Part shown: in pieces, positions 1 to 64,000 of the stretch | How the letters are laid out: every line of letters starts with the position of its first letter | How positions within the stretch are numbered: the first letter of the stretch is position 1 | NCBI GenBank assembly: GCA_025359045.1 | Contig: JANYHN010000008.1 | Coordinates: 1-64,000 of the forward strand | Length of the DNA stretch: 64,000 nucleotides | Source: Hyphomicrobiales bacterium | Lineage (GTDB): Bacteria; Pseudomonadota; Alphaproteobacteria; Rhizobiales; Aestuariivirgaceae | Reading direction: 5' to 3' | Made by a program: the position numbers and the translations under genes | Notes under the pieces: model-generated | The model's database searches: none | What the model was told of the DNA's origin: nothing | The model's input: the letters and a program-made list of their open reading frames with translations, nothing else

Positions 1-116
1 TAATCGGCCGTGGCCACGCCGATGGTTTTGGTGCCAAGATCTAGGGCCATCATGCGTTGGTTCATGGGCAAGGCCGCAATGGCGGGCAGGGCGGCATCGA
101 GAAGGATGGACATCAT
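1..116 (-). CDS. ruvX: RuvX/YqgF Holliday junction resolvase, 5' end only
   Basis: Only the first 38 or so codons are in the window; the gene runs off the left edge. The visible peptide contains the motif ALDLGTKTIGVATAD, the first strand and catalytic-Asp region of the YqgF/RuvX RNase H-fold family, thought to act on Holliday junctions or in pre-16S rRNA 5' maturation. Two adjacent ATG codons (114-116 and 111-113) can start it. A later ATG at 63-65 would leave almost nothing before the DLGTKT strand, and alphaproteobacterial members usually have an N-terminal extension of this kind. It is divergent from the acetyltransferase at 171. Confidence 0.8.
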   Translation of the reverse strand, partial: MMSILLDAALPAIAALPMNQRMMALDLGTKTIGVATAD

Positions 117-170
117 CTGGTCTTAGCGTTTTTTCTTGGCCTGGCAAATAACTCGAACTATGAAACACGC

Positions 171-857
171 ATGAGCACAAATCCCATAGGCCCAATTGTC
201 GATCCGCTGCCACCCGGCACATTGCCAGACCTTCGCCCCATCGGTGGGCGCTGGATGCGGCTTGATCCGCTTGATGCGGAGCGCCATGTGGCTTCACTTT
301 ATGAATCAATCAGCGGTGACAAAGCTGATGATGGCATGTGGACCTATATGGCGTTTGGGCCATTTCCAAATTTGGAAAATTTCACGGAATGGCTGAAGCA
401 GCGCCAAGTCTTGCGCGATCCTTGGTTTTATTCTCTGATCAATCGCCAAACCGGAAAGGCCATGGGCATGGGTGCGTTTATGCGGGCCGATCCTGCAAAT
501 GGGGCTATTGAAATTGGCAGCATCTGGCTTGCGCCAGCACTGCAACGCACAAGGGAGGGAACGGAATCTCTTTATCTCATGATGCGTCATGCCTTTGACG
601 AACTCGGCGTGCGGCGTTTGGAATGGAAATGCGACGCGCTCAATGCGCCCTCGCGCCGTGCCGCGCTGCGTTACGGCTTTACATTTGAAGGTATTTTCCG
701 CCAGCATTACATTATCAAGGGGCGCAACCGCGATACGGCTTGGTTCTCTATCATTGATAAGGAATGGCCTGCCATCCATGCGGGGTTCGAGAAATGGCTT
801 TCCCCTGAAAACTTTGATGAAAATGGCGTCGAGAAAGCCAAGTTGCAGCTGCGCTAA
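171..857 (+). CDS. GNAT family N-acetyltransferase (RimJ/RimL type)
   Basis: This 228-residue protein resembles the RimJ/RimL-type GNAT acetyltransferases, which move an acetyl group from acetyl-CoA to an amine; the substrate cannot be told from sequence. Family marks are the N-terminal GRWMRLDPLDAERH segment, the central strand ending in GAIEIGSIWLAP, and the C-terminal NAPSRRAALRYGFTFEGIFRQH segment, which forms the last helix and strand of the fold. The frame is open back to 57, but the ATG at 171 gives the length and N terminus typical of the family. It stands alone between divergent ruvX and co-directional gatC, 40 nt downstream. Confidence 0.82.
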   Translation: MSTNPIGPIVDPLPPGTLPDLRPIGGRWMRLDPLDAERHVASLYESISGDKADDGMWTYMAFGPFPNLENFTEWLKQRQVLRDPWFYSLINRQTGKAMGMGAFMRADPANGAIEIGSIWLAPALQRTREGTESLYLMMRHAFDELGVRRLEWKCDALNAPSRRAALRYGFTFEGIFRQHYIIKGRNRDTAWFSIIDKEWPAIHAGFEKWLSPENFDENGVEKAKLQLR

Positions 858-897
858 TCTCTTGCTAGGAAGCGCTCAATTCATTTAAGGAAATTTC

Positions 898-1185
898 ATG
901 TCGGTTGATGAAAAAACGGTGCGGCGCGTGGCGCGTCTGGCACGGATAAAAGTGGCAGATTCTGAGCTGCCAAAGCTTGCGGGCGAGCTCAACGTCATTC
1001 TCAACTTTGTTGAGCAACTCAATGAAGTGAATGTAGAAAATGTGGAACCGCTGACTTCAGTGGTCGAGCTAAACATGAAGAAGCGCAAGGATGTGGTGAC
1101 CGATGGTCATTACCCCAAAGCGATTATCCAAAATGCAGCCGCCAGCGAAGATGATTTCTTCGTGGTGCCGAAAGTTGTCGAATGA
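898..1185 (+). CDS. gatC: Asp-tRNA(Asn)/Glu-tRNA(Gln) amidotransferase subunit C
   Basis: GatC is the small subunit of the GatCAB complex, which amidates Glu-tRNA(Gln) (and Asp-tRNA(Asn)) in bacteria lacking the cognate synthetase. The 95-residue protein has the family's N-terminal helix ([12 protein letters not shown]), the middle segment [22 protein letters not shown] shortened here to its two helices, and the C-terminal tail ending [11 protein letters not shown], which wraps around GatA. An AAGGAAA Shine-Dalgarno-like stretch lies just before the ATG. The stop overlaps the gatA start by 4 nt, so the two subunits are probably translationally coupled. gatB is not in the window. Confidence 0.96.
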
Positions 1186-2648
1186 CCAGCCTTACAAATC
1201 TCACCATTGCCGAAGCCCGCGCGAAATTGAAGGCGCGCGAATTCTCGGCGCTTGAACTCACCGAAAGCTATATCTCAGCCATTGAGCAGGCCAAGATCCT
1301 TAACGCTTATGTCGCCGAAACCCCAGACCAGGCGCGGGCTATGGCCAAGGCCTCGGATACTAAACTTGCCAAGGGCGAAGGCGGGGCGCTGGAAGGCATT
1401 CCACTTGGCATCAAGGATTTATTTGCCACCAAAGGCGTTCACACCCAGGCCTGCAGCCATATTTTGGACGGTTTCAAACCGGGATATGAATCAACAGTCA
1501 CGCAAAATTTGTGGGATGCGGGTGCTGTGATGCTGGGCAAGCTCAATATGGACGAGTTCGCTATGGGCTCCTCAAATGAGACCAGCTATTATGGCGGCGT
1601 CACCAATCCTTGGCGGCGTCACAACTCAAATGCGGCGTTGGTGCCCGGCGGTTCTTCAGGCGGGTCTGCGACAGCGGTTGCTGCGCACATCTGTGCTGCG
1701 GCCACGGCAACCGACACAGGCGGTTCGATCCGCCAGCCGGCCGCTTTCACAGGCACAGTAGGTATCAAACCTACTTATGGCCGCGTATCGCGCTGGGGCA
1801 CGGTGGCGTTTGCGTCGTCACTTGATCAGGCTGGCCCGATCACGCGTGATGTGCGCGATGCTGCTATCATGTTGAGGGCTATGGCATCTGTGGATGATAA
1901 GGATACCACTTCGGTTGATTTACCAGTGCCTGACTATGAAAAAGCCATTGGCAAATCGATCAAGGGCCTGCGTATCGGAATCCCAAAAGAATATCGCCCA
2001 GATGGTCTTTCGGCCGAAATTAATGCTGTCTGGGATAAGGGTGCGCAGTGGTTGAAAGAGCAGGGCGCTGAGATCGTTGAAATATCATTACCACACACTA
2101 AATATGCGCTTCCTGCTTATTACATCGTAGCCCCCGCCGAAGCGTCATCAAACCTCGCGCGTTATGACGGTGTTCGTTACGGGCTGCGTGTACCGGGTGA
2201 TGATTTGATCGACACTTATGAGAAAACTCGCGCTACAGGTCTCGGCAAAGAAGTGCAGCGCCGCGTGATGATAGGCACTTATGTTTTGTCGGCTGGTTAT
2301 TATGATGCTTACTATGTGAAGGCCCAGAAAGTCCGTACACTGATTAAACAGGATTTTGATAAGGCGTGGGCTAAGGTTGATGTGGTTCTCACACCTGCCA
2401 CGCCAAGTGCCGCTTTTGCTCCGGGTGAAATCACTGATCCGGTTCAGATGTATCTCAATGATATTTTCACTGTGACTGTGAACATGGCGGGATTGCCGGG
2501 CATTGCAGTGCCTGCGGGACTTTCATCGCAAGGTTTGCCGCTTGGATTGCAGTTGATTGGTAAACCTTTTGATGAGGAAACATTGTTTCAAACGGCGCAT
2601 GTAATTGAACAGGCGGCAGGAAAGTTTACCGCGAAGAGTTGGTGGTAG
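1182..2648 (+). CDS. gatA: Asp-tRNA(Asn)/Glu-tRNA(Gln) amidotransferase subunit A
   Basis: GatA is the glutaminase/amidase subunit that releases ammonia from glutamine for transamidation. At 488 residues it is full length. The amidase-signature triad can be read directly: Lys78 in [10 protein letters not shown], the cis-Ser in GGSSGGSA (about 158-162) and the nucleophilic Ser182 in [13 protein letters not shown]. Later family marks include [16 protein letters not shown] and the C-terminal [18 protein letters not shown]. The start overlaps gatC by 4 nt. The next gene is convergent and separated by a palindromic repeat. Confidence 0.97.
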
Positions 2649-2654
2649 CAAGCT

Positions 2655-2702
2655 CGCCCTCCGCCCTTCGGGCACCTCCCCCAGCAAGCTGGGCGGAGGG
2701 CG
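2655..2702. repeat. GC-rich inverted repeat in convergent intergenic region
   Basis: Twelve-base perfect arms (CGCCCTCCGCCC at 2655-2666 and its complement at 2691-2702) enclose a 24-nt loop. The element sits 6 nt after the gatA stop. Its position suggests a transcription terminator for gatA, but there is no following T-run. The wording of the repeat resembles the dispersed intergenic palindromes common in Hyphomicrobiales genomes. The next 60 bases, with phrases such as GGGGGAGCTGTCC and GACTGAGGGGGTG, look like part of the same composite element. Confidence 0.6.
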
Positions 2703-2802
2703 AAATATTACACGCTCAACCAACTCGTTGGGGGAGCTGTCCAAAGGACTGAGGGGGTGCCTGCCACATGCGACGGCTTTGCGCTTTTAGGTGAGGAACG
2801 GT

Positions 2803-3459
2803 TTATCCCAGCTTTACCAATCTCAAGTAAGGCTTCACTGTCTTCCAGCCTTGCGGGAATTTTTCTTTGGCAGCTTCGTCTGAAACCGACGCCAGAATAA
2901 TAACATCCTCGCCTTGTTTCCAATTCGCAGGTGTTGCCACAGATTTCGTCGCCGTTAATTGCAAAGAGTCAATCACGCGCAAAATCTCGTGGAAATTGCG
3001 GCCTGTGCTCATGGGATAAGTGAGGATCAATTTGATCTTCTTGTCCGGCCCAATTATCATCACGTTGCGCACGGTGGCGTTGTCAGCAGCTGTACGACTT
3101 TTCGCATTGCCAGAAGCGTTAGGGTGAATCATTCCGTACAGCTTAGCCACGGTCAGATCACTATCGCCGATCATCGGATAATTTACGTCAGAACCAGTCA
3201 CATCTTTGATGTCTGATTTCCAGCGCAAATGATCATCCACGCTATCGACCGAAATGCCAATCATCTTCACGCCGCGCTTGTCGAACTCTGGTTTCAAGGT
3301 TGCCATGGAGCCGAGCTCAGTAGTGCAAACGGGTGTGAAATCTTTGGGATGAGACACAATCATCGCCCAGGAGCCTTCGATATAATCATAGAAATGAATA
3401 CGACCTTCAGTCGTGTCAGCTTCAAAATCTGGAGCAATATCACCGAGTTGCAATGCCAT
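2803..3459 (-). CDS. 1-Cys peroxiredoxin (Prx6 family)
   Basis: The 218-residue length, the long C-terminal dimerisation domain and the absence of a resolving VCP motif place this in the Prx6 (1-Cys) class of thiol peroxidases, which reduce hydrogen peroxide and organic or lipid hydroperoxides in the cytosol. The peroxidatic Cys45 is in FTPVCTTELG, with the supporting SHPKDF just before it. The Prx6-type segments PMIGDSDLTVAKLYGM and SMDR-equivalent TPANWKQGEDV are also visible. The gene is divergent from the YHS protein at 3629, and the 169-nt spacer holds a strong inverted repeat. It converges with gatA. Confidence 0.93.
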   Translation of the reverse strand: MALQLGDIAPDFEADTTEGRIHFYDYIEGSWAMIVSHPKDFTPVCTTELGSMATLKPEFDKRGVKMIGISVDSVDDHLRWKSDIKDVTGSDVNYPMIGDSDLTVAKLYGMIHPNASGNAKSRTAADNATVRNVMIIGPDKKIKLILTYPMSTGRNFHEILRVIDSLQLTATKSVATPANWKQGEDVIILASVSDEAAKEKFPQGWKTVKPYLRLVKLG

Positions 3460-3502
3460 AAGGGCCTCCTGTTGTGGTTCTTCTTTAATATAGTGCGTCC
3501 AT

Positions 3503-3540
3503 CGTTCGGAATAAAGAACAAAATTGAAATATTCCGAACG
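3503..3540. promoter_or_regulatory. 38-bp inverted repeat, candidate shared operator
   Basis: Perfect 11-bp arms CGTTCGGAATA (3503-3513) and TATTCCGAACG (3530-3540) flank a 16-nt AT-rich spacer. Each arm contains a smaller palindrome-like core, TTCGGAA/TTCCGAA. The site is 44 bp upstream of the peroxiredoxin start and about 90 bp upstream of the YHS gene start, in the only intergenic space between the divergent pair. It does not match the spacing of a classical OxyR site. The binding protein is unknown. Confidence 0.55.
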
Positions 3541-3628
3541 CCATCAACACAAGGTGATAATATTACAAACCATTGTGTGTCGCAGGTGTGAACGTCCACG
3601 GGTATATTACAAAAAACGGAGAAAGCCC

Positions 3629-4081
3629 ATGAACGTCATCAATCGCAGAGACCTGTTTTTCGCTGGGGCATTCTTGAGCCTCGCATCAACTCTTGCTGCA
3701 GCTGCCACTGGATTTGACAACCATCTTAAAAATGCTGCGCTTGGTGGTTATGATGCCGTTGCCTATTTTGCAGAAAAAGCCGCAAAGCCCGGCGACCCAT
3801 CCCATAAACTTAATTGGAACGGCGTTTATTGGTATTTTACATCTGCTGAAAACATGAAACTCTTTGCTGCGAGCCCAGAAAAATATGCCCCGCAATATGG
3901 AGGCTATTGCGCTTTTGCTGCGGCCAAGGGTGCTGTTGCGCCAGGTGATCCGGAGGCTTGGACTGTGTTCAAAGATAAGCTCTATATCAATTTGTCGCCC
4001 GCCATCAGAGAGCAGTGGTCAAAAGATATTTCGGGTTACATTGTCCAAGCCGATAAGAATTGGCCAAAATTATCGAAATAA
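3629..4081 (+). CDS. Secreted YHS-domain protein
   Basis: This 150-residue protein starts with a Sec-type signal (MNVINRRDLFFAGAF, hydrophobic to about residue 23, cleavage probably near AAAATG). The mature part is a YHS domain, a small cysteine-containing metal-associated module: GGYDAVAYF, WNGVYWYFTSAENMKLFAASPEKYAPQYG is its core (shown here only in part as YWYFTSAENMKLF), then GGYCAFAAAKG and a short C-terminal helix. Such proteins are common in Proteobacteria and of uncertain function. The ATG at 3629 is chosen because it begins the signal sequence and follows a GGAGAAAG ribosome-binding site; upstream in-frame sequence overlaps the operator. Confidence 0.85.
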   Translation: MNVINRRDLFFAGAFLSLASTLAAAATGFDNHLKNAALGGYDAVAYFAEKAAKPGDPSHKLNWNGVYWYFTSAENMKLFAASPEKYAPQYGGYCAFAAAKGAVAPGDPEAWTVFKDKLYINLSPAIREQWSKDISGYIVQADKNWPKLSK

Positions 4082-4086
4082 CGAGC

Positions 4087-6546
4087 TCACGCCTTAATGC
4101 GCTCGCCCTTCGGATCATAGAAGCTGCCAAGCTGAACTTTTACGTCGTAACGTTTCCAAGCTAATTCAACTTCCCATTTGCCAGATTCAATCCAATCCCT
4201 AGTCACGCCGTCGCTGTTTTTAACATAGCCGAGGCCAAGCGATTTGTTGACGCGGTGTCCCCAAGCGCCAGATGTGGTTGATCCTACATTCACGCCGTTC
4301 CGATAGATCGGTTCTTCATGATAAATCATCTGTGCCTTTTCGCTGTCATCGTTCAGAGCAATGCAAACCAAGCGCTTCGTCAACACGGGCAATGCTTTTT
4401 GCTTTAGCAATGCCTCGCGCCCAATAAATCCGGCGGGCTTATCCCATGCGATGGCAAAGCCAAGTCCCGCTTCGAGAACGGTCTCTTCATCCGACATGTC
4501 ATGGCCCCAGTGGCGGTAAGCTTTCTCCATACGGGCGTTGTTCATGGTGTGCATCCCGGCAGGTGTGAGGTTAAATTCCATACCGGCCGCTTGGACTGTT
4601 TCAAACACATGCGCGGCAAATTCGGCAGGCACATAAAGCTCCCATCCCAATTCGCCCACATAGGTTATCCGGCTGGCGCGAACACGGGCATAGCCAATTT
4701 CAATTTCTTTCGACGTGCCGAAGGGAAACGCAGCGTTCGATAAATCAGCGCCAGATACTTTCTGGAGCAAAGCACGTGATTTGGGTCCCATGATTGAAAG
4801 CATTGGCAAGCCAGATGTAACATCTGTTGAAATGCAATGCGTATTTTCAGGTGTGTGTTTCCTCAACCAAGACATGTCTCGGGTTTGAGGGACTGCACCA
4901 GTCACCACTAAGAATTTGTCTTCCGCCAAGCGCGTCACCGTCAGGTCGGCCTCAATGCCGCCGCGTTCATTCGTCCATTGCGTGTAGACAATCTTGCCCG
5001 GCTCAACATCGACATTATTGGCGCTGATGTTGTTGAGTACCTTGCAAGCATCACGGCCCGCCACTTCAAATTTCGCAAATGAAGATTGGTCGAAGAACAC
5101 CACATCGTTCATCAGAGCCTTGGCTTCGTAGTCTGCGCAAGGAAACCAATTTTGGCGGCCATATGAATATTCATACTCGCGCTTCACGCCACCGCGCGCG
5201 TACCAGTTTGGCCGTTCCCAGCCATTAACCTCGCCAAATACCGCACCCAATTTATCCGTATACTGATGAAATGGTGAGCGACGAACCCCACGTGCAGTTT
5301 CGGCTTGGCGATAAGGCCAATGCATTGCATAGAGCAGGCCTAGAGTTTCTGTCACGCGGTCGCGCACATAATTGGTGTTGGACTGGAACGAATGAATCCG
5401 CCTTACATCAATGCCGTTCAAATCCACTGGCGCATGGCCATTCTTAATCCAATCGGCCAACATCAAACCCGCACCGCCAGATGACTGAATGCCGATGGAG
5501 TTAAAACCTGTGGCCACAAAAAGGTTCTTCACTTCGGGCGCTTCGCCCAGATAATAACGATTATCCGGCGTAAAACTTTCTGGCCCGTTGAAGAACAATT
5601 GAATACCAGCCGTTTCCAAAAGTGGAACACGGTTGATCGCGTTGGCCAAGATCGGCTCGAAATGATCCATGTCTTCTGGCAGTGTGACGAATGCGTGCTC
5701 ATCATCAATTCCGCCACCACCCCAAGGCTTGGCCACGGGTTCAAACGCACCCACCATCAGTTTGCCCGCATCTTCTTTGTAGTATGTGCATTCATCGGGC
5801 ACACGCACCACTGGCATATTGCGCGGCAACTCGGCAATCGGTTCCGACACGATATAAAAATGCTCGCAAGCATGAAGTGGAATGTTCACGCCAATTGAGC
5901 GACCAAGTTCTCTCGACCACATGCCTGTAGCCATCACAATTTTATCGGCCATGATTGTGCCAGCAGTTGTCTCGACGCCCGTCGCTGCAGCCTTGTTTGT
6001 TAAGATACGAGTCACTTTCACATTTTCAAAGACCTGCGCACCGCGGCTCCGCGCTCCTGCTACCAAGGCCTGCGTTACGTCAATGGGATTAACTTGGCCA
6101 TCTTTTGGCAAAAACACGCCGCCTTTAACGCTGTCTAAATTATAATGCGGAACCCGTTTGCCAATTTCCTCCGGCGAGATCACATCAACGGCAAGCCCAA
6201 AATTCTTGGCCATCGAGGCGCCGCGCAGCAATTCCTCCATGCGGCCCTCGGTCAGCGCAATTGAGATTGAACCATTTTGCTTAAAGCCAGTTGCTTGACC
6301 TGTTTCCTTTTCAAGCCCTTCGAAAAGCCCAGCCGTATATTTAGCTAGTTCCGTCAGGTTACGAGACGCCCGCAGCTGACCGACCAACCCTGCCGCATGC
6401 CAGGTGGTTCCTGAGGTCAGTTGCTTGCGTTCCAAGACCACCACGTTGGTAATGCCAATTTTGGTCAAATGATAAGCAATCGAACAGCCTACAATGCCAC
6501 CGCCGATAATCACGACATCGGCTTGTTTGGGCAGTGGTTTCGACAT
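4087..6546 (-). CDS. FAD-dependent oxidoreductase, dimethylglycine/sarcosine dehydrogenase family
   Basis: An 819-residue two-part enzyme of the dimethylglycine/sarcosine dehydrogenase family. Residues about 9-380 form a DAO-type FAD domain: dinucleotide motif VVIIGGGIVGCS at 11-22, and GTTWHAAGL at 46-54, where His50 matches the histidine that carries covalent FAD in this family. Residues about 385-440 look like the FAO_M linker. Residues from about 450 form the GcvT-like tetrahydrofolate domain (GAVFGEVNGWERPNWY, then GYARVRASRITYVGELGWELY and the C-terminal barrel with GSTTSGAWGHRVNKSLGLGYV). It probably oxidises an N-methylated amino acid and passes the one-carbon unit to folate. The true substrate is not determined. 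The gene is monocistronic here, with no adjacent soxBDAG-type subunits. Confidence 0.88.
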   Translation of the reverse strand: MSKPLPKQADVVIIGGGIVGCSIAYHLTKIGITNVVVLERKQLTSGTTWHAAGLVGQLRASRNLTELAKYTAGLFEGLEKETGQATGFKQNGSISIALTEGRMEELLRGASMAKNFGLAVDVISPEEIGKRVPHYNLDSVKGGVFLPKDGQVNPIDVTQALVAGARSRGAQVFENVKVTRILTNKAAATGVETTAGTIMADKIVMATGMWSRELGRSIGVNIPLHACEHFYIVSEPIAELPRNMPVVRVPDECTYYKEDAGKLMVGAFEPVAKPWGGGGIDDEHAFVTLPEDMDHFEPILANAINRVPLLETAGIQLFFNGPESFTPDNRYYLGEAPEVKNLFVATGFNSIGIQSSGGAGLMLADWIKNGHAPVDLNGIDVRRIHSFQSNTNYVRDRVTETLGLLYAMHWPYRQAETARGVRRSPFHQYTDKLGAVFGEVNGWERPNWYARGGVKREYEYSYGRQNWFPCADYEAKALMNDVVFFDQSSFAKFEVAGRDACKVLNNISANNVDVEPGKIVYTQWTNERGGIEADLTVTRLAEDKFLVVTGAVPQTRDMSWLRKHTPENTHCISTDVTSGLPMLSIMGPKSRALLQKVSGADLSNAAFPFGTSKEIEIGYARVRASRITYVGELGWELYVPAEFAAHVFETVQAAGMEFNLTPAGMHTMNNARMEKAYRHWGHDMSDEETVLEAGLGFAIAWDKPAGFIGREALLKQKALPVLTKRLVCIALNDDSEKAQMIYHEEPIYRNGVNVGSTTSGAWGHRVNKSLGLGYVKNSDGVTRDWIESGKWEVELAWKRYDVKVQLGSFYDPKGERIKA

Positions 6547-6736
6547 TCTTTTGACTCCTCGAAAGATTCTTCTGTTTAGACCTTAGCAGGCTGATTGTTT
6601 AACTTGAAAGCGCCAGTTCATTCACCTCCCTAGGCCAGAAACTCACGCAAAATAAATCAGCTTAGCAAGCGTTCATTTTCCTTTGCGACTGTTGCGACGG
6701 TTCGCTAAGGTGGTTGCAGAATTTGAGGATATTTAA

Positions 6737-7138
6737 ATGTATAAGGGCGATATTCCACCAACCGAGGCGCATCAGCGCTTAAAAGGAAATTCTGCTGCCG
6801 TGCTGATTGATGTCCGCACTCAGCCCGAATGGACTTTTGTTGGTGTACCGATGGTCGACCGCCTCGTGCGGCTGTCATGGCAGGTTTACCCGACGATGGA
6901 AGTGAACGCCCGCTTTGTTGAAGAAGTTCAAGCCATGGGTCTTCCCAAAGATGCTGAAATTTTGTGCCTTTGCCGTTCGGGCGCGCGCTCAGCTTCAGCG
7001 GCCAATGCATTGGCTGGCGCGGGCTATACCAATTGCTGGAACATCGCCCAAGGTTTTGAAGGCGACAAAGATGCATCTGGCCATCGGGCCCAAACCAATG
7101 GCTGGAAAGCTGCTGGCCTTCCTTGGGTTCAAAGCTAA
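6737..7138 (+). CDS. Rhodanese-like sulfurtransferase
   Basis: A single-domain rhodanese of 133 residues. The persulfide-forming active loop is CRSGARS with Cys79 as catalytic residue; the CH2A-type motif AVLIDVRTQPEW begins the fold at about 21-32. A tail GFEGDKDASGHRAQTNGWKAAGLPW is shared with many alphaproteobacterial rhodaneses (quoted in part: TNGWKAAGLPW). Its TAA overlaps the ATG of metZ by one base, so the two are almost certainly cotranscribed. Together they suggest a role in sulfur supply or sulfane-sulfur handling around homocysteine synthesis. Confidence 0.9.
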   Translation: MYKGDIPPTEAHQRLKGNSAAVLIDVRTQPEWTFVGVPMVDRLVRLSWQVYPTMEVNARFVEEVQAMGLPKDAEILCLCRSGARSASAANALAGAGYTNCWNIAQGFEGDKDASGHRAQTNGWKAAGLPWVQS

Positions 7139-8337
7139 TGACCAAAAAGACTCGTACTAAAAATGCTCCAGCTTGGGGTGATGCGACTAAACTTGTGCGC
7201 GGTGGGTTAGAGCGCACAGCTTTTGGTGAAACCTCAGAAGCTCTGTTCCTTAATTCCGGCTTCGTTTACGACGCACCCGAAACGGCCGAAAAGCGCTTCA
7301 TGGGCGAAGATGATGGCTATGTTTATGGACGTTATGGAAACCCAACGGTTTCAATGTTTGAAGAACGTTTGGCACTGCTCGAAGGCGCTGAGGCTTGTTA
7401 TGCTGTAGCATCCGGCATGGCTGCCGTATTTGGTTCACTTGCTTGCCAACTTAAGGCGGGAGATCATGTTGTTTCGTCTAAAGCATTGTTTGGTTCTTGC
7501 TATCAAGTCATCACTAGCATTCTGCCCCGCTTTGGTATCACCCACACGTTAGTTGACGGGGCTGATTTGGACGCTTGGGCAGCGGCCATTCGCCCAGAGA
7601 CCAAATGTGTTTTTTTGGAAACGCCGTCAAACCCTACGCTTGATCTTGTTGATTTGGCTGGTGTTGCGGATATTGCAAAGAAAGCGGGCTTAGTTGTTGT
7701 GGTCGATAATATTTTTGCCACGCCTATTTTACAAAAGCCTTTGAATTTTGGTGCCGATGTTATCGTTTATTCAGGAACCAAACATATAGATGGGCAAGGC
7801 CGGGTTCTGGGTGGCGCGATTGTGTCCACTAAAAAATTCAAAGAAGAAATGTTAAAACCATTTTTGCGACACACCGGCCCATCAATTTCGCCGTTTAATG
7901 CTTGGGTTCTGCTTAAGGGTATGGAAACTTTGAAATTGCGTGTCGAAGCGCAAAGCGAGTCTGCTATGATCGTCGCCCAGCATTTGCAGGCGACAAAAGT
8001 GGTGAGCCGCGTGCTTTATCCGCATCTCGAAAGTCATCCGCAATATGCGCTCGCAAAAAAGCAAATGAGCCTTGGTGGAACCATGGTAACCTTCGAAGTG
8101 GAAGGTGGCAAAGAAAAGGCCTTTGATCTTTTGCGTAATTTGAAAGTGATCGACATCTCCAATAATCTTGGTGATGCCAAATCGTTAATGACACATCCAG
8201 CATCTACCACCCACCGCAACATTGGCCCCGAAGCACGTGCGATGATGGGGATCACCGACGGCATGTTGCGGCTTTCTGTTGGGTTAGAAGACATCAAAGA
8301 TATATTGGATGATGTGAAGCAGGCTTTGGCGGATTAA
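7138..8337 (+). CDS. metZ: O-succinylhomoserine sulfhydrylase
   Basis: MetZ makes homocysteine from O-succinylhomoserine and sulfide, joining the sulfide made by the adjacent sulfite-reduction operon to methionine synthesis. The 399-residue protein is a Cys/Met-metabolism PLP enzyme. The PLP lysine is Lys215 in YSGTKHIDGQGR, a phrase typical of MetZ, and YGRYGNPT and ETPSNPTLDL are further family marks. A TTG at 7123 would add five residues, but ATG 7138 overlaps the rhodanese stop (TAATG) and fits the family N terminus. The 3' end overlaps the convergent DUF2061 gene by 4 nt. Specificity for O-succinyl rather than O-acetyl ester is inferred from family resemblance. Confidence 0.9.
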   Translation: MTKKTRTKNAPAWGDATKLVRGGLERTAFGETSEALFLNSGFVYDAPETAEKRFMGEDDGYVYGRYGNPTVSMFEERLALLEGAEACYAVASGMAAVFGSLACQLKAGDHVVSSKALFGSCYQVITSILPRFGITHTLVDGADLDAWAAAIRPETKCVFLETPSNPTLDLVDLAGVADIAKKAGLVVVVDNIFATPILQKPLNFGADVIVYSGTKHIDGQGRVLGGAIVSTKKFKEEMLKPFLRHTGPSISPFNAWVLLKGMETLKLRVEAQSESAMIVAQHLQATKVVSRVLYPHLESHPQYALAKKQMSLGGTMVTFEVEGGKEKAFDLLRNLKVIDISNNLGDAKSLMTHPASTTHRNIGPEARAMMGITDGMLRLSVGLEDIKDILDDVKQALAD

Positions 8338-8591
8338 CTTTCTTCTGTCGCCAAATTCATTTTTTTCAAACCAAATCGGCTATGTGCCCATGCGCGCTCA
8401 TGAAAATAATAAAGCGCAATCTTTGTCATAATTTCAAAAGCTGCGATAGAACCAGCAATTTTAAACGACCCCGTAAAAAACCAGCCCCAAAATGCTGTAT
8501 CCAGCGATCCTAACACGCGCCAGCTAATGGCTTTTACAATTGAACGTTTTGGATTTGAGTTTGCATTCTTAGCAATAATCGCAGCGGCCAT
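8334..8591 (-). CDS. DUF2061 small membrane protein
   Basis: An 85-residue protein of the DUF2061 family: RSIVKAISWRVLGSLDTAFWGWFFTG begins the domain (RSIVKAISWRVLGSLDT), followed by a second hydrophobic segment IAGSIAAFEIMTKIALYYFHERAW. Two membrane helices are predicted. DUF2061 genes recur beside or fused to sulfate-assimilation genes in Proteobacteria, but their biochemical role is unknown. It lies 22 nt after cysH on the same strand and probably ends the operon. Its stop overlaps the convergent metZ stop region. Confidence 0.85.
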   Translation of the reverse strand: MAAAIIAKNANSNPKRSIVKAISWRVLGSLDTAFWGWFFTGSFKIAGSIAAFEIMTKIALYYFHERAWAHSRFGLKKMNLATEES

Positions 8592-8613
8592 AAGGCACTC
8601 CTAAGGTTGGGGT

Positions 8614-9360
8614 TTAGATATTCGCGCCGCGATTATCGGTACGAATAATTTTGCCGTTTGCCGTAAAATGTATTCCACACTCTGTTTTGTCACTTCCCAT
8701 CCACCGACCTTCGCGTGGATTATCATCTGTGCCGCCGGGGCTTGTGCATTGCACAGGCATACAACCGATAGAATGATAACCTGCAAGTCTCAGGGGATGA
8801 GATGGCAATTGATGATTGACCATATAGGTTCGCAAATCAAGTGCAGTAAATCCAGCAAGTGGTTCAACCTTCAAACGATCGCCATCAATTGAAACAAATT
8901 TTAAGTCAGCGCGGCCCGCACCGTGAAAACGCTTTCGTCCAGAAATCATCACATCATAATTTGCAAATGCCTTTTCCATCGGCAAGGTTTTGCGAATGTT
9001 GCAGCATTGATCGGGATTGCTGGCGTGTAAATCGCCATATGGATCTTGGAGCCTGATATCCTCAGCTGATGGATGCCAAACTTTGATATTGGTCAATCCC
9101 AACTCATCAACCAATTTGTTGCGGTAAGATATTGTTTCAGGGAATAGCTTTTCTGTATCCAAAAAAATGATTGGTAGACTGGGATCAATTTCCGAAACCA
9201 TATGTAAAAGCACCGATGACTCTGCGCCAAACGAGGAAAGGAGTGCGGTGCGCCCCTTATAATCGCGCGCTATTGTGCGGATGAGATCGCGCCCTTCCAA
9301 GCCAGCATAGGCTTCAAGAATATCATTTTCATTATTAAGTGGCGGTGATTTAGCCAGCAT
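8614..9360 (-). CDS. cysH: Assimilatory APS reductase (phosphoadenylyl/adenylyl-sulfate reductase)
   Basis: CysH reduces APS (or PAPS) to sulfite. The 248-residue protein has the PP-loop-like segment LLSSFGAESSVLLHM, the LDTEKLFPET motif and the C-terminal ECGIH catalytic cysteine (Cys228). The [4Fe-4S] class is indicated by the double cysteine Cys119-Cys120 in DQCCNIRKTLP plus a second pair Cys200 and Cys205 in GCMPVQCTSP. That second pair is CX4C, whereas the usual APS reductase motif is CX2C. Thus the enzyme is probably an APS reductase with an insertion next to the cluster. The ATG at 9360 is chosen; it overlaps the DUF934 stop by 11 nt. The open frame extends further upstream but would lie inside DUF934. 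Confidence 0.88.
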   Translation of the reverse strand: MLAKSPPLNNENDILEAYAGLEGRDLIRTIARDYKGRTALLSSFGAESSVLLHMVSEIDPSLPIIFLDTEKLFPETISYRNKLVDELGLTNIKVWHPSAEDIRLQDPYGDLHASNPDQCCNIRKTLPMEKAFANYDVMISGRKRFHGAGRADLKFVSIDGDRLKVEPLAGFTALDLRTYMVNHQLPSHPLRLAGYHSIGCMPVQCTSPGGTDDNPREGRWMGSDKTECGIHFTANGKIIRTDNRGANI

Positions 9361-9880
9361 GGGGTTGTTCTTCCCATGGGGCAAAGCCTTGATGACGTTG
9401 CGACCACACTTCACGTTCACCTGAAATGCGGAAAAGCCCACGTTGATAGGCGAGAGACATTTGCTTTGAAGCAGCTTGCCACTGTTGAAGAGCAAAACGC
9501 TCGTTTACAGCAAATGAGTCAAAGCCAACTTGATGCATAAATTGGAATTGATCGAGCAACAAATTCCCTTCGGCACGAAGCTCTCCGCGATAGCCATCAA
9601 GCCGCAAGTCTTTGGCCTGTGAATAAGCGCGGCCGTCGGTATAAGCTGGGAAATTCAACACGATCAAACTGAGCTGCGATAGATAAGGCGTTAGAATTTC
9701 CGCGCGTTCATTGTTGGCTATGCTCACACCCAATAGGCCAGTGTACTTTGCTAACAAGTCCCAATCTTGGATGAGGCGCGCGGAATTTACGATGATTTTA
9801 GCACCTTCAGGAAGCGCGTCGGCATCGGCAACTCTTGTCCATTCGTCATTCACGAACTGATTGTTTTTAAGCAGTGGCAT
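9350..9880 (-). CDS. DUF934 protein of the sulfite reduction operon
   Basis: A 176-residue member of DUF934, a family nearly always encoded between sulfite reductase and cysH in Alpha- and Betaproteobacteria. Recognisable segments are LPEGAKIIVNSARLI, LVLNFPAYTDGRAYSQAK (here LIVLNFPAYTDGRAYSQA) and the C-terminal LQQWQAASKQMSLAYQ. The biochemical function is not established; a role as an accessory or electron-transfer partner for sulfite reductase has been suggested only from context. It overlaps cysI by 14 nt and cysH by 11 nt, indicating tight coupling. Confidence 0.88.
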   Translation of the reverse strand: MPLLKNNQFVNDEWTRVADADALPEGAKIIVNSARLIQDWDLLAKYTGLLGVSIANNERAEILTPYLSQLSLIVLNFPAYTDGRAYSQAKDLRLDGYRGELRAEGNLLLDQFQFMHQVGFDSFAVNERFALQQWQAASKQMSLAYQRGLFRISGEREVWSQRHQGFAPWEEQPHAG

Positions 9881-11522
9881 AGAGGGCTTCCTTAAATGGC
9901 TTGGGACCGAGGCGACGGTAAGCGCCGAGAAATTCTTCGCCTGGCTCGCGCAGTTTCACATAAGTGTTCAGAATGGTTTCAATGGCGTCTGGCACCTCAT
10001 GGGCGGCAAAGCCAGGCCCTAAAATTGTACCGATTGAGGCGTTTTCAGAGGACGAACCTCCAAGGGTGATCTGATAAAATTCTTCGCCCTTTTTATCCAA
10101 ACCAAGAATGCCGATATGACCCACATGATGATGGCCGCAAGCATTGATGCAACCTGATATATTCAATTTCACCGGGCCATATTCTTCCTGCTTTTTCACG
10201 TCAGCAAATTTACGCGAAATCGCTTGGGCAATTGGAATTGATCGGGCTGTGGCCAGTGCGCAATAATCAAGACCGGGGCAGGCGATGATATCACCAATCA
10301 AACCATAATTAGCGGCAGCCAAGTCATTGGCTTTCAAAACCTGCCAAATGGCGAACGTGTCTTCGAGCTTCACATGCGGCAACACAATATTCTGGGCGTG
10401 ACTAACGCGCATTTCATCAAATGAATAACGTTCGGCCAACGTGGCCATCACACGCATTTGCTCACCTGAGGCATCTCCTGGAATGCCGCCTTCAGGCTTC
10501 AGCGAAATATTGACGATGGTGTATCCATCAACCTGATGTGTCGCCAAATTATTTTTGGCCCAACGTGTGAAATCAACATTTTCACGTTTTGCATTTTCAA
10601 AGTGTGGCGCAAATCGTGACATTTTTTCAAAAGAAGGCTGTGCGAAATATTTTTCAATGCGCGTGAGTTCGCGTTGTTCCACTTCAGTGGTTTGCACGGG
10701 ATGTCTTGCATATTCAGCTTCGACCTCGGCTTTAAATTTTTCGGCACCCAATTCATGCATCAAGATTTTGATGCGCGCCTTGTATTTGTTATCGCGGCGG
10801 CCAAACAGATTATAGACGCGCATGATCGCTTCCATGTAAGGAATGACTTCTTTTTCGGGCAAGAATTCACGAACGGTCACGGCAATCATCGGTGTGCGGC
10901 CTTGGCCACCGCCCACCATGACTTCCCAGCCGGTTTCGCCTTTGTCATTTTTGTGGGCACGCAGACCAATGTCATGCACTTTCACCGCAGCGCGGTCGTG
11001 CGGCGCTCCCGTGATGGCGAATTTGAATTTGCGTGGCAGAAATGAGAATTCAGGATGCAACGATGACCATTGGCGTATCAACTCACCAATTGGGCGTGGA
11101 TCGAGCAATTCATCTGCCGCTGCACCAGCCCAATGATCAGTTGTTACATTTCGAATGCAATTTCCCGAGGTTTGAATGGCGTGCATTTCCACATCGGCCA
11201 AGGCTTGCAGAATATCGGCCGTTTCTTCCAATTTGATCCAATTATATTGAATGTTCTGGCGCGTGGTGAAGTGACCATAACCGCGATCATATTTGTCCGC
11301 GATATAAGCCAATTGGCGCATTTGCTTACCAGACAAAGTGCCATAGGGAATGGCCACACGCAGCATGTAAGCATGCAGCTGCAAGTAAAGCCCATTCATC
11401 AAGCGCAGCGGGCGAAACTCGTCTTCAGTTAATTCACCCGACATGCGGCGGTTGGCTTGATCTCGGAACTGCGCAGTTCGTTCTGATACAAACTGATGAT
11501 CAAATTCATCATATCGATACAT
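9867..11522 (-). CDS. cysI: Nitrite/sulfite reductase hemoprotein (CysI-like)
   Basis: A 551-residue siroheme/[4Fe-4S] reductase; in this operon it most likely reduces sulfite to sulfide. The cluster ligands are visible as CPGLDYC (about Cys415 and Cys421) and GCINACGHH (about Cys458 and Cys462), with the last cysteine bridging cluster and siroheme. Two ferredoxin-like halves are present (YGHFTTRQNIQYNWIKLE in the first). No flavoprotein CysJ is encoded nearby, so the electron donor is probably ferredoxin or another partner. It follows DUF2849 by 3 nt and overlaps DUF934 by 14 nt. Confidence 0.92.
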   Translation of the reverse strand: MYRYDEFDHQFVSERTAQFRDQANRRMSGELTEDEFRPLRLMNGLYLQLHAYMLRVAIPYGTLSGKQMRQLAYIADKYDRGYGHFTTRQNIQYNWIKLEETADILQALADVEMHAIQTSGNCIRNVTTDHWAGAAADELLDPRPIGELIRQWSSLHPEFSFLPRKFKFAITGAPHDRAAVKVHDIGLRAHKNDKGETGWEVMVGGGQGRTPMIAVTVREFLPEKEVIPYMEAIMRVYNLFGRRDNKYKARIKILMHELGAEKFKAEVEAEYARHPVQTTEVEQRELTRIEKYFAQPSFEKMSRFAPHFENAKRENVDFTRWAKNNLATHQVDGYTIVNISLKPEGGIPGDASGEQMRVMATLAERYSFDEMRVSHAQNIVLPHVKLEDTFAIWQVLKANDLAAANYGLIGDIIACPGLDYCALATARSIPIAQAISRKFADVKKQEEYGPVKLNISGCINACGHHHVGHIGILGLDKKGEEFYQITLGGSSSENASIGTILGPGFAAHEVPDAIETILNTYVKLREPGEEFLGAYRRLGPKPFKEALYATA

Positions 11523-11525
11523 GGT

Positions 11526-11864
11526 TTAACCTTCCACAGCGGCGAATGCGCCGGCTGTTCCTGTTGCTTGTTTGCCCAAATCAGTGCGCACGCTTGGCCC
11601 CAAAGTACGAATGCGTTCGCGAGTTAATGCAGCGCGGATTTTTCCATCAATGCGCTCAGCATCGATTAAATATTGGCCTGTGATGTGATTGGTGATCACA
11701 GCATCAGCTGCTCTTGCTTCCAAAGCCGCTGTCGCCTGTGGCTCTTGCACCAAGGCAGCATCATCAATCTTCTCGCTCCAAATTCCGGCACGCGTTAAAA
11801 ACACGGCATCGCCATCACGCAAGCGGTTTGCGGTCATAACTTGACCTTTTTCAACGGTGCTCAT
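11526..11864 (-). CDS. DUF2849 protein
   Basis: A 112-residue DUF2849 protein. It begins after a short leader with VMTANRLRDGDAVFLTRAG, the conserved start of this family (as in other alphaproteobacterial sulfite reductase operons), and continues with ALEARAADAVITNHITGQYLID. Function is unknown; the constant association with cysG and cysI suggests an accessory role in sulfite reduction. The ATGA overlap with cysG (4 nt) and 3-nt gap to cysI show it belongs to the same operon. Confidence 0.87.
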   Translation of the reverse strand: MSTVEKGQVMTANRLRDGDAVFLTRAGIWSEKIDDAALVQEPQATAALEARAADAVITNHITGQYLIDAERIDGKIRAALTRERIRTLGPSVRTDLGKQATGTAGAFAAVEG

Positions 11865-12892
11865 GACGCGCTCCTGAGAATGGAATCTTGAATATCGAGG
11901 CGGGTCGGAAAGGGGCTGTCGTTTTGAACATGCAATGGCGAAAGTCCTTGAACAACATCGGCGGCGATGCCTTGGGCGCGCAACATCACATATTCATCAT
12001 GGGCCTGAATGTTTTGTTCGGCGCCAGCGATAAGACGCACGACTAATTTTCCACCCCGCGCATGTTCAACCAAAACCTTTTCGAGTTCACTTGAACGCAA
12101 AGGTGCCTTAACCCGAGTCGCATCACGCCTCGCCATTTCCATAATCTGGGCTGGCACGCTGGCGTCGTAGATAATCACATCAGCTTCCATCATTTTGCGC
12201 TGGGCTTTGATGGTGATGAGTTCTGCATCTCCAGGGCCAACGCCGACCAACGTCACTATGCCTTCGGATGGAATGGCGGCGTTGTTGATGGCTATTTTAA
12301 TGGCGCTGGCGAATCCAGATTTATCACCCGCGAACAAAGTCTCACGTGGCGTTCCGAAAAAATAACTCTGCCAAAAGCTGCGACGTGCATTGCCATGCGG
12401 GACGTTCTTGGCCACGCGCGCGCGCAGAGTGCTGGCGACTGATGCTAGCTCGCCCAATTTGGCTGGCAGCAATGCATCAATCTTCGCGCGAATGCCTTGG
12501 CCTAGAACAGGCGCTGTACCCTCGGTACCAATAGCCACCACAACTGGATCACGGTCAACAATTGAAGGTACGATAAATGTAGAGATCGAAGCTTGGTCAA
12601 CAGCGTTGACTGGAATGCCCCGCGCTTGAGCAGCAGAACTTACAACCGCATTCAACTCAGGTTCGGCTGAATACACCAGCGCTGCACCATCAAGCAATTC
12701 AGCCGCAAATTCAGTTGCTAACCAATGAATGCGGGAATAAGTTTTGATTTCGTCGTGCAGTTCAGGTGCTATCACATTGATCTGGGCTGGGGTTTTTAGC
12801 AGCAGGCGGATTTTGCGAACGGCTTCCTCACCACCGCCTACGACGATGACTTTACGATCTTGAAGATCGAAAAATATGGGGAAATAGCGCAT
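11861..12892 (-). CDS. cysG: Siroheme synthase CysG-like, with shortened methyltransferase domain
   Basis: The N-terminal part (1 to about 150) is a precorrin-2 dehydrogenase/sirohydrochlorin ferrochelatase: VIVVGGGEEAVRK is the NAD site and VNAVDQASISTFIVPSIVDR keeps the catalytic Asp99. The C-terminal part begins like a uroporphyrinogen-III methyltransferase (IVTLVGVGPGDAELITIKA at 212-230, ADVIIYDA at 237-244). It is only about 130 residues long, whereas a complete domain has about 240, and the region that should read KGGDPFIFGRGGEE reads LIAGAEQNIQAHDE. The methyltransferase is therefore probably inactive and a separate SUMT would be needed. First gene of the cys operon. Confidence 0.85.
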   Translation of the reverse strand: MRYFPIFFDLQDRKVIVVGGGEEAVRKIRLLLKTPAQINVIAPELHDEIKTYSRIHWLATEFAAELLDGAALVYSAEPELNAVVSSAAQARGIPVNAVDQASISTFIVPSIVDRDPVVVAIGTEGTAPVLGQGIRAKIDALLPAKLGELASVASTLRARVAKNVPHGNARRSFWQSYFFGTPRETLFAGDKSGFASAIKIAINNAAIPSEGIVTLVGVGPGDAELITIKAQRKMMEADVIIYDASVPAQIMEMARRDATRVKAPLRSSELEKVLVEHARGGKLVVRLIAGAEQNIQAHDEYVMLRAQGIAADVVQGLSPLHVQNDSPFPTRLDIQDSILRSAS

Positions 12893-13012
12893 TCTAAGGT
12901 CTCCGTTCTTTCATCCGCACGATATGTGATCTTTAACCAGAACCCAGATTTTGCCAAGATTTCCGTTGTATTGGCTTGAAATTAGGCTCAAAATCAGTCA
13001 AGAAAGCAAATC

Positions 13013-13037
13013 GTTCGTTATACAGAACAGCAGTTCT
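13013..13037. promoter_or_regulatory. Candidate operator with three half-sites before XRE regulator
   Basis: GTTCgtTATAcaGAAC (13013-13028) is a symmetric site, and its right half GAAC pairs again with GTTCT at 13033-13037 (AGAAC-AGCA-GTTCT). The three half-sites lie 18 to 42 bp upstream of the ATG at 13055, a position suited to autorepression. The divergent cysG starts 120 bp away, so control of the cys operon from this site is less likely but possible. The XRE protein as binder is an inference from position. Confidence 0.5.
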
Positions 13038-13054
13038 AAACAAAGGACAGGTAA

Positions 13055-13669
13055 ATGTCAACGCGTCGCGGGGTAAAAAGCACGCCTTCAAACAATGGTG
13101 AATCCGGTGCAGAATTGGGCAAAACCATTCAGCGTTTGCGCAAAGCTTATAACCTGTCTCTGGGTGAGTTGTCTGAACAATCTGGCGTGGCCAAATCCAT
13201 CATTTCGCAGATTGAACGCAACGAAACCAACCCCACGCTTTCAACTGTAATCCGGCTTTCGCGGGCGCTTGACACAACTGTTGATGAAGTGCTGAGGGGT
13301 GAGACCAGTTCACTGTTTATTGAGCATCAAACCAAATCGGGCATCCCCATGCTGGAAAGCCAGGATGGCCTGTGCCGACTTGCTATTGTTGGGCCTTTGA
13401 GTCTGGTTGACAGTTTCCAATGGTATGATTTCCACGCCAAGTCGAAGGGTGTTTTGGAATCAGAGCCACATCCACAAGGCACAATCGAGCATCTTTATAT
13501 TGTGTCAGGCGAACTTGAGATCACGACCGGTACTGAAACCAAAACGGCTAAGCCCGGCGAGGCGTTGCGTTACCGCGCCGATGTTCCGCATAAAATTGTC
13601 AATGTGGGGCAGGGTGATGCGCATGCAGTTATGGTCCTGGCGTTGCGGCAAACAGGCCAAGGACAGTGA
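13055..13669 (+). CDS. XRE-family transcriptional regulator with cupin domain
   Basis: A 204-residue regulator. Residues about 20-80 form an XRE helix-turn-helix (LGKTIQRLRKAYNLSLGELS, then SGVAKSIISQIERNETNPT). Residues about 120-195 form a cupin sensor (EHLYIVSGELEITTG, PGEALRYRADVPHKI). Proteins with this layout often control amino acid, polyamine or sulfur-compound catabolism and bind a small ligand in the cupin. A clear AAAGGA ribosome-binding site precedes the ATG. The stop overlaps the hydrolase start by 4 nt, so it is cotranscribed with, and may regulate, that hydrolase. Confidence 0.88.
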   Translation: MSTRRGVKSTPSNNGESGAELGKTIQRLRKAYNLSLGELSEQSGVAKSIISQIERNETNPTLSTVIRLSRALDTTVDEVLRGETSSLFIEHQTKSGIPMLESQDGLCRLAIVGPLSLVDSFQWYDFHAKSKGVLESEPHPQGTIEHLYIVSGELEITTGTETKTAKPGEALRYRADVPHKIVNVGQGDAHAVMVLALRQTGQGQ

Positions 13670-14586
13670 AGATGGATAGATCTTATGACGCGATGTTCAA
13701 AGACATTGGCATGGATTTTGACGAAGCGTTAAATAGCCCAGTTGTCGATGCCAAGGGCCGCAAGCAATGGCGCGATGTGGTTTATGCTGCAGAAGCTGGT
13801 TATAGGTTCCTCACGCTAGATGTGACATTGCCGAGAGGGGTAGGGCCGTTTCCACTTGTCGTGTTCATTCATGGCGGCGCGTGGTTGGCAGGTCACCCCA
13901 CCGTTACCAATCCAACCTACCGCAAACTTGATTTTATCAACAAGCTTTTAGAGGCAGGTTATGCGGTATCTCGCATCTCTTACCGGCTAACATCTGAAGG
14001 CATATTCCCAATGCAGCTTTATGATTGCAAAGCAGCGGTGCGCTTTTTACGAGCAAATGCCGAACATTTTAATGTTGCCCCTAACCGCTTTGCCGCCATG
14101 GGTGATTCAGCTGGCGGGCACTTGGCATCCATGGTTGGTCTAACAGGGCACCGCCCAGAGCTTGAGGGTGAAGTCGGCAAGACCAAAGCTTCGAGCTCTG
14201 TGCAAGCTGTCGTGAATTGGTTTGGCCCAGCCGAACTGCTTACAATGCAAAGCCAGCGAATCGACCAAAACTGGTCGTCAGTTGATGATCCCAAATCGCC
14301 CGAGTCGAAACTGATCGGTGGCGCTGTCCAAGAAAATCAAGCAGCTGCGATTGCCGCTTCGCCTGTCACTTATGTACATTCAAACGCACCTCCTTTTCTT
14401 ATTCAACACGGCACCGCAGATCGTCTTGTGCCGCACGCGCAAAGTGCTGCATTAACGCGTGCACTCAGAAAAGTTGGATGTGATGTTACTTTTTCAACAA
14501 TCGAAGGCGCAGATCATTGCTTCTGGGGCGTTGAGCCCAAAGGAATTGTTGAAGAGGTGATCACATTTCTGAACGCAAAACTGTGA
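13666..14586 (+). CDS. Alpha/beta hydrolase (esterase-like)
   Basis: A 306-residue alpha/beta hydrolase of the BD-FAE/HSL-like group. The oxyanion motif HGGAW is at 69-73, the nucleophile Ser148 in GDSAGGHLA, and the acid and histidine are likely those in GTADRLVP (about 252) and GADHCFWG (about 285). No signal peptide, so cytosolic. The start is either GTG 13666, which overlaps the regulator stop (GTGA), or ATG 13672 two codons later. Substrate unknown; the operon with an XRE-cupin regulator suggests an inducible small-molecule esterase or amidase such as a kynurenine formamidase-like enzyme, without proof. Confidence 0.85.
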   Translation: MKMDRSYDAMFKDIGMDFDEALNSPVVDAKGRKQWRDVVYAAEAGYRFLTLDVTLPRGVGPFPLVVFIHGGAWLAGHPTVTNPTYRKLDFINKLLEAGYAVSRISYRLTSEGIFPMQLYDCKAAVRFLRANAEHFNVAPNRFAAMGDSAGGHLASMVGLTGHRPELEGEVGKTKASSSVQAVVNWFGPAELLTMQSQRIDQNWSSVDDPKSPESKLIGGAVQENQAAAIAASPVTYVHSNAPPFLIQHGTADRLVPHAQSAALTRALRKVGCDVTFSTIEGADHCFWGVEPKGIVEEVITFLNAKL

Positions 14587-14593
14587 TTGAGTC

Positions 14594-15502
14594 TTAAGTC
14601 GCCACCGCAGCTTCAGTCGCTGCCAAAGCCAAATGGCGCTCACGCAAGAAAATATAAAGTCCTGATCCAATAATCATCGCTGCGCCGAGCACTGTCGTCC
14701 AGACCGGCACATCGCCCCAAATCACAAACCCAAATAAAGTGGCCCACACAAGCGAGCTATATGAAAAGGGTGCTACCACTGAAGCAGGGGCGGCTTGAAA
14801 CGCTTTAATCAAGCATAAATGCCCGACACATCCCATAACGCCTGTTGAGACGAGCAAAAGCCATCCAAAAGTATCCGGCATTGACCAGTGGAATGGCAAT
14901 AGAATTGAAGTCACCAAAGCTCCCACCGCGCCCGTAAAGAGCAATGACGTCAGAGGATCGTCGTGGCGCAATCCACGCGTTGTAATTTGGTAACTCGCAT
15001 TGGCAAATGCCGCACCTAACATAAAAACTACGCCGATGTTAAGTCCGGTAATCCCAACTTCCCAGATGCGGATCACCACCAAAGCGCCCAAAAACCCAAT
15101 GACAATACCTGCCCATCGACGCAAACCCACCTGCTCACCCAACACAACATTTGAAAGCATCGTCACCAATATCGGACTTAAAAACATAATCGTCGTGCAA
15201 GTGGCCAAGGGCAAGTGCGTGATGCCAGCATTAAATAGCCCTGTAGTTGTCATCAAAAAAACTGAACGCAACAATTGCCGTTTTGGTGCTTTGCTCACTA
15301 TCAAATCCGGTAGCCGTTTGCCGCACACCAAAGCTGCTACCACAGTTGCAAAGAAAAACCGCGCCCACGTTACTTCAACAAGTGAATAAGTTTGCAGCGA
15401 ATATTTCATAATTGCATCAAGTGTGATGAAACAAAACATTGTCGCCAGCATCCATAAAATGCCAACCGAACGATTTTCTGGAATGAGTGCGCTTTTAGCC
15501 AA
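14594..15502 (-). CDS. DMT-family (EamA) transporter
   Basis: A 302-residue inner-membrane protein with about ten hydrophobic helices and two EamA repeats (VEVTWARFFFATVVAALVCG in the first half; APFSYSSLVWATLFGFVIWGD in the second). Drug/metabolite transporters of this kind export or import small metabolites. The start is a TTG at 15502, overlapping the PhyH stop by 8 nt; ATG 15451 would fall inside the first membrane helix. It forms a three-gene operon with the PhyH dioxygenase and the DenD-like dehydrogenase, suggesting that it moves the substrate or product of those enzymes. It converges with the hydrolase. Confidence 0.87.
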   Translation of the reverse strand: MAKSALIPENRSVGILWMLATMFCFITLDAIMKYSLQTYSLVEVTWARFFFATVVAALVCGKRLPDLIVSKAPKRQLLRSVFLMTTTGLFNAGITHLPLATCTTIMFLSPILVTMLSNVVLGEQVGLRRWAGIVIGFLGALVVIRIWEVGITGLNIGVVFMLGAAFANASYQITTRGLRHDDPLTSLLFTGAVGALVTSILLPFHWSMPDTFGWLLLVSTGVMGCVGHLCLIKAFQAAPASVVAPFSYSSLVWATLFGFVIWGDVPVWTTVLGAAMIIGSGLYIFLRERHLALAATEAAVAT

Positions 15503-16295
15503 TCAAGGGAAACTCAGGCGCATCCATTACAGCTCCATGTTTCAAAGTAACTCCGCGAAATGGCGGAGACGTTACAACACCTTCGCGCCTTGCAAAGCGA
15601 ACATCATCACCAAGGAGACGCAAAGAAAACGCGCGTATGCTTGTCGATGCACTGTTATTGGCGGGCGCACCGTGCAGTGTCTTAAAGTTGAACGCCACAG
15701 CATCGCCCGGTTTTAACGCCCAACCCAAAACATCATATTGGTCACGATTGCCGTTGATATCAGGCACCGGCTCCAACCCATCATTGTCATTCAGCGGCGT
15801 TTTATTAAACCGTTCCGGTCTGAAATATTTTCCCCATTTATGAGAGCCGCCAACAAACTCTAAAGTGCGCTCGCGTGGCACATTATCCAGCGGAATCCAA
15901 AGGCTCACCGTTTGGTCGCCATCCACGCAATAATAAGGTTGGTCTTGGTGCCAAGGAGTTGCCACATCAGCGCTCGCCTCTTTCACCAACACATGCTCAT
16001 GAAACAAACGGACATGCTGGCTGCCCATTAATTGCTGACCAATCGATGCTGCGGAAGAGTTAAATATGAAATCGCGATATTCTGAAATCCGTGCCCAATT
16101 GCAATAATCGCCAAAAAACCGACCTGCACCACTAGCGCCAGTATAGATTTTTACATCAGCACTGGGTTCAGCCATATTGCGTGCAATACCTTTACGCAGA
16201 ACGTCAACCCAGTCGGCAAATGCCCCATGAATAACGCAAGCTCCATCGCGCTTGAAAGCTTCAATCGCAGCCGCATCAACTCTGAAATCGCTCAT
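15495..16295 (-). CDS. Phytanoyl-CoA dioxygenase (PhyH) family protein
   Basis: A 266-residue Fe(II)/2-oxoglutarate dioxygenase. The metal ligands are probably His116 and Asp118 in WHQDQPYY and His208 in FKTLHGAP, with Arg221 in SIRAFSLRL binding 2-oxoglutarate. The family hydroxylates a wide range of small molecules. ATG at 16295 overlaps the DenD-like stop by 4 nt, so the genes are coupled. No direct evidence for the substrate; the neighbours (an acid-sugar dehydrogenase relative and a DMT transporter) suggest hydroxylation of an imported small metabolite. Confidence 0.88.
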   Translation of the reverse strand: MSDFRVDAAAIEAFKRDGACVIHGAFADWVDVLRKGIARNMAEPSADVKIYTGASGAGRFFGDYCNWARISEYRDFIFNSSAASIGQQLMGSQHVRLFHEHVLVKEASADVATPWHQDQPYYCVDGDQTVSLWIPLDNVPRERTLEFVGGSHKWGKYFRPERFNKTPLNDNDGLEPVPDINGNRDQYDVLGWALKPGDAVAFNFKTLHGAPANNSASTSIRAFSLRLLGDDVRFARREGVVTSPPFRGVTLKHGAVMDAPEFPLIG

Positions 16296-17272
16296 GTCAG
16301 TATTCCTTGCAATTCATCTTCAATATGCACCCGAATAATATCTTCGAAGCTCTTATCAGCGACAAATCCCAATGCAGAAGCGCGTCGTGCATCAAATTTT
16401 TCCGGCCAACCACTTACAATCTTCATGATTGTTTCATTGGGTTCGCGGCGGATTAGCTTCACACGTTCGGCACCGCCCACCTTTGCCAATGCTGAAATCT
16501 GATCTGCCACCGTGCACGAAACACCCGGCATTGAAATCGCGCGCCTTGCTCCCATTTGTGTCAAATCCATTTCGGCCGCATGCATCAGCATCCCAACGGC
16601 TTTGCGGGGCGAGGCGTGCCAATGCCGTACATTTTCATCTACAGGTAATACAGCTTCCAGCCCGACCAATGGTTCGCGAATAATGTTTGAGAAAAATCCC
16701 GAAGCTGCCTTGTTGGGTTTGCCAGGTCGCACACAGACGGTGGGCATACGAAGTGCCGCACCATCAATTATCCCTTTGCGCGAATAATCCGAAATCAGCA
16801 ACTCACAAATCGCTTTCTGAGTGCCATAACTGGTGAGTGGCGTCGTGAAATACTCATCACTAATTGAATCAGGAAACGGCGCGCCAAACACCGCAATCGA
16901 AGATGTAAAAATGAACTTCGGGCAATAGCCGCCGCCGATAGCGCGGATCGCTTCCAGCAAATTTCGCGTTCCATCCAAATTGATCCTGTAGCCCTTCTCA
17001 AAATCGGCCTCGGCTTCACCGGAAACAATTGCTGCCAAATGAAAAATCACATTTGGTTTTTCGGCAATCACCGAGACAGCTTCGACAGCATTCGAAACGT
17101 CGCCCATTAAAGTGTCAATCTGAAAATCACAGGAGGGTGGTGCAGGTGGCAAAATAACGTCATGCCGCGTTAGCTTCGTAATCCGCTGGCCACCAAGTTG
17201 GCCAGCAAGTGCAAGCTGCTTTACAAGCTTGTCACCCAACATTCCGCCAGCACCAATTACTAGAATATCCAT
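16292..17272 (-). CDS. NAD-dependent epimerase/dehydratase, D-erythronate dehydrogenase-like
   Basis: An extended short-chain dehydrogenase of 326 residues. The NAD site is GAGGMLG at 7-13 and the catalytic pair Tyr149/Lys153 is in SYGTQK. The segments VIFHLAAIVSGEAEADFEKGY and SDEYFTTPLTSYGTQKA (quoted in part) resemble the DenD family, which oxidises D-erythronate to 2-oxo-tetronate before isomerase, kinase and aldolase steps. No denI or tetronate kinase gene is adjacent, so the exact substrate is uncertain. First gene of the three-gene operon with PhyH and the transporter. Confidence 0.82.
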   Translation of the reverse strand: MDILVIGAGGMLGDKLVKQLALAGQLGGQRITKLTRHDVILPPAPPSCDFQIDTLMGDVSNAVEAVSVIAEKPNVIFHLAAIVSGEAEADFEKGYRINLDGTRNLLEAIRAIGGGYCPKFIFTSSIAVFGAPFPDSISDEYFTTPLTSYGTQKAICELLISDYSRKGIIDGAALRMPTVCVRPGKPNKAASGFFSNIIREPLVGLEAVLPVDENVRHWHASPRKAVGMLMHAAEMDLTQMGARRAISMPGVSCTVADQISALAKVGGAERVKLIRREPNETIMKIVSGWPEKFDARRASALGFVADKSFEDIIRVHIEDELQGILT

Positions 17273-17448
17273 CTAAACCATCCTATCAGAAGCACACGCC
17301 AAAAGAACTTCCCAAATACTCATAATTTTGCAACCACAAAACAAATGTTTGGTGTGTGATTTTTCATTCAAAGAGAATCAGTTAAATGAATTCGAAGACT
17401 ACGATAGATTGTGGACAAACTTTTTTACACTTGAAATCAAGTACTTAT

Positions 17449-17472
17449 TGTCGTTAATGATTGTTAACGACA
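17449..17472. promoter_or_regulatory. 24-bp palindrome, candidate operator
   Basis: TGTCGTTAA (17449-17457), a 6-nt spacer TGATTG and TTAACGACA (17464-17472) form a perfect 9-bp inverted repeat. It lies 47 bp upstream of the TTG start at 17520. The inner TTAA-N6-TTAA resembles a CtrA box but has six rather than seven spacer bases. The 247-nt region between the divergent genes (17273-17519) has no other gene. Confidence 0.5.
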
Positions 17473-17519
17473 TACTATGTTAAGCATAACGCAGTGGATT
17501 TGTGGTTGGGGAGACGACA

Positions 17520-18176
17520 TTGACAGCGCAAGAAGATAAGCATCCAGCTGATGAGATCGGCAAGGCTTTGTCACGTGCTGGGGGCATTCTTTCATCACTG
17601 ACAAATTGTTATGACAGAAACGAGACTGACTTTCAGATCAGCGTTGGGTTTATGTTTGAGGCTGTCACTGCTGTTGAAAGGTTGCTGGGTCAAGCTTCTG
17701 CAGAATTGACGAAGCTGTATCAATCTTACGATCTGTCTAAATTGACGGAAGCATCACAGGCTGCATCAGCTGATGCCGAAGTTGAGGAGCATTTCGAACC
17801 ATCCTATCCAGGTGCAGAAGCCTTGGAAGAGCAAGAAACTTCCCATGAGCCATTGATATTTAATCGCCAAGCCGAATCTGAAGCACCTGAAGACCCGCAA
17901 TATCTTGGTTTCTTTGGGCCATCTGAGCAGGTTTCGAAATTAGCCTCGCGCATCGATAGTATTATGGAAACGATGCCAACGAAAGTCCGTACGTCCAGCC
18001 CCGACGAATTGCTCGATCGGCCAGCGCTCACATATAATGAATTGCTCGAAAAATTGACAGCAATGGCCGATGCCGCAGCCTATCAGGCGCATCAATCACC
18101 CAGCGGAAATCAAACACTTCTTCCTGTGTTGGAAAACTTGCGTGCAGATATGCTCCGCATCCGCAGCGTCGCCTGA
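17520..18176 (+). CDS. Hypothetical acidic protein
   Basis: Not recognised. About 218 residues from the TTG at 17520; GTG at 17502 would give 224. TTG is preferred because GGGGAG sits at 17508-17513, a proper distance before it, while the GTG lacks a ribosome-binding site. The N-terminal 75 residues look helical (EIGKALSRAGGILSSLTNCY, AVTAVERLLGQASAELTKLY). A low-complexity acidic middle (about 80-130, rich in Glu, Ala, Ser and Pro) follows, and then a helical C-terminal third (YNELLEKLTAMADAAAYQAH). No signal peptide or membrane segment. A palindrome lies just upstream. It converges with the aldolase gene. Confidence 0.65.
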   Translation: MTAQEDKHPADEIGKALSRAGGILSSLTNCYDRNETDFQISVGFMFEAVTAVERLLGQASAELTKLYQSYDLSKLTEASQAASADAEVEEHFEPSYPGAEALEEQETSHEPLIFNRQAESEAPEDPQYLGFFGPSEQVSKLASRIDSIMETMPTKVRTSSPDELLDRPALTYNELLEKLTAMADAAAYQAHQSPSGNQTLLPVLENLRADMLRIRSVA

Positions 18177-18181
18177 TTAAT

Positions 18182-18949
18182 CTAATTCTTGTAAGATGGA
18201 TCAGTTCCATCCAACAAGCTTTTCATCTCTTCAAAATGTACCAAGAATTGTTCGCGGTCTGCTTCCCATTCTTGCGCCGTTTTCTCGGCAACATTATCTG
18301 TCATCACATGCAACTTCTGGCCCGTCTGATATGCCAAAACGAGGTTGCGGCAAGCCCGCTCCAGATAGTAAGTAAGATCAAAGGCTTCGGCAACGGTCTC
18401 TGCGCAAATCAAAACCCCATGATTGCCCATCATCATGATCGATTTATTGCCCATCAACCTTGCCAAGCGATCACCTTCTTCATCAGAATTGGCCATTCCG
18501 CCATAGCCCATATCAATGGCCACGCGATTGAAAAACCGCGCCGTGTTCTGGTCAATAGGCTTGATTTCCGGATCAGCCAATGAGGCAATTGCGGTGGCAT
18601 AAGGTGGATGCAAATGGATAATACAGCGTGCTTGAGGCAAAGCCGCATGAAGCCTGCCGTGCAAACTCCAAGCCGTGACATCAGGGGCATTCGGACGTTT
18701 CATCGTATCATCATCGTCACTATCCAATAATAAGAGTTCAGATGCTTTAATTTTGGAAAAATGTCGCCAGCGTGGATTCATGAGAAATTTCTTGCCATCT
18801 TTCGAAACTGCAAGGCTAAAATGGTTGGCCACAGCCTCATGCCAGTCATTTTTTACGGCAAGCCTAAATGCTGCCGCAAGATCAACACGGTGTTGCCATT
18901 CGTCGGCGTCAGAAGTCTTCTGCGATTTAAAGCTGGTCACATTGCTCAA
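18182..18949 (-). CDS. Class II aldolase/adducin family protein
   Basis: A 255-residue class II aldolase/adducin-fold protein. The metal-binding histidines are His112 and His114 in IIHLHPPY, and a third is in GNHGVLI (about 173). Family members include fuculose-phosphate aldolase, ribulose-phosphate epimerase-like enzymes and decarboxylases; the N-terminal form with VDLAAAFRLAVKNDWHEAVANHFS is typical of the adducin-like subgroup of unknown substrate. No ATG fits the N terminus; TTG at 18949 (MSNVTSF) is used, with GTG at 18940 as alternative. Confidence 0.83.
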   Translation of the reverse strand: MSNVTSFKSQKTSDADEWQHRVDLAAAFRLAVKNDWHEAVANHFSLAVSKDGKKFLMNPRWRHFSKIKASELLLLDSDDDDTMKRPNAPDVTAWSLHGRLHAALPQARCIIHLHPPYATAIASLADPEIKPIDQNTARFFNRVAIDMGYGGMANSDEEGDRLARLMGNKSIMMMGNHGVLICAETVAEAFDLTYYLERACRNLVLAYQTGQKLHVMTDNVAEKTAQEWEADREQFLVHFEEMKSLLDGTDPSYKN

Positions 18950-19045
18950 CGTAGTTACTCCCTTGGATTTGGAGATATGCTATAGTAAGTGGAGACTGGC
19001 GACAACCGCTTGTATATTTAAAGTGAATTGAGAACGAGGGACGTT

Positions 19046-19468
19046 ATGTTTCGTAAATTTGTTATAACATTAGCCGCCATGGTCATTGCTAGCCCTTTGG
19101 CTTTGGCTGAAATCAATCCAGAAGGAATCTGGAAACTAAATACGGGCAAGGTTACCGTAAAAGTTGTTAGGTGTGGCAAAAACATTTGTGCAAATATTGT
19201 TGACCTTGCGAGCAAGAATTACCCAGACGGCACACCATTGCTTGATGCGCTAAACCCAAACAAATCATTGCGCAGTCGGCCAGTGATGGGCCTTCCGGTT
19301 ATCAGCGGCATGACACAGACCGGCCCCAATACTTATAAGGGATATATCTACAATGCTGACGATGGCGGTTCATATCGCGCCATTGCCACGCTGACAGATA
19401 GCACAATGGTTCTGAAAGGTTGCTGGCTCGTATTTTGCCGTGATTCAAATTTTGTTCGCGTAAAATAG
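19046..19468 (+). CDS. Secreted DUF2147 protein
   Basis: A 140-residue DUF2147 protein. It has a Sec signal (MFRKFVITLAAMVIASPLALA, cleavage probably after ALA). The domain starts NPEGIWKLNTGK, a form of the family's GxW opening, and ends GCWLVFCRDSNFVRV. A CGKNICANIVDL motif and the C-terminal CWLVFC cysteines suggest a disulfide-stabilised periplasmic beta-rich fold. Function unknown. ATG 19046 begins the signal sequence and follows GAGGGA; upstream TTG 19028 is less likely. 37 nt before the Sel1 protein, likely one operon. Confidence 0.85.
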   Translation: MFRKFVITLAAMVIASPLALAEINPEGIWKLNTGKVTVKVVRCGKNICANIVDLASKNYPDGTPLLDALNPNKSLRSRPVMGLPVISGMTQTGPNTYKGYIYNADDGGSYRAIATLTDSTMVLKGCWLVFCRDSNFVRVK

Positions 19469-19505
19469 CCAACGCTGCTTCGACCGAATACAAAAGAGGA
19501 ATGGG

Positions 19506-20270
19506 ATGTCTTTTTTAAGCCGGATAAGTTTGGTGGCACTCTGTTTGCTGTTGGGCAGCCCCATAGCAATTGCTGCCGATAATGGATTGGAACAGCTCCC
19601 CTTCGTAAAAAAAATGCAATTGGCCAAGGCTGGAGACCCCGATGCAAAAATGGCCGTGGCCCAAGCATTGGAATCTGGTACCGATACCAAGGCCGATCCG
19701 GCCATGGCTGCAAAATGGTATCGCGAAGCGGCCCTCACCGGAAATTACGAAGCCCAATACCGTTTGGCTAAGCTTGTGGATAAAGGCGCTCCCGGTCTGA
19801 AAGCTGATAAGCCAACTGCAATAAAACTTTTAGATTCGGCTGCAAAACACGGCCACGCTCCGTCGGAAAATTTGCTTGGTCAAATGCTTCAAAATGGCGA
19901 TGGGATGCCTGTGGATTTGAAGGCCGCGGCCGTGTGGTACAAAAAAGCCGCCGATCAAAAACTGGCTGTCGCTCAAAATAATTTGGGTGTCATGTTGCTT
20001 AAAGGTTTGGGTACAGACCGTAATCTTGATGAAGCTTTCAAAATGTTCGAGCAAGCAGCTCAAGGTGAAGACGGATGGGCCATGAACAATCTGGGCGGAA
20101 TGTATGAAATGGGATGGGGCACCAAGAAAGATCTAGATAAAGCCAAACAGTTTTATCAAAAAGCCGCAGACAAAGGCATTGCAATTTCTACAAAAAACCT
20201 GACGCGCCTTGCAAGCTTAAGCGCCACGCCAGCACCAGCCAGTGCAATTGTACCTCCGCCAAAGCCTTAA
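19506..20270 (+). CDS. Secreted Sel1-repeat (TPR-like) protein
   Basis: A 254-residue protein with a Sec signal (hydrophobic to about residue 22, SPIAIAADN). The mature part consists of five or so Sel1-like repeats of about 36 residues, each with the helix-loop-helix pattern such as AAKWYREAALTGNYEAQYRL, AAVWYKKAADQKLAVAQNNL and AKQFYQKAADKGIAI. These repeats mediate protein-protein contact. It ends in a short Ala/Pro-rich tail. Probably periplasmic. It follows the DUF2147 gene and precedes rlpA, so an envelope-related role is likely but unproven. Confidence 0.88.
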   Translation: MSFLSRISLVALCLLLGSPIAIAADNGLEQLPFVKKMQLAKAGDPDAKMAVAQALESGTDTKADPAMAAKWYREAALTGNYEAQYRLAKLVDKGAPGLKADKPTAIKLLDSAAKHGHAPSENLLGQMLQNGDGMPVDLKAAAVWYKKAADQKLAVAQNNLGVMLLKGLGTDRNLDEAFKMFEQAAQGEDGWAMNNLGGMYEMGWGTKKDLDKAKQFYQKAADKGIAISTKNLTRLASLSATPAPASAIVPPPKP

Positions 20271-20376
20271 ACTTTACTAAACGCTAACCAAACAATTTGA
20301 CTCAAATTTTACGTTCTACGCGCAAAAACATTTTCTGTGGCAATTTTGACCCAGTGTGTTTTGTTTGGAGCAGCGT

Positions 20377-21387
20377 ATGCGTAAATCAACTTCAAGCGTT
20401 GTGATTGCCAGCCTCTGTGCCGTTTTTCTTGCAGGTTGTTCAAGCCACCATTCACCACCTCACCGCGGCTGGAAAGGCGCTGGCCTTGATCCTTTTGCTG
20501 GCAAAGGCAGCCCTTATTACAGTGGTAGGGGGCCAATTCCATTTGGCGGCGGCAAATATCAAGTCGGTAACGCTTACCAAGTTGCTGGTCGCACGTGGAC
20601 GCCTCATGAGCAGCCTGGTTATGATAAAACGGGTGTGGCTTCTTGGTACGGTGAAGCCTTCCACAAGCGTAAGACTTCAAACGGCGAGTGGTTCGACATG
20701 AACACGCTTACAGCAGCACACGCGACATTGCCGCTGCCAAGTTATGCGTTGGTCACCAATCTGGATAATGGTCGCAAAGTTATTGTCCGCATTAATGATC
20801 GTGGGCCTTTTGTTGATACGCGCATCATTGATCTTTCCAAAAAAGCTGCGGACGTTTTGGGCTACCGCAACAAAGGCAAAACCCATGTGCGCGTCAAACT
20901 TATCGGCCCAGCGCCTTTGGAAGATTCTTCGCAACATATGCTGGCCATGAACGAAGCACTGAACGATGGTGCATCTTCAAGTCAAAACGCGTCAATGGCT
21001 GATGATTCAAATGCCCAAGCTCCGATTAATGTAGCGACACGAAAACACAATCCAAAATACGATGTTGAACCCCAGGATTCAGGCATTCAACAAGCAAGTT
21101 TGGACGGACAAGACATACTGCCATCGGATAGCGCAGGCTATATGGTGCGGGTAGGGGTGTTCCATGATTTAGAAAACGCCAAAGAAGCCTATAACCGATT
21201 GGCAGGCTTTGGCCCGACCCAGATCGTAAAGGCCGTCGGTGCCAACGGGCCATTATATCGTGTGCAGATCGGTCCTTTGGATAATAAAGAGGATGCAAAT
21301 ACAGCGCTCGATACAGCAGTTGAAAATGGCTTCGAAGACGCGCGAATTGTTGAAACGCAGATCCAGCAAGTGGCTTTCAAAAATTAG
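20377..21387 (+). CDS. rlpA: RlpA family septal ring lytic transglycosylase lipoprotein
   Basis: A 336-residue lipoprotein. The lipobox FLAGC makes Cys21 the lipidated residue. Residues about 90-180 form the double-psi beta-barrel (GVASWYGEAFHKRKTSNGEWF in part, then VRINDRGPFVDTRIIDLSKKA), with Asp in NDRGPF matching the family's catalytic acid. Residues about 255-330 form a SPOR domain (YMVRVGVFHDLENAKEA), which binds septal glycan lacking stem peptides. A long polar linker joins them. The ATG at 20377 begins the signal and follows TGGAG; GTG 20356 is less likely. Expected to act on peptidoglycan at division sites. Confidence 0.92.
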   Translation: MRKSTSSVVIASLCAVFLAGCSSHHSPPHRGWKGAGLDPFAGKGSPYYSGRGPIPFGGGKYQVGNAYQVAGRTWTPHEQPGYDKTGVASWYGEAFHKRKTSNGEWFDMNTLTAAHATLPLPSYALVTNLDNGRKVIVRINDRGPFVDTRIIDLSKKAADVLGYRNKGKTHVRVKLIGPAPLEDSSQHMLAMNEALNDGASSSQNASMADDSNAQAPINVATRKHNPKYDVEPQDSGIQQASLDGQDILPSDSAGYMVRVGVFHDLENAKEAYNRLAGFGPTQIVKAVGANGPLYRVQIGPLDNKEDANTALDTAVENGFEDARIVETQIQQVAFKN

Positions 21388-21390
21388 CAA

Positions 21391-21963
21391 TTAGCCAGGA
21401 AAACTTTGAATCCCAACTTCTGAAATTGAGCCGTCTTTGCTCAGCACTAAGCAGCGCTCGCTTTCAATGCCCTGCACAAAGCAAAACATCGGCAGATTTT
21501 GCTCGCGCCAGTTTTCATAAGTATCACGCGTCAGATCGCTGTTTGCTGTAAATGGGAATTCAGCGGGCGGGATTTCTGCTGGTCCGTCTGCGCCTTTTTT
21601 CCATTGTGGGTATTGGGAAAGATGATTTTTCTTTGAGGAAAGCCCAGCATCAATCCATTCTCCCAAAGCAACCAGCATGGCCCTGGTATCAGCAACTGGC
21701 GCATCAGCCAAGTTTCCAAAAATACCATTATCTTTTACAGCGCCCGAAAAACTATATTTCACATCGCCCTTGCCATCACGCACCACCATCAAAGCTACAG
21801 CGCGCTTGCAATCCGGCCCGACCGAAGAGGCTTCAACGGAGTAGGGCAGCTTGCGCCCCACATTCCATTTTTTAGAAACAGTAGCATTGCAGTCGGCAAA
21901 AGTAATTTGCGCTTGCGCCATAAGAGAAACCAAAACCAAAGCAGCGAACGAATAAATTTTCAT
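21391..21963 (-). CDS. Hypothetical secreted protein
   Basis: Not recognised as a named family. The 190-residue product has a Sec signal (MKIYSFAALVLVSLMAQAQITFA, hydrophobic to about residue 20). Mature cysteines are at about 25, 52, 166 and 175, so two disulfides are possible. Segments such as DCNATVSKKWNVGRKLPYSVEA and MFCFVQGIESERCLVLSKDG are present (second quoted in full, first in part: SKKWNVGRKLPYSVEA). Probably periplasmic. It converges with rlpA four bases away. Confidence 0.65.
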   Translation of the reverse strand: MKIYSFAALVLVSLMAQAQITFADCNATVSKKWNVGRKLPYSVEASSVGPDCKRAVALMVVRDGKGDVKYSFSGAVKDNGIFGNLADAPVADTRAMLVALGEWIDAGLSSKKNHLSQYPQWKKGADGPAEIPPAEFPFTANSDLTRDTYENWREQNLPMFCFVQGIESERCLVLSKDGSISEVGIQSFPG

Positions 21964-23547
<1,584 letters not shown>

Positions 23548-23557
23548 AATGAAGAGG

Positions 23558-23581
23558 GCGCCTTTCTGAAACGGAAGGCGC
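23558..23581 (+). terminator. Stem-loop after eno
   Basis: A 9-bp stem with one G-T pair (GCGCCTTTC and GGAAGGCGC) and a 6-nt loop lies 11 nt after the eno stop and just before the convergent Rrf2 gene end. The T-run is poor (TCATTCTC), so termination strength is uncertain. Confidence 0.5.
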
Positions 23582-23587
23582 TCATTC

Positions 23588-24004
23588 TCAATTCAGCGCG
23601 GTCGCAACTTCACTCAGCTTGGTTGTGGCCAATGACCTCGTGAGAGCCAATTCGGCTTCTTTAAGACGTGGGGCAAGAACCTTACCTAACTGGCACGCAA
23701 CCGGACAATCAGCATCCGGGTCAACCTTGTGCATGCGAAACACGGTATCGTTTTCGACAGCGGCATAAACACAAGCCAAGCTAATATCGCAAGCTCCACG
23801 GCTGAGGGCAAATCCCCCCGCCCGACCAGCCGTCGACGTGACTAAAGTGGCTTTTTCCAATTCGGACATCATCCGGCGGATAACGACAGGATTAGTGCCA
23901 ACACTTTCGGCAATCGCCGACGAACACATAGGCCCTTTGCCTGCGTTTTTCGCAAGCAGGCTCAAGACATGGACGGCAACGATAAATCGGCTACTGGATA
24001 ACAT
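23588..24004 (-). CDS. Rrf2-family transcriptional regulator
   Basis: A 138-residue winged-helix regulator of the Rrf2 family. The N-terminal HTH segment SSAIAESVGTNPVVIRRMMS and the wing STAGRAGGFALSRG are typical. It has CPVAC in the C-terminal half, not the three-cysteine cluster motif of IscR or NsrR, so it is closer to the YwnA-like subgroup that senses by cysteine oxidation or other means. Start ATG at 24004. An inverted repeat TAAATGC-N20-GCATTTA (24025-24058) just upstream could be its operator. Confidence 0.85.
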   Translation of the reverse strand: MLSSSRFIVAVHVLSLLAKNAGKGPMCSSAIAESVGTNPVVIRRMMSELEKATLVTSTAGRAGGFALSRGACDISLACVYAAVENDTVFRMHKVDPDADCPVACQLGKVLAPRLKEAELALTRSLATTKLSEVATALN

Positions 24005-24024
24005 GATGACCTCTAGATCGGCGC

Positions 24025-24058
24025 TAAATGCCTAAAAATCAAGCCCCTAAAGCATTTA
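24025..24058. promoter_or_regulatory. Inverted repeat upstream of Rrf2 gene
   Basis: TAAATGC (24025-24031) and GCATTTA (24052-24058) are perfect 7-bp arms 20 nt apart, starting 20 bp upstream of the Rrf2 ATG, between that gene and the divergent ftsB-like gene. An autoregulatory role is inferred from position only. Confidence 0.3.
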
Positions 24059-24067
24059 TCAGAAACG

Positions 24068-24084
24068 TTAGCTAATCCTTAACC
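24068..24084 (+). promoter_or_regulatory. CtrA-box-like site before ftsB-like gene
   Basis: TTAG-N7-TTAACC (24068-24084) matches the alphaproteobacterial CtrA consensus TTAA-N7-TTAA(C) except for one base, and lies 22 bp before the ATG of the cell division gene. Such boxes are short and arise by chance, so the assignment is tentative. Confidence 0.3.
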
Positions 24085-24106
24085 AGGACTGCACGATCAA
24101 TAACCT

Positions 24107-24412
24107 ATGCGATTTTTACGTTTCAAGAGATTCGAGTTTCTGGTCAGTATGGGTTGCCTCACAATGCTTGGCTATTTTGCCTGGCAAGCTGAGCGCGGCC
24201 CACGTGGTTTTACGTATCAAAGAAACTTGACAGAGCAATTGGAAAAATTTACGACTCAACTTGAGGCGATCAAGGGTGATCGCAACACCTTAGAGGCCCG
24301 CGTAGCAGAGTTGCGCCCTGATGCGATTGACCCTGATCTTTTGGATGAAATGGCGCGAAAAAATCTTGGTTTCGTATCGACAAACCAAGTCGTGGTTCAC
24401 TTTTCAAACTGA
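24107..24412 (+). CDS. Septum formation initiator, FtsB/DivIC-like
   Basis: A 101-residue FtsB/DivIC-type protein. It has one membrane helix near the N terminus (about 10-27, FLVSMGCLTMLGYFAWQA), a following coiled coil (about 38-66, LTEQLEKFTTQLEAIKGDRN) and the conserved C-terminal DPDLLDEMARKNLGFVS segment. In the FtsQLB complex such proteins activate septal peptidoglycan synthesis. The gene precedes pdhA, as in many Hyphomicrobiales, but 109 nt separate it from pdhA, so it may have its own promoter. Confidence 0.88.
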   Translation: MRFLRFKRFEFLVSMGCLTMLGYFAWQAERGPRGFTYQRNLTEQLEKFTTQLEAIKGDRNTLEARVAELRPDAIDPDLLDEMARKNLGFVSTNQVVVHFSN

Positions 24413-24521
24413 TTTCTCAGCAGAATCCGTGCGCTAAACCAAAATCAAGTTAATATGCTTTTTCGCAAGCATCTACAGCTGTTTACTGCTAGTCTTAATC
24501 CAGAAAACGGGAGAATGCCGA

Positions 24522-25580
24522 ATGGCCGTCAGCTCAGCATACTTGGCACGCAAAGCCGCCAAGGCAGAAAAATCCACGAAATCATCAGCTAAAGTTGAAT
24601 TGAAAAATTCAGGCCTCAGCTCAGACGAAGAACTGAAAGCTTATTATGACATGTTGCTCATTCGCCGCTTTGAAGAAAAGGCGGGCCAGCTCTATGGAAT
24701 GGGTTCCATCGGCGGATTTTGCCATTTGTATATTGGGCAAGAAGCCGTTGTTGTTGGCATGGAGATGTCAGCCATTGAGGGTGACCAACGCATTACTTCA
24801 TACCGCGATCATGGCCACATGTTGGCCTGCGGGATGGAAGCCAAAGGTGTGATGGCTGAACTCACCGGCAGACAAGGCGGATATTCAAAAGGCAAGGGCG
24901 GCTCGATGCATATGTTCAGCCGCGAAAAGCAGTTTTACGGCGGCCACGGCATTGTCGCAGCGCAAGTGCCACTCGGAGCAGGGCTAGCCTTTGCTAATAA
25001 ATATCGTGGCAATAAAAATGTTTCGATGGTCTATTTTGGTGATGGCGCTGCCAACCAAGGCCAAGTTTATGAAACCTTCAATATGGCCTCCATCTGGAAA
25101 TTGCCTTGCATATTCGTGATCGAAAACAACCGCTACGCGATGGGCACGTCGGCCACGCGTTCAACTGCCGCTTCTGATCACTTGGGCGCACGTGGCGAAG
25201 CTTTCGGTATTCCGTCCGAACAAGTCGATGGCATGGATGTGCGCGCTGTGAAAGAAGCAGCCGACCGCGCCATGGAACATTGTCGTTCAGGGGCAGGGCC
25301 TTACATATTGGAAATGATGACCTATCGCTACCGCGGCCACTCCATGTCTGATCCTGCAAAATATCGCAGCAAAGAAGAAGTGCAGAAAATGCGCGAAGAA
25401 CATGATCCTATTGAACAGGTAAAAGCCCGACTACTGAAATCCAATCGCGCTTCGGAAGATGATTTGAAAAAGATGGATGCGGATATTCGCGAGATTGTGA
25501 CTGCGGCGGCGGATTTTGCAGTTGCAGATGCGCAGCCTGATGCGTCTGAGCTTTATACTGATATTTATAAAGTGGCTTGA
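24522..25580 (+). CDS. pdhA: Pyruvate dehydrogenase E1 component, alpha subunit
   Basis: The 352-residue E1 alpha subunit binds thiamine diphosphate and decarboxylates pyruvate together with PdhB. The TPP motif is [19 protein letters not shown] (about 170-190) and [11 protein letters not shown] follows. The phosphorylation-loop-like segment [20 protein letters not shown] is also present (quoted in part: [14 protein letters not shown]). A short Lys/Ala-rich N-terminal extension precedes the domain. It is followed by pdhB with an 11-nt gap and GAGGAG ribosome-binding site. Confidence 0.97.
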
Positions 25581-25591
25581 GGAGAACAGCA

Positions 25592-26989
25592 ATGCCAACC
25601 ATCCTTATGCCCGCACTTTCGCCCACCATGGAGGAAGGCAAGCTCGCCAAATGGCTAAAGAACGTCGGAGATCAAGTAAAGTCCGGCGACGTTTTGGCTG
25701 AGATTGAAACTGATAAAGCCACAATGGAAATTGAGGCTATCGATGAAGGCGTGTTGACGGCGATCATGGTTCCAGAAGGAACTGAAGGTGTTAAAGTGAA
25801 TGCGCCGATTGCGGTGATTAGGGAGGCTTCGGCACAGCCCTCTCCTGGCGCAAGTGCGCCTGTCTCTCCCGTAAAGGGAGAGACTCAGAAAGAGGCGCAA
25901 TCGCCAGCCGTAAACCAGGTCTCTCCCCCCGCGGGAGAGACAGTCGTGCGCAGCACGACAGGAGAGGGCGGTGTTCTCTCCGACCCAGAAATCCCCGCTG
26001 GCACAGAAATGATCACCATGACGGTGCGTGAAGCCTTGCGCTCTGCGATGTCAGAAGAAATGCGTCGCGACAAAGATGTGTTTTTGATGGGCGAGGAGGT
26101 GGGCCAGTATCAAGGTGCTTATAAAATCAGCCAAGGCATGCTCGATGAATTCGGCCCAGAGCGCGTTCTCGATACGCCAATTACCGAACACGGCTTTACC
26201 GGTATTGCTACAGGTGCTGCTTTTGCAGGATTGAAGCCAATTGTTGAGTTCATGACTTTCAACTTTGCCATGCAAGCGATTGATCACATCATCAACTCAG
26301 CAGCCAAAACGCTTTATATGTCTGGTGGGCAAATGGGGTGCCCTATCGTGTTCCGTGGCCCCAATGGTGCCGCAGCTCGCGTGGGCGCACAGCACAGCCA
26401 AGACTATACCGCCTGGTATTCACAAATACCGGGCCTCAAAGTGGTGGCGCCATATTCTGCCGCTGATGCCAAAGGCTTGATGAAAGCCGCCATCCGCGAT
26501 CCGAACCCCATCATCTTTCTCGAAAATGAAATCCTTTATGGGAAGTCATTTGAAGTGCCGAATCTGGAGGATTGGGTGGTGCCGATCGGCAAAGCCCGTG
26601 TTGCTCGCGCAGGCACTCACGTTACAATTGTTTCTTTCAGCATCGGCATGACGTACGCGCTGGCTGCTGCGGAGAAATTAGCGGCTGAGGGGATCGAATG
26701 CGAAGTGATTGATCTCCGAACCATTCGCCCCATGGACGTTGAAACAGTGGTTGAGAGCGTGAAGAAAACCAATCGCTGCGTGTGCGTGGAAGAAGGCTTC
26801 CCGCGCTTTTCTGTCACCTCGGAACTCGCAGCTGAAATTATGACACATGCCTTTGATTATCTCGATGCGCCCGTTGCACGTGTTGCTGGCAAAGATGTGC
26901 CGATGCCTTATGCCGCAAATTTAGAAAAACTGGCGCTGCCCAACGTCGATGATGTTGTGGCCGCCGTAAAAGGAGTTCTCTATGTCTGA
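25592..26989 (+). CDS. pdhB: Pyruvate dehydrogenase E1 beta subunit with lipoyl domain
   Basis: A 465-residue protein. Residues 1-78 form a lipoyl domain with Lys42 in [11 protein letters not shown] as the lipoylation site. Residues about 79-135 form a Pro/Ala/Ser/Gly linker, of which 83-126 are encoded by a palindromic DNA element (25838-25968). Residues about 140-465 are the E1 beta transketolase-like fold ([47 protein letters not shown]). Lipoylated E1 beta is a known trait of Alphaproteobacteria. ATG 25592 follows GAGGAG; the TTG at 25577 is inside pdhA. It overlaps DUF5076 by 8 nt. Confidence 0.96.
25838..25968. repeat. In-frame palindromic element in pdhB linker
   Basis: Perfect 10-bp terminal inverted repeats (CCCTCTCCTG 25838-25847, CAGGAGAGGG 25959-25968) enclose several hairpins: GGCGC-AAGT-GCGCC (25847-25860, touching the terminus), GTCTCTCCC-N5-GGGAGAGAC (25862-25884), a second copy of this hairpin (25919-25941) and GTCGTGC-GCA-GCACGAC (25943-25959). 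It encodes about 44 residues of the interdomain linker. A shorter relative lies in pdhC. Confidence 0.75.
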
Positions 26990-27317
26990 CCACGACCACC
27001 ATCACCACGACCATTCCCACGAGACCCATCCACATCAGCTGCAACCGCCCCATGAAGTGTTTCATGATTCAGGCGCTGGCGAAATTGCGCGCGTTTGGAT
27101 TACCAAGGGCCAGCTCAGCCTGTCGCTTCATGCAATGGCATTTGGCAAAGCTGATGTGTGGGGCCACGCGCTGGCTGGAATTGCCCAACAAGTGGCTGGC
27201 GCTTGCGCCGAAATGGGCCATGGCACTGTGTCTGCAAATCTCGACGCTATTCGCAAAGCTTTGACCGAAGATCTGGCCAAAGCCGCCGCTCAAAACTCGG
27301 TTCTGAACAACAAATAA
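26982..27317 (+). CDS. DUF5076 protein with histidine-rich N terminus
   Basis: A 111-residue protein found between pdhB and pdhC. Its first 28 residues contain eleven histidines ([14 protein letters not shown]), a possible metal-binding tail. The remainder (about 30-105) matches the DUF5076 family: [48 protein letters not shown]. The family is known mainly from this position in Hyphomicrobiales; its role in the pyruvate dehydrogenase complex is untested. It overlaps pdhB by 8 nt and is followed by pdhC after 15 nt. Confidence 0.85.
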
Positions 27318-27332
27318 CGAGAGGCAAAACCC

Positions 27333-28643
27333 ATGCCCGTCACCATCCTTATGCCCGCCCTTTCGCCCACCATGGAAAAGGGCAAGCTTGCCAAATGGCT
27401 CAAGAAAGAGGGCGACAAGGTTAAATCTGGTGATGTGCTGGCCGAAATTGAAACCGATAAAGCCACAATGGAAATTGAAGCCATTGATGAGGGCACTTTG
27501 GGCAAGATTATTGTGGCTGAAGGCACTGAAGATGTGTTGGTCAATGCGCCGATTGCAGTGATTTTGGGTGAAGGGGAGAAGCTGAGTGATGTTGCGGCAC
27601 TGCCCTCTCCTGGCGCTAAAGCGCCTGTCTCTCCCGTGAAGGGAGAGACTCAGAAAGAAGCTCCGTTGCCGAACACAAGCCAAGTCTCTCCCCCCGCGGG
27701 AGAGGGCAGTCGCGTCTTCGCAACCCCTCTCGCCCGCCGACTTGCTGCACAAAAAAGCATCAGCCTGCAATCCATATCCGGCTCCGGCCCGTATGGTCGT
27801 ATAATAGCGAAAGACATAGAGACGGCGCTGACTGCTCCCCAATCACCAGTCGGCGCGCGAGGTGCGGCCATAGCTTCGGGGGCGAACGTGGCCGCATCGA
27901 CCCCCTCTGAAGCTTCTGTTCTTAAATTGTTCGAAGATGGCTCCTACGATCTGGTTCCCCATGACGGCATGCGCAAAACCATCGCGCGCCGTTTGACCGA
28001 ATCCAAGCAAACCGTTCCGCATTTCTATGTCACAGTTGATATTTCGCTGGAAAATTTGCTGGCTTTGCGTGAACGCCTGAACTTGCAAGCACCCAAAGAT
28101 AAAGACGGCAAGCCCGCGTGGAAAGTTTCGGTCAATGATTTCGTGATCAAGGCCATGGCAATGGCGCTGATCAAAGTGCCGGATGCCAATGTAAGCTGGA
28201 CTGAAAATAATATGGTAAAGCACCACCATGCTGACGTGGGCGTGGCTGTTTCCATCCCCGGCGGCTTGATCACGCCGATTGTACGAAAAGCCGAAACCAA
28301 GGGTCTAGCGCAAATCTCAATTGAGATGAAAGATTATGCCGCACGGGCCAAATCACGCAAACTCAACCCATCTGAATATACGGGTGGATCATGCTCAGTG
28401 TCCAACATGGGAATGATGGGTGTGAAAAACTTCCAAGCCATCGTCAACCCACCGCAAGCCACAATTCTGGCCGTGGGGGCGGGCGAGCGCCGCGCAGTAG
28501 TTCGTGGCAATGACATTGTGATTGAGCAGCTGATGAGCGTGACACTATCAACCGACCACCGCGCCGTCGACGGCGCATTGGGTGCGGAGTTCTTGGGTGC
28601 GATCAAGATGTACCTCGAAGAGCCGGGGCTGATGTTGGTGTGA
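27333..28643 (+). CDS. pdhC: Pyruvate dehydrogenase E2, dihydrolipoyl acetyltransferase
   Basis: The 436-residue E2 core of the complex moves the acetyl group to CoA. Residues 1-78 are a lipoyl domain with Lys43 in [12 protein letters not shown] linker follows, of which about 91-125 are encoded by a palindromic element. Residues about 128-167 are the E1/E3-binding domain (VFATPLARRLAAQK, GSGPYGRIIAKDIE). From about 205 is the catalytic domain (GMRKTIARRLTESKQTVPHFY in part), with the histidine and aspartate of STDHRAVDGALG near the C terminus. The lipoyl domain is very close to that of pdhB. Confidence 0.97.
   Translation: MPVTILMPALSPTMEKGKLAKWLKKEGDKVKSGDVLAEIETDKATMEIEAIDEGTLGKIIVAEGTEDVLVNAPIAVILGEGEKLSDVAALPSPGAKAPVSPVKGETQKEAPLPNTSQVSPPAGEGSRVFATPLARRLAAQKSISLQSISGSGPYGRIIAKDIETALTAPQSPVGARGAAIASGANVAASTPSEASVLKLFEDGSYDLVPHDGMRKTIARRLTESKQTVPHFYVTVDISLENLLALRERLNLQAPKDKDGKPAWKVSVNDFVIKAMAMALIKVPDANVSWTENNMVKHHHADVGVAVSIPGGLITPIVRKAETKGLAQISIEMKDYAARAKSRKLNPSEYTGGSCSVSNMGMMGVKNFQAIVNPPQATILAVGAGERRAVVRGNDIVIEQLMSVTLSTDHRAVDGALGAEFLGAIKMYLEEPGLMLV
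27603..27706. repeat. In-frame palindromic element in pdhC linker
   Basis: A shorter relative of the pdhB element. CCCTCTCC (27603-27610) and GGAGAGGG (27699-27706) are the ends. The first two hairpins are kept with changes only in the loops (GGCGC-TAAA-GCGCC; GTCTCTCCC-GTGAA-GGGAGAGAC), while the last GTCGTGC hairpin is absent. It is in the same reading frame as in pdhB. Confidence 0.72.
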
Positions 28644-28650
28644 GGGTGTA

Positions 28651-28941
28651 TTGAAACAGCTTTTACTTCTCGCAGTGGCGATTGTGTGTTTGCAAATTAC
28701 ATCTGTTTTGGCGGCAAGTAATTATTGCCAACCGCGATCTGCTGTTTGTGTGATTATTGATGATGGCTTCTGTAGTAGAGCGCTGACAAATTTGAGAAAA
28801 GTAGAATCCTCTTCTGATTATCGTTATGCAATTAAAGCATCACATGGTGACCAACACAAATTATGGACTTTTCGTTCTTACCAAAATGCAATGTCATTTC
28901 GTGCAGGACTCAAAATGGGAAAGTGTAAAAGTATAAAATGA
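28651..28941 (+). CDS. Small secreted cysteine-containing protein
   Basis: Not a recognised family. The 96-residue product begins with a Sec signal (KQLLLLAVAIVCLQITSVLA) and has four cysteines in the mature part (26, 33, 41, 92), enough for two disulfides. The start is TTG at 28651, preceded by GAGGG; there is no in-frame ATG near. It lies 7 nt after pdhC and its stop overlaps the SGNH hydrolase ATG by 4 nt, so it is cotranscribed with them. Base use is more AT-rich than the flanking pdh genes, which may mean recent arrival. Confidence 0.65.
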   Translation: MKQLLLLAVAIVCLQITSVLAASNYCQPRSAVCVIIDDGFCSRALTNLRKVESSSDYRYAIKASHGDQHKLWTFRSYQNAMSFRAGLKMGKCKSIK

Positions 28942-29576
28942 AATCTATGCTCGCATTCGGAGATTCCCTCACTTGGGGTTACAACTCCTCTACTGGCATG
29001 CGTATGGCCTATGAAGATCGTTGGCCGAATGTGCTTGCAGCAGGTCTTGCCAATAAAGCCCGCGTGATTGAAGAGGGCATGAACGGGCGCACCACAGTGT
29101 TTGATGACCCCACGACAGAAGAAAACCGCAATGGCGCTGTGGGCTTGCCTATCGCGCTGAAAACCCATCAGCCGCTTGATCTTGTCATTATCATGCTCGG
29201 CACCAATGATATTAAATATGCTAGCCGCTGCCGCGCTTTTGATGCTTCGATGGGCATGGAGCGTTTGGTGAAGCTGACTCGCAATCATAATTGGTCTGGC
29301 ACATATGTTTGCCCGCCTATTCTCATCATGTCACCACCCGCATTGGTGGCCACTCAAAATGAATGGTTCAACGATCTTTGGGGCCATGCCATTGAAGAGT
29401 CGAAGCTCTTCGCCCATCATTATTCTCGAATTGCGAAAGAATTAGATATTCATTTCTTTGATGCGGGTTCAGTAGCAAGGGCCAGCAATGTCGATGGCGG
29501 GCATTTGGACGTGGCAAATACGAGAGCGATTGGCTCAGCACTGGTGCCCTTGGTGAAGAAGATTTTGGAGATATAA
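28938..29576 (+). CDS. SGNH/GDSL hydrolase family protein
   Basis: A 212-residue SGNH hydrolase. Block I is LAFGDSLTWGY with Ser10 as likely nucleophile, the Gly/Asn blocks are EGMNGRTT and MLGTNDIK, and the C-terminal block is DGGHLDVANT with the catalytic Asp/His. No signal peptide. It resembles the arylesterase/acyl-CoA thioesterase-like group. A gene of this kind between pdhC and lpdA is common in Hyphomicrobiales; whether it serves the complex is unknown. The lpdA ATG begins one base after its stop. Confidence 0.88.
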   Translation: MKSMLAFGDSLTWGYNSSTGMRMAYEDRWPNVLAAGLANKARVIEEGMNGRTTVFDDPTTEENRNGAVGLPIALKTHQPLDLVIIMLGTNDIKYASRCRAFDASMGMERLVKLTRNHNWSGTYVCPPILIMSPPALVATQNEWFNDLWGHAIEESKLFAHHYSRIAKELDIHFFDAGSVARASNVDGGHLDVANTRAIGSALVPLVKKILEI

Positions 29577-29577
29577 A

Positions 29578-31017
29578 ATGGCCGACACGAATTTTGACGT
29601 TCTCATCATCGGCGCAGGCCCCGGCGGCTATGTGACGGCAATTCGCGCAGCGCAGCTTGGGTTCAAGGTTGCCCTCGTTGAGCGCGAACATTTGGGCGGC
29701 ATCTGCCTCAACTGGGGTTGCATCCCCACCAAGGCGCTACTGCGTTCTGCTGAAATTTATCACTACATGAACCATGCCGAAAACTACGGACTTTCGGCCA
29801 AAGATGTAAGCTTTGATCCAAGCAAAATCGTTGCGCGTTCACGTGCCGTATCATCACGCCTCACTATGGGTGTGGGTGGATTGTTGAAAAAGAACAAAGT
29901 GCAAATCATCTGGGGTGAAGCCAAGTTGACCAAGCCTGGCGAAGTGGTGGTGGCAGATACTAAAAAACACATTTATGAGCCACAAAACCCGCCGCCAAAA
30001 GGCACACTGGGTGCCGGCACTTATACCGCTAAACACATCATCGTCGCCACTGGCGCACGACCGCGCGTGTTGCCCGGCCTTGAGCATGATGGCAAATTAG
30101 TTTGGAGCTACTTCGAGGCCATGGTTCCAAAGGAAATGCCGAAGTCACTTCTGGTCGTCGGCTCCGGTGCTATCGGCATTGAGTTTGCCAGTTTCTATAA
30201 CTCCATGGGCGTTGATGTGACTGTGGTTGAAATCATGGATCAGATCATGCCGGTGGAAGACACTGAGATTTCCAAAATCGCTCAAAAACAATTGGAAAAG
30301 CAGGGCATCAAATTCCGCATTTCAGCCAAAGTTGCTTCACTCAAAAAGGGCGCGAATAATGTGACCGCCACAATAGAGCAGGGTGCAAACAAAGAAGAAT
30401 TGACCGTTGACCGCGTGATTGCTGCAACAGGCGTTGTGGGCAATATTGAAAACCTTGGCCTTGAAATTTTAGGTGTAAAAACCGAAAAAGGTTGCGTCGT
30501 CATCGACGGATTTGGCCGCACCAATGTTGCTGGTCTTTATGCCATAGGTGACGTTGCCGGCCCGCCGATGCTCGCACATAAAGCCGAACATGAAGGCGTG
30601 ATCTGCATTGAGAAAATTAAAGGCCTTGATGCCCATCCGATGAAGAAAGAACAAATCCCCGGCTGCACTTATTGTCATCCGCAAGTGGCTTCCGTCGGAC
30701 TTACAGAAGCCAAGGCCAAGGCCGCAGGCTTTGAACTCAAAATCGGTCGCTTTCCTTTCTTGGCAAACGGCAAGGCCATCGCACTAGGTGAAGATCAAGG
30801 CCTGATCAAAACCATTTTTGATGCCAAGACGGGCCGTCTCATTGGAGCGCATATGGTGGGTGCAGAAGTGACCGAGTTAATCCAAGGCTTCGTCATCGCC
30901 ATGGGCCTTGAGACCACCGAGGAAGAATTGATGCACACTGTGTTTCCTCATCCGACATTATCTGAAATGATGCATGAAAGTGTTCTCGACGCTTACGGCC
31001 GCGTCATACATATGTGA
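29578..31017 (+). CDS. lpdA: Dihydrolipoyl dehydrogenase (E3)
   Basis: The 479-residue E3 flavoprotein reoxidises dihydrolipoamide and makes NADH. The FAD site is IIGAGPGGYV at 10-19, the redox-active disulfide is Cys43/Cys48 in GGICLNWGCIPTK, the NAD site is VVGSGAIGIEFASF, the second FAD motif is GLYAIGDVAGPPMLAHKA, and the C-terminal His-Glu pair is in HTVFPHPTLSEMMHE. It completes the full pyruvate dehydrogenase set in this cluster. As usual in this gene order, lipA follows after two small membrane genes. Confidence 0.97.
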   Translation: MADTNFDVLIIGAGPGGYVTAIRAAQLGFKVALVEREHLGGICLNWGCIPTKALLRSAEIYHYMNHAENYGLSAKDVSFDPSKIVARSRAVSSRLTMGVGGLLKKNKVQIIWGEAKLTKPGEVVVADTKKHIYEPQNPPPKGTLGAGTYTAKHIIVATGARPRVLPGLEHDGKLVWSYFEAMVPKEMPKSLLVVGSGAIGIEFASFYNSMGVDVTVVEIMDQIMPVEDTEISKIAQKQLEKQGIKFRISAKVASLKKGANNVTATIEQGANKEELTVDRVIAATGVVGNIENLGLEILGVKTEKGCVVIDGFGRTNVAGLYAIGDVAGPPMLAHKAEHEGVICIEKIKGLDAHPMKKEQIPGCTYCHPQVASVGLTEAKAKAAGFELKIGRFPFLANGKAIALGEDQGLIKTIFDAKTGRLIGAHMVGAEVTELIQGFVIAMGLETTEEELMHTVFPHPTLSEMMHESVLDAYGRVIHM

Positions 31018-31081
31018 GGATGCAGTCTTGAATATGAAACATCCATGGGCCATATCGGTTGCGAACATAAGAGGGGCAGAT

Positions 31082-31330
31082 ATGGACACCAAAAACATTA
31101 TTATCGCTGTGATCATGGGCTTTGCTGCGGGTTGGCTTGCGAGCTGGGTTGTTGGTGGCTACGGCATCGTGCAATATCTGATCAGCGGCGTGTTGGGTTC
31201 CTTCGTGGGTTCCTATGCTTTGAATGCTGCCAAAATTAATTTGGGTATTCGCAATGAAATCGGCCGTGATATTGCAACCGCGACAATCGGCGCGATCATT
31301 GTTATGATCATTGCCAGAATTTTACATTGA
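31082..31330 (+). CDS. GlsB/YeaQ/YmgE family membrane protein (1)
   Basis: An 82-residue transglycosylase-associated (GlsB/YeaQ/YmgE) protein. Three hydrophobic segments with GxxxG patterns are visible (IIAVIMGFAAGWLASWVVGG, YLISGVLGSFVGSYAL, IGAIIVMIIARIL). Members are small stress-linked inner-membrane proteins of unknown mechanism. ATG 31082 follows GAGGGGCAG; two earlier in-frame starts lack such a site. The next gene is a second member of the same family, so this is a tandem pair. Confidence 0.82.
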   Translation: MDTKNIIIAVIMGFAAGWLASWVVGGYGIVQYLISGVLGSFVGSYALNAAKINLGIRNEIGRDIATATIGAIIVMIIARILH

Positions 31331-31343
31331 GTGGGAGAATAGA

Positions 31344-31628
31344 ATGCAAGGTATTATGGATATTGGAAGTGTTGGCTTTTGGGGCACGATTTTAATCGGC
31401 GTACTTGCTGGCTGGATTGCTGAAAAAGTGACTGGCTCGAACATGGGCCTGATCATGAATTTGATAGTCGGCATTATTGGCTCGTGGATTGGTTTTTTTA
31501 TCGCCAATGCCACGCACATTCAACTCGGAGAAATTTTTCATGGTTGGTTCTTGGGCAATCTCGTCGTGTCGGCCGCAGGTGCTATCATCCTGTTGCTTGT
31601 GCTGAAGCTTTTACGCGGTCGCCGCTAG
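31344..31628 (+). CDS. GlsB/YeaQ/YmgE family membrane protein (2)
   Basis: A 94-residue paralogue of the preceding gene. It has the family's first helix GTILIGVLAGWIAEKVTG, a second helix LIVGIIGSWIGFFIANA and a third SAAGAIILLLVLKLL ending in basic residues. ATG 31344 follows GTGGGAG; ATG 31356 is also possible. It is 13 nt after the first copy and 7 nt before lipA, within the same transcription unit. Confidence 0.85.
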   Translation: MQGIMDIGSVGFWGTILIGVLAGWIAEKVTGSNMGLIMNLIVGIIGSWIGFFIANATHIQLGEIFHGWFLGNLVVSAAGAIILLLVLKLLRGRR

Positions 31629-31635
31629 CATTTGA

Positions 31636-32574
31636 ATGACCACCGTTCTTGATAAGCTGAGGCCGCGGCACCCAGAAAAAGTGGGTCGCCCTGAAACCCC
31701 AATCCTGCGCAAGCCGGATTGGATCAGGGTGAAGGCACCGGGGTCTGCCATCTATGCAGAAACGCAAAAGATTGTGCGTGAGAACAAGTTGGTCACAGTG
31801 TGCGAGGAGGCGGGCTGCCCGAACATTGGCGAGTGCTGGTCAAAGAAACATGCCACCTTCATGGTGATGGGTGACACCTGCACAAGGGCATGCGCTTTCT
31901 GCAATGTCAAAACAGGAATGCCTGAAGCTCTCGATATTGGCGAACCCGCGCGCGTGGCCGATGCCGTCGCACGTATGGGCCTCTCGCACTCAGTCATTAC
32001 GTCGGTTGACCGTGATGATTTATCCGATGGCGGTGCGTTTCATATTGCCGAGGTCATCCGTGAAATCCGCAAAGCTTCGCCAAATACCACCATTGAGGTT
32101 TTAACGCCCGACTTTTTGAAGAAAGATGGCGCACTTGAGTTAGTTGTCGAGGCAAAGCCGGATGTGTTCAACCACAATCTCGAAACCGTGCCTGGCCTGT
32201 ATCTCAGAATCCGGCCCGGTGCGCGTTACTTCCATTCACTGCGATTGTTAGAACGCGTGAAAGAGCTTGACCCAACTATGTTCACCAAATCCGGCATCAT
32301 GGTGGGCCTTGGCGAAACACGTGAACAGGTGATGCAAGTGATGGATGATATGCGGTCAGCCCATATTGATTTCATCACCATCGGGCAATACTTGCAGCCA
32401 ACGCGCAAGCATGCAGCGATTGATCGATTTGTAACACCTGATGAATTTAAGTCTTATGAGACGCTGGCTTATTCAAAAGGTTTTCTGATGGTGTCTTCAT
32501 CTCCTCTCACGCGTTCATCGCATCATGCGGGTGATGATTTTGCGAAACTCCAAGCCGCGCGAGCGAAACTATAA
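31636..32574 (+). CDS. lipA: Lipoyl synthase
   Basis: LipA inserts two sulfurs into protein-bound octanoate, making the lipoyl groups of PdhB and PdhC. The 312-residue protein shows both cluster motifs: the auxiliary cluster cysteines 56, 61 and 67 (CEEAGC, GEC) and the radical SAM cysteines 82, 86 and 89 (CTRACAFC). The C-terminal [15 protein letters not shown] carries the Ser that ligates the auxiliary cluster. Its position after the pdh genes links cofactor synthesis with its main users. The next gene starts directly at its stop. Confidence 0.97.
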
Positions 32575-33042
32575 TTGCCAAAATTTTCCACCACGCGCCG
32601 TGTCAACCTAACAGTTGAACAAGCCTTCGCAATTGCTGCCGATGTGGCTTCCTATAAAGATTTTTTGCCACTTCTGAGACGTTCCGTTATCCGTGGAGAA
32701 AAAAAACGCGTTGGAGAAATCGAAACATTCGATGCAGACTTGCAAGTGGCATTTGAAAAATTGGGATTGCGCGAAAGCTTCACCAGCCAAGTTACCTCAA
32801 ATACCGCAGATCACACTGTCACTGCCATATCCTCCGATGGCCCGATGAAGGCGCTCAGAGCCGTCTGGAAAATTCAAACGGCTGATGATGGGAAGACAGA
32901 TGTTTCGATATCAGTCGATTACACAATGAAAAGTATGATGTTGCAAATGGTTGCTGGCGGCTTGACTGATTTTGCGGCTCAGAAAATCCTGCAAGCCTTC
33001 GAGGATCGGGGCCGAGCGCTTTATGGTAACACTTTGAGCTGA
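32575..33042 (+). CDS. RatA/COQ10-like START-domain protein
   Basis: A 155-residue SRPBCC/START fold protein of the COQ10/RatA family. The N terminus STTRRVNLTVEQAFAIAADV and middle YKDFLPLLRRSVI are typical, as is the C-terminal FEDRGRALYG. Members bind ubiquinone and help respiratory chain function; the ribosome-association activity named RatA in E. coli is debated. The start is a TTG right after the lipA stop; there is no ATG near. The 3' end overlaps the convergent CinA-like gene by 22 nt. Confidence 0.85.
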   Translation: MPKFSTTRRVNLTVEQAFAIAADVASYKDFLPLLRRSVIRGEKKRVGEIETFDADLQVAFEKLGLRESFTSQVTSNTADHTVTAISSDGPMKALRAVWKIQTADDGKTDVSISVDYTMKSMMLQMVAGGLTDFAAQKILQAFEDRGRALYGNTLS

Positions 33043-33503
33043 TCGAGCACGAGTTGAAGCGCAAAATCCCGCGCCTTTGTTCTAACTTCAGTCCTTCCAA
33101 TGTCACCAAATTGCATTTCAGAAGTCACCGTCGAATGTCCATGTGAGGCAACTGCGAAATGCACTAGGCCAACTGGCTTTTCAGCGCTTCCTCCAATGGG
33201 CCCCGCAATACCTGTGATGGAAACTGAAATCTGTGCTTTGGAATAGTGTAGCGCACCTTCACACATTGCTCTCGCAACTTGCGAACTCACAGCACCATGA
33301 GTCGCAATAAGCGCTGGCACTACACCAAGCATTTCTGCTTTTGATAAATTTGAGTAAGTCACAAATCCACGGTCAAATACGTCGGATGAGCCGGCCACAT
33401 CGGTGATCGCAGCGGCGACCATACCACCTGTGCAGCTTTCAGCAGTGGCTAACTTCCAACTCTTGGCGCGCAGTGCGTCAATTACTTTTTCGGCGATACT
33501 CAC
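33021..33503 (-). CDS. CinA C-terminal domain protein (PncC-like)
   Basis: A 160-residue stand-alone CinA C-terminal domain, related to nicotinamide-nucleotide amidase PncC, which recycles NMN to nicotinate mononucleotide. Motifs are LATAESCTGGMVAAAI, DVFDRGFVTYSN, GAVSSQVARAM and SITGIAGPIGGSAEKPVG. The start is GTG at 33503, overlapping the ispDF stop by 4 nt, so it is cotranscribed with ispDF. The 3' end overlaps the RatA-like gene. Confidence 0.88.
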   Translation of the reverse strand: MSIAEKVIDALRAKSWKLATAESCTGGMVAAAITDVAGSSDVFDRGFVTYSNLSKAEMLGVVPALIATHGAVSSQVARAMCEGALHYSKAQISVSITGIAGPIGGSAEKPVGLVHFAVASHGHSTVTSEMQFGDIGRTEVRTKARDFALQLVLDQLKVLP

Positions 33504-34672
33504 AATGGTAACCGCAAAGTTGCAGTTGCAAACGCTGCCATGCCTTCCTTACGACCAATCGAGCCCATTTTTTCTGTTGTCGTCGCCTTAATTGCAATCC
33601 TATCGTGCGAAATTTGCAGCAAAGGTGCGAGCACCGCTTTCATTGCAACAATATGCGGACTAATTTTTGGAGCCTCGGCTAATATCGTAATATCAACGTT
33701 CGAAAGCACACCGCCACGCGCCACGAGCAAACTCATCGCCTTGTTCAAAAAAATCGAAGAGGCCGCGTTCTTCCATTTCATATCACTGGGCGGGAAATGC
33801 GTTCCAATGTCACCTTCACCGATTGCGCCGAGGATCGCGTCGGTCAAAGCGTGCATAGCCACGTCAGCGTCGGAATGACCCATCAATTTATGAGTATGCG
33901 GAATGTCAACGCCACACAACGTAACGAACTTGCCTCTTTCAAATTTGTGAAAATCAATCCCTTGCCCCATACGCACATCAGGCCGATCCACAAACAACCG
34001 CATATTCAATTCTGCATTGGCTGCTTCAACATCGGCCTTCGTCGTCAATTTTTTGTTCCGTTGTTCGCCCGCCACAATCCTAACTTCCATTCCAGCAAAT
34101 TCAGCAACGGCGGCATCATCTGTTAAACCATTCTGCTCTTCGCGTGCAGCTTTTCGGTGCGCCTCTAGGATTTTCGGAAATGAAAATCCTTGTGGCGTTT
34201 GCACAAACCACATGGCGGAACGATCAACTGTTTTAGTGATCACGCCACCGGGCGCAAATTTCATAGTATCCGCAACTGGCAATCCCGGAATAACGGCATT
34301 GGCATGTTCCAGTTCAGAAATTACTTCGCTGATTAAATCAGCCGAAATGAACGGCCGTGCCGCGTCATGCACCAAAACCTTGGTCGGCTTTGCAGAAACA
34401 CAAGCCTCCACTCCGATTCTGCATGATTCTTGCCGCGTTGAACCACCAACTACAGCAGATGTGAAGCCTAGCCCTTGTGTAGCGGCTTTGAATAAGGCTT
34501 CATGGCCAGCCCCAATAACACATTGAACCAATGATACAGTGGGGTGCTCCAAAAACGCCTTCAACGTCCACCAAATCACCGGTTTGCCACCGATCAATTG
34601 ATATTGCTTAGGTATCTCGCCCCCGACGCGCAGGCCATTTCCGCCCGCAACAATTACTGCTGCCACTGTCAT
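33500..34672 (-). CDS. ispDF: Bifunctional IspD/IspF (MEP pathway)
   Basis: A 390-residue fusion for isoprenoid precursor synthesis. Residues 1 to about 228 are IspD, the MEP cytidylyltransferase (AAVIVAGGNGLRVGGEIPKQY, VLVHDAARPFI). Residues about 235-390 are IspF, the MEcPP synthase (RMGQGIDFHKFERG with the zinc-binding Asp and His, then LMGHSDADVAMHALTDAILG). The fusion is common in Alphaproteobacteria. Divergent from dusB, with 120 nt between. The downstream CinA-like gene is coupled by overlap. Confidence 0.96.
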   Translation of the reverse strand: MTVAAVIVAGGNGLRVGGEIPKQYQLIGGKPVIWWTLKAFLEHPTVSLVQCVIGAGHEALFKAATQGLGFTSAVVGGSTRQESCRIGVEACVSAKPTKVLVHDAARPFISADLISEVISELEHANAVIPGLPVADTMKFAPGGVITKTVDRSAMWFVQTPQGFSFPKILEAHRKAAREEQNGLTDDAAVAEFAGMEVRIVAGEQRNKKLTTKADVEAANAELNMRLFVDRPDVRMGQGIDFHKFERGKFVTLCGVDIPHTHKLMGHSDADVAMHALTDAILGAIGEGDIGTHFPPSDMKWKNAASSIFLNKAMSLLVARGGVLSNVDITILAEAPKISPHIVAMKAVLAPLLQISHDRIAIKATTTEKMGSIGRKEGMAAFATATLRLPL

Positions 34673-34792
34673 GCATCTGCCTTAATCTATTCAAAGACAA
34701 ATGAGAATGGCGAACAGTATTTTGTCCTTGACCTTGCTGCAGTGCAGCGTAGACTGGTTAAAAATTAATCGATACGTTAGGCTGCTTAATAT

Positions 34793-35800
34793 ATGGGCAT
34801 AAAAATTGGTAACATCGAAACACGGAACAATGTGTTTCTGGCTCCTATGTCAGGTGTGACAGACGAACCATTTCGCGCAATTGCACACGATGCCGGAGCA
34901 GGGCTCGTTGTATCTGAAATGGTTGCCAGCGAAGAACTGGTGCGAGAACGCCCAGATATGATGCGCCGCGCAAGGGGGCACAAAAACCTCTCACCATTTG
35001 TAATGCAGTTAGCTGGTCGTGAAGCCAAATGGATGAATGAAGGCGCACGGGTCGCCCAAGATATGGGTGCGGATATTATCGACATAAATATGGGCTGCCC
35101 CGCACGCCAAGTAACTGGTGGTCTATCTGGTTCAGCACTCATGCGTGACTTGGATCACGCACTTACCTTGATCGAGGCTACGGTGGCTGCGGCAAAAGTT
35201 CCTGTCACACTCAAAATGAGATTAGGTTGGGACGAAAACATGCTCAATGCTCCAGAATTGGCGAAACGAGCCGAAGCTGCGGGCGTAGCGCTCATTACAG
35301 TTCATGGCCGCACACGTTGTCAATTCTATACGGGGAAAGCTGACTGGAACGCGATACGTGCGGTACGCAATGCCATCAAAATTCCGCTGATCGCAAACGG
35401 TGACGGCCAAACTGTTGAGGATGCACAAGCGATGATGGCAGCGTCGGGTGCCGACGGAATAATGATTGGTCGTGGCAGTTATGGACGACCTTGGTGGCCA
35501 GGAGTGATAGCAGAAAAATTGAATAAGGGTTCCGGTGAGTGCGAGCCAACACTCGAATTCGAAAGTAAGTTCTTAATGACGCAGCATGTGGAGACCCTTT
35601 CACTTTACGGCGAGGTGTTGGGAAACAGGACATTTAGAAAACATCTCGGATGGACAATCTCAAGGCTTCACCAAAGAGATTTGATAAGCCAAGAAAATGC
35701 CGAACATTTGCGTGCTACTTTATTGCGCGAAAACGATAATCAAAAAGTGAAAGAAGGAATTAACAGGCTCTACCGTGATCAGCTGGGTGAGGCCGCATGA
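34793..35800 (+). CDS. dusB: tRNA-dihydrouridine synthase B
   Basis: DusB reduces uridine to dihydrouridine in tRNA D-loops with FMN and NADPH. The 335-residue protein has the FMN-site opening LAPMSGVTDEPFRAIAHDAG, the catalytic cysteine in INMGCPARQVTGG, HGRTRCQFYTGKADW and GADGIMIGRGSYGRPW. The stop overlaps ntrB by 4 nt. A dusB-ntrB-ntrC order is standard in Alphaproteobacteria and places tRNA modification in the nitrogen-regulation operon. Confidence 0.95.
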   Translation: MGIKIGNIETRNNVFLAPMSGVTDEPFRAIAHDAGAGLVVSEMVASEELVRERPDMMRRARGHKNLSPFVMQLAGREAKWMNEGARVAQDMGADIIDINMGCPARQVTGGLSGSALMRDLDHALTLIEATVAAAKVPVTLKMRLGWDENMLNAPELAKRAEAAGVALITVHGRTRCQFYTGKADWNAIRAVRNAIKIPLIANGDGQTVEDAQAMMAASGADGIMIGRGSYGRPWWPGVIAEKLNKGSGECEPTLEFESKFLMTQHVETLSLYGEVLGNRTFRKHLGWTISRLHQRDLISQENAEHLRATLLRENDNQKVKEGINRLYRDQLGEAA

Positions 35801-36912
35801 ACACCGGAAATTTGCCCAGCATGCGTGCGATATTCGATACGCTCCCCAATCCCCTTTTAATCCTCGATGCTGACGACCAGATATGCATCGTAAACGCTGC
35901 GGCTGAAGATTTTTTCCAAGGCAGCATGTCGGTTTTACAGCGTCAAAAATTAATTGACATCGTTCCGTTTGCGAGCCCTGTTTTGGAGGCCGTGAGCCAA
36001 GTACGCAAATTAGGGGGTGTCGTGAATGAATATGCAATTGGTGTTGGCACACCGCGCTGGGGTGGCGAACGCATAGTTGATTTACAAACAACCTTTATTG
36101 CGGATGATCAAAGCTTTGTAATGATAATGTTATTGAGGCGATCTATGGCGCATAAAATGGATTCCCAGCTTTTCCATCAAGGGGCTGCGCGTGCCGTTTC
36201 AAGCATGGCCGCGATGATGGCTCATGAAATCAAAAATCCACTTTCGGGAATTAGAGGGGCAGCACAATTACTTGAACCGACTCTAGATGAGACGGATCGC
36301 CCGCTTGCCCGTTTAATTTGTGATGAAACAGATCGCATCCGTGATTTGGTTGACCAGATGGAGGTTTTTTCTGACGAGCGTCCCCTCGAAAGGTTGCCGA
36401 TCAATATTCACGTCGTACTCGACCGTGTAAAACAGTTGATCCAAGCAAGTTCGCAATATGATGTAATTTTGAAAGAGGACTATGATCCGTCGCTACCGGC
36501 AGTAAGCGGCAATCATGACCAACTTGTGCAGGTGTTTTTGAATTTGGCGAAAAATGCTGCTGAATCACTTGAGAACACTGAAAGCTTGCGTGAAATTATT
36601 TTCACAACGGCTTTCAAGCCAGGCATGAAACTAATGACGCCAGGTTCCGCCGAACGTGTCTCCCTACCATTGGAGGTTTGCATTCACGACACTGGCCCCG
36701 GCGTTTCCGAAGAATTGCGTCCGCATATCTTTGATCCTTTTGTGACCAGCAAGCCGCAAGGTAGAGGGCTCGGCCTTGCGTTGGTCGCCAAGATCGTGGC
36801 TGACCACGGGGGGGTCGTTGAATGCTTGTCCCGGGATGTTGGCACAACATTTCGCGTCTTATTACCACTACTCCGCGCTCCACAAAACCCAATCGGAGAA
36901 ACTAAATCATGA
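35797..36912 (+). CDS. ntrB: Nitrogen regulation sensor kinase NtrB
   Basis: NtrB (GlnL) phosphorylates NtrC under nitrogen limitation and is controlled by PII. The 371-residue protein is cytosolic. Residues about 10-115 form a PAS domain ([20 protein letters not shown]), His143 in [14 protein letters not shown] is the phosphorylation site, and the ATPase domain has the N box ([13 protein letters not shown]), HDTGPGVSE and [13 protein letters not shown]. It overlaps dusB and ntrC by 4 nt each. Confidence 0.96.
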
Positions 36913-38348
36913 ATGTTAAAACCGTTCTTTTGGCGGATGATGACAGTGCGATACGTACTGTTTTAACTCAGGCCTTAACTCGCGCAGGTTATATGGTTCG
37001 CTCAACTTCTACGGCGAACGTTTTGTGGCGATGGATTGCTGAGGGGCAGGGTGACATAGTGGTCACTGATGTGGTGCTGCCTGATGAGAATATTTTCGAC
37101 GTGATGCCACGTATCAAAAAATCCAGACCTAAATTACCCGTGATTGTGATGAGTGCGCAGAACACCATAATGACGGCCATCCGCGCCACTGAATTGGGCG
37201 CTTATGACTATCTTCCAAAGCCATTTGATTTGAACGTACTTGTGCAAACCGTGGGTCGTGCTGCTGATCAATCCGTGAAATCGACAACAAGGGTTGTTGA
37301 GACTGGTGAAAGCCTTCCTATCATTGGACGTTCTGCGGCTATGCAAGAAATTTACCGTATGATTGCAAGGCTGACCCAGACAGATCTTACGGTAACGATC
37401 ATTGGTGAAAGCGGCACAGGTAAAGAACTTGTGGCGCGTGCTCTGCATGACTTCAGCAAACGTCGCAAAGGCCCATTCGTGGCCGTAAATATGGCGGCGA
37501 TTCCGCGTGAGCTCATTGAATCAGAACTTTTTGGTCATGAGAAAGGCTCTTTCACAGGTGCCAACGCTCGCATGGCTGGCCGCTTTGAACAAGCAGAGGG
37601 TGGAAGCTTATTTCTCGATGAAATTGGCGACATGCCCTTGGAGGCGCAAACGCGTTTGTTGCGTGTTTTACAGCAGGGGGAATATACAAGTGTTGGTGGC
37701 AACTCACCGATCAAAACAAATGTCCGAATAATAGCTGCAACTCACCGTGATTTAAGGCACTTGATAACGCAAGGCCAATTTCGTGAAGATCTTTTCTTCC
37801 GCCTCAATGTTGTTCCACTTCGTCTGCCTCCATTGCGAGATCGAACTGAAGACATTCCAGATCTAATAAGGCACTTCCTTGAAAGCGCCACACAAGAAGG
37901 CCTGCCACACAAAGACATGTCACCGGCCGCAATGGAGGAACTCAAGACTCAACGCTGGCCTGGCAATGTGCGAGAACTTGAAAACTTGGTGAAGCGTCTC
38001 ATAGCCATGGAAGTTGACGACACGATTTCACAAGATTCAGTAAAGCGGGAACTGGCAAGCAATCAATTAACAGACTCTCCAGATGTGGTCGTGGGATCGA
38101 TTGATCGCATTTCTGATTTTATGGAGCAACATCTTGCCAAATATATTTCTGATTTTGGTGACAAATTGCCACCCAACGGGTTGTATGAACGCATCCTGGC
38201 CGAGATTGAACCTCCACTGCTAAGAGCTATTTTAGTCGCAACCAGAGGCAATCAGTTGAAGGCCGCTGACGTTTTGGGAATTAACAGAAATACTTTACGG
38301 GCTAAGTTAAAAGAACGTGAAATCAAACCGTTAAGGGGTTTTCTTTAG
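36909..38348 (+). CDS. ntrC: Nitrogen regulation response regulator NtrC
   Basis: NtrC (GlnG) activates sigma-54 promoters of nitrogen-scavenging genes. The 479-residue protein has a receiver domain with Asp54 in VVTDVVLP, an AAA+ domain (Walker A GESGTGKE about 167-174) with GSFTGA at 213-218, the loop that contacts sigma-54, and a C-terminal Fis-type HTH ([20 protein letters not shown]). A short gap of 85 nt separates it from ntrY, which may hold an internal promoter. Confidence 0.97.
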
Positions 38349-38433
38349 TTTTCAGTTATTAAATCTGTTGTGACGTATCCCAATTACCACAGCACTGTTG
38401 AATTTATGCCACAGTTTCGGGCATAATCGCAGA

Positions 38434-40632
38434 ATGTCTAAGTCTCCAGAACGACTCGTAACTGCCAGACTGCGCGGCCTTTCAGGCTGGGCAGCATTGA
38501 CGCTCGTTATCGTGGGAACACTAACAGGGTTCGCAACTTTTTTATTGCTGACAGGTGCAACACCAATAAAACCCACCAGTGAACTGACCTACGATCTTTT
38601 GCTGGCAAATTCTGTGCTGGTTGTACTCATGCTGCTGATGATCGGCGCGCAAATGTTGCACCTTCTTTTAGAGCGCAGACGTGGAACAGCCGGCACGGGT
38701 CTCCACATCAGGCTGATCTCACTCTTTAGTATCATCGCACTCGTGCCAGCCATCTTAGTTGCGGTTTTTGCGACCGTTACCTTAAATCGAGGTTTGGACA
38801 CTTGGTTTTCCGATCGCACCCGGGCGATTGTTGATACGGCCAGCACAGTTGCAGATGCATATTTGACAAACGCATCGGAGGCCACCCGTACAGATACAGC
38901 GAACATTGCTGCAGATTTGGTTCAGCAACTGAACGACTTTAACAATGATCGCCCAACATATTTGAAACGGATCGCGCGGCATGTAGCACTCCGCAACCTT
39001 GCAGCGGCTTACGTGTTTGATGGCTCGACAAAACAGATACAAGCAAACGTTACTGCTGATGAAAGAATTAAGTTCATTGCTCCGCCGCCCGAAGCAATCG
39101 CGAAAGCCGATAAAGGCGAATTGGTCGTTTTGCAACCAGGTCGAGGTGGCAACCTCGTTCGCGCACTCATAAAACTTCAAGGCTATCCATCGCACTTCCT
39201 TTACATTTACAGAATTGTATCGCCGGTGGTCATTGATCAGCTCACCAAAACGAGAGATGCAAAAGCGGAGTATGATCAACTGCTCAAACAGCGTGTGGGC
39301 GTGCAACTGACTTTCGGAACAGTCTACGCCGTTGTCGCGCTGATATTTCTGCTGGCCTCAATTTGGGCAGGCATGTGGTTTTCAGATCGGCTTGTGGCTC
39401 CAATCGTGCGTCTCCTCTCAGCTTCGCGGGAAGTTGCCAAGGGCGATTTCAATGCCAAGGTCAATGTGATCGATGGCCCCGGTGATTTGATGACGCTATC
39501 GCGGACATTCAACATGATGACTGACCAAATCAAATTTCATCAAGATCAGCTGGTGGAAACGAATGAACAGCTTGATGATCGACGTCGCTTTACGGAGGCG
39601 ATGTTGGCGGGCGTCAGTGCGGGCGTTATCGGAATTAATCCAGATCATCGTATTTCACTCATCAATCGTTCGGCATTGGTTTTGTTGGGAAAACCAGAGG
39701 CAGAGTTCTTGGGGCAGCTCATCGAAGACAAGCTTCCTGACATGGCTCCAATTTATGCGCTGGCCCTATCGCGCCCCTCGGGAGCCGCAGAGGGTCAGGT
39801 GGATATGAAGATCAACAATCAAGACATCAGTTTCATCGTTCGCATTACAACTGAGCGCGGTGATGAAACTGAGCATGGTTATGTCTTGACCTTCGATGAC
39901 ATTACGCAGTTGGTTTCAGCGCAACGCAATTCTGCGTGGTCGGACATTGCGCGACGTATCGCCCATGAAATTAAAAATCCGCTCACTCCAATCCAGCTTT
40001 CTGCCGAACGTCTCAAGCGTAAATATTTAAAAGAGATCACGTCTGACAAAGCAGTCTTTGAACAATGCACTGACACCATTATCAGACAGGTTGGTGACTT
40101 AGGCAGGATTGTTGATGAGTTCTCTTCTTTTGCGCGAATGCCTTCAGCTGTACCTGAGCCTAACAACCTCAACGACGTGGTGCGTGATGCAACAGTTTTG
40201 CAGCGCGTGTCTGCAGATGATATTGACATTAATTTGAAACTAGCCGAGCCACCGTTGCAGTTTTCATTTGACCGCAGGCTTCTTACGCAAGCAATAACGA
40301 ACCTTGTTAAAAATGCTCGCGAGGCGATTGAAGCCCGCGAAGATCAATCTCAACAAGGTAAGATTGATGTGGTTACTGGAATTACCAACGATATGCCCTA
40401 TGTTGCTGTGATCGATAATGGCGTCGGCTTGCCGCAGGAAAATCGCAACCGTTTGGCTGAACCCTACATGACTACGCGTGAAAAAGGCACTGGCCTTGGT
40501 CTAGCTATCGTTAAGCGCATTATGGAGGAGCATGGCGGAAGACTGCGCCTTGAAGACGCGCCGGGCGGACAGGGTGCCAGTGTCACGCTTTTCTTTGCAC
40601 CCAACTATAGTTTAATAGAGCAACTGGCTTAA
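38434..40632 (+). CDS. ntrY: Sensor histidine kinase NtrY
   Basis: NtrY is a membrane sensor kinase paired with NtrX, linked to nitrogen and redox signals. The 732-residue protein has two N-terminal hairpins of membrane helices (WAALTLVIVGTLTGFATFLL; LISLFSIIALVPAILVAVFA), a periplasmic or linker segment, another helix, a HAMP domain (APIVRLLSASREVAKGDFNA), a PAS domain, His511 in [17 protein letters not shown] and an ATPase domain (NLVKNAREAIEA, GTGLGLAIVKRIM). ATG 38434 is chosen over an upstream TTG because it starts just before the first helix. Confidence 0.95.
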   Translation: MSKSPERLVTARLRGLSGWAALTLVIVGTLTGFATFLLLTGATPIKPTSELTYDLLLANSVLVVLMLLMIGAQMLHLLLERRRGTAGTGLHIRLISLFSIIALVPAILVAVFATVTLNRGLDTWFSDRTRAIVDTASTVADAYLTNASEATRTDTANIAADLVQQLNDFNNDRPTYLKRIARHVALRNLAAAYVFDGSTKQIQANVTADERIKFIAPPPEAIAKADKGELVVLQPGRGGNLVRALIKLQGYPSHFLYIYRIVSPVVIDQLTKTRDAKAEYDQLLKQRVGVQLTFGTVYAVVALIFLLASIWAGMWFSDRLVAPIVRLLSASREVAKGDFNAKVNVIDGPGDLMTLSRTFNMMTDQIKFHQDQLVETNEQLDDRRRFTEAMLAGVSAGVIGINPDHRISLINRSALVLLGKPEAEFLGQLIEDKLPDMAPIYALALSRPSGAAEGQVDMKINNQDISFIVRITTERGDETEHGYVLTFDDITQLVSAQRNSAWSDIARRIAHEIKNPLTPIQLSAERLKRKYLKEITSDKAVFEQCTDTIIRQVGDLGRIVDEFSSFARMPSAVPEPNNLNDVVRDATVLQRVSADDIDINLKLAEPPLQFSFDRRLLTQAITNLVKNAREAIEAREDQSQQGKIDVVTGITNDMPYVAVIDNGVGLPQENRNRLAEPYMTTREKGTGLGLAIVKRIMEEHGGRLRLEDAPGGQGASVTLFFAPNYSLIEQLA

Positions 40633-40643
40633 ATTGGAACATC

Positions 40644-42023
40644 ATGGCAGCTGATATTTTAATCATAGACGACGAAGCCGATATTCGCGAATTGGTAGCA
40701 GGCATTCTGCAAGATGAAGGTTATGAGACGCGACTTGCGCATAACTCTGATGCGGCCTTGTCCGAAGTCGCGCAGCGCAAACCTTCGATGATTATTCTCG
40801 ATATTTGGTTACAAGGTTCAAAGCTGGACGGGTTGGATTTACTGTTAGAGATTAAAAAGCTGCACCCTACATTACCGATCGTTATTATTTCCGGTCACGG
40901 GAATATCGAAACTGCAGTTGCTGCGATTAAGCGTGGTGCTTATGAATATATTGAAAAGCCATTCAATGCTGATCGGCTCATTTTAGTTATTGGCCGTGCG
41001 CTGGAAACTTCGCGCTTGATCCGCGAGAACAGTGAGTTGAAAGGCCGTTCTGGCCTTGATGCAGAATTAGTCGGAAATTCAGCCGCCATGCGCCAGTTGC
41101 GGCAATTGATGAAGAAGATAGCGCCCACAAACAGCCGCGTACTCATAACCGGCCCCATGGGGTCTGGAAAAGAAATGACGGCCCGCGCGCTGCATGCTCT
41201 GTCACTTAGGGCAAATGGAGCGTTCGTAGTTTTGAGTGCTGCTTCGATGGCACCTGAGCGCATGGAAGAAGAATTATTTGGTATTGAAACGGCGGGACAA
41301 TCTTTACGCATCGGAGCACTTGAAGAATCCCACGGCGGAACACTTTACATTGATGAAATTGCAGACATGCCACTGGAAACCCAAGCCAAAGTTTTGCGGG
41401 TGTTGGTCGACCAGACATTCCAGCGAGTGGGGGGTGTCAAAAAGGTGAAGGTCGATGTGCGCGTGATCACTTCGACCGCGAAAGATTTGCCGCAAATGAT
41501 CATAGAGCAAAAATTCAGAGAAGACCTTTATCACCGCCTCGGCGTGGTGCCTATTCGTGTTCCAGCTTTGCATGAGCGGCGCGAAGATGTACCAGAATTG
41601 ATTGATTATTTTGCAAAATCTTATTCGTCAGCATCTGGCCAGCCCTATAAAAAATTTGCCGCCGATGCCATGACGATGCTGCAAACCCGCGAATGGCCTG
41701 GAAATGTGCGTGAATTGCGCAACAACGTTGAACGCGTAATGATTGTTACTTCGGGCGATATTTCGGAGGAAATTACAACAGCGCATCTCAACTCAGATGC
41801 TGTCAATTCCTCCGCAGCACCAAGTTTGGGCGGTGAACATTTGCTGGCCATGCCATTGCGTGACGCCCGCGACGCTTTCGAGCGGGATTATATCACCGCC
41901 CAACTTTCACGGTTTGGAGGAAATATTTCGCGCACAGCAACGTTTATCGGCATGGAAAGGTCTGCTTTGCACCGTAAAATCAAGATGTTGGGGTTAACTG
42001 GCAAAGATAATGAGGAAAGTTGA
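40644..42023 (+). CDS. ntrX: Response regulator NtrX
   Basis: Partner of NtrY. The 459-residue protein has a receiver with Asp53 in IILDIWLQGS, an AAA+ domain with Walker A GPMGSGKE (170-177), and a C-terminal Fis HTH (GNISRTATFIGMERSALHRK). Where NtrC has GAFTGA, NtrX reads FGIETAGQSLRIGALEE (about 212-228), so it probably does not activate sigma-54 holoenzyme. This is known for NtrX of other Alphaproteobacteria. It lies 11 nt after ntrY. Confidence 0.95.
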   Translation: MAADILIIDDEADIRELVAGILQDEGYETRLAHNSDAALSEVAQRKPSMIILDIWLQGSKLDGLDLLLEIKKLHPTLPIVIISGHGNIETAVAAIKRGAYEYIEKPFNADRLILVIGRALETSRLIRENSELKGRSGLDAELVGNSAAMRQLRQLMKKIAPTNSRVLITGPMGSGKEMTARALHALSLRANGAFVVLSAASMAPERMEEELFGIETAGQSLRIGALEESHGGTLYIDEIADMPLETQAKVLRVLVDQTFQRVGGVKKVKVDVRVITSTAKDLPQMIIEQKFREDLYHRLGVVPIRVPALHERREDVPELIDYFAKSYSSASGQPYKKFAADAMTMLQTREWPGNVRELRNNVERVMIVTSGDISEEITTAHLNSDAVNSSAAPSLGGEHLLAMPLRDARDAFERDYITAQLSRFGGNISRTATFIGMERSALHRKIKMLGLTGKDNEES

Positions 42024-42113
42024 ACAAAGCATGCTTTTGCCACAATAAGTTTTATGTTATGGGTTTCGTAATCGCTACGTCCCCCAATAACAGAACAACA
42101 AGCGGAACACATC

Positions 42114-42359
42114 ATGGCGCAAGAAAAACAACAAAATCTGCAAGACACTTTCCTCAATCACCTTCGCAAGACCAAAATGCCTGTTACGGTGTTTCTGGTA
42201 AATGGCGTGAAGCTTCAAGGCATCATTACCTGGTTTGATAATTTCTCGATGCTGCTGCGCCGCGATGGCGTTTCGCAGTTGGTTTATAAACATGCGATTT
42301 CGACAATTATGCCCGGCGGGCCAATCAGTCTGTTTGACGATGAGGCGCAAGGCGCGTGA
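42114..42359 (+). CDS. hfq: RNA chaperone Hfq
   Basis: Hfq is a hexameric Sm-like protein that pairs small RNAs with mRNAs. The 81-residue form is the short alphaproteobacterial type. The Sm1 part reads [20 protein letters not shown] and the Sm2 part [10 protein letters not shown], with the KHAIST distal motif. It sits 90 nt after ntrX and its TGA overlaps the GTG start of hflX, an arrangement conserved widely in Proteobacteria. Confidence 0.97.
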
Positions 42360-43717
42360 CAATTAAAAAACACGTTAAGGCAGGCGGTGGTGTTGATTTG
42401 CAAATGGAAGGACCGGTGGCCACGAAGGCTATCGTTCTTCACGTCGAGCGTAAATCACGCAGCCTCGTTAATTCGTTCGACCGGGATGCCAAGAGCAAAC
42501 TAGACGAAGCCATAGGACTCGCCGAAGCGATCGATCTTGAAATTGTTGACACGGTTATTGCACCGTTGTTGAAGCCCAACCCGGCTCTTTATATCGGCAG
42601 CGGCAAAGCTAAGGAAATTGCCAAACTGGTTGAGGAAACAGAGGTCGAACTGGTCGTCGTTAACGCCCAGCTTTCGCCCATCCAACAACGCAATCTTGAA
42701 ACAGAGTGGGGCTGCAAAGTGTTGGATCGCACAGGTCTGATCCTCGAAATCTTCGGACGGCGCGCCACTACGAAGGAAGGTATTCTGCAGGTCGAATTGG
42801 CGCATTTGAATTATCAGAAATCAAGGCTGGTTCGCTCATGGACGCACTTGGAAAGGCAGCGCGGCGGCTTTGGCTTCTTAGGCGGCCCTGGTGAAAGTCA
42901 ATTGGAAATGGACAAGCGTTTGATTCAAGAACGCGTGACTAAAATTGAAGGCGAGCTTGAGACCGTGGTCAAGACTCGTGATCTGCACCGCAAGGGCAGG
43001 GAGCGCATTCCTTATCCAATCGTGGCACTCGTGGGTTATACCAACGCTGGCAAGTCCACGCTGTTCAACAAGCTGACCGATGCCAATGTGCTAGCCAAGG
43101 ATTTGTTGTTTGCAACGCTTGATCCCACAATGCGCAACATCTCGTTGCCAAGTGGGCGCAAGATTATTTTGTCTGATACAGTGGGTTTTATTTCTGAACT
43201 GCCAACCAAGCTGATAGCTTCATTCCGCGCTACGCTTGAGGAGGTTTTGGCGGCGGATGTGATTTTGCATGTGCGCGACATCAGCCACAAGGAAACTGAA
43301 GCACAGGCGCAAGATGTGAAGCTGGTGCTTGAGGAATTGGGCATTGATGAGCAACGCCGCAGCCTGATCATTGAAGTGTGGAACAAGTCTGACTTGTTGG
43401 ACGACACCGAGTTGGCCAACCGCAAAGCCATCGCCCAACGCCGCGAGGATGTTGTGCTGGTGTCATCACTTACGGGCGATGGCATAGACCGTCTGCTTGA
43501 CGCTGTTGAGAACCGGCTCGGCAAGTCATCTACGCTTTATAGCATCACCATTGACCCGTCAGATGGCAAGGGCTTGGCTTGGCTTTACCAACGCGGCGAA
43601 GTATTCGAGACCAAGAATTTCGAAGACGGCCACACGTTGCTGACGGTACGTTTGGACGAAGACACGGCGGGGCAGGCGGAAGCAAAGTTCGGCAAGATGA
43701 TGAAGGAAAAACGCTAG
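42356..43717 (+). CDS. hflX: GTPase HflX
   Basis: HflX is a ribosome-binding GTPase that splits stalled ribosomes. The 453-residue protein has the N-terminal nucleotide-binding part ([19 protein letters not shown]), the glycine-rich linker [20 protein letters not shown] (quoted in full) and the G domain with G1 GYTNAGKST (about 226), G3 DTVGF and G4 NKSD. The start is GTG at 42356 inside the hfq stop (GTGA), implying coupling. Confidence 0.95.
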
Positions 43718-43726
43718 GGGAAAAGG

Positions 43727-44524
43727 TCAAAGGCCTCTCTCAAATTCCTTGGCCTGATTCCACAGTGCGTCCATCTCGGCCAGATCAGAATCTTTTGGCT
43801 GCTTGCCACGCTTCTCCAACTCGGTTTCAATGTAAGCAAAGCGCCGCGTGAACTTCTCATTTGTTGCACGAAGGGCCGCTTCGGGGTCTATCCCCAAATG
43901 CCTTGCCACATTGGCAAGCGCAAACAGTACGTCACCGAGCTCGCCAGCTTTATCAGCATCAGCGGCGGCGCGGAGTTCAGCAATTTCTTCGGTGATTTTA
44001 TCGTAGACATTATCAACCGATGGCCAATCAAAGCCGACTTTGGCTGCTTTGGCTTGCAGCTTTACGGCCCTTGTTAGGCCGGGCAGGGCGATGGGCACCG
44101 TGCTGAGCAAACCCTGCTTGGGTTGGCCCAGTCGTTCTTTGGCTTTATGGGCTTCCCAGAACCCCTTGGCTACACCTGCGGCTTTTGCTTTTTCGTCACC
44201 AAACACATGCGGATGGCGGCGGATCATTTTGGTGACGACGGCTTCGATCACATCATCAAAGGTGAAGCTGCCTTCCTCGGCTGCCATTTGCGCATGATAG
44301 ATGGGTTGCAACAGCAGATCGCCAAGCTCATCACAAAGATCGGCCTTGTTGTCGCGCTCGATGGCGTCGGCCACTTCATAAGCTTCTTCAATTGTGTAGG
44401 GCGCTATGGAGGCAAAGTTTTGCTCCAAATCCCATGGGCAGCCAGTTATTGGGGTTCGCAGTGCCGCCATGATAGCGCGGAGGGTGGTGATGTCGCGGGG
44501 GTCCATGGTGGTGGGATCAGTCAT
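43727..44524 (-). CDS. mazG: Nucleoside triphosphate pyrophosphohydrolase MazG
   Basis: MazG hydrolyses NTPs and dNTPs to monophosphates and may lower ppGpp or remove damaged nucleotides. The 265-residue protein has two MazG domains: the first with CPWDLEQNFASIAPYTIEEA and ELGDLLLQPIYHAQ, the second with ITEEIAELRAAADADKAGEL and GDVLFALANVARHL. ATG 44524 is preferred; a TTG at 44551 would add nine residues. It converges with hflX, separated by 9 nt. Confidence 0.93.
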   Translation of the reverse strand: MTDPTTMDPRDITTLRAIMAALRTPITGCPWDLEQNFASIAPYTIEEAYEVADAIERDNKADLCDELGDLLLQPIYHAQMAAEEGSFTFDDVIEAVVTKMIRRHPHVFGDEKAKAAGVAKGFWEAHKAKERLGQPKQGLLSTVPIALPGLTRAVKLQAKAAKVGFDWPSVDNVYDKITEEIAELRAAADADKAGELGDVLFALANVARHLGIDPEAALRATNEKFTRRFAYIETELEKRGKQPKDSDLAEMDALWNQAKEFERGL

Positions 44525-44642
44525 TTGTAGGTGTCCGATTTGGTGAAACAATGTTCTTGGGTGCGCGCATCTGTAGCGCGACCAATGTGCTAATTCTATC
44601 GGTTATTCCGGCGAGCAGGCGTTCACGACAAAAGGCCACACG

Positions 44643-44659
44643 TTAACCTCGCACTAACC
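44643..44659 (+). promoter_or_regulatory. CtrA-box-like site upstream of repeat protein
   Basis: TTAA-N7-CTAACC (44643-44659) differs by one base from the CtrA consensus and lies about 45 bp before the gene at 44701. This is a weak motif match and might be chance. Confidence 0.25.
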
Positions 44660-44700
44660 ATAAACTACCCAAATAGCCATGCAACATGGTTTGAGTCGCA

Positions 44701-47700
44701 ATGGATACGACCCCGAAAAAACTGATCCGGCATATTTGGATGCTGGCGCTTATTGCGCTGGGGTTGTTGAGTCTTGCCGTTTTTTCAGAGGCCCGTGCGG
44801 CAACATGCGCGCCAGCAACTTCGCAGGGAACGGCCCCACCATCTTGGCAAACTTATTGCTGGATCGACATGACTTCATATAATAGCGCGACGGTGTTTGG
44901 AGCAGGTCAACCCTTTTCAATCACGCTGTCAGATGGTTCGGTTCTCTCATTTCTGCTCACTGGAAATTCCTCCAATGCTGGCATTATCGTCGCCAAACCT
45001 GCGCCTGCTTGGTCGGGGGCTGCTGTTGGTAATACCGCTTTCCTCGGGATACCCGGCAATCCAATTCTTTATTCAACAGCTGGCGGCACAATCAATTTAA
45101 CGATGTCTAACATCGTTGTCACACCACCCAATGGGGTGGTTGCAACAGGCGAATTCAAATTTGTGGTAGCTGATGCTGAATCCACCAATAATTCCGAATC
45201 TTTAACATTTGTGACAAACGGTGGTGCTTGGACGATCGTTGATCAAGTCGATCCGATTTCCGGCGCAATATATCCCACACAAACAGGTGCGGGCACGGCA
45301 ACGTTCAAAGAAACCGGTGTAGCTGGAACAGTAGGCGCCTATATTGTTGGCAGTTTAAGCCCGAGCACGGTTAACGTTCAACTGGTCTCTGGTGGTTTGC
45401 AAGGCGTCATGCTGGCTTTGCAATATTCAACTGTGACGGCAAACAAAGTGATCGGCACTGGCCGTGCCAATAGCGCTGATCAATTTACATATGGAGCACA
45501 AGCAACGAGCAATGCTGCGATCCTTTCATCCGTAACGTCGTCGGGTGCGGGGCTTGGACCATTCGGTGCTGCAGTGGCCACATTGTCTTCTGGCGTGGGC
45601 GTAACGGTAAGTGAGAAGATGGCGGCGGGTAGCGTCAGTAATTTAACGCAATATACGACAAATATGAACTGCACGAATGGCTTTGCAGGTTCACCCACAC
45701 CACTGCCAACCAATCAGCCAATCACCACATTCAATTTCGGTTCAACGGCTTATGGCGATGCCATTTCCTGTACTTTTACGAACACGCCTAAACCTGCAAC
45801 TGTGACATTGCAAAAAATTACCACCGCCGCAATCGGTGGGCCTTTTACGTTTACCTCAACTAACTTGGCTTTTAGTCCAACTGCGATCACCACAACGGCG
45901 GCCAGCACGGCCACACCAGCATCTCCAGCGGCAATTAACGTAACGGCCTATAATACGGCTGTCACAATTACTGAAACTCCTGCCACAAACTTTAGCGCAA
46001 CGGCCGCAACCTGTACCGACGCTAATTCCGCCATCACTGGAAACCCAGCAAGCTTTGGCGCACTGGCTGGCAATGTTTTGACAATTCCTGCTGCCAATGT
46101 TCTTGCCGCTGCACAAATCAAATGTACGATCACCAACGCCGTCAACACTGCCACTGTGGCTACGGTTGCTGTTCAGAAAATCACATTGGGCGCAGCAGGG
46201 GGCCCTTTCACATTTACCGCCACCAACTTAGCGTCAAACCCCGCGGCGATTACCACTGCAAGCACAGCGACAGCTTACCCGGCAGTGCCCGCACCAATTC
46301 TAGCCAATGCGACGGGAACAGCAGTCACGATCACAGAACCTGTGGTCACCAATTTTACACTTACAGCCGCAAGCTGCACCGATGCAAATTCCGTTGCTTC
46401 CGGCAACCCTGCAGGTAGTTTTGGAACTTTTGCAGGCACGGTGCTTACCATTCCGGCCACCAATATTCGCGCCAAAGCGCAGATCACCTGTACGATCACC
46501 AACACAGTCAACCCCGCTATTCCAGTGGTTGCCATCCAGAAAATTACGACAGGCATTGTTGGTGGGCCCTTCAGCTTCACAGCCACAAACTTAACAGGCC
46601 TGCCGCCGAACATTACCACCACTATTGCGGGAACAGCAGCTCCAACGACGCCGATCAACAACACTGTGACCAATAGCGCCAATCCGGTGACATTGACCGA
46701 AGCTGCGAGTGTTAACTTCACTCTATCGACGGGTGCATGCACTGACACCAATTCTGGCACAACAGGCAATCCCGCAAGCTTCGGTACTTTAGCTGGTAGC
46801 ACCATCACGGTTCCTGCAATCAATTTGAAGCTTTTCTCAAAGATCGTGTGCACCTTCACCAATGCGCCCAAGCCAGCGACACTGGCATTACAGAAAATTA
46901 CTTCTGGTTCTTTCGGCGGGCCGTTCACTTTCACAGCTACGAACCTTGCTTCAAATCCAGCAAACATTACAACCGTTGCTGCAGCCACTGCCACGCCTGC
47001 ATCTCCAGCTACCATTCAAGTGACAACCGCAAATACACAGGTTCAAATTACCGAGGCAGCCAATGCCAGCTTCACGGCGACGGCGGCATCCTGCACCGAT
47101 GCGAATTCAGGTTTTACAGGCAACCCCGCAAGCTTCGGAAGCCTTGCGGGCAATGTGCTCACGGTTCCTTCGGCCAATGTTTTGCCTGCTGCTCAAATCA
47201 ATTGCACAATAACCAACGCGGCCAATCCAGCAACAGTTGCCGTTCAAAAAATCACAACCGGTGGGCTAGGGGGCCCGTTTAACTTTGCGGTCTCAAATAT
47301 GGCCTCTGCACCGCCTGCTATTACAACGTCAACAATTGGTTCTGCCGCACCAGCTTCGCCGGCGGCTGCCAATGTCAGTGCTTTAAATTCAATCGTGCAG
47401 ATTTCCGAAGGCACAAATCCATTTTTCACGATTGCAAGTGCCAGCTGTACGGATGCCAATTCTGCGGTCACAGGTAATCCGGCCAGCTTCGGAACTTTAA
47501 CTGGCTTGTTGATTGCAATTCCTGCCGCCAATGTATTGCCAGCAGCGCAGATCAATTGTGTTTTCACCAATGCTGGCAAAGCGCCCACGATAAGTCTGCA
47601 GAAGGCACTAACTGCATCAGGCAGATTAGCGGCTGCCGATCAGTTTTCTTTAAGCGCCACTGGCACGGGTGCTCCAGGCGCAGTTACAACCACAGGCGCA

Positions 47701-48276
47701 GGCGCTGGCATTACATCTGCAGCTCTCAGTTTTACAGGCACAACTAACTCTGCATATACACTGAATGAAGCAATGGCCGCTGGCTCAACTTCGCTCATCA
47801 CAGCTTATTCAAAAACAGTCGTGTGCAGCAATGCAAACGCTGTCGGTACGAATGTGGCATCCATCAATACGTTGCCCATCGCATTCACGGCCAAGGGCGG
47901 TGATGCAATAAGTTGCACAATCACCAATAACGGTACACCAACGCCAAATCTATCCATCAGCAAATCATTCTCGACGTCCACCACGCCGGTCGTACTAGGG
48001 CAGGCGATCACATACAGTTATGTGGTTACCAACATTGGAAATGTGCCGGTGCAGAACATCAAGATTAGCGACTTGCATGGTACTCCGGCTATGCTCGTCC
48101 CAACGGGTGGCGCTGGAGTTAAAAGTGAAACGCTAACAACCGCTGGCCCACTCGGCGCCGGAGCTTCGCCGGATACGACCCCAAATGACGGCATTTGGAC
48201 CACGTTGGCGCCGGGGGCTACTGTCACGTTTACTTATGCTCATGTTGTGACTCAGGCTGAAATCGATAACGGGTGA
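44701..48276 (+). CDS. Large secreted repeat protein with CshA-like head, ends inside last domain
   Basis: A 1191-residue surface or secreted protein. Residues 1-34 are a signal (LIRHIWMLALIALGLLSLAV, ARA/A cleavage). Residues about 36-245 resemble a CshA-type adhesin head (SWQTYCWIDMTSYN, FSITLSDGSVLSF, GEFKFVVADAESTNNSESLT). Residues 246-362 are a Cys-containing unit. Five tandem units of 115-120 residues follow (365-960), each with QKIT-x5-GGPF, CTDANS, GNPASFG, PAANVLPAAQI and CTITN. Residues 961-1078 repeat the 246-362 type. Residues 1082-1191 are a DUF11/DUF7507-like domain that stops at VVTQAEIDNG, before the domain's usual last strands. No membrane anchor or sorting signal remains. 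Probably truncated. Confidence 0.75.
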   Translation: MDTTPKKLIRHIWMLALIALGLLSLAVFSEARAATCAPATSQGTAPPSWQTYCWIDMTSYNSATVFGAGQPFSITLSDGSVLSFLLTGNSSNAGIIVAKPAPAWSGAAVGNTAFLGIPGNPILYSTAGGTINLTMSNIVVTPPNGVVATGEFKFVVADAESTNNSESLTFVTNGGAWTIVDQVDPISGAIYPTQTGAGTATFKETGVAGTVGAYIVGSLSPSTVNVQLVSGGLQGVMLALQYSTVTANKVIGTGRANSADQFTYGAQATSNAAILSSVTSSGAGLGPFGAAVATLSSGVGVTVSEKMAAGSVSNLTQYTTNMNCTNGFAGSPTPLPTNQPITTFNFGSTAYGDAISCTFTNTPKPATVTLQKITTAAIGGPFTFTSTNLAFSPTAITTTAASTATPASPAAINVTAYNTAVTITETPATNFSATAATCTDANSAITGNPASFGALAGNVLTIPAANVLAAAQIKCTITNAVNTATVATVAVQKITLGAAGGPFTFTATNLASNPAAITTASTATAYPAVPAPILANATGTAVTITEPVVTNFTLTAASCTDANSVASGNPAGSFGTFAGTVLTIPATNIRAKAQITCTITNTVNPAIPVVAIQKITTGIVGGPFSFTATNLTGLPPNITTTIAGTAAPTTPINNTVTNSANPVTLTEAASVNFTLSTGACTDTNSGTTGNPASFGTLAGSTITVPAINLKLFSKIVCTFTNAPKPATLALQKITSGSFGGPFTFTATNLASNPANITTVAAATATPASPATIQVTTANTQVQITEAANASFTATAASCTDANSGFTGNPASFGSLAGNVLTVPSANVLPAAQINCTITNAANPATVAVQKITTGGLGGPFNFAVSNMASAPPAITTSTIGSAAPASPAAANVSALNSIVQISEGTNPFFTIASASCTDANSAVTGNPASFGTLTGLLIAIPAANVLPAAQINCVFTNAGKAPTISLQKALTASGRLAAADQFSLSATGTGAPGAVTTTGAGAGITSAALSFTGTTNSAYTLNEAMAAGSTSLITAYSKTVVCSNANAVGTNVASINTLPIAFTAKGGDAISCTITNNGTPTPNLSISKSFSTSTTPVVLGQAITYSYVVTNIGNVPVQNIKISDLHGTPAMLVPTGGAGVKSETLTTAGPLGAGASPDTTPNDGIWTTLAPGATVTFTYAHVVTQAEIDNG
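45793..47580 (+). repeat. Five tandem coding repeats of about 350 bp
   Basis: Five in-frame repeats within the surface protein gene, each starting near CAAAAAATTAC or CAGAAAATTAC (coding QKIT) and ending near the codons for CTITN or CTFTN. They are diverged enough at DNA level to be old, but conserved at protein level, with variable stretches between fixed motifs. Confidence 0.8.
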
Positions 48277-48422
48277 TTGATCTGTCGTACTAAGAATCCA
48301 AGCTTGGACATATCATTCGCATAATATATATTATGGAATATTTTATTCAGTAATATATTAGGTAGACGGAAGAGATAAGTTGGCCCCATCAGTGGGTTAA
48401 GAGACGATGCTGATGATTTGCA
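48277..48422. other. AT-rich intergenic patch with palindromes
   Basis: Between the repeat protein stop and the convergent MBL gene. It holds the perfect palindrome CATAATATATATTATG (48320-48335) and TAATATATTA (48351-48360). The patch is much more AT-rich than its surroundings. No gene is seen, and none of the three forward frames continues the truncated domain. Confidence 0.5.
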
Positions 48423-49217
48423 TCAGGCTTCGAACTGCATTCCATCAAAGGCAGGCATTACGTTGGGCGGCAGTTCTTTGCATAATGTTTCGTAATCGAG
48501 ATCAATGTGCAAGTTTGTGATGATGGCTTGTTTGGGCTTCATGCGTGCAATCCATTCTAGCGTTTCGGCCAATGAGAAATGGCTGGGATGCGGCCTATAG
48601 CGCAGCGCGTCGATGATCCAGATGTCGAGTCCTTCGAGGTGCTTCAAGCTGGAATCTGGAACACCGTTCACGTCTGGCGTGTAGGCCACATTGCCGACAC
48701 GAAAGCCCAGCGCATCAATGTTGCCATGTTGAACTTTGAACGGCAAAGAGGATAGGGCGCCGCCCTGCCCTTGGGTTCGTATTTCTCGACCGTCTTGGAT
48801 CAGCTGATGTTCGGCGATGGGCGGGTAATCGCTGCCTTGGGGCGATATGAAACAATAGGCGAATCTGTGCATCAACATCTCGGCCGTCGGCGTATCGGCC
48901 CAGATGGGAATGCGCTGACGCTGGCGAAGGTAGAATACGCGCAGTTCGTCGATACCATGCGTATGATCAGCATGTTCATGGGTGTACCACACACCATCTA
49001 TGGCGCCGACATTGTTACTCAGCATTTGTTCGCGCATGTCGGGCGATGTGTCGATTATAACGCGCGTGGTGCCTTGGCCTTTCGTTTGTTCCAACATTAT
49101 CGAGCAACGGCGACGTCGGTTTTTGGATTCGGTTGGATCACATACACCCCAGTCATTACCAATGCGTGGCACTCCGCCAGATGAGCCGCAGCCCAATATG
49201 GTAAATTTTACCGTCAA
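48423..49217 (-). CDS. MBL-fold metallohydrolase (PhnP-like)
   Basis: A 264-residue metallo-beta-lactamase-fold hydrolase. It opens with KFTILGCGSSGGVPRIGNDWG and has the metal motif THEHADHTHG, typical of the PhnP/YcbX-like group of phosphodiesterases. Later histidines in HPSHFS and INLHIDLDY complete the site. Start is TTG 49217, inside the tatD stop (TTGA); no ATG fits the conserved N terminus. In Alphaproteobacteria it usually follows tatD and metG. Its substrate is not known. Confidence 0.88.
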   Translation of the reverse strand: MTVKFTILGCGSSGGVPRIGNDWGVCDPTESKNRRRRCSIMLEQTKGQGTTRVIIDTSPDMREQMLSNNVGAIDGVWYTHEHADHTHGIDELRVFYLRQRQRIPIWADTPTAEMLMHRFAYCFISPQGSDYPPIAEHQLIQDGREIRTQGQGGALSSLPFKVQHGNIDALGFRVGNVAYTPDVNGVPDSSLKHLEGLDIWIIDALRYRPHPSHFSLAETLEWIARMKPKQAIITNLHIDLDYETLCKELPPNVMPAFDGMQFEA

Positions 49218-50011
49218 GAAAAAGCCGCGGGACGCGGAACTTTGCTAAACAGATTGAAAAAATTATCGCTGGTGATCTTGGCCATTTGATCCGCTGAAAC
49301 ACCGCGCGTGGATGCCAGTGTTTCAAGAGTCTTTACGACGAAGGATGGCTCATTGGATTTACCGCGATATGGCACGGGCGCTAAAAACGGCGCGTCGGTT
49401 TCAACAAGCAAACGGTCTTGTGGCAAAGCCTTGGCAGTGACGCGCAGCTCTTCCGCTGATTTGTATGTGAGGATTCCTGAGAACGATACGGTGAGACCCA
49501 ACTCTACTGCACGTTCCGCCAAATATTGCTTTGATGTAAAGCAATGGAGCAGGGCTTTGAAAGCGCCCTTCCCCATCTCGTCTTCAAGCACGCGTATCGT
49601 ATCGTCTTCTGCTTCGCGGGTGTGGATCACCAGTGGCAATCCAGTTTCCCGCGCGGCCGCGATGTGGCTACGGAACCCGTGCATCTGTGCTTCGCGTGGC
49701 GAGTTGTCATAGTGATAATCAAGGCCAACCTCTCCTATACCGACGACTTTTGCATGACGGGTGAACTTCACCAAATCAGCCGAAGTGACATCGAGTTCTT
49801 CATGCGCGTTATGTGGATGTGTTCCCACGGTGCAAAAAACATTTTCATATTTTTCTGCAATAGCCAGAAGAGTCGGGAAATTTTTAACGCGCGAAGAGAT
49901 CGAAAGCATTAGGCCAACACCAGCATCATCGCAGCGCTTGAGCATGGCGGGCAAATCTTCGGCCAAGCCTTCATAATCGAGATGGCAATGGCTATCGACG
50001 ATTTTGTGCAT
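49214..50011 (-). CDS. tatD: TatD family metal-dependent hydrolase
   Basis: A 265-residue TatD-type DNase/hydrolase. The metal ligands His8 and His10 lie in DSHCHLDYEG, the bridging Glu in GIGEVGLDYHYD, then HTREAEDD, HCFT and the C-terminal ETDAPFLAPVPYRGK. TatD proteins are 3'-5' exonucleases involved in DNA repair and quality control. It overlaps metG by one base and the MBL gene by 4 nt. Confidence 0.93.
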   Translation of the reverse strand: MHKIVDSHCHLDYEGLAEDLPAMLKRCDDAGVGLMLSISSRVKNFPTLLAIAEKYENVFCTVGTHPHNAHEELDVTSADLVKFTRHAKVVGIGEVGLDYHYDNSPREAQMHGFRSHIAAARETGLPLVIHTREAEDDTIRVLEDEMGKGAFKALLHCFTSKQYLAERAVELGLTVSFSGILTYKSAEELRVTAKALPQDRLLVETDAPFLAPVPYRGKSNEPSFVVKTLETLASTRGVSADQMAKITSDNFFNLFSKVPRPAAFS

Positions 50012-51555
50012 CAGACTTTCTCCGCCTCTTCTACGAAGCGTGGAAAAATTGGAGTCGGAGTTGGTAAGACTGTGCCAGAAACCAAGCGCTTGCCGATTGA
50101 GACAAAGCCGCGCTGTTCAGCAGGAATGGCCAACACGTCAAGCAGCTTAGCAGCTGACCCCGGCACATAAGGTTGAATAAGTATGCCGATCATGCGCACC
50201 ACTTCTGCCGTCACATAAAGCACCGTTTCCATTCGTGCTGGATCGGTCTTCTTCAGTGCCCAAGGCTCCTGCCCTGCGAAATAACGATTGGCTTCGGCCA
50301 CGCAACGCCAAATCACGTCCATGGCTTTGGTGATAGCATAGGCATCATGGTGCTCACGAACTTCGAAAAGCATTGCATCCGCCTGCGCCAACATCGCTTT
50401 TTCAGCATCAGATAAATCACCGCTTTTAGGAACGAGACCGCCGCAGTTCTTATTCACCATTGAGAGCGAACGTTGCGCCAGATTGCCAAGATCATTTGAG
50501 AGATCAGCATTCATCCGCGCCACAATCGTCTCGTGGGTAAAGCTTCCATCTTGTCCAAATGGAACTTCGCGCATCATGAAATAGCGCACGGCATCTAAGC
50601 CGTAACGCTCAATTAAATCCACATGGCCCACCACGTTGCCAGTGGACTTCGACATTTTCTCGCCTTTGTTGAATAAGAAACCATGCACAACAATATGGGC
50701 GGGCAAGGGCAGCTTGGCAGACATTAAAAACGCTGGCCAATAAATGGCGTGGAAGCGCGTGATGTCTTTACCAATCACGTGGGCCGAAGCTGGCCAATAA
50801 TGCGCCTTTGGCCCTGTGGTGTCGGGGAAACCTGTTGCGGTAATGTAGTTGGTTAATGCATCAACCCACACATACATAACATGTTTTGGATTTCCCGGCA
50901 CTTGAATACCCCAATCAAAAGTGGTGCGGCTGATGGAAAAATCTTTCAGGCCGCGCTTCACGAATGACAACGTCTCGTTGCGATATTGATCAGGCACGAT
51001 GAAATCAGGATTGGCTTCATAATATTCAAGCAATGGCTTCTCATAGGCAGAAAGGCGGAAGAAATAACTCTCCTCTTCTACCCATTCAACAAGTGTGGAT
51101 GTCTTGACTGAAAACCGCCTGCCCTCACGCTCTTCGGTTTCATCTTCATCGTAATAGGCTTCATCTCGCACTGAATACCATCCAGCATATTTGGACAGAT
51201 AGATATCGCCATTGGCCTCCATGCGTTTCCACATTTCAGTGACGGAATCTTTGTGGCGTTCAGAGGTAGTGCGCACAATATCGTCGGTGCGGGCGTTCAA
51301 TTGTTCGCCCATGGCTTCAAATTGCGCGGCAGTGCGGTCCGCCAGTGCCTGGGGCGTAATGCCTTCTCGCGCCGCAGTTTGTTGCATTTTCTGGCCGTGT
51401 TCATCCATCCCTGTGATGAACAAAACATCAGCCCCATCCAAACGCTTGAAGCGTGCCAGAACATCGGTGGCGATACGTTCGTAAGCATGGCCAATGTGGG
51501 GGGCACCATTTGCATAGGGAATGGCAGTCGAAATCAAATAAGGAAGTTTGCTCAT
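50011..51555 (-). CDS. metG: Methionyl-tRNA synthetase
   Basis: A 514-residue class I synthetase. The HIGH motif is at 20-24 in [26 protein letters not shown] follows, and the KMSKSTGN motif is near 297. The protein ends after the anticodon-binding helical domain and has no C-terminal tRNA-binding (EMAP) domain, a form usual in Alphaproteobacteria. It lies 21 nt after holB, in the same operon as tmk and holB. Confidence 0.96.
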
Positions 51556-51576
51556 GGCGGCATCAATGCCAAGGAA

Positions 51577-52554
51577 TCACGCCGCCTTCAAGGCATCATT
51601 CACCAGACTAATGGCCGCAATCACCGCCTGCCTGCGATCGAGGTTAAAGGCATTGGTCAGGCGAATGTTTTCAGCGATCTTGGCATGGGCTTCGGCCAGC
51701 TTAGCATGGGCCTTTACAGCGGCTTGCTCACCCACCCAATTCAGCAATAAATCGGAGAATAAGTTGAAATCATCGATAGTCGCCGCGCGTCCGCCAAACT
51801 TGGCACTTAAGGCAGCGATTGCAGAACTGTTCCATTTCGTCACCTTTAAAAAGGCATCAAACGCCTTTGCGCCATCCGACGACAAAAGCTGAAGCGCCCT
51901 GCCCGGACTGCCGTTGCTGAGCCGAGCTGCCATTTCCAGTGCGTCACCTTCAGGTGATTTTTCCAATGGCAGAGCCGAAACCACATTGATAACTTGTGAG
52001 TCCGAAATCCCTTTAAGCACCAGTCTTGTACAGCGCGATTTCATCGTACGCAGTAATCTCCCTGGATTATGGCAGAGCAGCAATAACAAACAGTTAGCTG
52101 GCGGCTCTTCAACCAGTTTAAGAAGCGCATTGGCCGATTCCCCGCTCAGATCATCTGCGGCATCCACAATCCCAACACGCCAACCACCCGATGAAGTATG
52201 CGAGAAAAACTCAGAAAGGCCCCGCGCATTCTCAACCGAAATCTCCGCTTTCAGTTTGCGCGGCTTTGAATCATTCAGCTGCCGCTCGAGTACGAATAAA
52301 TCTGGATGCGCTCGTGCTCCAATCCAGCGCTCAGTTTGGGCTAAGTTCTTTTGACCCAAAACCTGAGCGGCAAATTTATATGCCAAACTTGCCTTGCCAA
52401 CACCTTTAGTTCCGGTGATCAGCCACGCATGGTGAAGTTTACCCGCTGTAAAGGCTTGCGTGAAATGCGTTTGCGCCGCCTCATGGCCCACAATCAACGG
52501 CGCAAAGCGAGGATGCCAAGCGACCTCGCGCGGATCTTCGTTCATTTCAGCCAT
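51577..52554 (-). CDS. holB: DNA polymerase III subunit delta' (HolB)
   Basis: Clamp-loader subunit delta', 325 residues. The AAA+ P-loop-like segment reads ITGTKGVGKASLAYKFA, preceded by the typical HEAAQTHFTQAFTAGKLHHAW (quoted in part: LIVGHEAAQTHFTQAF). The SRC motif MKSRCTRLVLK, found in delta' and gamma subunits, is also present. ATG 52554 (MAEMNEDP) overlaps the tmk stop by 8 nt; ATG 52545 is an alternative. The tmk-holB-metG-tatD order is conserved in Alphaproteobacteria. Confidence 0.92.
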   Translation of the reverse strand: MAEMNEDPREVAWHPRFAPLIVGHEAAQTHFTQAFTAGKLHHAWLITGTKGVGKASLAYKFAAQVLGQKNLAQTERWIGARAHPDLFVLERQLNDSKPRKLKAEISVENARGLSEFFSHTSSGGWRVGIVDAADDLSGESANALLKLVEEPPANCLLLLLCHNPGRLLRTMKSRCTRLVLKGISDSQVINVVSALPLEKSPEGDALEMAARLSNGSPGRALQLLSSDGAKAFDAFLKVTKWNSSAIAALSAKFGGRAATIDDFNLFSDLLLNWVGEQAAVKAHAKLAEAHAKIAENIRLTNAFNLDRRQAVIAAISLVNDALKAA

Positions 52555-53155
52555 TGATATGGTTCCAAATTGTGCGGGCGACAATATCAATTGAATCCGC
52601 CGCGTTGATCACACGGCATCGCTCTAAATTATGCGCGGCAATGTCCAAAAACCCATCACGCAATCGTTGATGAAAGGCCAGCCCCATGCGCTCATAGCGA
52701 TCTTCTTTGCCTTTACCTTGCTTGGTCGCTCGTTCCAATCCAACCAATGGATCAAGATCAAAGACAAAAGTGATGTCGGGCCTCGTTAAACCCACAATCG
52801 AGCGTTCTAATTCGTCGATCAAATGAAATGTGCAAGCGCCTGCATAGCCCTGATAAGCACGCGTTGAATCCATAAAGCGGTCAGAGAGCACAGTCATGCC
52901 ACCCGCCAACGCAGGCCTGATGATGTTGTTTAAATGATTGTCGCGCGCAGCATAATTAAGAAGTGCTTCCGCTTCAGCAGTCCATCTTCCCGATTCGCCC
53001 GTTACCAACAGTGCACGAACAGCCTCACCATCGGGCGTTCCACCAGGCTCTCGGGTCGACACCACAGGTTTACCTAAACGTTCAAAGTGCTCGGCCAACA
53101 GCTTAATCTGCGTGGATTTTCCGCTGCCTTCGCCGCCTTCAAATGTGATAAACAT
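52547..53155 (-). CDS. tmk: Thymidylate kinase
   Basis: A 202-residue dTMP kinase. The P-loop FEGGEGSGKSTQ is at about 5-16, followed by VVSTREPGGTPDGEAVR, the DR(Y/F) motif VLSDRFMDSTRAYQGYAG (SDRFMDSTRAYQG) and the LID region RATKQGKGKEDRYER. ATG 53155 overlaps the last base of the carboxypeptidase stop. It makes dTDP for DNA synthesis and sits with holB. Confidence 0.95.
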   Translation of the reverse strand: MFITFEGGEGSGKSTQIKLLAEHFERLGKPVVSTREPGGTPDGEAVRALLVTGESGRWTAEAEALLNYAARDNHLNNIIRPALAGGMTVLSDRFMDSTRAYQGYAGACTFHLIDELERSIVGLTRPDITFVFDLDPLVGLERATKQGKGKEDRYERMGLAFHQRLRDGFLDIAAHNLERCRVINAADSIDIVARTIWNHING

Positions 53156-54306
53156 TAGCCGCCGAATGCCATGATCAAAACGCTGTCCCACGCTTTCTTC
53201 CACATGCTGGCGACGGCAGAAACATCCTCAGCCACTTCCAAAGGTGCGTCTGCAATAGGTTTACCATCAATCAAAATTCGCACTGTCCCCACAATCTGCC
53301 CGCCTGTTACGGGTGCCATTAACGGGCCTGAGTAGCTCATCTTAATTTCAGCTCGGTCTTGTTCAGCCGGAGATAAAGCCACCTTCATGGCATCATGTAC
53401 TACGAGATTTACCCAATGTTCCGCGCCGCCCCAAACACGCGCGCGCGATACTGTTTCGCCTTGGCCATAAACGTCGATCACCTTGAATTGCCCAAAGCCC
53501 CAATCCATGAGTTTCTGGGCTTCAGCTTTGCGGTCATTGATTGAATTCAATCCAGCAACAACCAAAATCAAACGTCGGCCATCACGCATCGCAGAGCCTA
53601 CCAAGCCATATCCTGCTTCCTTGGTGTAACCTGTCTTCATACCATCAGCGCCGGGATAATCCTTGAGCAGCGGGTTGCGGTTTTGCTGGTTGATCTTGTT
53701 CCACAGGAATTCAGGTTGGCCATAAATTTTGTAGTAATCAGGATGAGTAGTTATGATGTAATGCGCCACGATTGAGAGATCGCGCACGCTCATCTTGTGG
53801 TTCGGATCGGGAAGTCCAGTCGCATTGGCAAATGTACTGTTTTTGAGGCCCAGCTCCCTGGCCTTATTGGCCATGCGCTGGGTGAAAGCTTGTTCAGAAC
53901 CTGACATGCCTTCGGCCAAAACAATGCACGCATCATTGGCGGATTGGATGATGGCCGCATGAATTAAATCATCGACTTTGATGCGCGAATTGACCTCGGC
54001 ATACATGGTTGAACCGCCTGCCGCCCCGCCACCGCGTTTCCAAGCGTCAGTGCTGACGATAAACTCTTGATCAAGTTTCAGGCTTCCGGCTTTCAATGCA
54101 TCAAACACAATTGTCTGCGTCACGAGTTTGCTCATGCTGGCTGGTGGAATGGCAGTATCGGCATCTTTTTCGTAAAGTACGATGCCGGATTTCGCATCAA
54201 TCAAAATCGCCTGAGTAGCCTTGGTTTCAAATATCGGAGCATCCTGCGCTTGGGCAAGACCAAACATGCAAGCGAACGCAAAGATTACAATTCGAATATT
54301 TCCCAT
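53155..54306 (-). CDS. D-alanyl-D-alanine carboxypeptidase (DacA/DacC type)
   Basis: A 383-residue low-molecular-weight PBP5-type enzyme that trims the terminal D-Ala of peptidoglycan pentapeptides in the periplasm. A Sec signal precedes AQAQDAP (about residue 21). The catalytic motifs are SMSK at 57-60, SAN at 122-124 and KTG at 224-226. A C-terminal PBP5_C beta domain (EIKMSYSGPLMAPVTGGQIV) and a terminal amphipathic helix (ASMWKKAWDSVLIMAFGG) would tether it to the membrane. It precedes tmk with one-base overlap. Confidence 0.93.
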   Translation of the reverse strand: MGNIRIVIFAFACMFGLAQAQDAPIFETKATQAILIDAKSGIVLYEKDADTAIPPASMSKLVTQTIVFDALKAGSLKLDQEFIVSTDAWKRGGGAAGGSTMYAEVNSRIKVDDLIHAAIIQSANDACIVLAEGMSGSEQAFTQRMANKARELGLKNSTFANATGLPDPNHKMSVRDLSIVAHYIITTHPDYYKIYGQPEFLWNKINQQNRNPLLKDYPGADGMKTGYTKEAGYGLVGSAMRDGRRLILVVAGLNSINDRKAEAQKLMDWGFGQFKVIDVYGQGETVSRARVWGGAEHWVNLVVHDAMKVALSPAEQDRAEIKMSYSGPLMAPVTGGQIVGTVRILIDGKPIADAPLEVAEDVSAVASMWKKAWDSVLIMAFGG

Positions 54307-54342
54307 CGCTATGGTGTAATTCTTAGGCGATCAAAAAGCAAA

Positions 54343-55020
54343 TTATGTTGGAGGCAGGCGCCAATCAATTTCGCCACGATCCTTCGACTTTAAAAACATA
54401 TTCGCCTGTGAAAACGGCTTTGATCCGAAAAATCCATTATGGGCCGAAAGCGGCGATGGATGAACCGACTTCAACACCAGATGTTTGGATTGATCGACAA
54501 AAGCCGCTTTCTTCTGCGCATAACTGCCCCAGAGTATAAAAACCACGGGGTTTGGTTGATCGTTCACCAATTGGATAATGGCATCGGTGAACCGCTCCCA
54601 GCCCCTGCCCTGATGTGAGGCTGCTTTTCCGGCCTCAACTGTCAAAACTGAATTCAACAGCAAAACACCCTGCTCTGCCCAAGATTTGAGGTTGCCATAA
54701 TTTGGTGGATTAAAGCCCAGATCGGCTTTGATTTCTTTGTATATGTTTATCAGAGATGGCGGCGGGCGCACACCGTGCTGGACGGAAAAGCAAAGCCCGT
54801 GCGCTTGGCCCTCGCCGTGATAGGGATCTTGGCCAAGGATCAACACGCGGACATTTTCCAGAGGCGTTGCATCAAGGGCCGCAAACCATTCAGAGCCCTT
54901 TGGGTAAATCACTTTGCCGGTATTTTTTTCCGCCAAAAGAAACCTTTTGAGTTCAGCCATATAACTTGAATTAAACTGCGGCTGCAGCGGCGTTAGCCAA
55001 CTTTCATTTAGACTGACCAC
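54343..55020 (-). CDS. ung: Uracil-DNA glycosylase
   Basis: Family 1 UDG, 225 residues, removes uracil from DNA. The catalytic water-activating Asp65 is in LGQDPYHGEGQAHGL, the minor groove loop PPPSLINIYKEI follows, and HPSPLSAHNGFFG is the leucine-loop motif. Start is GTG 55020 (MVSLNESW), 2 nt after the HMA-like gene stop. ATG 54960 would drop the N-terminal helix SWLTPLQPQF. Confidence 0.95.
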   Translation of the reverse strand: MVSLNESWLTPLQPQFNSSYMAELKRFLLAEKNTGKVIYPKGSEWFAALDATPLENVRVLILGQDPYHGEGQAHGLCFSVQHGVRPPPSLINIYKEIKADLGFNPPNYGNLKSWAEQGVLLLNSVLTVEAGKAASHQGRGWERFTDAIIQLVNDQPNPVVFILWGSYAQKKAAFVDQSKHLVLKSVHPSPLSAHNGFFGSKPFSQANMFLKSKDRGEIDWRLPPT

Positions 55021-55022
55021 TA

Positions 55023-55301
55023 CTATGGTTTTGCCATCGAGGCGTAACCCGCACCTGCCATGGCCGACAACATTTCATCGACCGTTGATTTTTGATCATC
55101 GAACTTCACGGTGGCCGTTTTATTTACCAATGAAATTTTTACATCCGACACGCCAGTCAGCGCTGCCAAAGTATTCTTGATATTATGCGGGTCTGGCCCG
55201 CACACCATTGTGGCAACGTCTATAACAATCTGTTTTTCCGCGCACCAAAGATTGGTCGCAAAGCTTAGATATATCGCAAATATGGTAAGCATTAATCGCA
55301 T
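55023..55301 (-). CDS. Small secreted HMA-like (heavy-metal-associated) domain protein
   Basis: A 92-residue protein with a Sec signal (MRLMLTIFAIYLSFATNLWC) and an HMA-like ferredoxin fold (IVIDVATMVCGPDPHNIKNT, VKISLVNKTATVKFD, MLSAMAGAGY). In MerP/CopZ relatives the metal loop is GMxCxxC; here it reads MVCGPDPH with Cys34 and His39, so ligands differ. Its role in metal handling is only inferred from the fold. ATG 55301 is preferred over GTG 55310. Confidence 0.72.
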   Translation of the reverse strand: MRLMLTIFAIYLSFATNLWCAEKQIVIDVATMVCGPDPHNIKNTLAALTGVSDVKISLVNKTATVKFDDQKSTVDEMLSAMAGAGYASMAKP

Positions 55302-55341
55302 AGCGGACACTATAAACGAAATCGCGGGATTTTGCGATCAA

Positions 55342-55815
55342 CTATTTGGGATAGACTAGAAACGTGCCCGTGCCGTGGGCATAAAGTTTACCCGCAAGGT
55401 CGGTCACTTTGGCCTCAGCTGTCAACATTGTACGCCCCGCGTGTAGTACAGTGCCGGTGGCAACGAGTTCACCTGTTTCGATATCAATCTTACGGATGTA
55501 ATTCACATTCAGAACCACAGTGCCAACGCCAGTGGCGGCGGGAAGCTTTGTGAGCACGGCAGAGCCCATGCAATTATCAATAAGTGTGGCAGTAAAACCG
55601 CCATGGATGCGCATCATCGGATTGTAAAATTTGGCTAGCGGCATTGCTGAGACCTTAACTTCGCCATCAGCCACAAAAATTGTTTTCAGGCCCATGGTTT
55701 GGGCCATTGGTGATTGGTCGCCCTCGCGCAGCAACTTGTTCATCAGTTCGAGGCCTGAGAGCTTATTGAAATTTGAAAATGCGATTTTGGCTTGATCTAT
55801 ATCTGAAATTGTCAT
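55342..55815 (-). CDS. PaaI-family thioesterase
   Basis: A 157-residue hotdog-fold protein of the PaaI/YdiI type. HGGFTATLIDNCMGSAVLTKL carries the HGG and catalytic acid motif (IHGGFTATLID), and NYIRKIDIETGELVATG is the central strand-helix. It likely cleaves an acyl-CoA or aryl-CoA thioester. It overlaps the MscS-type gene by 4 nt, with the channel gene upstream, so both are in one unit. Confidence 0.88.
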   Translation of the reverse strand: MTISDIDQAKIAFSNFNKLSGLELMNKLLREGDQSPMAQTMGLKTIFVADGEVKVSAMPLAKFYNPMMRIHGGFTATLIDNCMGSAVLTKLPAATGVGTVVLNVNYIRKIDIETGELVATGTVLHAGRTMLTAEAKVTDLAGKLYAHGTGTFLVYPK

Positions 55816-58169
55816 TTGCGAACCGGTAGCTCCAGATAGGTGGGGATTATAATTTTAAGTTCTGCAAATTTCTTGGTGATGGCCATACGAATATCGCTGG
55901 CCACTTGGGGGCCTTCGAACACATCGGCCACATGTCCCCTGATTTCAAAATCCAAAGTTGCTGGAGAAAAACGTGCTAGTTGCACTATTGGTGGGGGATA
56001 GCGCAACACTTTGGAGTTGGCCACCACGAGTTCCTTTAACACTTGCGCGGTGTGCTCTGCGTCAATGTTATGGTCTACGCCTACCGTCACCAAAAATCTT
56101 CCAAGCGTATCTCGGTGAGTCCAATTGCGGACGGCTTCCGTGATCAACAATGAATTCGGCACGATGATGGTACAATTGTCGAAGGTTTCTATTTCGGTTG
56201 ATCTGACATTGATTTTTTTAACAATACCCTCGCCTGCCGCCACGACCACCCAGTCGCCCACCCGCACGGGCCTTTCTGCCAACAAGATGAGGCCTGACAC
56301 GAAATTATTGACAATAGATTGCAAGCCGAAGCCGATGCCGACGCCCAATGCGCCTGCAATAATGGTGAAACTTGAAAAATCAAATCCACCTGCGCTCAAA
56401 GCCAATGCCGCTGCTAAAATATAACCAAAATAATTGGCACCAGTTTTGACAGAATTCTGAACGCCTTTGTTCAATTTGGTTTGAGTGAGAACGCGGCGAT
56501 CCAACCAGCTGGTGATGAATTTGGTGATCAGGACACCAACTGCAAACAAGGCTATCAGCCCAAGTATATTGATCGGTGAAATATAAAAGTTTCCAAACCG
56601 AATACCGACAATTGCGCTGTTGAGCAAAGACTTGAAACTAATCCATGTCAGCGTCCAAATGGCAAACAACCAAGGTATACCAAGGGTGACAACGAGGATA
56701 TCCGACAAAGTGCGAATTGCGAGAGCCAATCTTCCGATGCCGCGCTCAGATATACCAGTGAGGACTCTTATGCGTTTACCGACGGTTTGATCTTTGTCTT
56801 GCAGCGCTTCGACAAAGGCATCAACCAAATGGTGTACCAGCACCATGAGAATGATGACGAGCAAGGTATCCAGAATTTTGCTGGCAATGAAATATGCCAG
56901 CGCCAAATATCCAAAAATCAAACCAAATACGGCGATGATCAAAAGCAGCCATTGCAGAAAACTGAATTGTACAAACCACGTTAAGTAATGTGGCTCTGGA
57001 ACATTGTTGGGGGCTTCCCGCGATTGCTGTTTGAGGATCAGCAATAGGAGGCCGACCAGGAAAATCAGCGCAGTAGATGCCAAGGCTGATTGCCCCGCGA
57101 CGAGACTGAGGGGCAATAGTAATTGATCACTCAAAAACGAAATCTGGCCGCTAACGTTTTGGACAATTGAACAAAGTGCCACAAAAATTGGCACTGTTCG
57201 TGCTGCAGCTTCGTCAATGGCGACCAATCTCAATTCTGGCTTTCCAGGCGCACAGATCAAATAGGCGACAGATGATTGGAAAATGACCGGAATAACGATG
57301 CTGGCGAAGGCTGTGACAAGGAGATCAAACCGTGGCGTTGAAAGCCCAGCCAAAGCGATTGATGTCATGAGAAGAAAATTGGACACGAGCAAAATTATTG
57401 AAATTATTATGATGCTACCAACCACGCGCCCGAGGCGGCGCAATGGTGAATAAACTACGTCTGGTGCAGTGGCTATCTCCAGCCAACCACTCATCAAGCG
57501 TTTTGAAAAACGATAAATTATTGCAAGAACGAGAAAGAATGCTGGCAGCAACCCAAGGCCAGTCCATTGCGCTACTCGGCTTTGACTGTCCCACCAGCCC
57601 GATACCAAGCTTGAAAGTCTTGTTCCAAGCGATGCAACGCCTGTGGCGGTGTCAATCCATAATTGTGGATTAAAGATTGATTTGTCGGGCTTGAATACAC
57701 GCTGCAAGAATTGCGTTCTTTGCAGTGCAGAAATTTTGCCCGTCGTTTGCTCGGCCTCAATACCGAGAAGTTCAAATTGTTTCTGTGCAGCGGAAAGCCT
57801 GGCTACTGCGCTATTTAAGGTTTGGCGTTGGGCCGCGATGGCGCTGGTTTCTCCGTGGCCTTCTGTAGGGATGGGGCCGAGTTGATTTAATTGCTGAGTG
57901 AAGTCTTTGAGCGGTGCGTTTAACGCATTAACTTGAGCCAGCGAATCCAAGCGGAGTTTTTCAATCATATTTCGCTGCGTTGCTAATTGATCGTCGGCCA
58001 CATCCGTTTGCGATATGGCGTTTTGGACTCGCTCGAGATCTGACCTTGTCGATTGAGCCGCGGTTTCGGCGCTGGTCAGCGTTGCGTCATCGAAGGCACG
58101 GGACGTCGTTGTTAAAAACAGCATCGCAACAACGATGCTCAAGGCCCTGATGATGGGGCCGATCTTCAT
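55812..58169 (-). CDS. Large MscS-family mechanosensitive channel (DUF3772-type)
   Basis: A 785-residue inner-membrane protein. After a signal (MLFLTTTSRAFDD) a long periplasmic helical region of about 130 residues follows (DUF3772-like, TSAETAAQSTRSDLERVQNA). About ten membrane helices come next. The C-terminal MscS core has its pore helix before GVGIGFGLQSIVNNFVSGLI (about 608-627) and RPVRVGDWVVV, then the cytosolic cage (YPPPIVQLARFSPATLDFEI). It probably relieves hypo-osmotic pressure. Encoded between pyrG and a thioesterase. Confidence 0.9.
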   Translation of the reverse strand: MKIGPIIRALSIVVAMLFLTTTSRAFDDATLTSAETAAQSTRSDLERVQNAISQTDVADDQLATQRNMIEKLRLDSLAQVNALNAPLKDFTQQLNQLGPIPTEGHGETSAIAAQRQTLNSAVARLSAAQKQFELLGIEAEQTTGKISALQRTQFLQRVFKPDKSIFNPQLWIDTATGVASLGTRLSSLVSGWWDSQSRVAQWTGLGLLPAFFLVLAIIYRFSKRLMSGWLEIATAPDVVYSPLRRLGRVVGSIIIISIILLVSNFLLMTSIALAGLSTPRFDLLVTAFASIVIPVIFQSSVAYLICAPGKPELRLVAIDEAAARTVPIFVALCSIVQNVSGQISFLSDQLLLPLSLVAGQSALASTALIFLVGLLLLILKQQSREAPNNVPEPHYLTWFVQFSFLQWLLLIIAVFGLIFGYLALAYFIASKILDTLLVIILMVLVHHLVDAFVEALQDKDQTVGKRIRVLTGISERGIGRLALAIRTLSDILVVTLGIPWLFAIWTLTWISFKSLLNSAIVGIRFGNFYISPINILGLIALFAVGVLITKFITSWLDRRVLTQTKLNKGVQNSVKTGANYFGYILAAALALSAGGFDFSSFTIIAGALGVGIGFGLQSIVNNFVSGLILLAERPVRVGDWVVVAAGEGIVKKINVRSTEIETFDNCTIIVPNSLLITEAVRNWTHRDTLGRFLVTVGVDHNIDAEHTAQVLKELVVANSKVLRYPPPIVQLARFSPATLDFEIRGHVADVFEGPQVASDIRMAITKKFAELKIIIPTYLELPVRK

Positions 58170-58170
58170 T

Positions 58171-59799
58171 TTATACCAGACGACTTTGCACGATGGCCGC
58201 TTTTATAAATGACGAGAAAAGCGGGTGTGGTGCCATGGGTTTCGATTTGAGCTCAGGGTGATATTGAACACCAATAAACCATGGATGATCGGGATATTCA
58301 ACTGTTTCGGGCAATAATCCATCGGGTGACATGCCAGCAAATTTCAGACCAGCTTGTTCCAGCCTTAAACGATAGGCGGTGTTGACTTCATAACGATGAC
58401 GGTGGCGTTCCGAGATTTGAGTGTCGCCATAAATTTCAGCAATATGGCTGCCTTTTTGAAGCGTTGCATCAAACGCGCCGAGGCGCATTGTGCCACCAAG
58501 GTCGCCGCCTTGTTTGCGAATTTCAAGTTCGTTGCCCTTCATCCATTCTGTCATCGTGCCGACCACAGGTTCATTCGTATCGCCAAATTCTGTGGAAGAG
58601 GCATTTTCGATGTGGCATAAATTGCGCGCTGCTTCGATGCAAGCCATTTGCATGCCAAAGCAAATTCCGAAATAGGGAACTTCCTTGGTGCGAGCGAACG
58701 TCGCGGCTTTAATTTTGCCTTCAGCGCCGCGCTCACCAAAACCGCCCGGAACAAGAATGCCGTGCACGCCTTCGAGATAGGGTGCGGGATCTTGTTTCTC
58801 GAATATCTCAGATTCGATCCATTCAACATTCACCTTCACGCGGTTGGCAATGCCACCATGCACCAAGGCTTCCTTTAAAGATTTATAGGCGTCAAGAAGA
58901 CCTGTGTATTTGCCCACCACAGCAATCGTCACTTCGCCTTCAGGATGGGCGATGCGGTCTTGAATATCATCCCACACTTCGAGCTTGGGGCGTTTGGCAT
59001 CAGTAATTCCGAAAGCCGCTAACACTTCATCATCAAGGCCTTCTGCGTGATAGGCGCGCGGAACATCATAGATATTGGCCACGTCCAAGGCTTGGATCAC
59101 TGCACTTGGGCGAACATTGCAAAACAGTGCAATCTTTTTGCGCTCAGTGGCTGGAATTTCGCGATCAGCACGGCAGAGGAGAATATCAGGTTGAATACCA
59201 ATGGAGCGGAGTTCTTTTACAGAGTGCTGGGTTGGTTTGGTTTTCAGTTCGCCTGCAGTTGGAATATAAGGCATCAGAGTGAGATGGATATAAATGCAAT
59301 TGCCACGCGGTTGCTCTTGGCCAAATTGACGAATGGCTTCGAAAAATGGCAAGCCTTCAATATCGCCCACTGTGCCGCCCACTTCAACGAGCACAAAGTC
59401 TGCGCCGTCTGCATCAGCTTTCACGAAATCTTTGATCGCATCAGTCACATGAGGAATAACTTGCACAGTGCCGCCGAGGAAATCGCCACGGCGTTCTTTG
59501 GCGATAATCTCTTGATAGATCTTACCGGTGGTGATGTTGTCGAGCTTGTTGGCGTGGCGGCCTGTAAAACGTTCGTAGTGACCAAGGTCGAGATCAGTTT
59601 CAGCACCATCATCGGTCACAAACACTTCGCCATGTTGATAGGGGCTCATCGTGCCGGGGTCGACATTGAGATAAGGGTCTAGTTTCCGCAGCCGCACCTT
59701 ATAGCCACGAGCTTGCAACAAAGCGCCGAGTGCCGCTGATGCTAGACCTTTGCCGAGGGATGAAACCACGCCGCCTGTTATGAAGATATATCGCGCCAT
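58171..59799 (-). CDS. pyrG: CTP synthase
   Basis: A 542-residue enzyme that makes CTP from UTP with glutamine. The N-terminal synthase part has [20 protein letters not shown] (about 6-25), [20 protein letters not shown] and [12 protein letters not shown]. The C-terminal glutaminase part has the GFGERG loop, the nucleophile in [15 protein letters not shown] and the His/Glu pair in [10 protein letters not shown]. It follows secG after 103 nt, which contains a terminator for secG. Confidence 0.97.
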
Positions 59800-59869
59800 G
59801 GGAAATCACCCTAACCCGCCTTGACCTTGATTCGAAGCAAAGTTTGGCTTGTTCGTTAAATTGTGGAAA

Positions 59870-59896
59870 GCTGTGAAACATTATCTGTTTCACAGC
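59870..59896 (-). terminator. Terminator after secG
   Basis: A perfect 10-bp stem (GCTGTGAAAC/GTTTCACAGC) with a 7-nt loop lies 7 nt after the secG stop. On the minus strand it is followed by TTTCC, a moderate T-run. It separates secG from pyrG. Confidence 0.7.
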
Positions 59897-59902
59897 AAAT
59901 TG

Positions 59903-60271
59903 TTAGTTGGTTGGCACAACCGGCTTAGACGGATCAAGCTTCGGCAACAAACCTGCGCCCGATGGTGCGGCAGGCGCTGGCGCTGTGCCACCGGCTGGGG
60001 CGGTTTGCGGAGTGGCTCCCGTATTAATAATTGATGCCGTGCCAGATTTATGGTTGGCCAGCATGGTGAGCGCCACCGAAGTCGCAAAGAAACAAGCTGC
60101 TAAAATTGCCGTTGCGCGCGTTAAAGTATTGCCAACACCGCGCGAGGAAAACAAATTGCCACCGCCCCCGCCCCCAATACCCAATGCCCCGCCCTCAGAA
60201 CGCTGAAGCATCACCAGGCCAATAAGAGCCAAGGCGACGACGAGGTGGACGGCGAGTAAAACTGATTGCAT
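59903..60271 (-). CDS. secG: Preprotein translocase subunit SecG
   Basis: SecG is the third subunit of SecYEG. The 122-residue protein starts with helix SVLLAVHLVVALALIGLVML, then the typical RSEGGALGIGGGGGGNLFSSR glycine-rich stretch, a second helix (TAILAACFFATSVALTMLA) and an Ala/Pro-rich tail of about 45 residues. Such tails are common in Alphaproteobacteria. A terminator follows. Confidence 0.93.
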   Translation of the reverse strand: MQSVLLAVHLVVALALIGLVMLQRSEGGALGIGGGGGGNLFSSRGVGNTLTRATAILAACFFATSVALTMLANHKSGTASIINTGATPQTAPAGGTAPAPAAPSGAGLLPKLDPSKPVVPTN

Positions 60272-60355
60272 GTCATATATCCAAACTGATTTTGCGTTGC
60301 TTTAGCGATTAGATGGGGCGCTGGCAACTGGTGTTCAAGGGTATGGCGGATGCGA

Positions 60356-60381
60356 CTTGTGGCAGGTTCCCCCGCCACAAG
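60356..60381. repeat. Hairpin between secG and membrane protein gene
   Basis: CTTGTGGC (60356-60363) and GCCACAAG (60374-60381) are perfect 8-bp arms with a 10-nt loop. It lies just after the stop of the minus-strand gene at 60400 and could be its terminator, but no T-run follows on that strand. Confidence 0.4.
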
Positions 60382-60399
60382 CGCCACCCCTACTCCGTC

Positions 60400-60828
60400 T
60401 CATACCGAAACTGGACGTTTCCAATGATAATGTGGTGCTCGTTCACCTCGCAGGAAGCGTGTAACATCTACTGCGTCGATCACCATGGAGATCAGGTTTG
60501 TAACAAACAGAACATGCAACCATTGCGCCAGGCTAGGATCAGCATTGATCAAATCCAAGCGGGTTGCCATCCAGGCAAACATCGGCATCCACATGATATG
60601 AGCCGCGCCCAACACACGCGTAAAACCGATCCGTCCATAGATAAATGTCTGCGCCACAACGGCAACGCCCGTAACGGCCAACACCACTTGCGCCTCGATA
60701 TGGGTGATGAAGAACAAGCAGGCGGCATTCACGCCCACAAGCCACACGTTCCATAACCGCGCTAAGAGGTGATAGCGCAGATAGACCACGCCAAACAGTT
60801 CCAACATATGTTTCAGAAAAACCATCAT
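60400..60828 (-). CDS. Uncharacterised integral membrane protein
   Basis: A 142-residue membrane protein with about four helices (LWNVWLVGVNAACLFFI, AQVVLAVTGVAVVAQTF, VLGAAHIMWMPMFAWMA, WLHVLFVTNLISMVI) and the C-terminal motif DVTRFLRGE. It resembles small proteins often found beside HxlR or AraC regulators in Proteobacteria, of unknown function. ATG 60828 follows GGAG at a proper distance; ATG 60840 lacks a ribosome-binding site. Divergent from the HxlR gene with a palindrome between. Confidence 0.72.
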   Translation of the reverse strand: MMVFLKHMLELFGVVYLRYHLLARLWNVWLVGVNAACLFFITHIEAQVVLAVTGVAVVAQTFIYGRIGFTRVLGAAHIMWMPMFAWMATRLDLINADPSLAQWLHVLFVTNLISMVIDAVDVTRFLRGERAPHYHWKRPVSV

Positions 60829-60909
60829 CGTATTCTCCATTTTTGTGTTCGTTAGACTGATGGAATATTGGGTTTGGCTTGTTGCTGATACTGCGCCACA
60901 GATACCAAT

Positions 60910-60930
60910 CAACTACGTTTTGCGTAGTTG
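60910..60930. promoter_or_regulatory. Palindromic candidate HxlR operator
   Basis: CAACTACG-TTTTG-CGTAGTTG (60910-60930) is a perfect 8-bp inverted repeat centred 60 bp upstream of the HxlR start and 90 bp upstream of the membrane protein start. HxlR-type regulators bind such short palindromes between divergent genes, so control of both by the HxlR protein is a reasonable inference. Confidence 0.55.
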
Positions 60931-60980
60931 GCGCGCGTGGTGATACAAGCTACTCTGCAGGCCTTGGATAAAGGTGCGTC

Positions 60981-61691
60981 ATGAAAAAATATGGTCAATT
61001 CTGCCCTGTGGCAAAGTCCGCTGAGATTCTGGGCGATCCATGGTCGATTCTGATTGTGCGCGAGCTGCTTTTGGGCAGCAACAGGTTCAACCTTTTGCAA
61101 AAGGGTCTACCCCGCATATCTCCCACCGTGCTCAATACCCGTCTCAAGGAACTTGAGGCCCGCGGCGTTATCATAAAACGCCGCCAAAAAAACGCACGCG
61201 GCCATGACTATCTCTTGACGCCAGCAGGGCGCGAACTTTCCAACGTCATAGATTCGCTTGCGGTATGGGGAATGCGTTGGGCGCGTGAAGAGATGGACGT
61301 ACAAGATTTTGACGTCAGTTTTCTGATGTTTGATATCCAGAGAAGAATCGACGCTGCAGCCCTGCCAGATGGTGAAACTGTGCTGTGCTTTAATTGCACA
61401 GACATCAAGAATTTCAATCGCTGGTGGCTGGTGTGCGAAGGCAGCGACGTTGACCTGTGCTATGAAGACCCGGGAAAAGACGTGGATATTTATGTCACTG
61501 CATCATCCAAAAATTTGATTGAAGTTTGGATGGGTGATGTGCCGTTGGCCAAAGCCTTAAAGTCAGAAGCGATTCAATTGGTGGGGGAGCGCCATTTGAT
61601 CAAGTCTTTCCCAAAATGGTTTGTGCTGTCTGCCGCGGCTCATACGCCAAGGCCAAACCAAAATGAAGCAATGCTCGTTCGCAACAACTAA
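60981..61691 (+). CDS. HxlR-family regulator with SCP2-like C-terminal domain
   Basis: A 236-residue regulator. Residues 1 to about 95 form the HxlR winged helix (CPVAKSAEILGDPWSILIVR, GLPRISPTVLNTRLKELEAR), with the redox-capable Cys8. The C-terminal 130 residues resemble an SCP2 sterol carrier-like domain (VLCFNCTDIKNFNRWWLVCE, LIEVWMGDVPLAKALKS). Such fused regulators may sense a lipid or aromatic ligand. It is divergent from the membrane protein gene at 60828. Confidence 0.87.
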   Translation: MKKYGQFCPVAKSAEILGDPWSILIVRELLLGSNRFNLLQKGLPRISPTVLNTRLKELEARGVIIKRRQKNARGHDYLLTPAGRELSNVIDSLAVWGMRWAREEMDVQDFDVSFLMFDIQRRIDAAALPDGETVLCFNCTDIKNFNRWWLVCEGSDVDLCYEDPGKDVDIYVTASSKNLIEVWMGDVPLAKALKSEAIQLVGERHLIKSFPKWFVLSAAAHTPRPNQNEAMLVRNN

Positions 61692-61699
61692 TCAAAATG

Positions 61700-62173
61700 T
61701 CACGTTTCTTTGTTGTAGATATACCTAAACGTACAACAACTCGCCCCACCCATAATCGTCTGCGCCCTATTCAGCTTGATCTTCGGGTCATAGCCCTCAC
61801 AAAACGTGCCATCGCGATTGCAAGACATCAAATGCCCAATCTTGCCCAGCCCCATGTCTTTATAAGTCTCAGCATATTTGCAGCGCGTCACATTGAAATC
61901 GAAAGTCGTGTCGTCGGCTTTGAGCACATCAATCTCAAGCGCCCCATCCGCCGTCCAAAGCTCATAGAGCTTAATAAAATCTGCCATAGAAGTAACGCCA
62001 CCCGGCGCCTTATCCGCAAAGGATTTCCCCTCAGCAATTGCTGCCTTTTTAATAGCAGAATCCAGAATTTCCCCCGCCCGAGTCTCGCCCAGCTGCGCCA
62101 CCATCTCGTCATAGATGGGGCCGATCACTTGAGCTTGAAGTTTACGTTTGGTGAGGGTGGGGAGTTCGGTCAT
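61700..62173 (-). CDS. L-2-amino-thiazoline-4-carboxylic acid hydrolase-like protein
   Basis: A 157-residue member of the ATC-hydrolase family, named for an enzyme of cysteine synthesis from 2-aminothiazoline-4-carboxylate in Pseudomonas. The family marks are FNVTRCKYAETYKDMG, GHLMSCNRDGTFCEGYDP and SCCTFRYIY; the cysteines at C99, C118, C125 and the CC pair are of note. Family members outside Pseudomonas are mostly uncharacterised, so the activity is not asserted. It converges with the HxlR gene. Confidence 0.78.
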   Translation of the reverse strand: MTELPTLTKRKLQAQVIGPIYDEMVAQLGETRAGEILDSAIKKAAIAEGKSFADKAPGGVTSMADFIKLYELWTADGALEIDVLKADDTTFDFNVTRCKYAETYKDMGLGKIGHLMSCNRDGTFCEGYDPKIKLNRAQTIMGGASCCTFRYIYNKET

Positions 62174-62264
62174 GGGGAAAGCCTAGTCTGTGTGGTGCGT
62201 GAACGACAAGGGGTTGGATGTTGATGAAGAGTTTGTTGCCTCCCCTTTGCAAATCCTCCCAATT

Positions 62265-62338
62265 CCGTCAGCCCGGCGAAGGCCGGGCTTGGGCTTAGGT
62301 TGGTGGTAGCCTAGCCCCGGCCTGCGCCGGGGTGACGG
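62265..62338. repeat. REP-like GC-rich palindromic element
   Basis: Outer arms CCGTCA (62265-62270) and TGACGG (62333-62338) enclose two GC hairpins: GCCCGGC-GAAG-GCCGGGC (62271-62288) and CCCCGGC-CTGC-GCCGGGG (62315-62332). This layout matches the widespread alphaproteobacterial intergenic repeats of CCGTCA...CCGGC type. Confidence 0.75.
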
Positions 62339-62514
62339 GAGCAATGCAAACAAAACCACCCGCCTCAGCAACGTCGTCTTCTTGGGCTTGCAAGACTTGT
62401 TGTAAAGGTTGGGGAAATTTGAACCCATCTGTGGAGTATGACTGAACATAGCGGTTCGACCGTGCGGTGTCAAGTGCTAATTTGATATTTTGGGAATATT
62501 TATTATGCGCCCCG

Positions 62515-62547
62515 CAACAAAACGCCTCCCCGCATAGCGAGAAGGCG
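62515..62547 (-). terminator. Rho-independent terminator of tpiA
   Basis: Read on the minus strand: CGCCTTCTC and GGGGAGGCG form a 9-bp stem with two G-T pairs and a 7-nt loop, followed by TTTTGTTG. It begins about 26 nt after the tpiA stop. Confidence 0.7.
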
Positions 62548-62572
62548 CATGTTGCTTATATAAATCAACAGC

Positions 62573-63331
62573 TTAAATATAAGCCTTAATAATCCCAATG
62601 AAGTCCACGGCCTTCAAACTGGCGCCACCCACCAGCGCCCCGTTCACATTTGCGATTCCCATCAGTTCGACTGCGTTTGTTGGTTTCACCGAACCACCAT
62701 AGAGAATACGGGTCTTTGCGCCCTCTTCGGCCATCACGCCGGAAAGCTCCTTGCGGATATGGGCGTGGGCTTCAGCAATTTCGGCCACTGTGGGCGTGAG
62801 GCCCGTGCCGATGGCCCAGACGGGTTCATAGGCGATCACGGTATTGGCGGCCGTGCAGCCTGCTGGAACCGAGGCTTTGATTTGCGTTGAGAGAACTTCA
62901 AGGGTTTTGCCGCCTTTGCGTTCGTCCAAAGTTTCGCCGATGCAAATGATGGCGTTGATTCCGGCTTTGTGCGCGGCTTGAGCTTTGGCGGCGACAATTG
63001 CGTCGGTTTCTTTGTGGTTGGTGCGGCGTTCGCTGTGGCCTACGATTACGGCGGTGGCGCCAGCGTCTTTCAACATGTCCGCTGAAATATCGCCTGTATG
63101 TGCGCCAGAAACGGCAGCGTGGCAATCTTGGCCGCCGACTTTAATCTGGCTTCCTTTCATCACGGCTTTCACGCGGCGGATGAGTGTTGCCGGGGGGCAG
63201 ACCATGACATCGCATTTCAGCTTCACGCCGCGCAACATGCCAGCCAGCAAGCGTGGCTCTTTCAAGTTGGCGGTTGTGCCGTTCATTTTCCAGTTGCCAG
63301 CGACCATTGGCTTAATTGTTTGCGATGCCAT
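62573..63331 (-). CDS. tpiA: Triosephosphate isomerase
   Basis: A 252-residue TIM-barrel enzyme that interconverts dihydroxyacetone phosphate and glyceraldehyde 3-phosphate. Catalytic residues are Lys15 in AGNWKMNG, the histidine in VIVGHSERR (about 97) and the glutamate in AYEPVWAIGTG (about 169); the phosphate loop ILYGGSVKPTNAVELM follows. It is divergent from the ppiD gene. Confidence 0.97.
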   Translation of the reverse strand: MASQTIKPMVAGNWKMNGTTANLKEPRLLAGMLRGVKLKCDVMVCPPATLIRRVKAVMKGSQIKVGGQDCHAAVSGAHTGDISADMLKDAGATAVIVGHSERRTNHKETDAIVAAKAQAAHKAGINAIICIGETLDERKGGKTLEVLSTQIKASVPAGCTAANTVIAYEPVWAIGTGLTPTVAEIAEAHAHIRKELSGVMAEEGAKTRILYGGSVKPTNAVELMGIANVNGALVGGASLKAVDFIGIIKAYI

Positions 63332-63466
63332 TTTTTCCTCTTGTTCTTCGGTTCGGCGGGCTTCATAGCAAACACATGCCGCACTTGCGAGAAGAAACGC
63401 GGTTACCTATGATGTTTTCGGGCGATTTGTTTTTGGCCCATGTTCTAACGCTTGAAAGGAATTACG

Positions 63467-64000
63467 ATGCTCGAAACGATGCGCAACGCGGCCAAAGGTT
63501 GGGTCGCTAAAGTTCTCATGGCGCTTTTGGTTTTGAGCTTCAGTGTTTGGGGCGTTAAGGATGTGTCTTCGAATTTCTCGGACAATGTTCTGGGATGGTT
63601 TGGCTGGGGTCCGAAAGATTTGGTGAAGGTTGCTGGAAAAACGATTTTGGCGACTGAGTATACCACCACACTGCAACGTCAGTTGAAAGAGATATCCCAA
63701 CAGTCTGGGCAGAACGTGACAATTGACGAAGCGCATAAGCTTGGACTCGACAAACAGGTTCTGGATAACTTGATTGCCAATGTGGCCATTGATGCTCAGC
63801 GCGAGAAATTAAATTTGGCCGTATCTGATAATTCCGTTGGTGAAAGTTTGCGCAGTAACCGCGCATTTCAAGATAGCGCGGGTAAATTTGATGCAACGAT
63901 ATTGCAAAGATTTTTGAACCAGAATGGATTGACAGAAGCCGGGCTCATTGCGCGTGAACGCGTCGGTCAGCTTCATTCAGCAGTCACCAGTGTTGCAGCA
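63467..64000 (+). CDS. Peptidyl-prolyl isomerase PpiD/SurA-like, 5' part
   Basis: The first 178 codons are in the window and the gene runs off the right edge. The protein starts MLETMRNAAKGWVAKVLMALL with a single membrane anchor (about 11-33, LMALLVLSFSVWGVKDV) as in PpiD, then a SurA_N-type chaperone region (LDKQVLDNLIANVAIDAQRE). PpiD is a periplasmic folding factor at the Sec translocon. AAAGGA precedes ATG 63467. In Alphaproteobacteria ppiD often lies beside tpiA and secG as here. Confidence 0.85.
   Translation, partial: MLETMRNAAKGWVAKVLMALLVLSFSVWGVKDVSSNFSDNVLGWFGWGPKDLVKVAGKTILATEYTTTLQRQLKEISQQSGQNVTIDEAHKLGLDKQVLDNLIANVAIDAQREKLNLAVSDNSVGESLRSNRAFQDSAGKFDATILQRFLNQNGLTEAGLIARERVGQLHSAVTSVAA

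Follow-up and report, generated by a model that had tools for sequence, protein, structure and literature searches.

In-frame copies of a dispersed nested-palindrome repeat as probable source of PDH interdomain linkers in an alphaproteobacterium

Palindromic repeats that are translated as part of a host protein are a known kind of element, represented by the RPEs of Rickettsia and by intragenic REPs in many species. A further group, RIME, reportedly described by Osteras et al. in 1995, is said to comprise repeated mosaic elements of rhizobial intergenic regions. According to PMC10969869, RPEs (Ogata et al. 2000, 2002) are palindromic repeats of about 150 bp, with in-frame insertions known from genes that are unrelated to one another; close to half are located in ORFs and the rest outside them, and there are several families per genome. 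GTAG and CGTC REPs, according to Di Nocera et al. 2013 (PMC3733652), are paired palindromic units with structured spacers, some of which are intragenic, and the CGTC type is common in Alphaproteobacteria. The CGTC type is defined there by an unpaired CGTC, TGTC or CCTC tag, a stem of 8-9 bp that starts with A-T, a loop of 4-5 nt, and a CCA tail. The same authors suggest flexible linkers as sites that tolerate REPs, and report that recB of two Xanthomonas species carries different REPs at about one site. In the literature compared, this is the nearest precedent for recurrence at one site.

The locus described here lies in a stretch of 64,000 nucleotides (the window) of contig JANYHN010000008.1 from a Hyphomicrobiales bacterium, whose genome is referred to below as G000. 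Among the genes of the window are pdhB, a DUF5076 gene, pdhC, and a gene that we take, from its sequence, to be pdhA. In both pdhB and pdhC, the linker that follows the lipoyl domain is encoded by a palindromic insert that forms an open frame within the host ORF. Pfam places the insert of PdhB between the lipoyl domain (residues 3-76) and Transket_pyr (from residue 143), and that of PdhC between the lipoyl domain (4-77) and E3_binding (128-163). The features are as follows.

25592..26989, + strand: host gene pdhB, E1 beta with an N-terminal lipoyl domain
25838..25968, + strand: nested palindromic element of 131 bp, encoding PdhB residues 83-126
25838..25847, + strand: left terminal inverted repeat CCCTCTCCTG of the pdhB element
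25847..25860, + strand: small hairpin hp1 of the pdhB element, GGCGC-AAGT-GCGCC; its arms vary between copies but pair with each other
25862..25884, + strand: large hairpin of the pdhB element, GTCTCTCCC-GTAAA-GGGAGAGAC
25919..25941, + strand: second large hairpin of the pdhB element, GTCTCTCCC-CCCGC-GGGAGAGAC
25943..25959, + strand: small hairpin hp1' of the pdhB element, 17 nt, variable; the pdhC copy is without hp1'
25959..25968, + strand: right terminal inverted repeat CAGGAGAGGG of the pdhB element
27333..28643, + strand: host gene pdhC, E2 acyltransferase
27603..27706, + strand: pdhC copy of 104 bp, without the right small hairpin, encoding PdhC residues 91-125
27627..27649, + strand: large hairpin of the pdhC copy, GTCTCTCCC-GTGAA-GGGAGAGAC
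27686..27704, + strand: second large hairpin of the pdhC copy, CTCTCCC-CCCGC-GGGAGAG

The positions, lengths and residue spans of the two elements agree with a preliminary description of this DNA, as do the perfect terminal inverted repeats (10 bp in pdhB, 8 bp in pdhC) and the loop differences between the copies (AAGT/TAAA and GTAAA/GTGAA). In pdhC, the perfect terminal repeat reaches 12 nt once flanking bases are counted. The description also had a 17-nt hairpin, GTCGTGCGCAGCACGAC, as a feature of pdhB only. It is indeed present in pdhB and not in pdhC, but its absence from pdhC looks like a later loss, since the sister genome G020 still has the right small hairpin in its pdhC, and the G000 sequence would fit an in-frame deletion of 30 nt between two GGAGAG repeats.

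The likeness to the Rickettsia elements that the preliminary description had drawn holds, by the published descriptions, for the mode of working: in both cases there are palindromic repeats in frame in unrelated genes, several families, and alphaproteobacterial hosts. In addition to what those descriptions contain, the elements considered here have a compound layout with four hairpins, and one linker is occupied by different repeat types across related species. Paired palindromic units, some of them inside genes, are shared with the intragenic REPs. Unlike the GTAG and CGTC REPs, however, the pdh element lacks an unpaired tag of either type and is a compound unit of 104-143 bp; by reading, its stem opens with a pair other than A-T, and the GTC that precedes this stem is paired with GAC. 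RIME is alike in consisting of repeated mosaic elements, and differs in being named as intergenic.

The preferred reading, with a probability of about 0.86, is that a short dispersed repeat built of nested palindromes, selfish and RPE-like in its working, encodes both linkers through in-frame copies, which inserted at permissive linkers and took the place of most of the original sequence there. The preliminary description had held that such an origin would be contradicted if the hairpin core occurred nowhere else in the genome. Taken literally, this is the case for the exact 9+9 core, which has no occurrence in the window genome outside pdhB and pdhC. In a search of that genome with the pdhB copy, pdhC was the sole match near full length. 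It is not the case for the family with variant cores. A non-pdh copy of G020, used as a query with its surroundings, found full-length copies in G000 at C33:8694 and C15:4258, neither of which overlaps any ORF of at least 100 aa, and a sequence unique to pdh is thereby ruled out.

A search of 37 genomes with the pdhB copy, which took in 22 of the 36 same-genus relatives, found copies in both pdh genes of G020 and three more of full length in that genome (C47:32134, C47:32603, and C45:60493). Besides G000 and G020, one genome (G046) matched, and only partially. The C45 copy lies between ORFs, while the two C47 copies stand at opposite ends of one 212-aa ORF, the C-terminus of which the second copy would encode in the same Pro-Ser-Pro frame. 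The palindromic element is thus repeated at other, unrelated sites, namely the C33 and C15 sites of G000 and the three non-pdh sites of G020.

Nine distinct copies from the two genomes were aligned. A full copy consists of CCCTCTCCTG, a small hairpin, a large hairpin (GTCTCTCC..GGAGAGAC), then roughly 25-35 nt of spacer, and finally a mirror image of the parts before it, ending in CAGGAGAGGG. Terminal inverted repeats, such as MITEs possess, are present; they are exact at both ends in six of the nine copies, and the exceptions are C33 with one mismatch, C15 with both ends altered, and the truncated G000 pdhC. At least one stop-free frame runs through every copy. The large hairpins are nearly constant, whereas the arms of the small hairpins are quite different between copies, yet pair with each other. 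In hp1, 52 of 54 positions pair within a copy, as opposed to 160 of 314 for arms exchanged between copies that differ in the left arm; the corresponding values for hp1' are 58 of 59 and 224 of 354. The within-copy figures are high by construction, because the arms were hand-picked as stems, and what the contrast shows is that small-hairpin arms differ between copies.

Both pdh inserts are common to G000 and G020. Since their loops and small hairpins group by gene and not by genome, both insertions appear to predate the split of the two genomes. The spacer start TCAGAAAG is present in the four pdh copies of these genomes and absent from the five other aligned copies, which suggests that the copy in one pdh gene derives from that in the other, or that they had a common source; from these sequences, a shared origin of the two is likely. 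Gene conversion between the lipoyl regions of pdhB and pdhC could have spread one linker to both genes, and is a possible but rather unlikely explanation. It would account for the spacer start being limited to pdh, and the two genes are 78% identical in their lipoyl DNA and 83% in the elements. However, the stretch from lipoyl domain to element differs in length (18 vs 39 nt), the grouping by gene in G000 and G020 runs against it, and both G015 and Mesorhizobium AR07 carry different types in the two genes. The preliminary description had already noted that gene conversion leaves the hairpins unexplained, and as their cause it is refuted by the dispersed copies.

The hairpins are more than chance palindromes, which are ruled out by shuffling and by synonymous recoding. 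The motif CTCTCCC-N0-12-GGGAGAG occurs four times in the window and not once in 100 shuffles. The pdhB linker, with a predicted fold of -102.8 kcal/mol, has a z of -5.35 relative to its synonymous recodings, and the pdhC linker a z of -3.02; in both cases none of 300 recodings was as stable. Both linkers are therefore more structured than codon-preserving recodings, a comparison that the preliminary description had proposed. Taken together, the checks suggested there turned out largely in support of its interpretation. No Rfam family reached its gathering score in positions 24000-31000.

Of 37 same-genus genomes, 32 yielded linkers, 29 from pdhB and 26 from pdhC (55 in total); five genomes had no scorable linker, and among the 32, three were without a pdhB linker and six without a pdhC linker. 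By reading, 17 of the 55 (7 pdhB, 10 pdhC), in 12 genomes, are palindromic, and 20 of the 32 genomes have none. The other 38 linkers, as judged, are without such stems and mostly Ala/Pro-rich, so that what is seen is an in-frame insertion in a conserved gene that is absent from relatives; the preliminary description had named linkers without the insert as the thing to look for. The z of the palindromic linkers ranges from -5.35 to -1.07 (median -2.9) and that of the others from -1.26 to +4.56 (median +1.1), and in 14 of the 17 at most 5 of 300 recodings were as stable. Because z alone overlaps slightly, each linker was classed by inspection of its sequence. Borderline cases are G015 pdhC (z -1.07) and G029 pdhC (longest perfect stem just 7), both counted with an element, and G014 pdhB (z -1.26), counted without.

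These relatives bear on the idea that selection maintains the hairpins for a role in the pdh mRNA, such as ribosome pausing between domains or the setting of subunit ratios. The very stable predicted fold of the pdhB linker would suit such a role, as would a two-sided stem change between the pdhB copies of G000 and G020, from CCC/GGG to CCG/CGG. Nevertheless, the explanation is very improbable. It is at odds with the 38 linkers judged to lack the stems, with the loss of a whole hairpin from G000 pdhC, and with broken pairs in G020 pdhC. Moreover, the CCG/CGG variant is also found in the non-pdh copies C33 and C15, and arms covary in non-pdh copies, which makes both a property of the repeat.

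Among the palindromic linkers, several repeat types were distinguished, with labels assigned by reading. Type GTCTCTCCC is found in G000 and G020, CCTCCCCC in G002 and G021, CCCTCTCCC in G004, CTTCTCC in G015 pdhB and G036 pdhC, and CCTCAGG in both genes of G012 and in G015 pdhC; there are other types besides. On a midpoint-rooted tree of PdhB and PdhC without their linkers, some nodes of which are weakly supported, the presence of a palindromic linker takes a Fitch minimum of four changes in pdhB and five in pdhC, with G019 pdhC, judged by eye, entered as without. The numbers rise to six and eight with the hand-assigned type labels. G021 clusters with G000 and G020 (support 0.95), yet has another type in pdhB. 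G004 carries an element, whereas the corresponding linker of the closely related G023 is of the Ala/Pro kind, between flanks that are 93% (180 nt) and 91% (300 nt) identical.

Linkers with an element have a mean length of 61.3 aa in PdhB and 54.3 aa in PdhC, compared to 50.0 and 47.1 aa without. They are thus longer by about 11 and 7 residues, while the elements of the window encode 44 and 35, and most of the old linker has probably been lost. The course of events was probably the insertion of the repeat into one pdh gene, after which it was copied to the other or landed there separately. Only in-frame, stop-free insertions would have survived. As read from the sequence, the open frame of the palindrome would yield a hydrophilic Pro/Ser/Gly/Glu peptide able to serve as a linker, which may be why the element survived, and most of the old Ala/Pro linker would have eroded afterwards. 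Selection would then sift the insertions, keeping those that are in frame, free of stops and flexible, and would not favour the hairpins. The pairing of the arms could be kept by hairpin-templated correction or by exchange with other copies, and its maintenance need not mean function.

The repeats of the host genomes were counted as matches, not as copies, since palindromes match on both strands. For the G004 element, 27 matches were counted in G004 itself, the best non-self ones being 94-98% identical over about 50 nt, and there were also matches in 15 other genomes of the 20 searched (e.g., 25 in G019 and 24 in G001). Matches to the G015 element number 47 in G015, 51 in G036, 28 in G021, 15 in G000, 64 in G001, and 28 in G019; in G015, G021, and G036, many of the copies are nearly full-length. 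Repeat abundance is no predictor of linker inserts, given that G019 and G001 are rich in matches and were scored without. The G002 element has just 10 matches in G002, a figure that includes both pdh copies and opposite-strand matches. The tie between the linker and repeats of the host genome is thus good for G004, G015, and G000/G020, and weak for G002.

Mobilisation of the individual elements as REP units by a resident RAYT (Y1) transposase was also considered. Y1_Tnp is encoded in G000 (C60:19671) and in G020, and among 23 same-genus genomes searched, a Y1 transposase was found in these two and in G002, G006, G008, and G015. For the 21 of them with at least one scored linker, this amounts to five of nine genomes with elements and one of 12 without (Fisher p = 0.046, not corrected for relatedness). 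Against this stand the element-carrying genomes G004, G011, G012, and G021, in which the search found no Y1 transposase. The surroundings of the RAYTs in G000 and G020 showed no inverted repeats and, by reading, GTAG is absent from the conserved alignment columns, so that the marks of GTAG REPs and their RAYTs are lacking. The association is weak, and mobilisation by RAYT, which is improbable, was set aside.

Outside the genus, 124 linkers from 83 loci were folded with 60 recodings each. Their median z is +0.2, and seven have a z below -2, including L058, which is the same sequence as a G011 contig. Six linkers from five loci, three with z above -2, were read by eye, while L137, L072, and L057, with z below -2, were left out of this reading. 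Palindromic pdhC linkers were recognised in a Hyphomicrobiales MAG, a Beijerinckiaceae MAG, two Mesorhizobium, and one Rhodopseudomonas, and a palindromic pdhB linker in Mesorhizobium AR07. The AR07 pdhC element has at least 120 matches in its own genome, at least 129 and at least 113 in two other Mesorhizobium, at least 74 in Nitratireductor, one in Phyllobacterium, and none in four other genomes.

The chances are about even that, across this alphaproteobacterial order, selfish palindromes of unrelated families land repeatedly in PDH interdomain linkers and replace the Ala/Pro linker there; possibly these linkers are a preferred insertion site rather than a merely permissive one. Mobile repeats would then be a regular source of new protein linkers. 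In the literature searched, with most subscription journals outside its scope, no description was found of PDH linkers repeatedly taken over by different palindrome families. The linkers provide a comparative series, in which related species carry different mobile palindromes in one interdomain linker of an enzyme central to metabolism, and which spans cases from added, with some Ala/Pro linker retained, to largely replaced. With such a series, the neutrality or adaptive value of these insertions can be tested, as can the way in which protein-coding palindromes spread, and this in free-living hosts, such as Mesorhizobium, as opposed to the obligate intracellular Rickettsia.

In-frame repeats are not confined to pdh. 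Repeat copies were found in frame within long ORFs in five of 40 stretches, which were drawn from match lists and not at random. The five are cobN of G000, G015, and G036 and an OHCU decarboxylase of G021, with inserts of the G015-type repeat, and a 589-aa ORF of G021 for which no Pfam family scored over the cut-off. Comparison of cobN of G000, G015, and G036 with that of G020 gave no clean empty site and no target duplication; the residue GGAACC...CCTAACC in G020 may, as a guess, be a deletion scar. A second site in cobN carries other repeat types in several species, and by reading these are CGTC-type REPs in G000, G020, and G021.

Among the 55 same-genus linkers scored for fold stability, those judged free of palindromes tend to fold less than their synonymous recodings (median z +1.1, maximum +4.6), as if structure were being avoided.

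Between pdhB and pdhC the window has one further gene:

26982-27317: DUF5076 gene; the N-terminus of its product is rich in His

In two genomes of the comparison set the pdhB linker falls at or near a contig end (G009:C126 and G005:C228), where a repeat has possibly broken the assembly.

Palindromic repeats are also encountered in other ORFs. In the sister genome G020, an ORF of 212 aa on contig C47 (L212:1478-2113) is bordered at both ends by copies of the element family seen in the window, and the 3' copy, which is in frame, would encode the C-terminus of the ORF. An OHCU decarboxylase domain in G021 (L190:2042-2171) is interrupted in frame, at about profile position 22, by an element of the CTTCTCC type known from the G015 pdhB linker. 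The cobN gene of G000, the window's genome, contains two palindromic inserts of different families, both in frame (L172:2021-2142; L222, G000:C38:60497-63697). The second, with its CGTC tag, its GAAA loop and an 8-bp stem that is mismatched at one position, resembles the description of the CGTC-1 REP; in G015, G019 and G036 this second site is occupied by other repeats.

Five further G000 loci (L015, L016, L017, L020 and L027) carry mosaic repeats of the pattern CCCTCACCTATCCC-hairpin-GGGCCCCTTTCCTCTCCCG and variants of it, in which the large hairpins are directed outward, whereas those of the pdh elements are directed inward.

G000 and G020 each have such a transposase locus:

G000:C60:19671-19949 (L253): RAYT-type Y1 transposase
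L251, in G020: RAYT-type Y1 transposase

In front of both lie ATTACGGTGACACCCC..ATTGA sequences, which appear to form a repeat family of their own, and similar sequences occur near loci L010 and L220.
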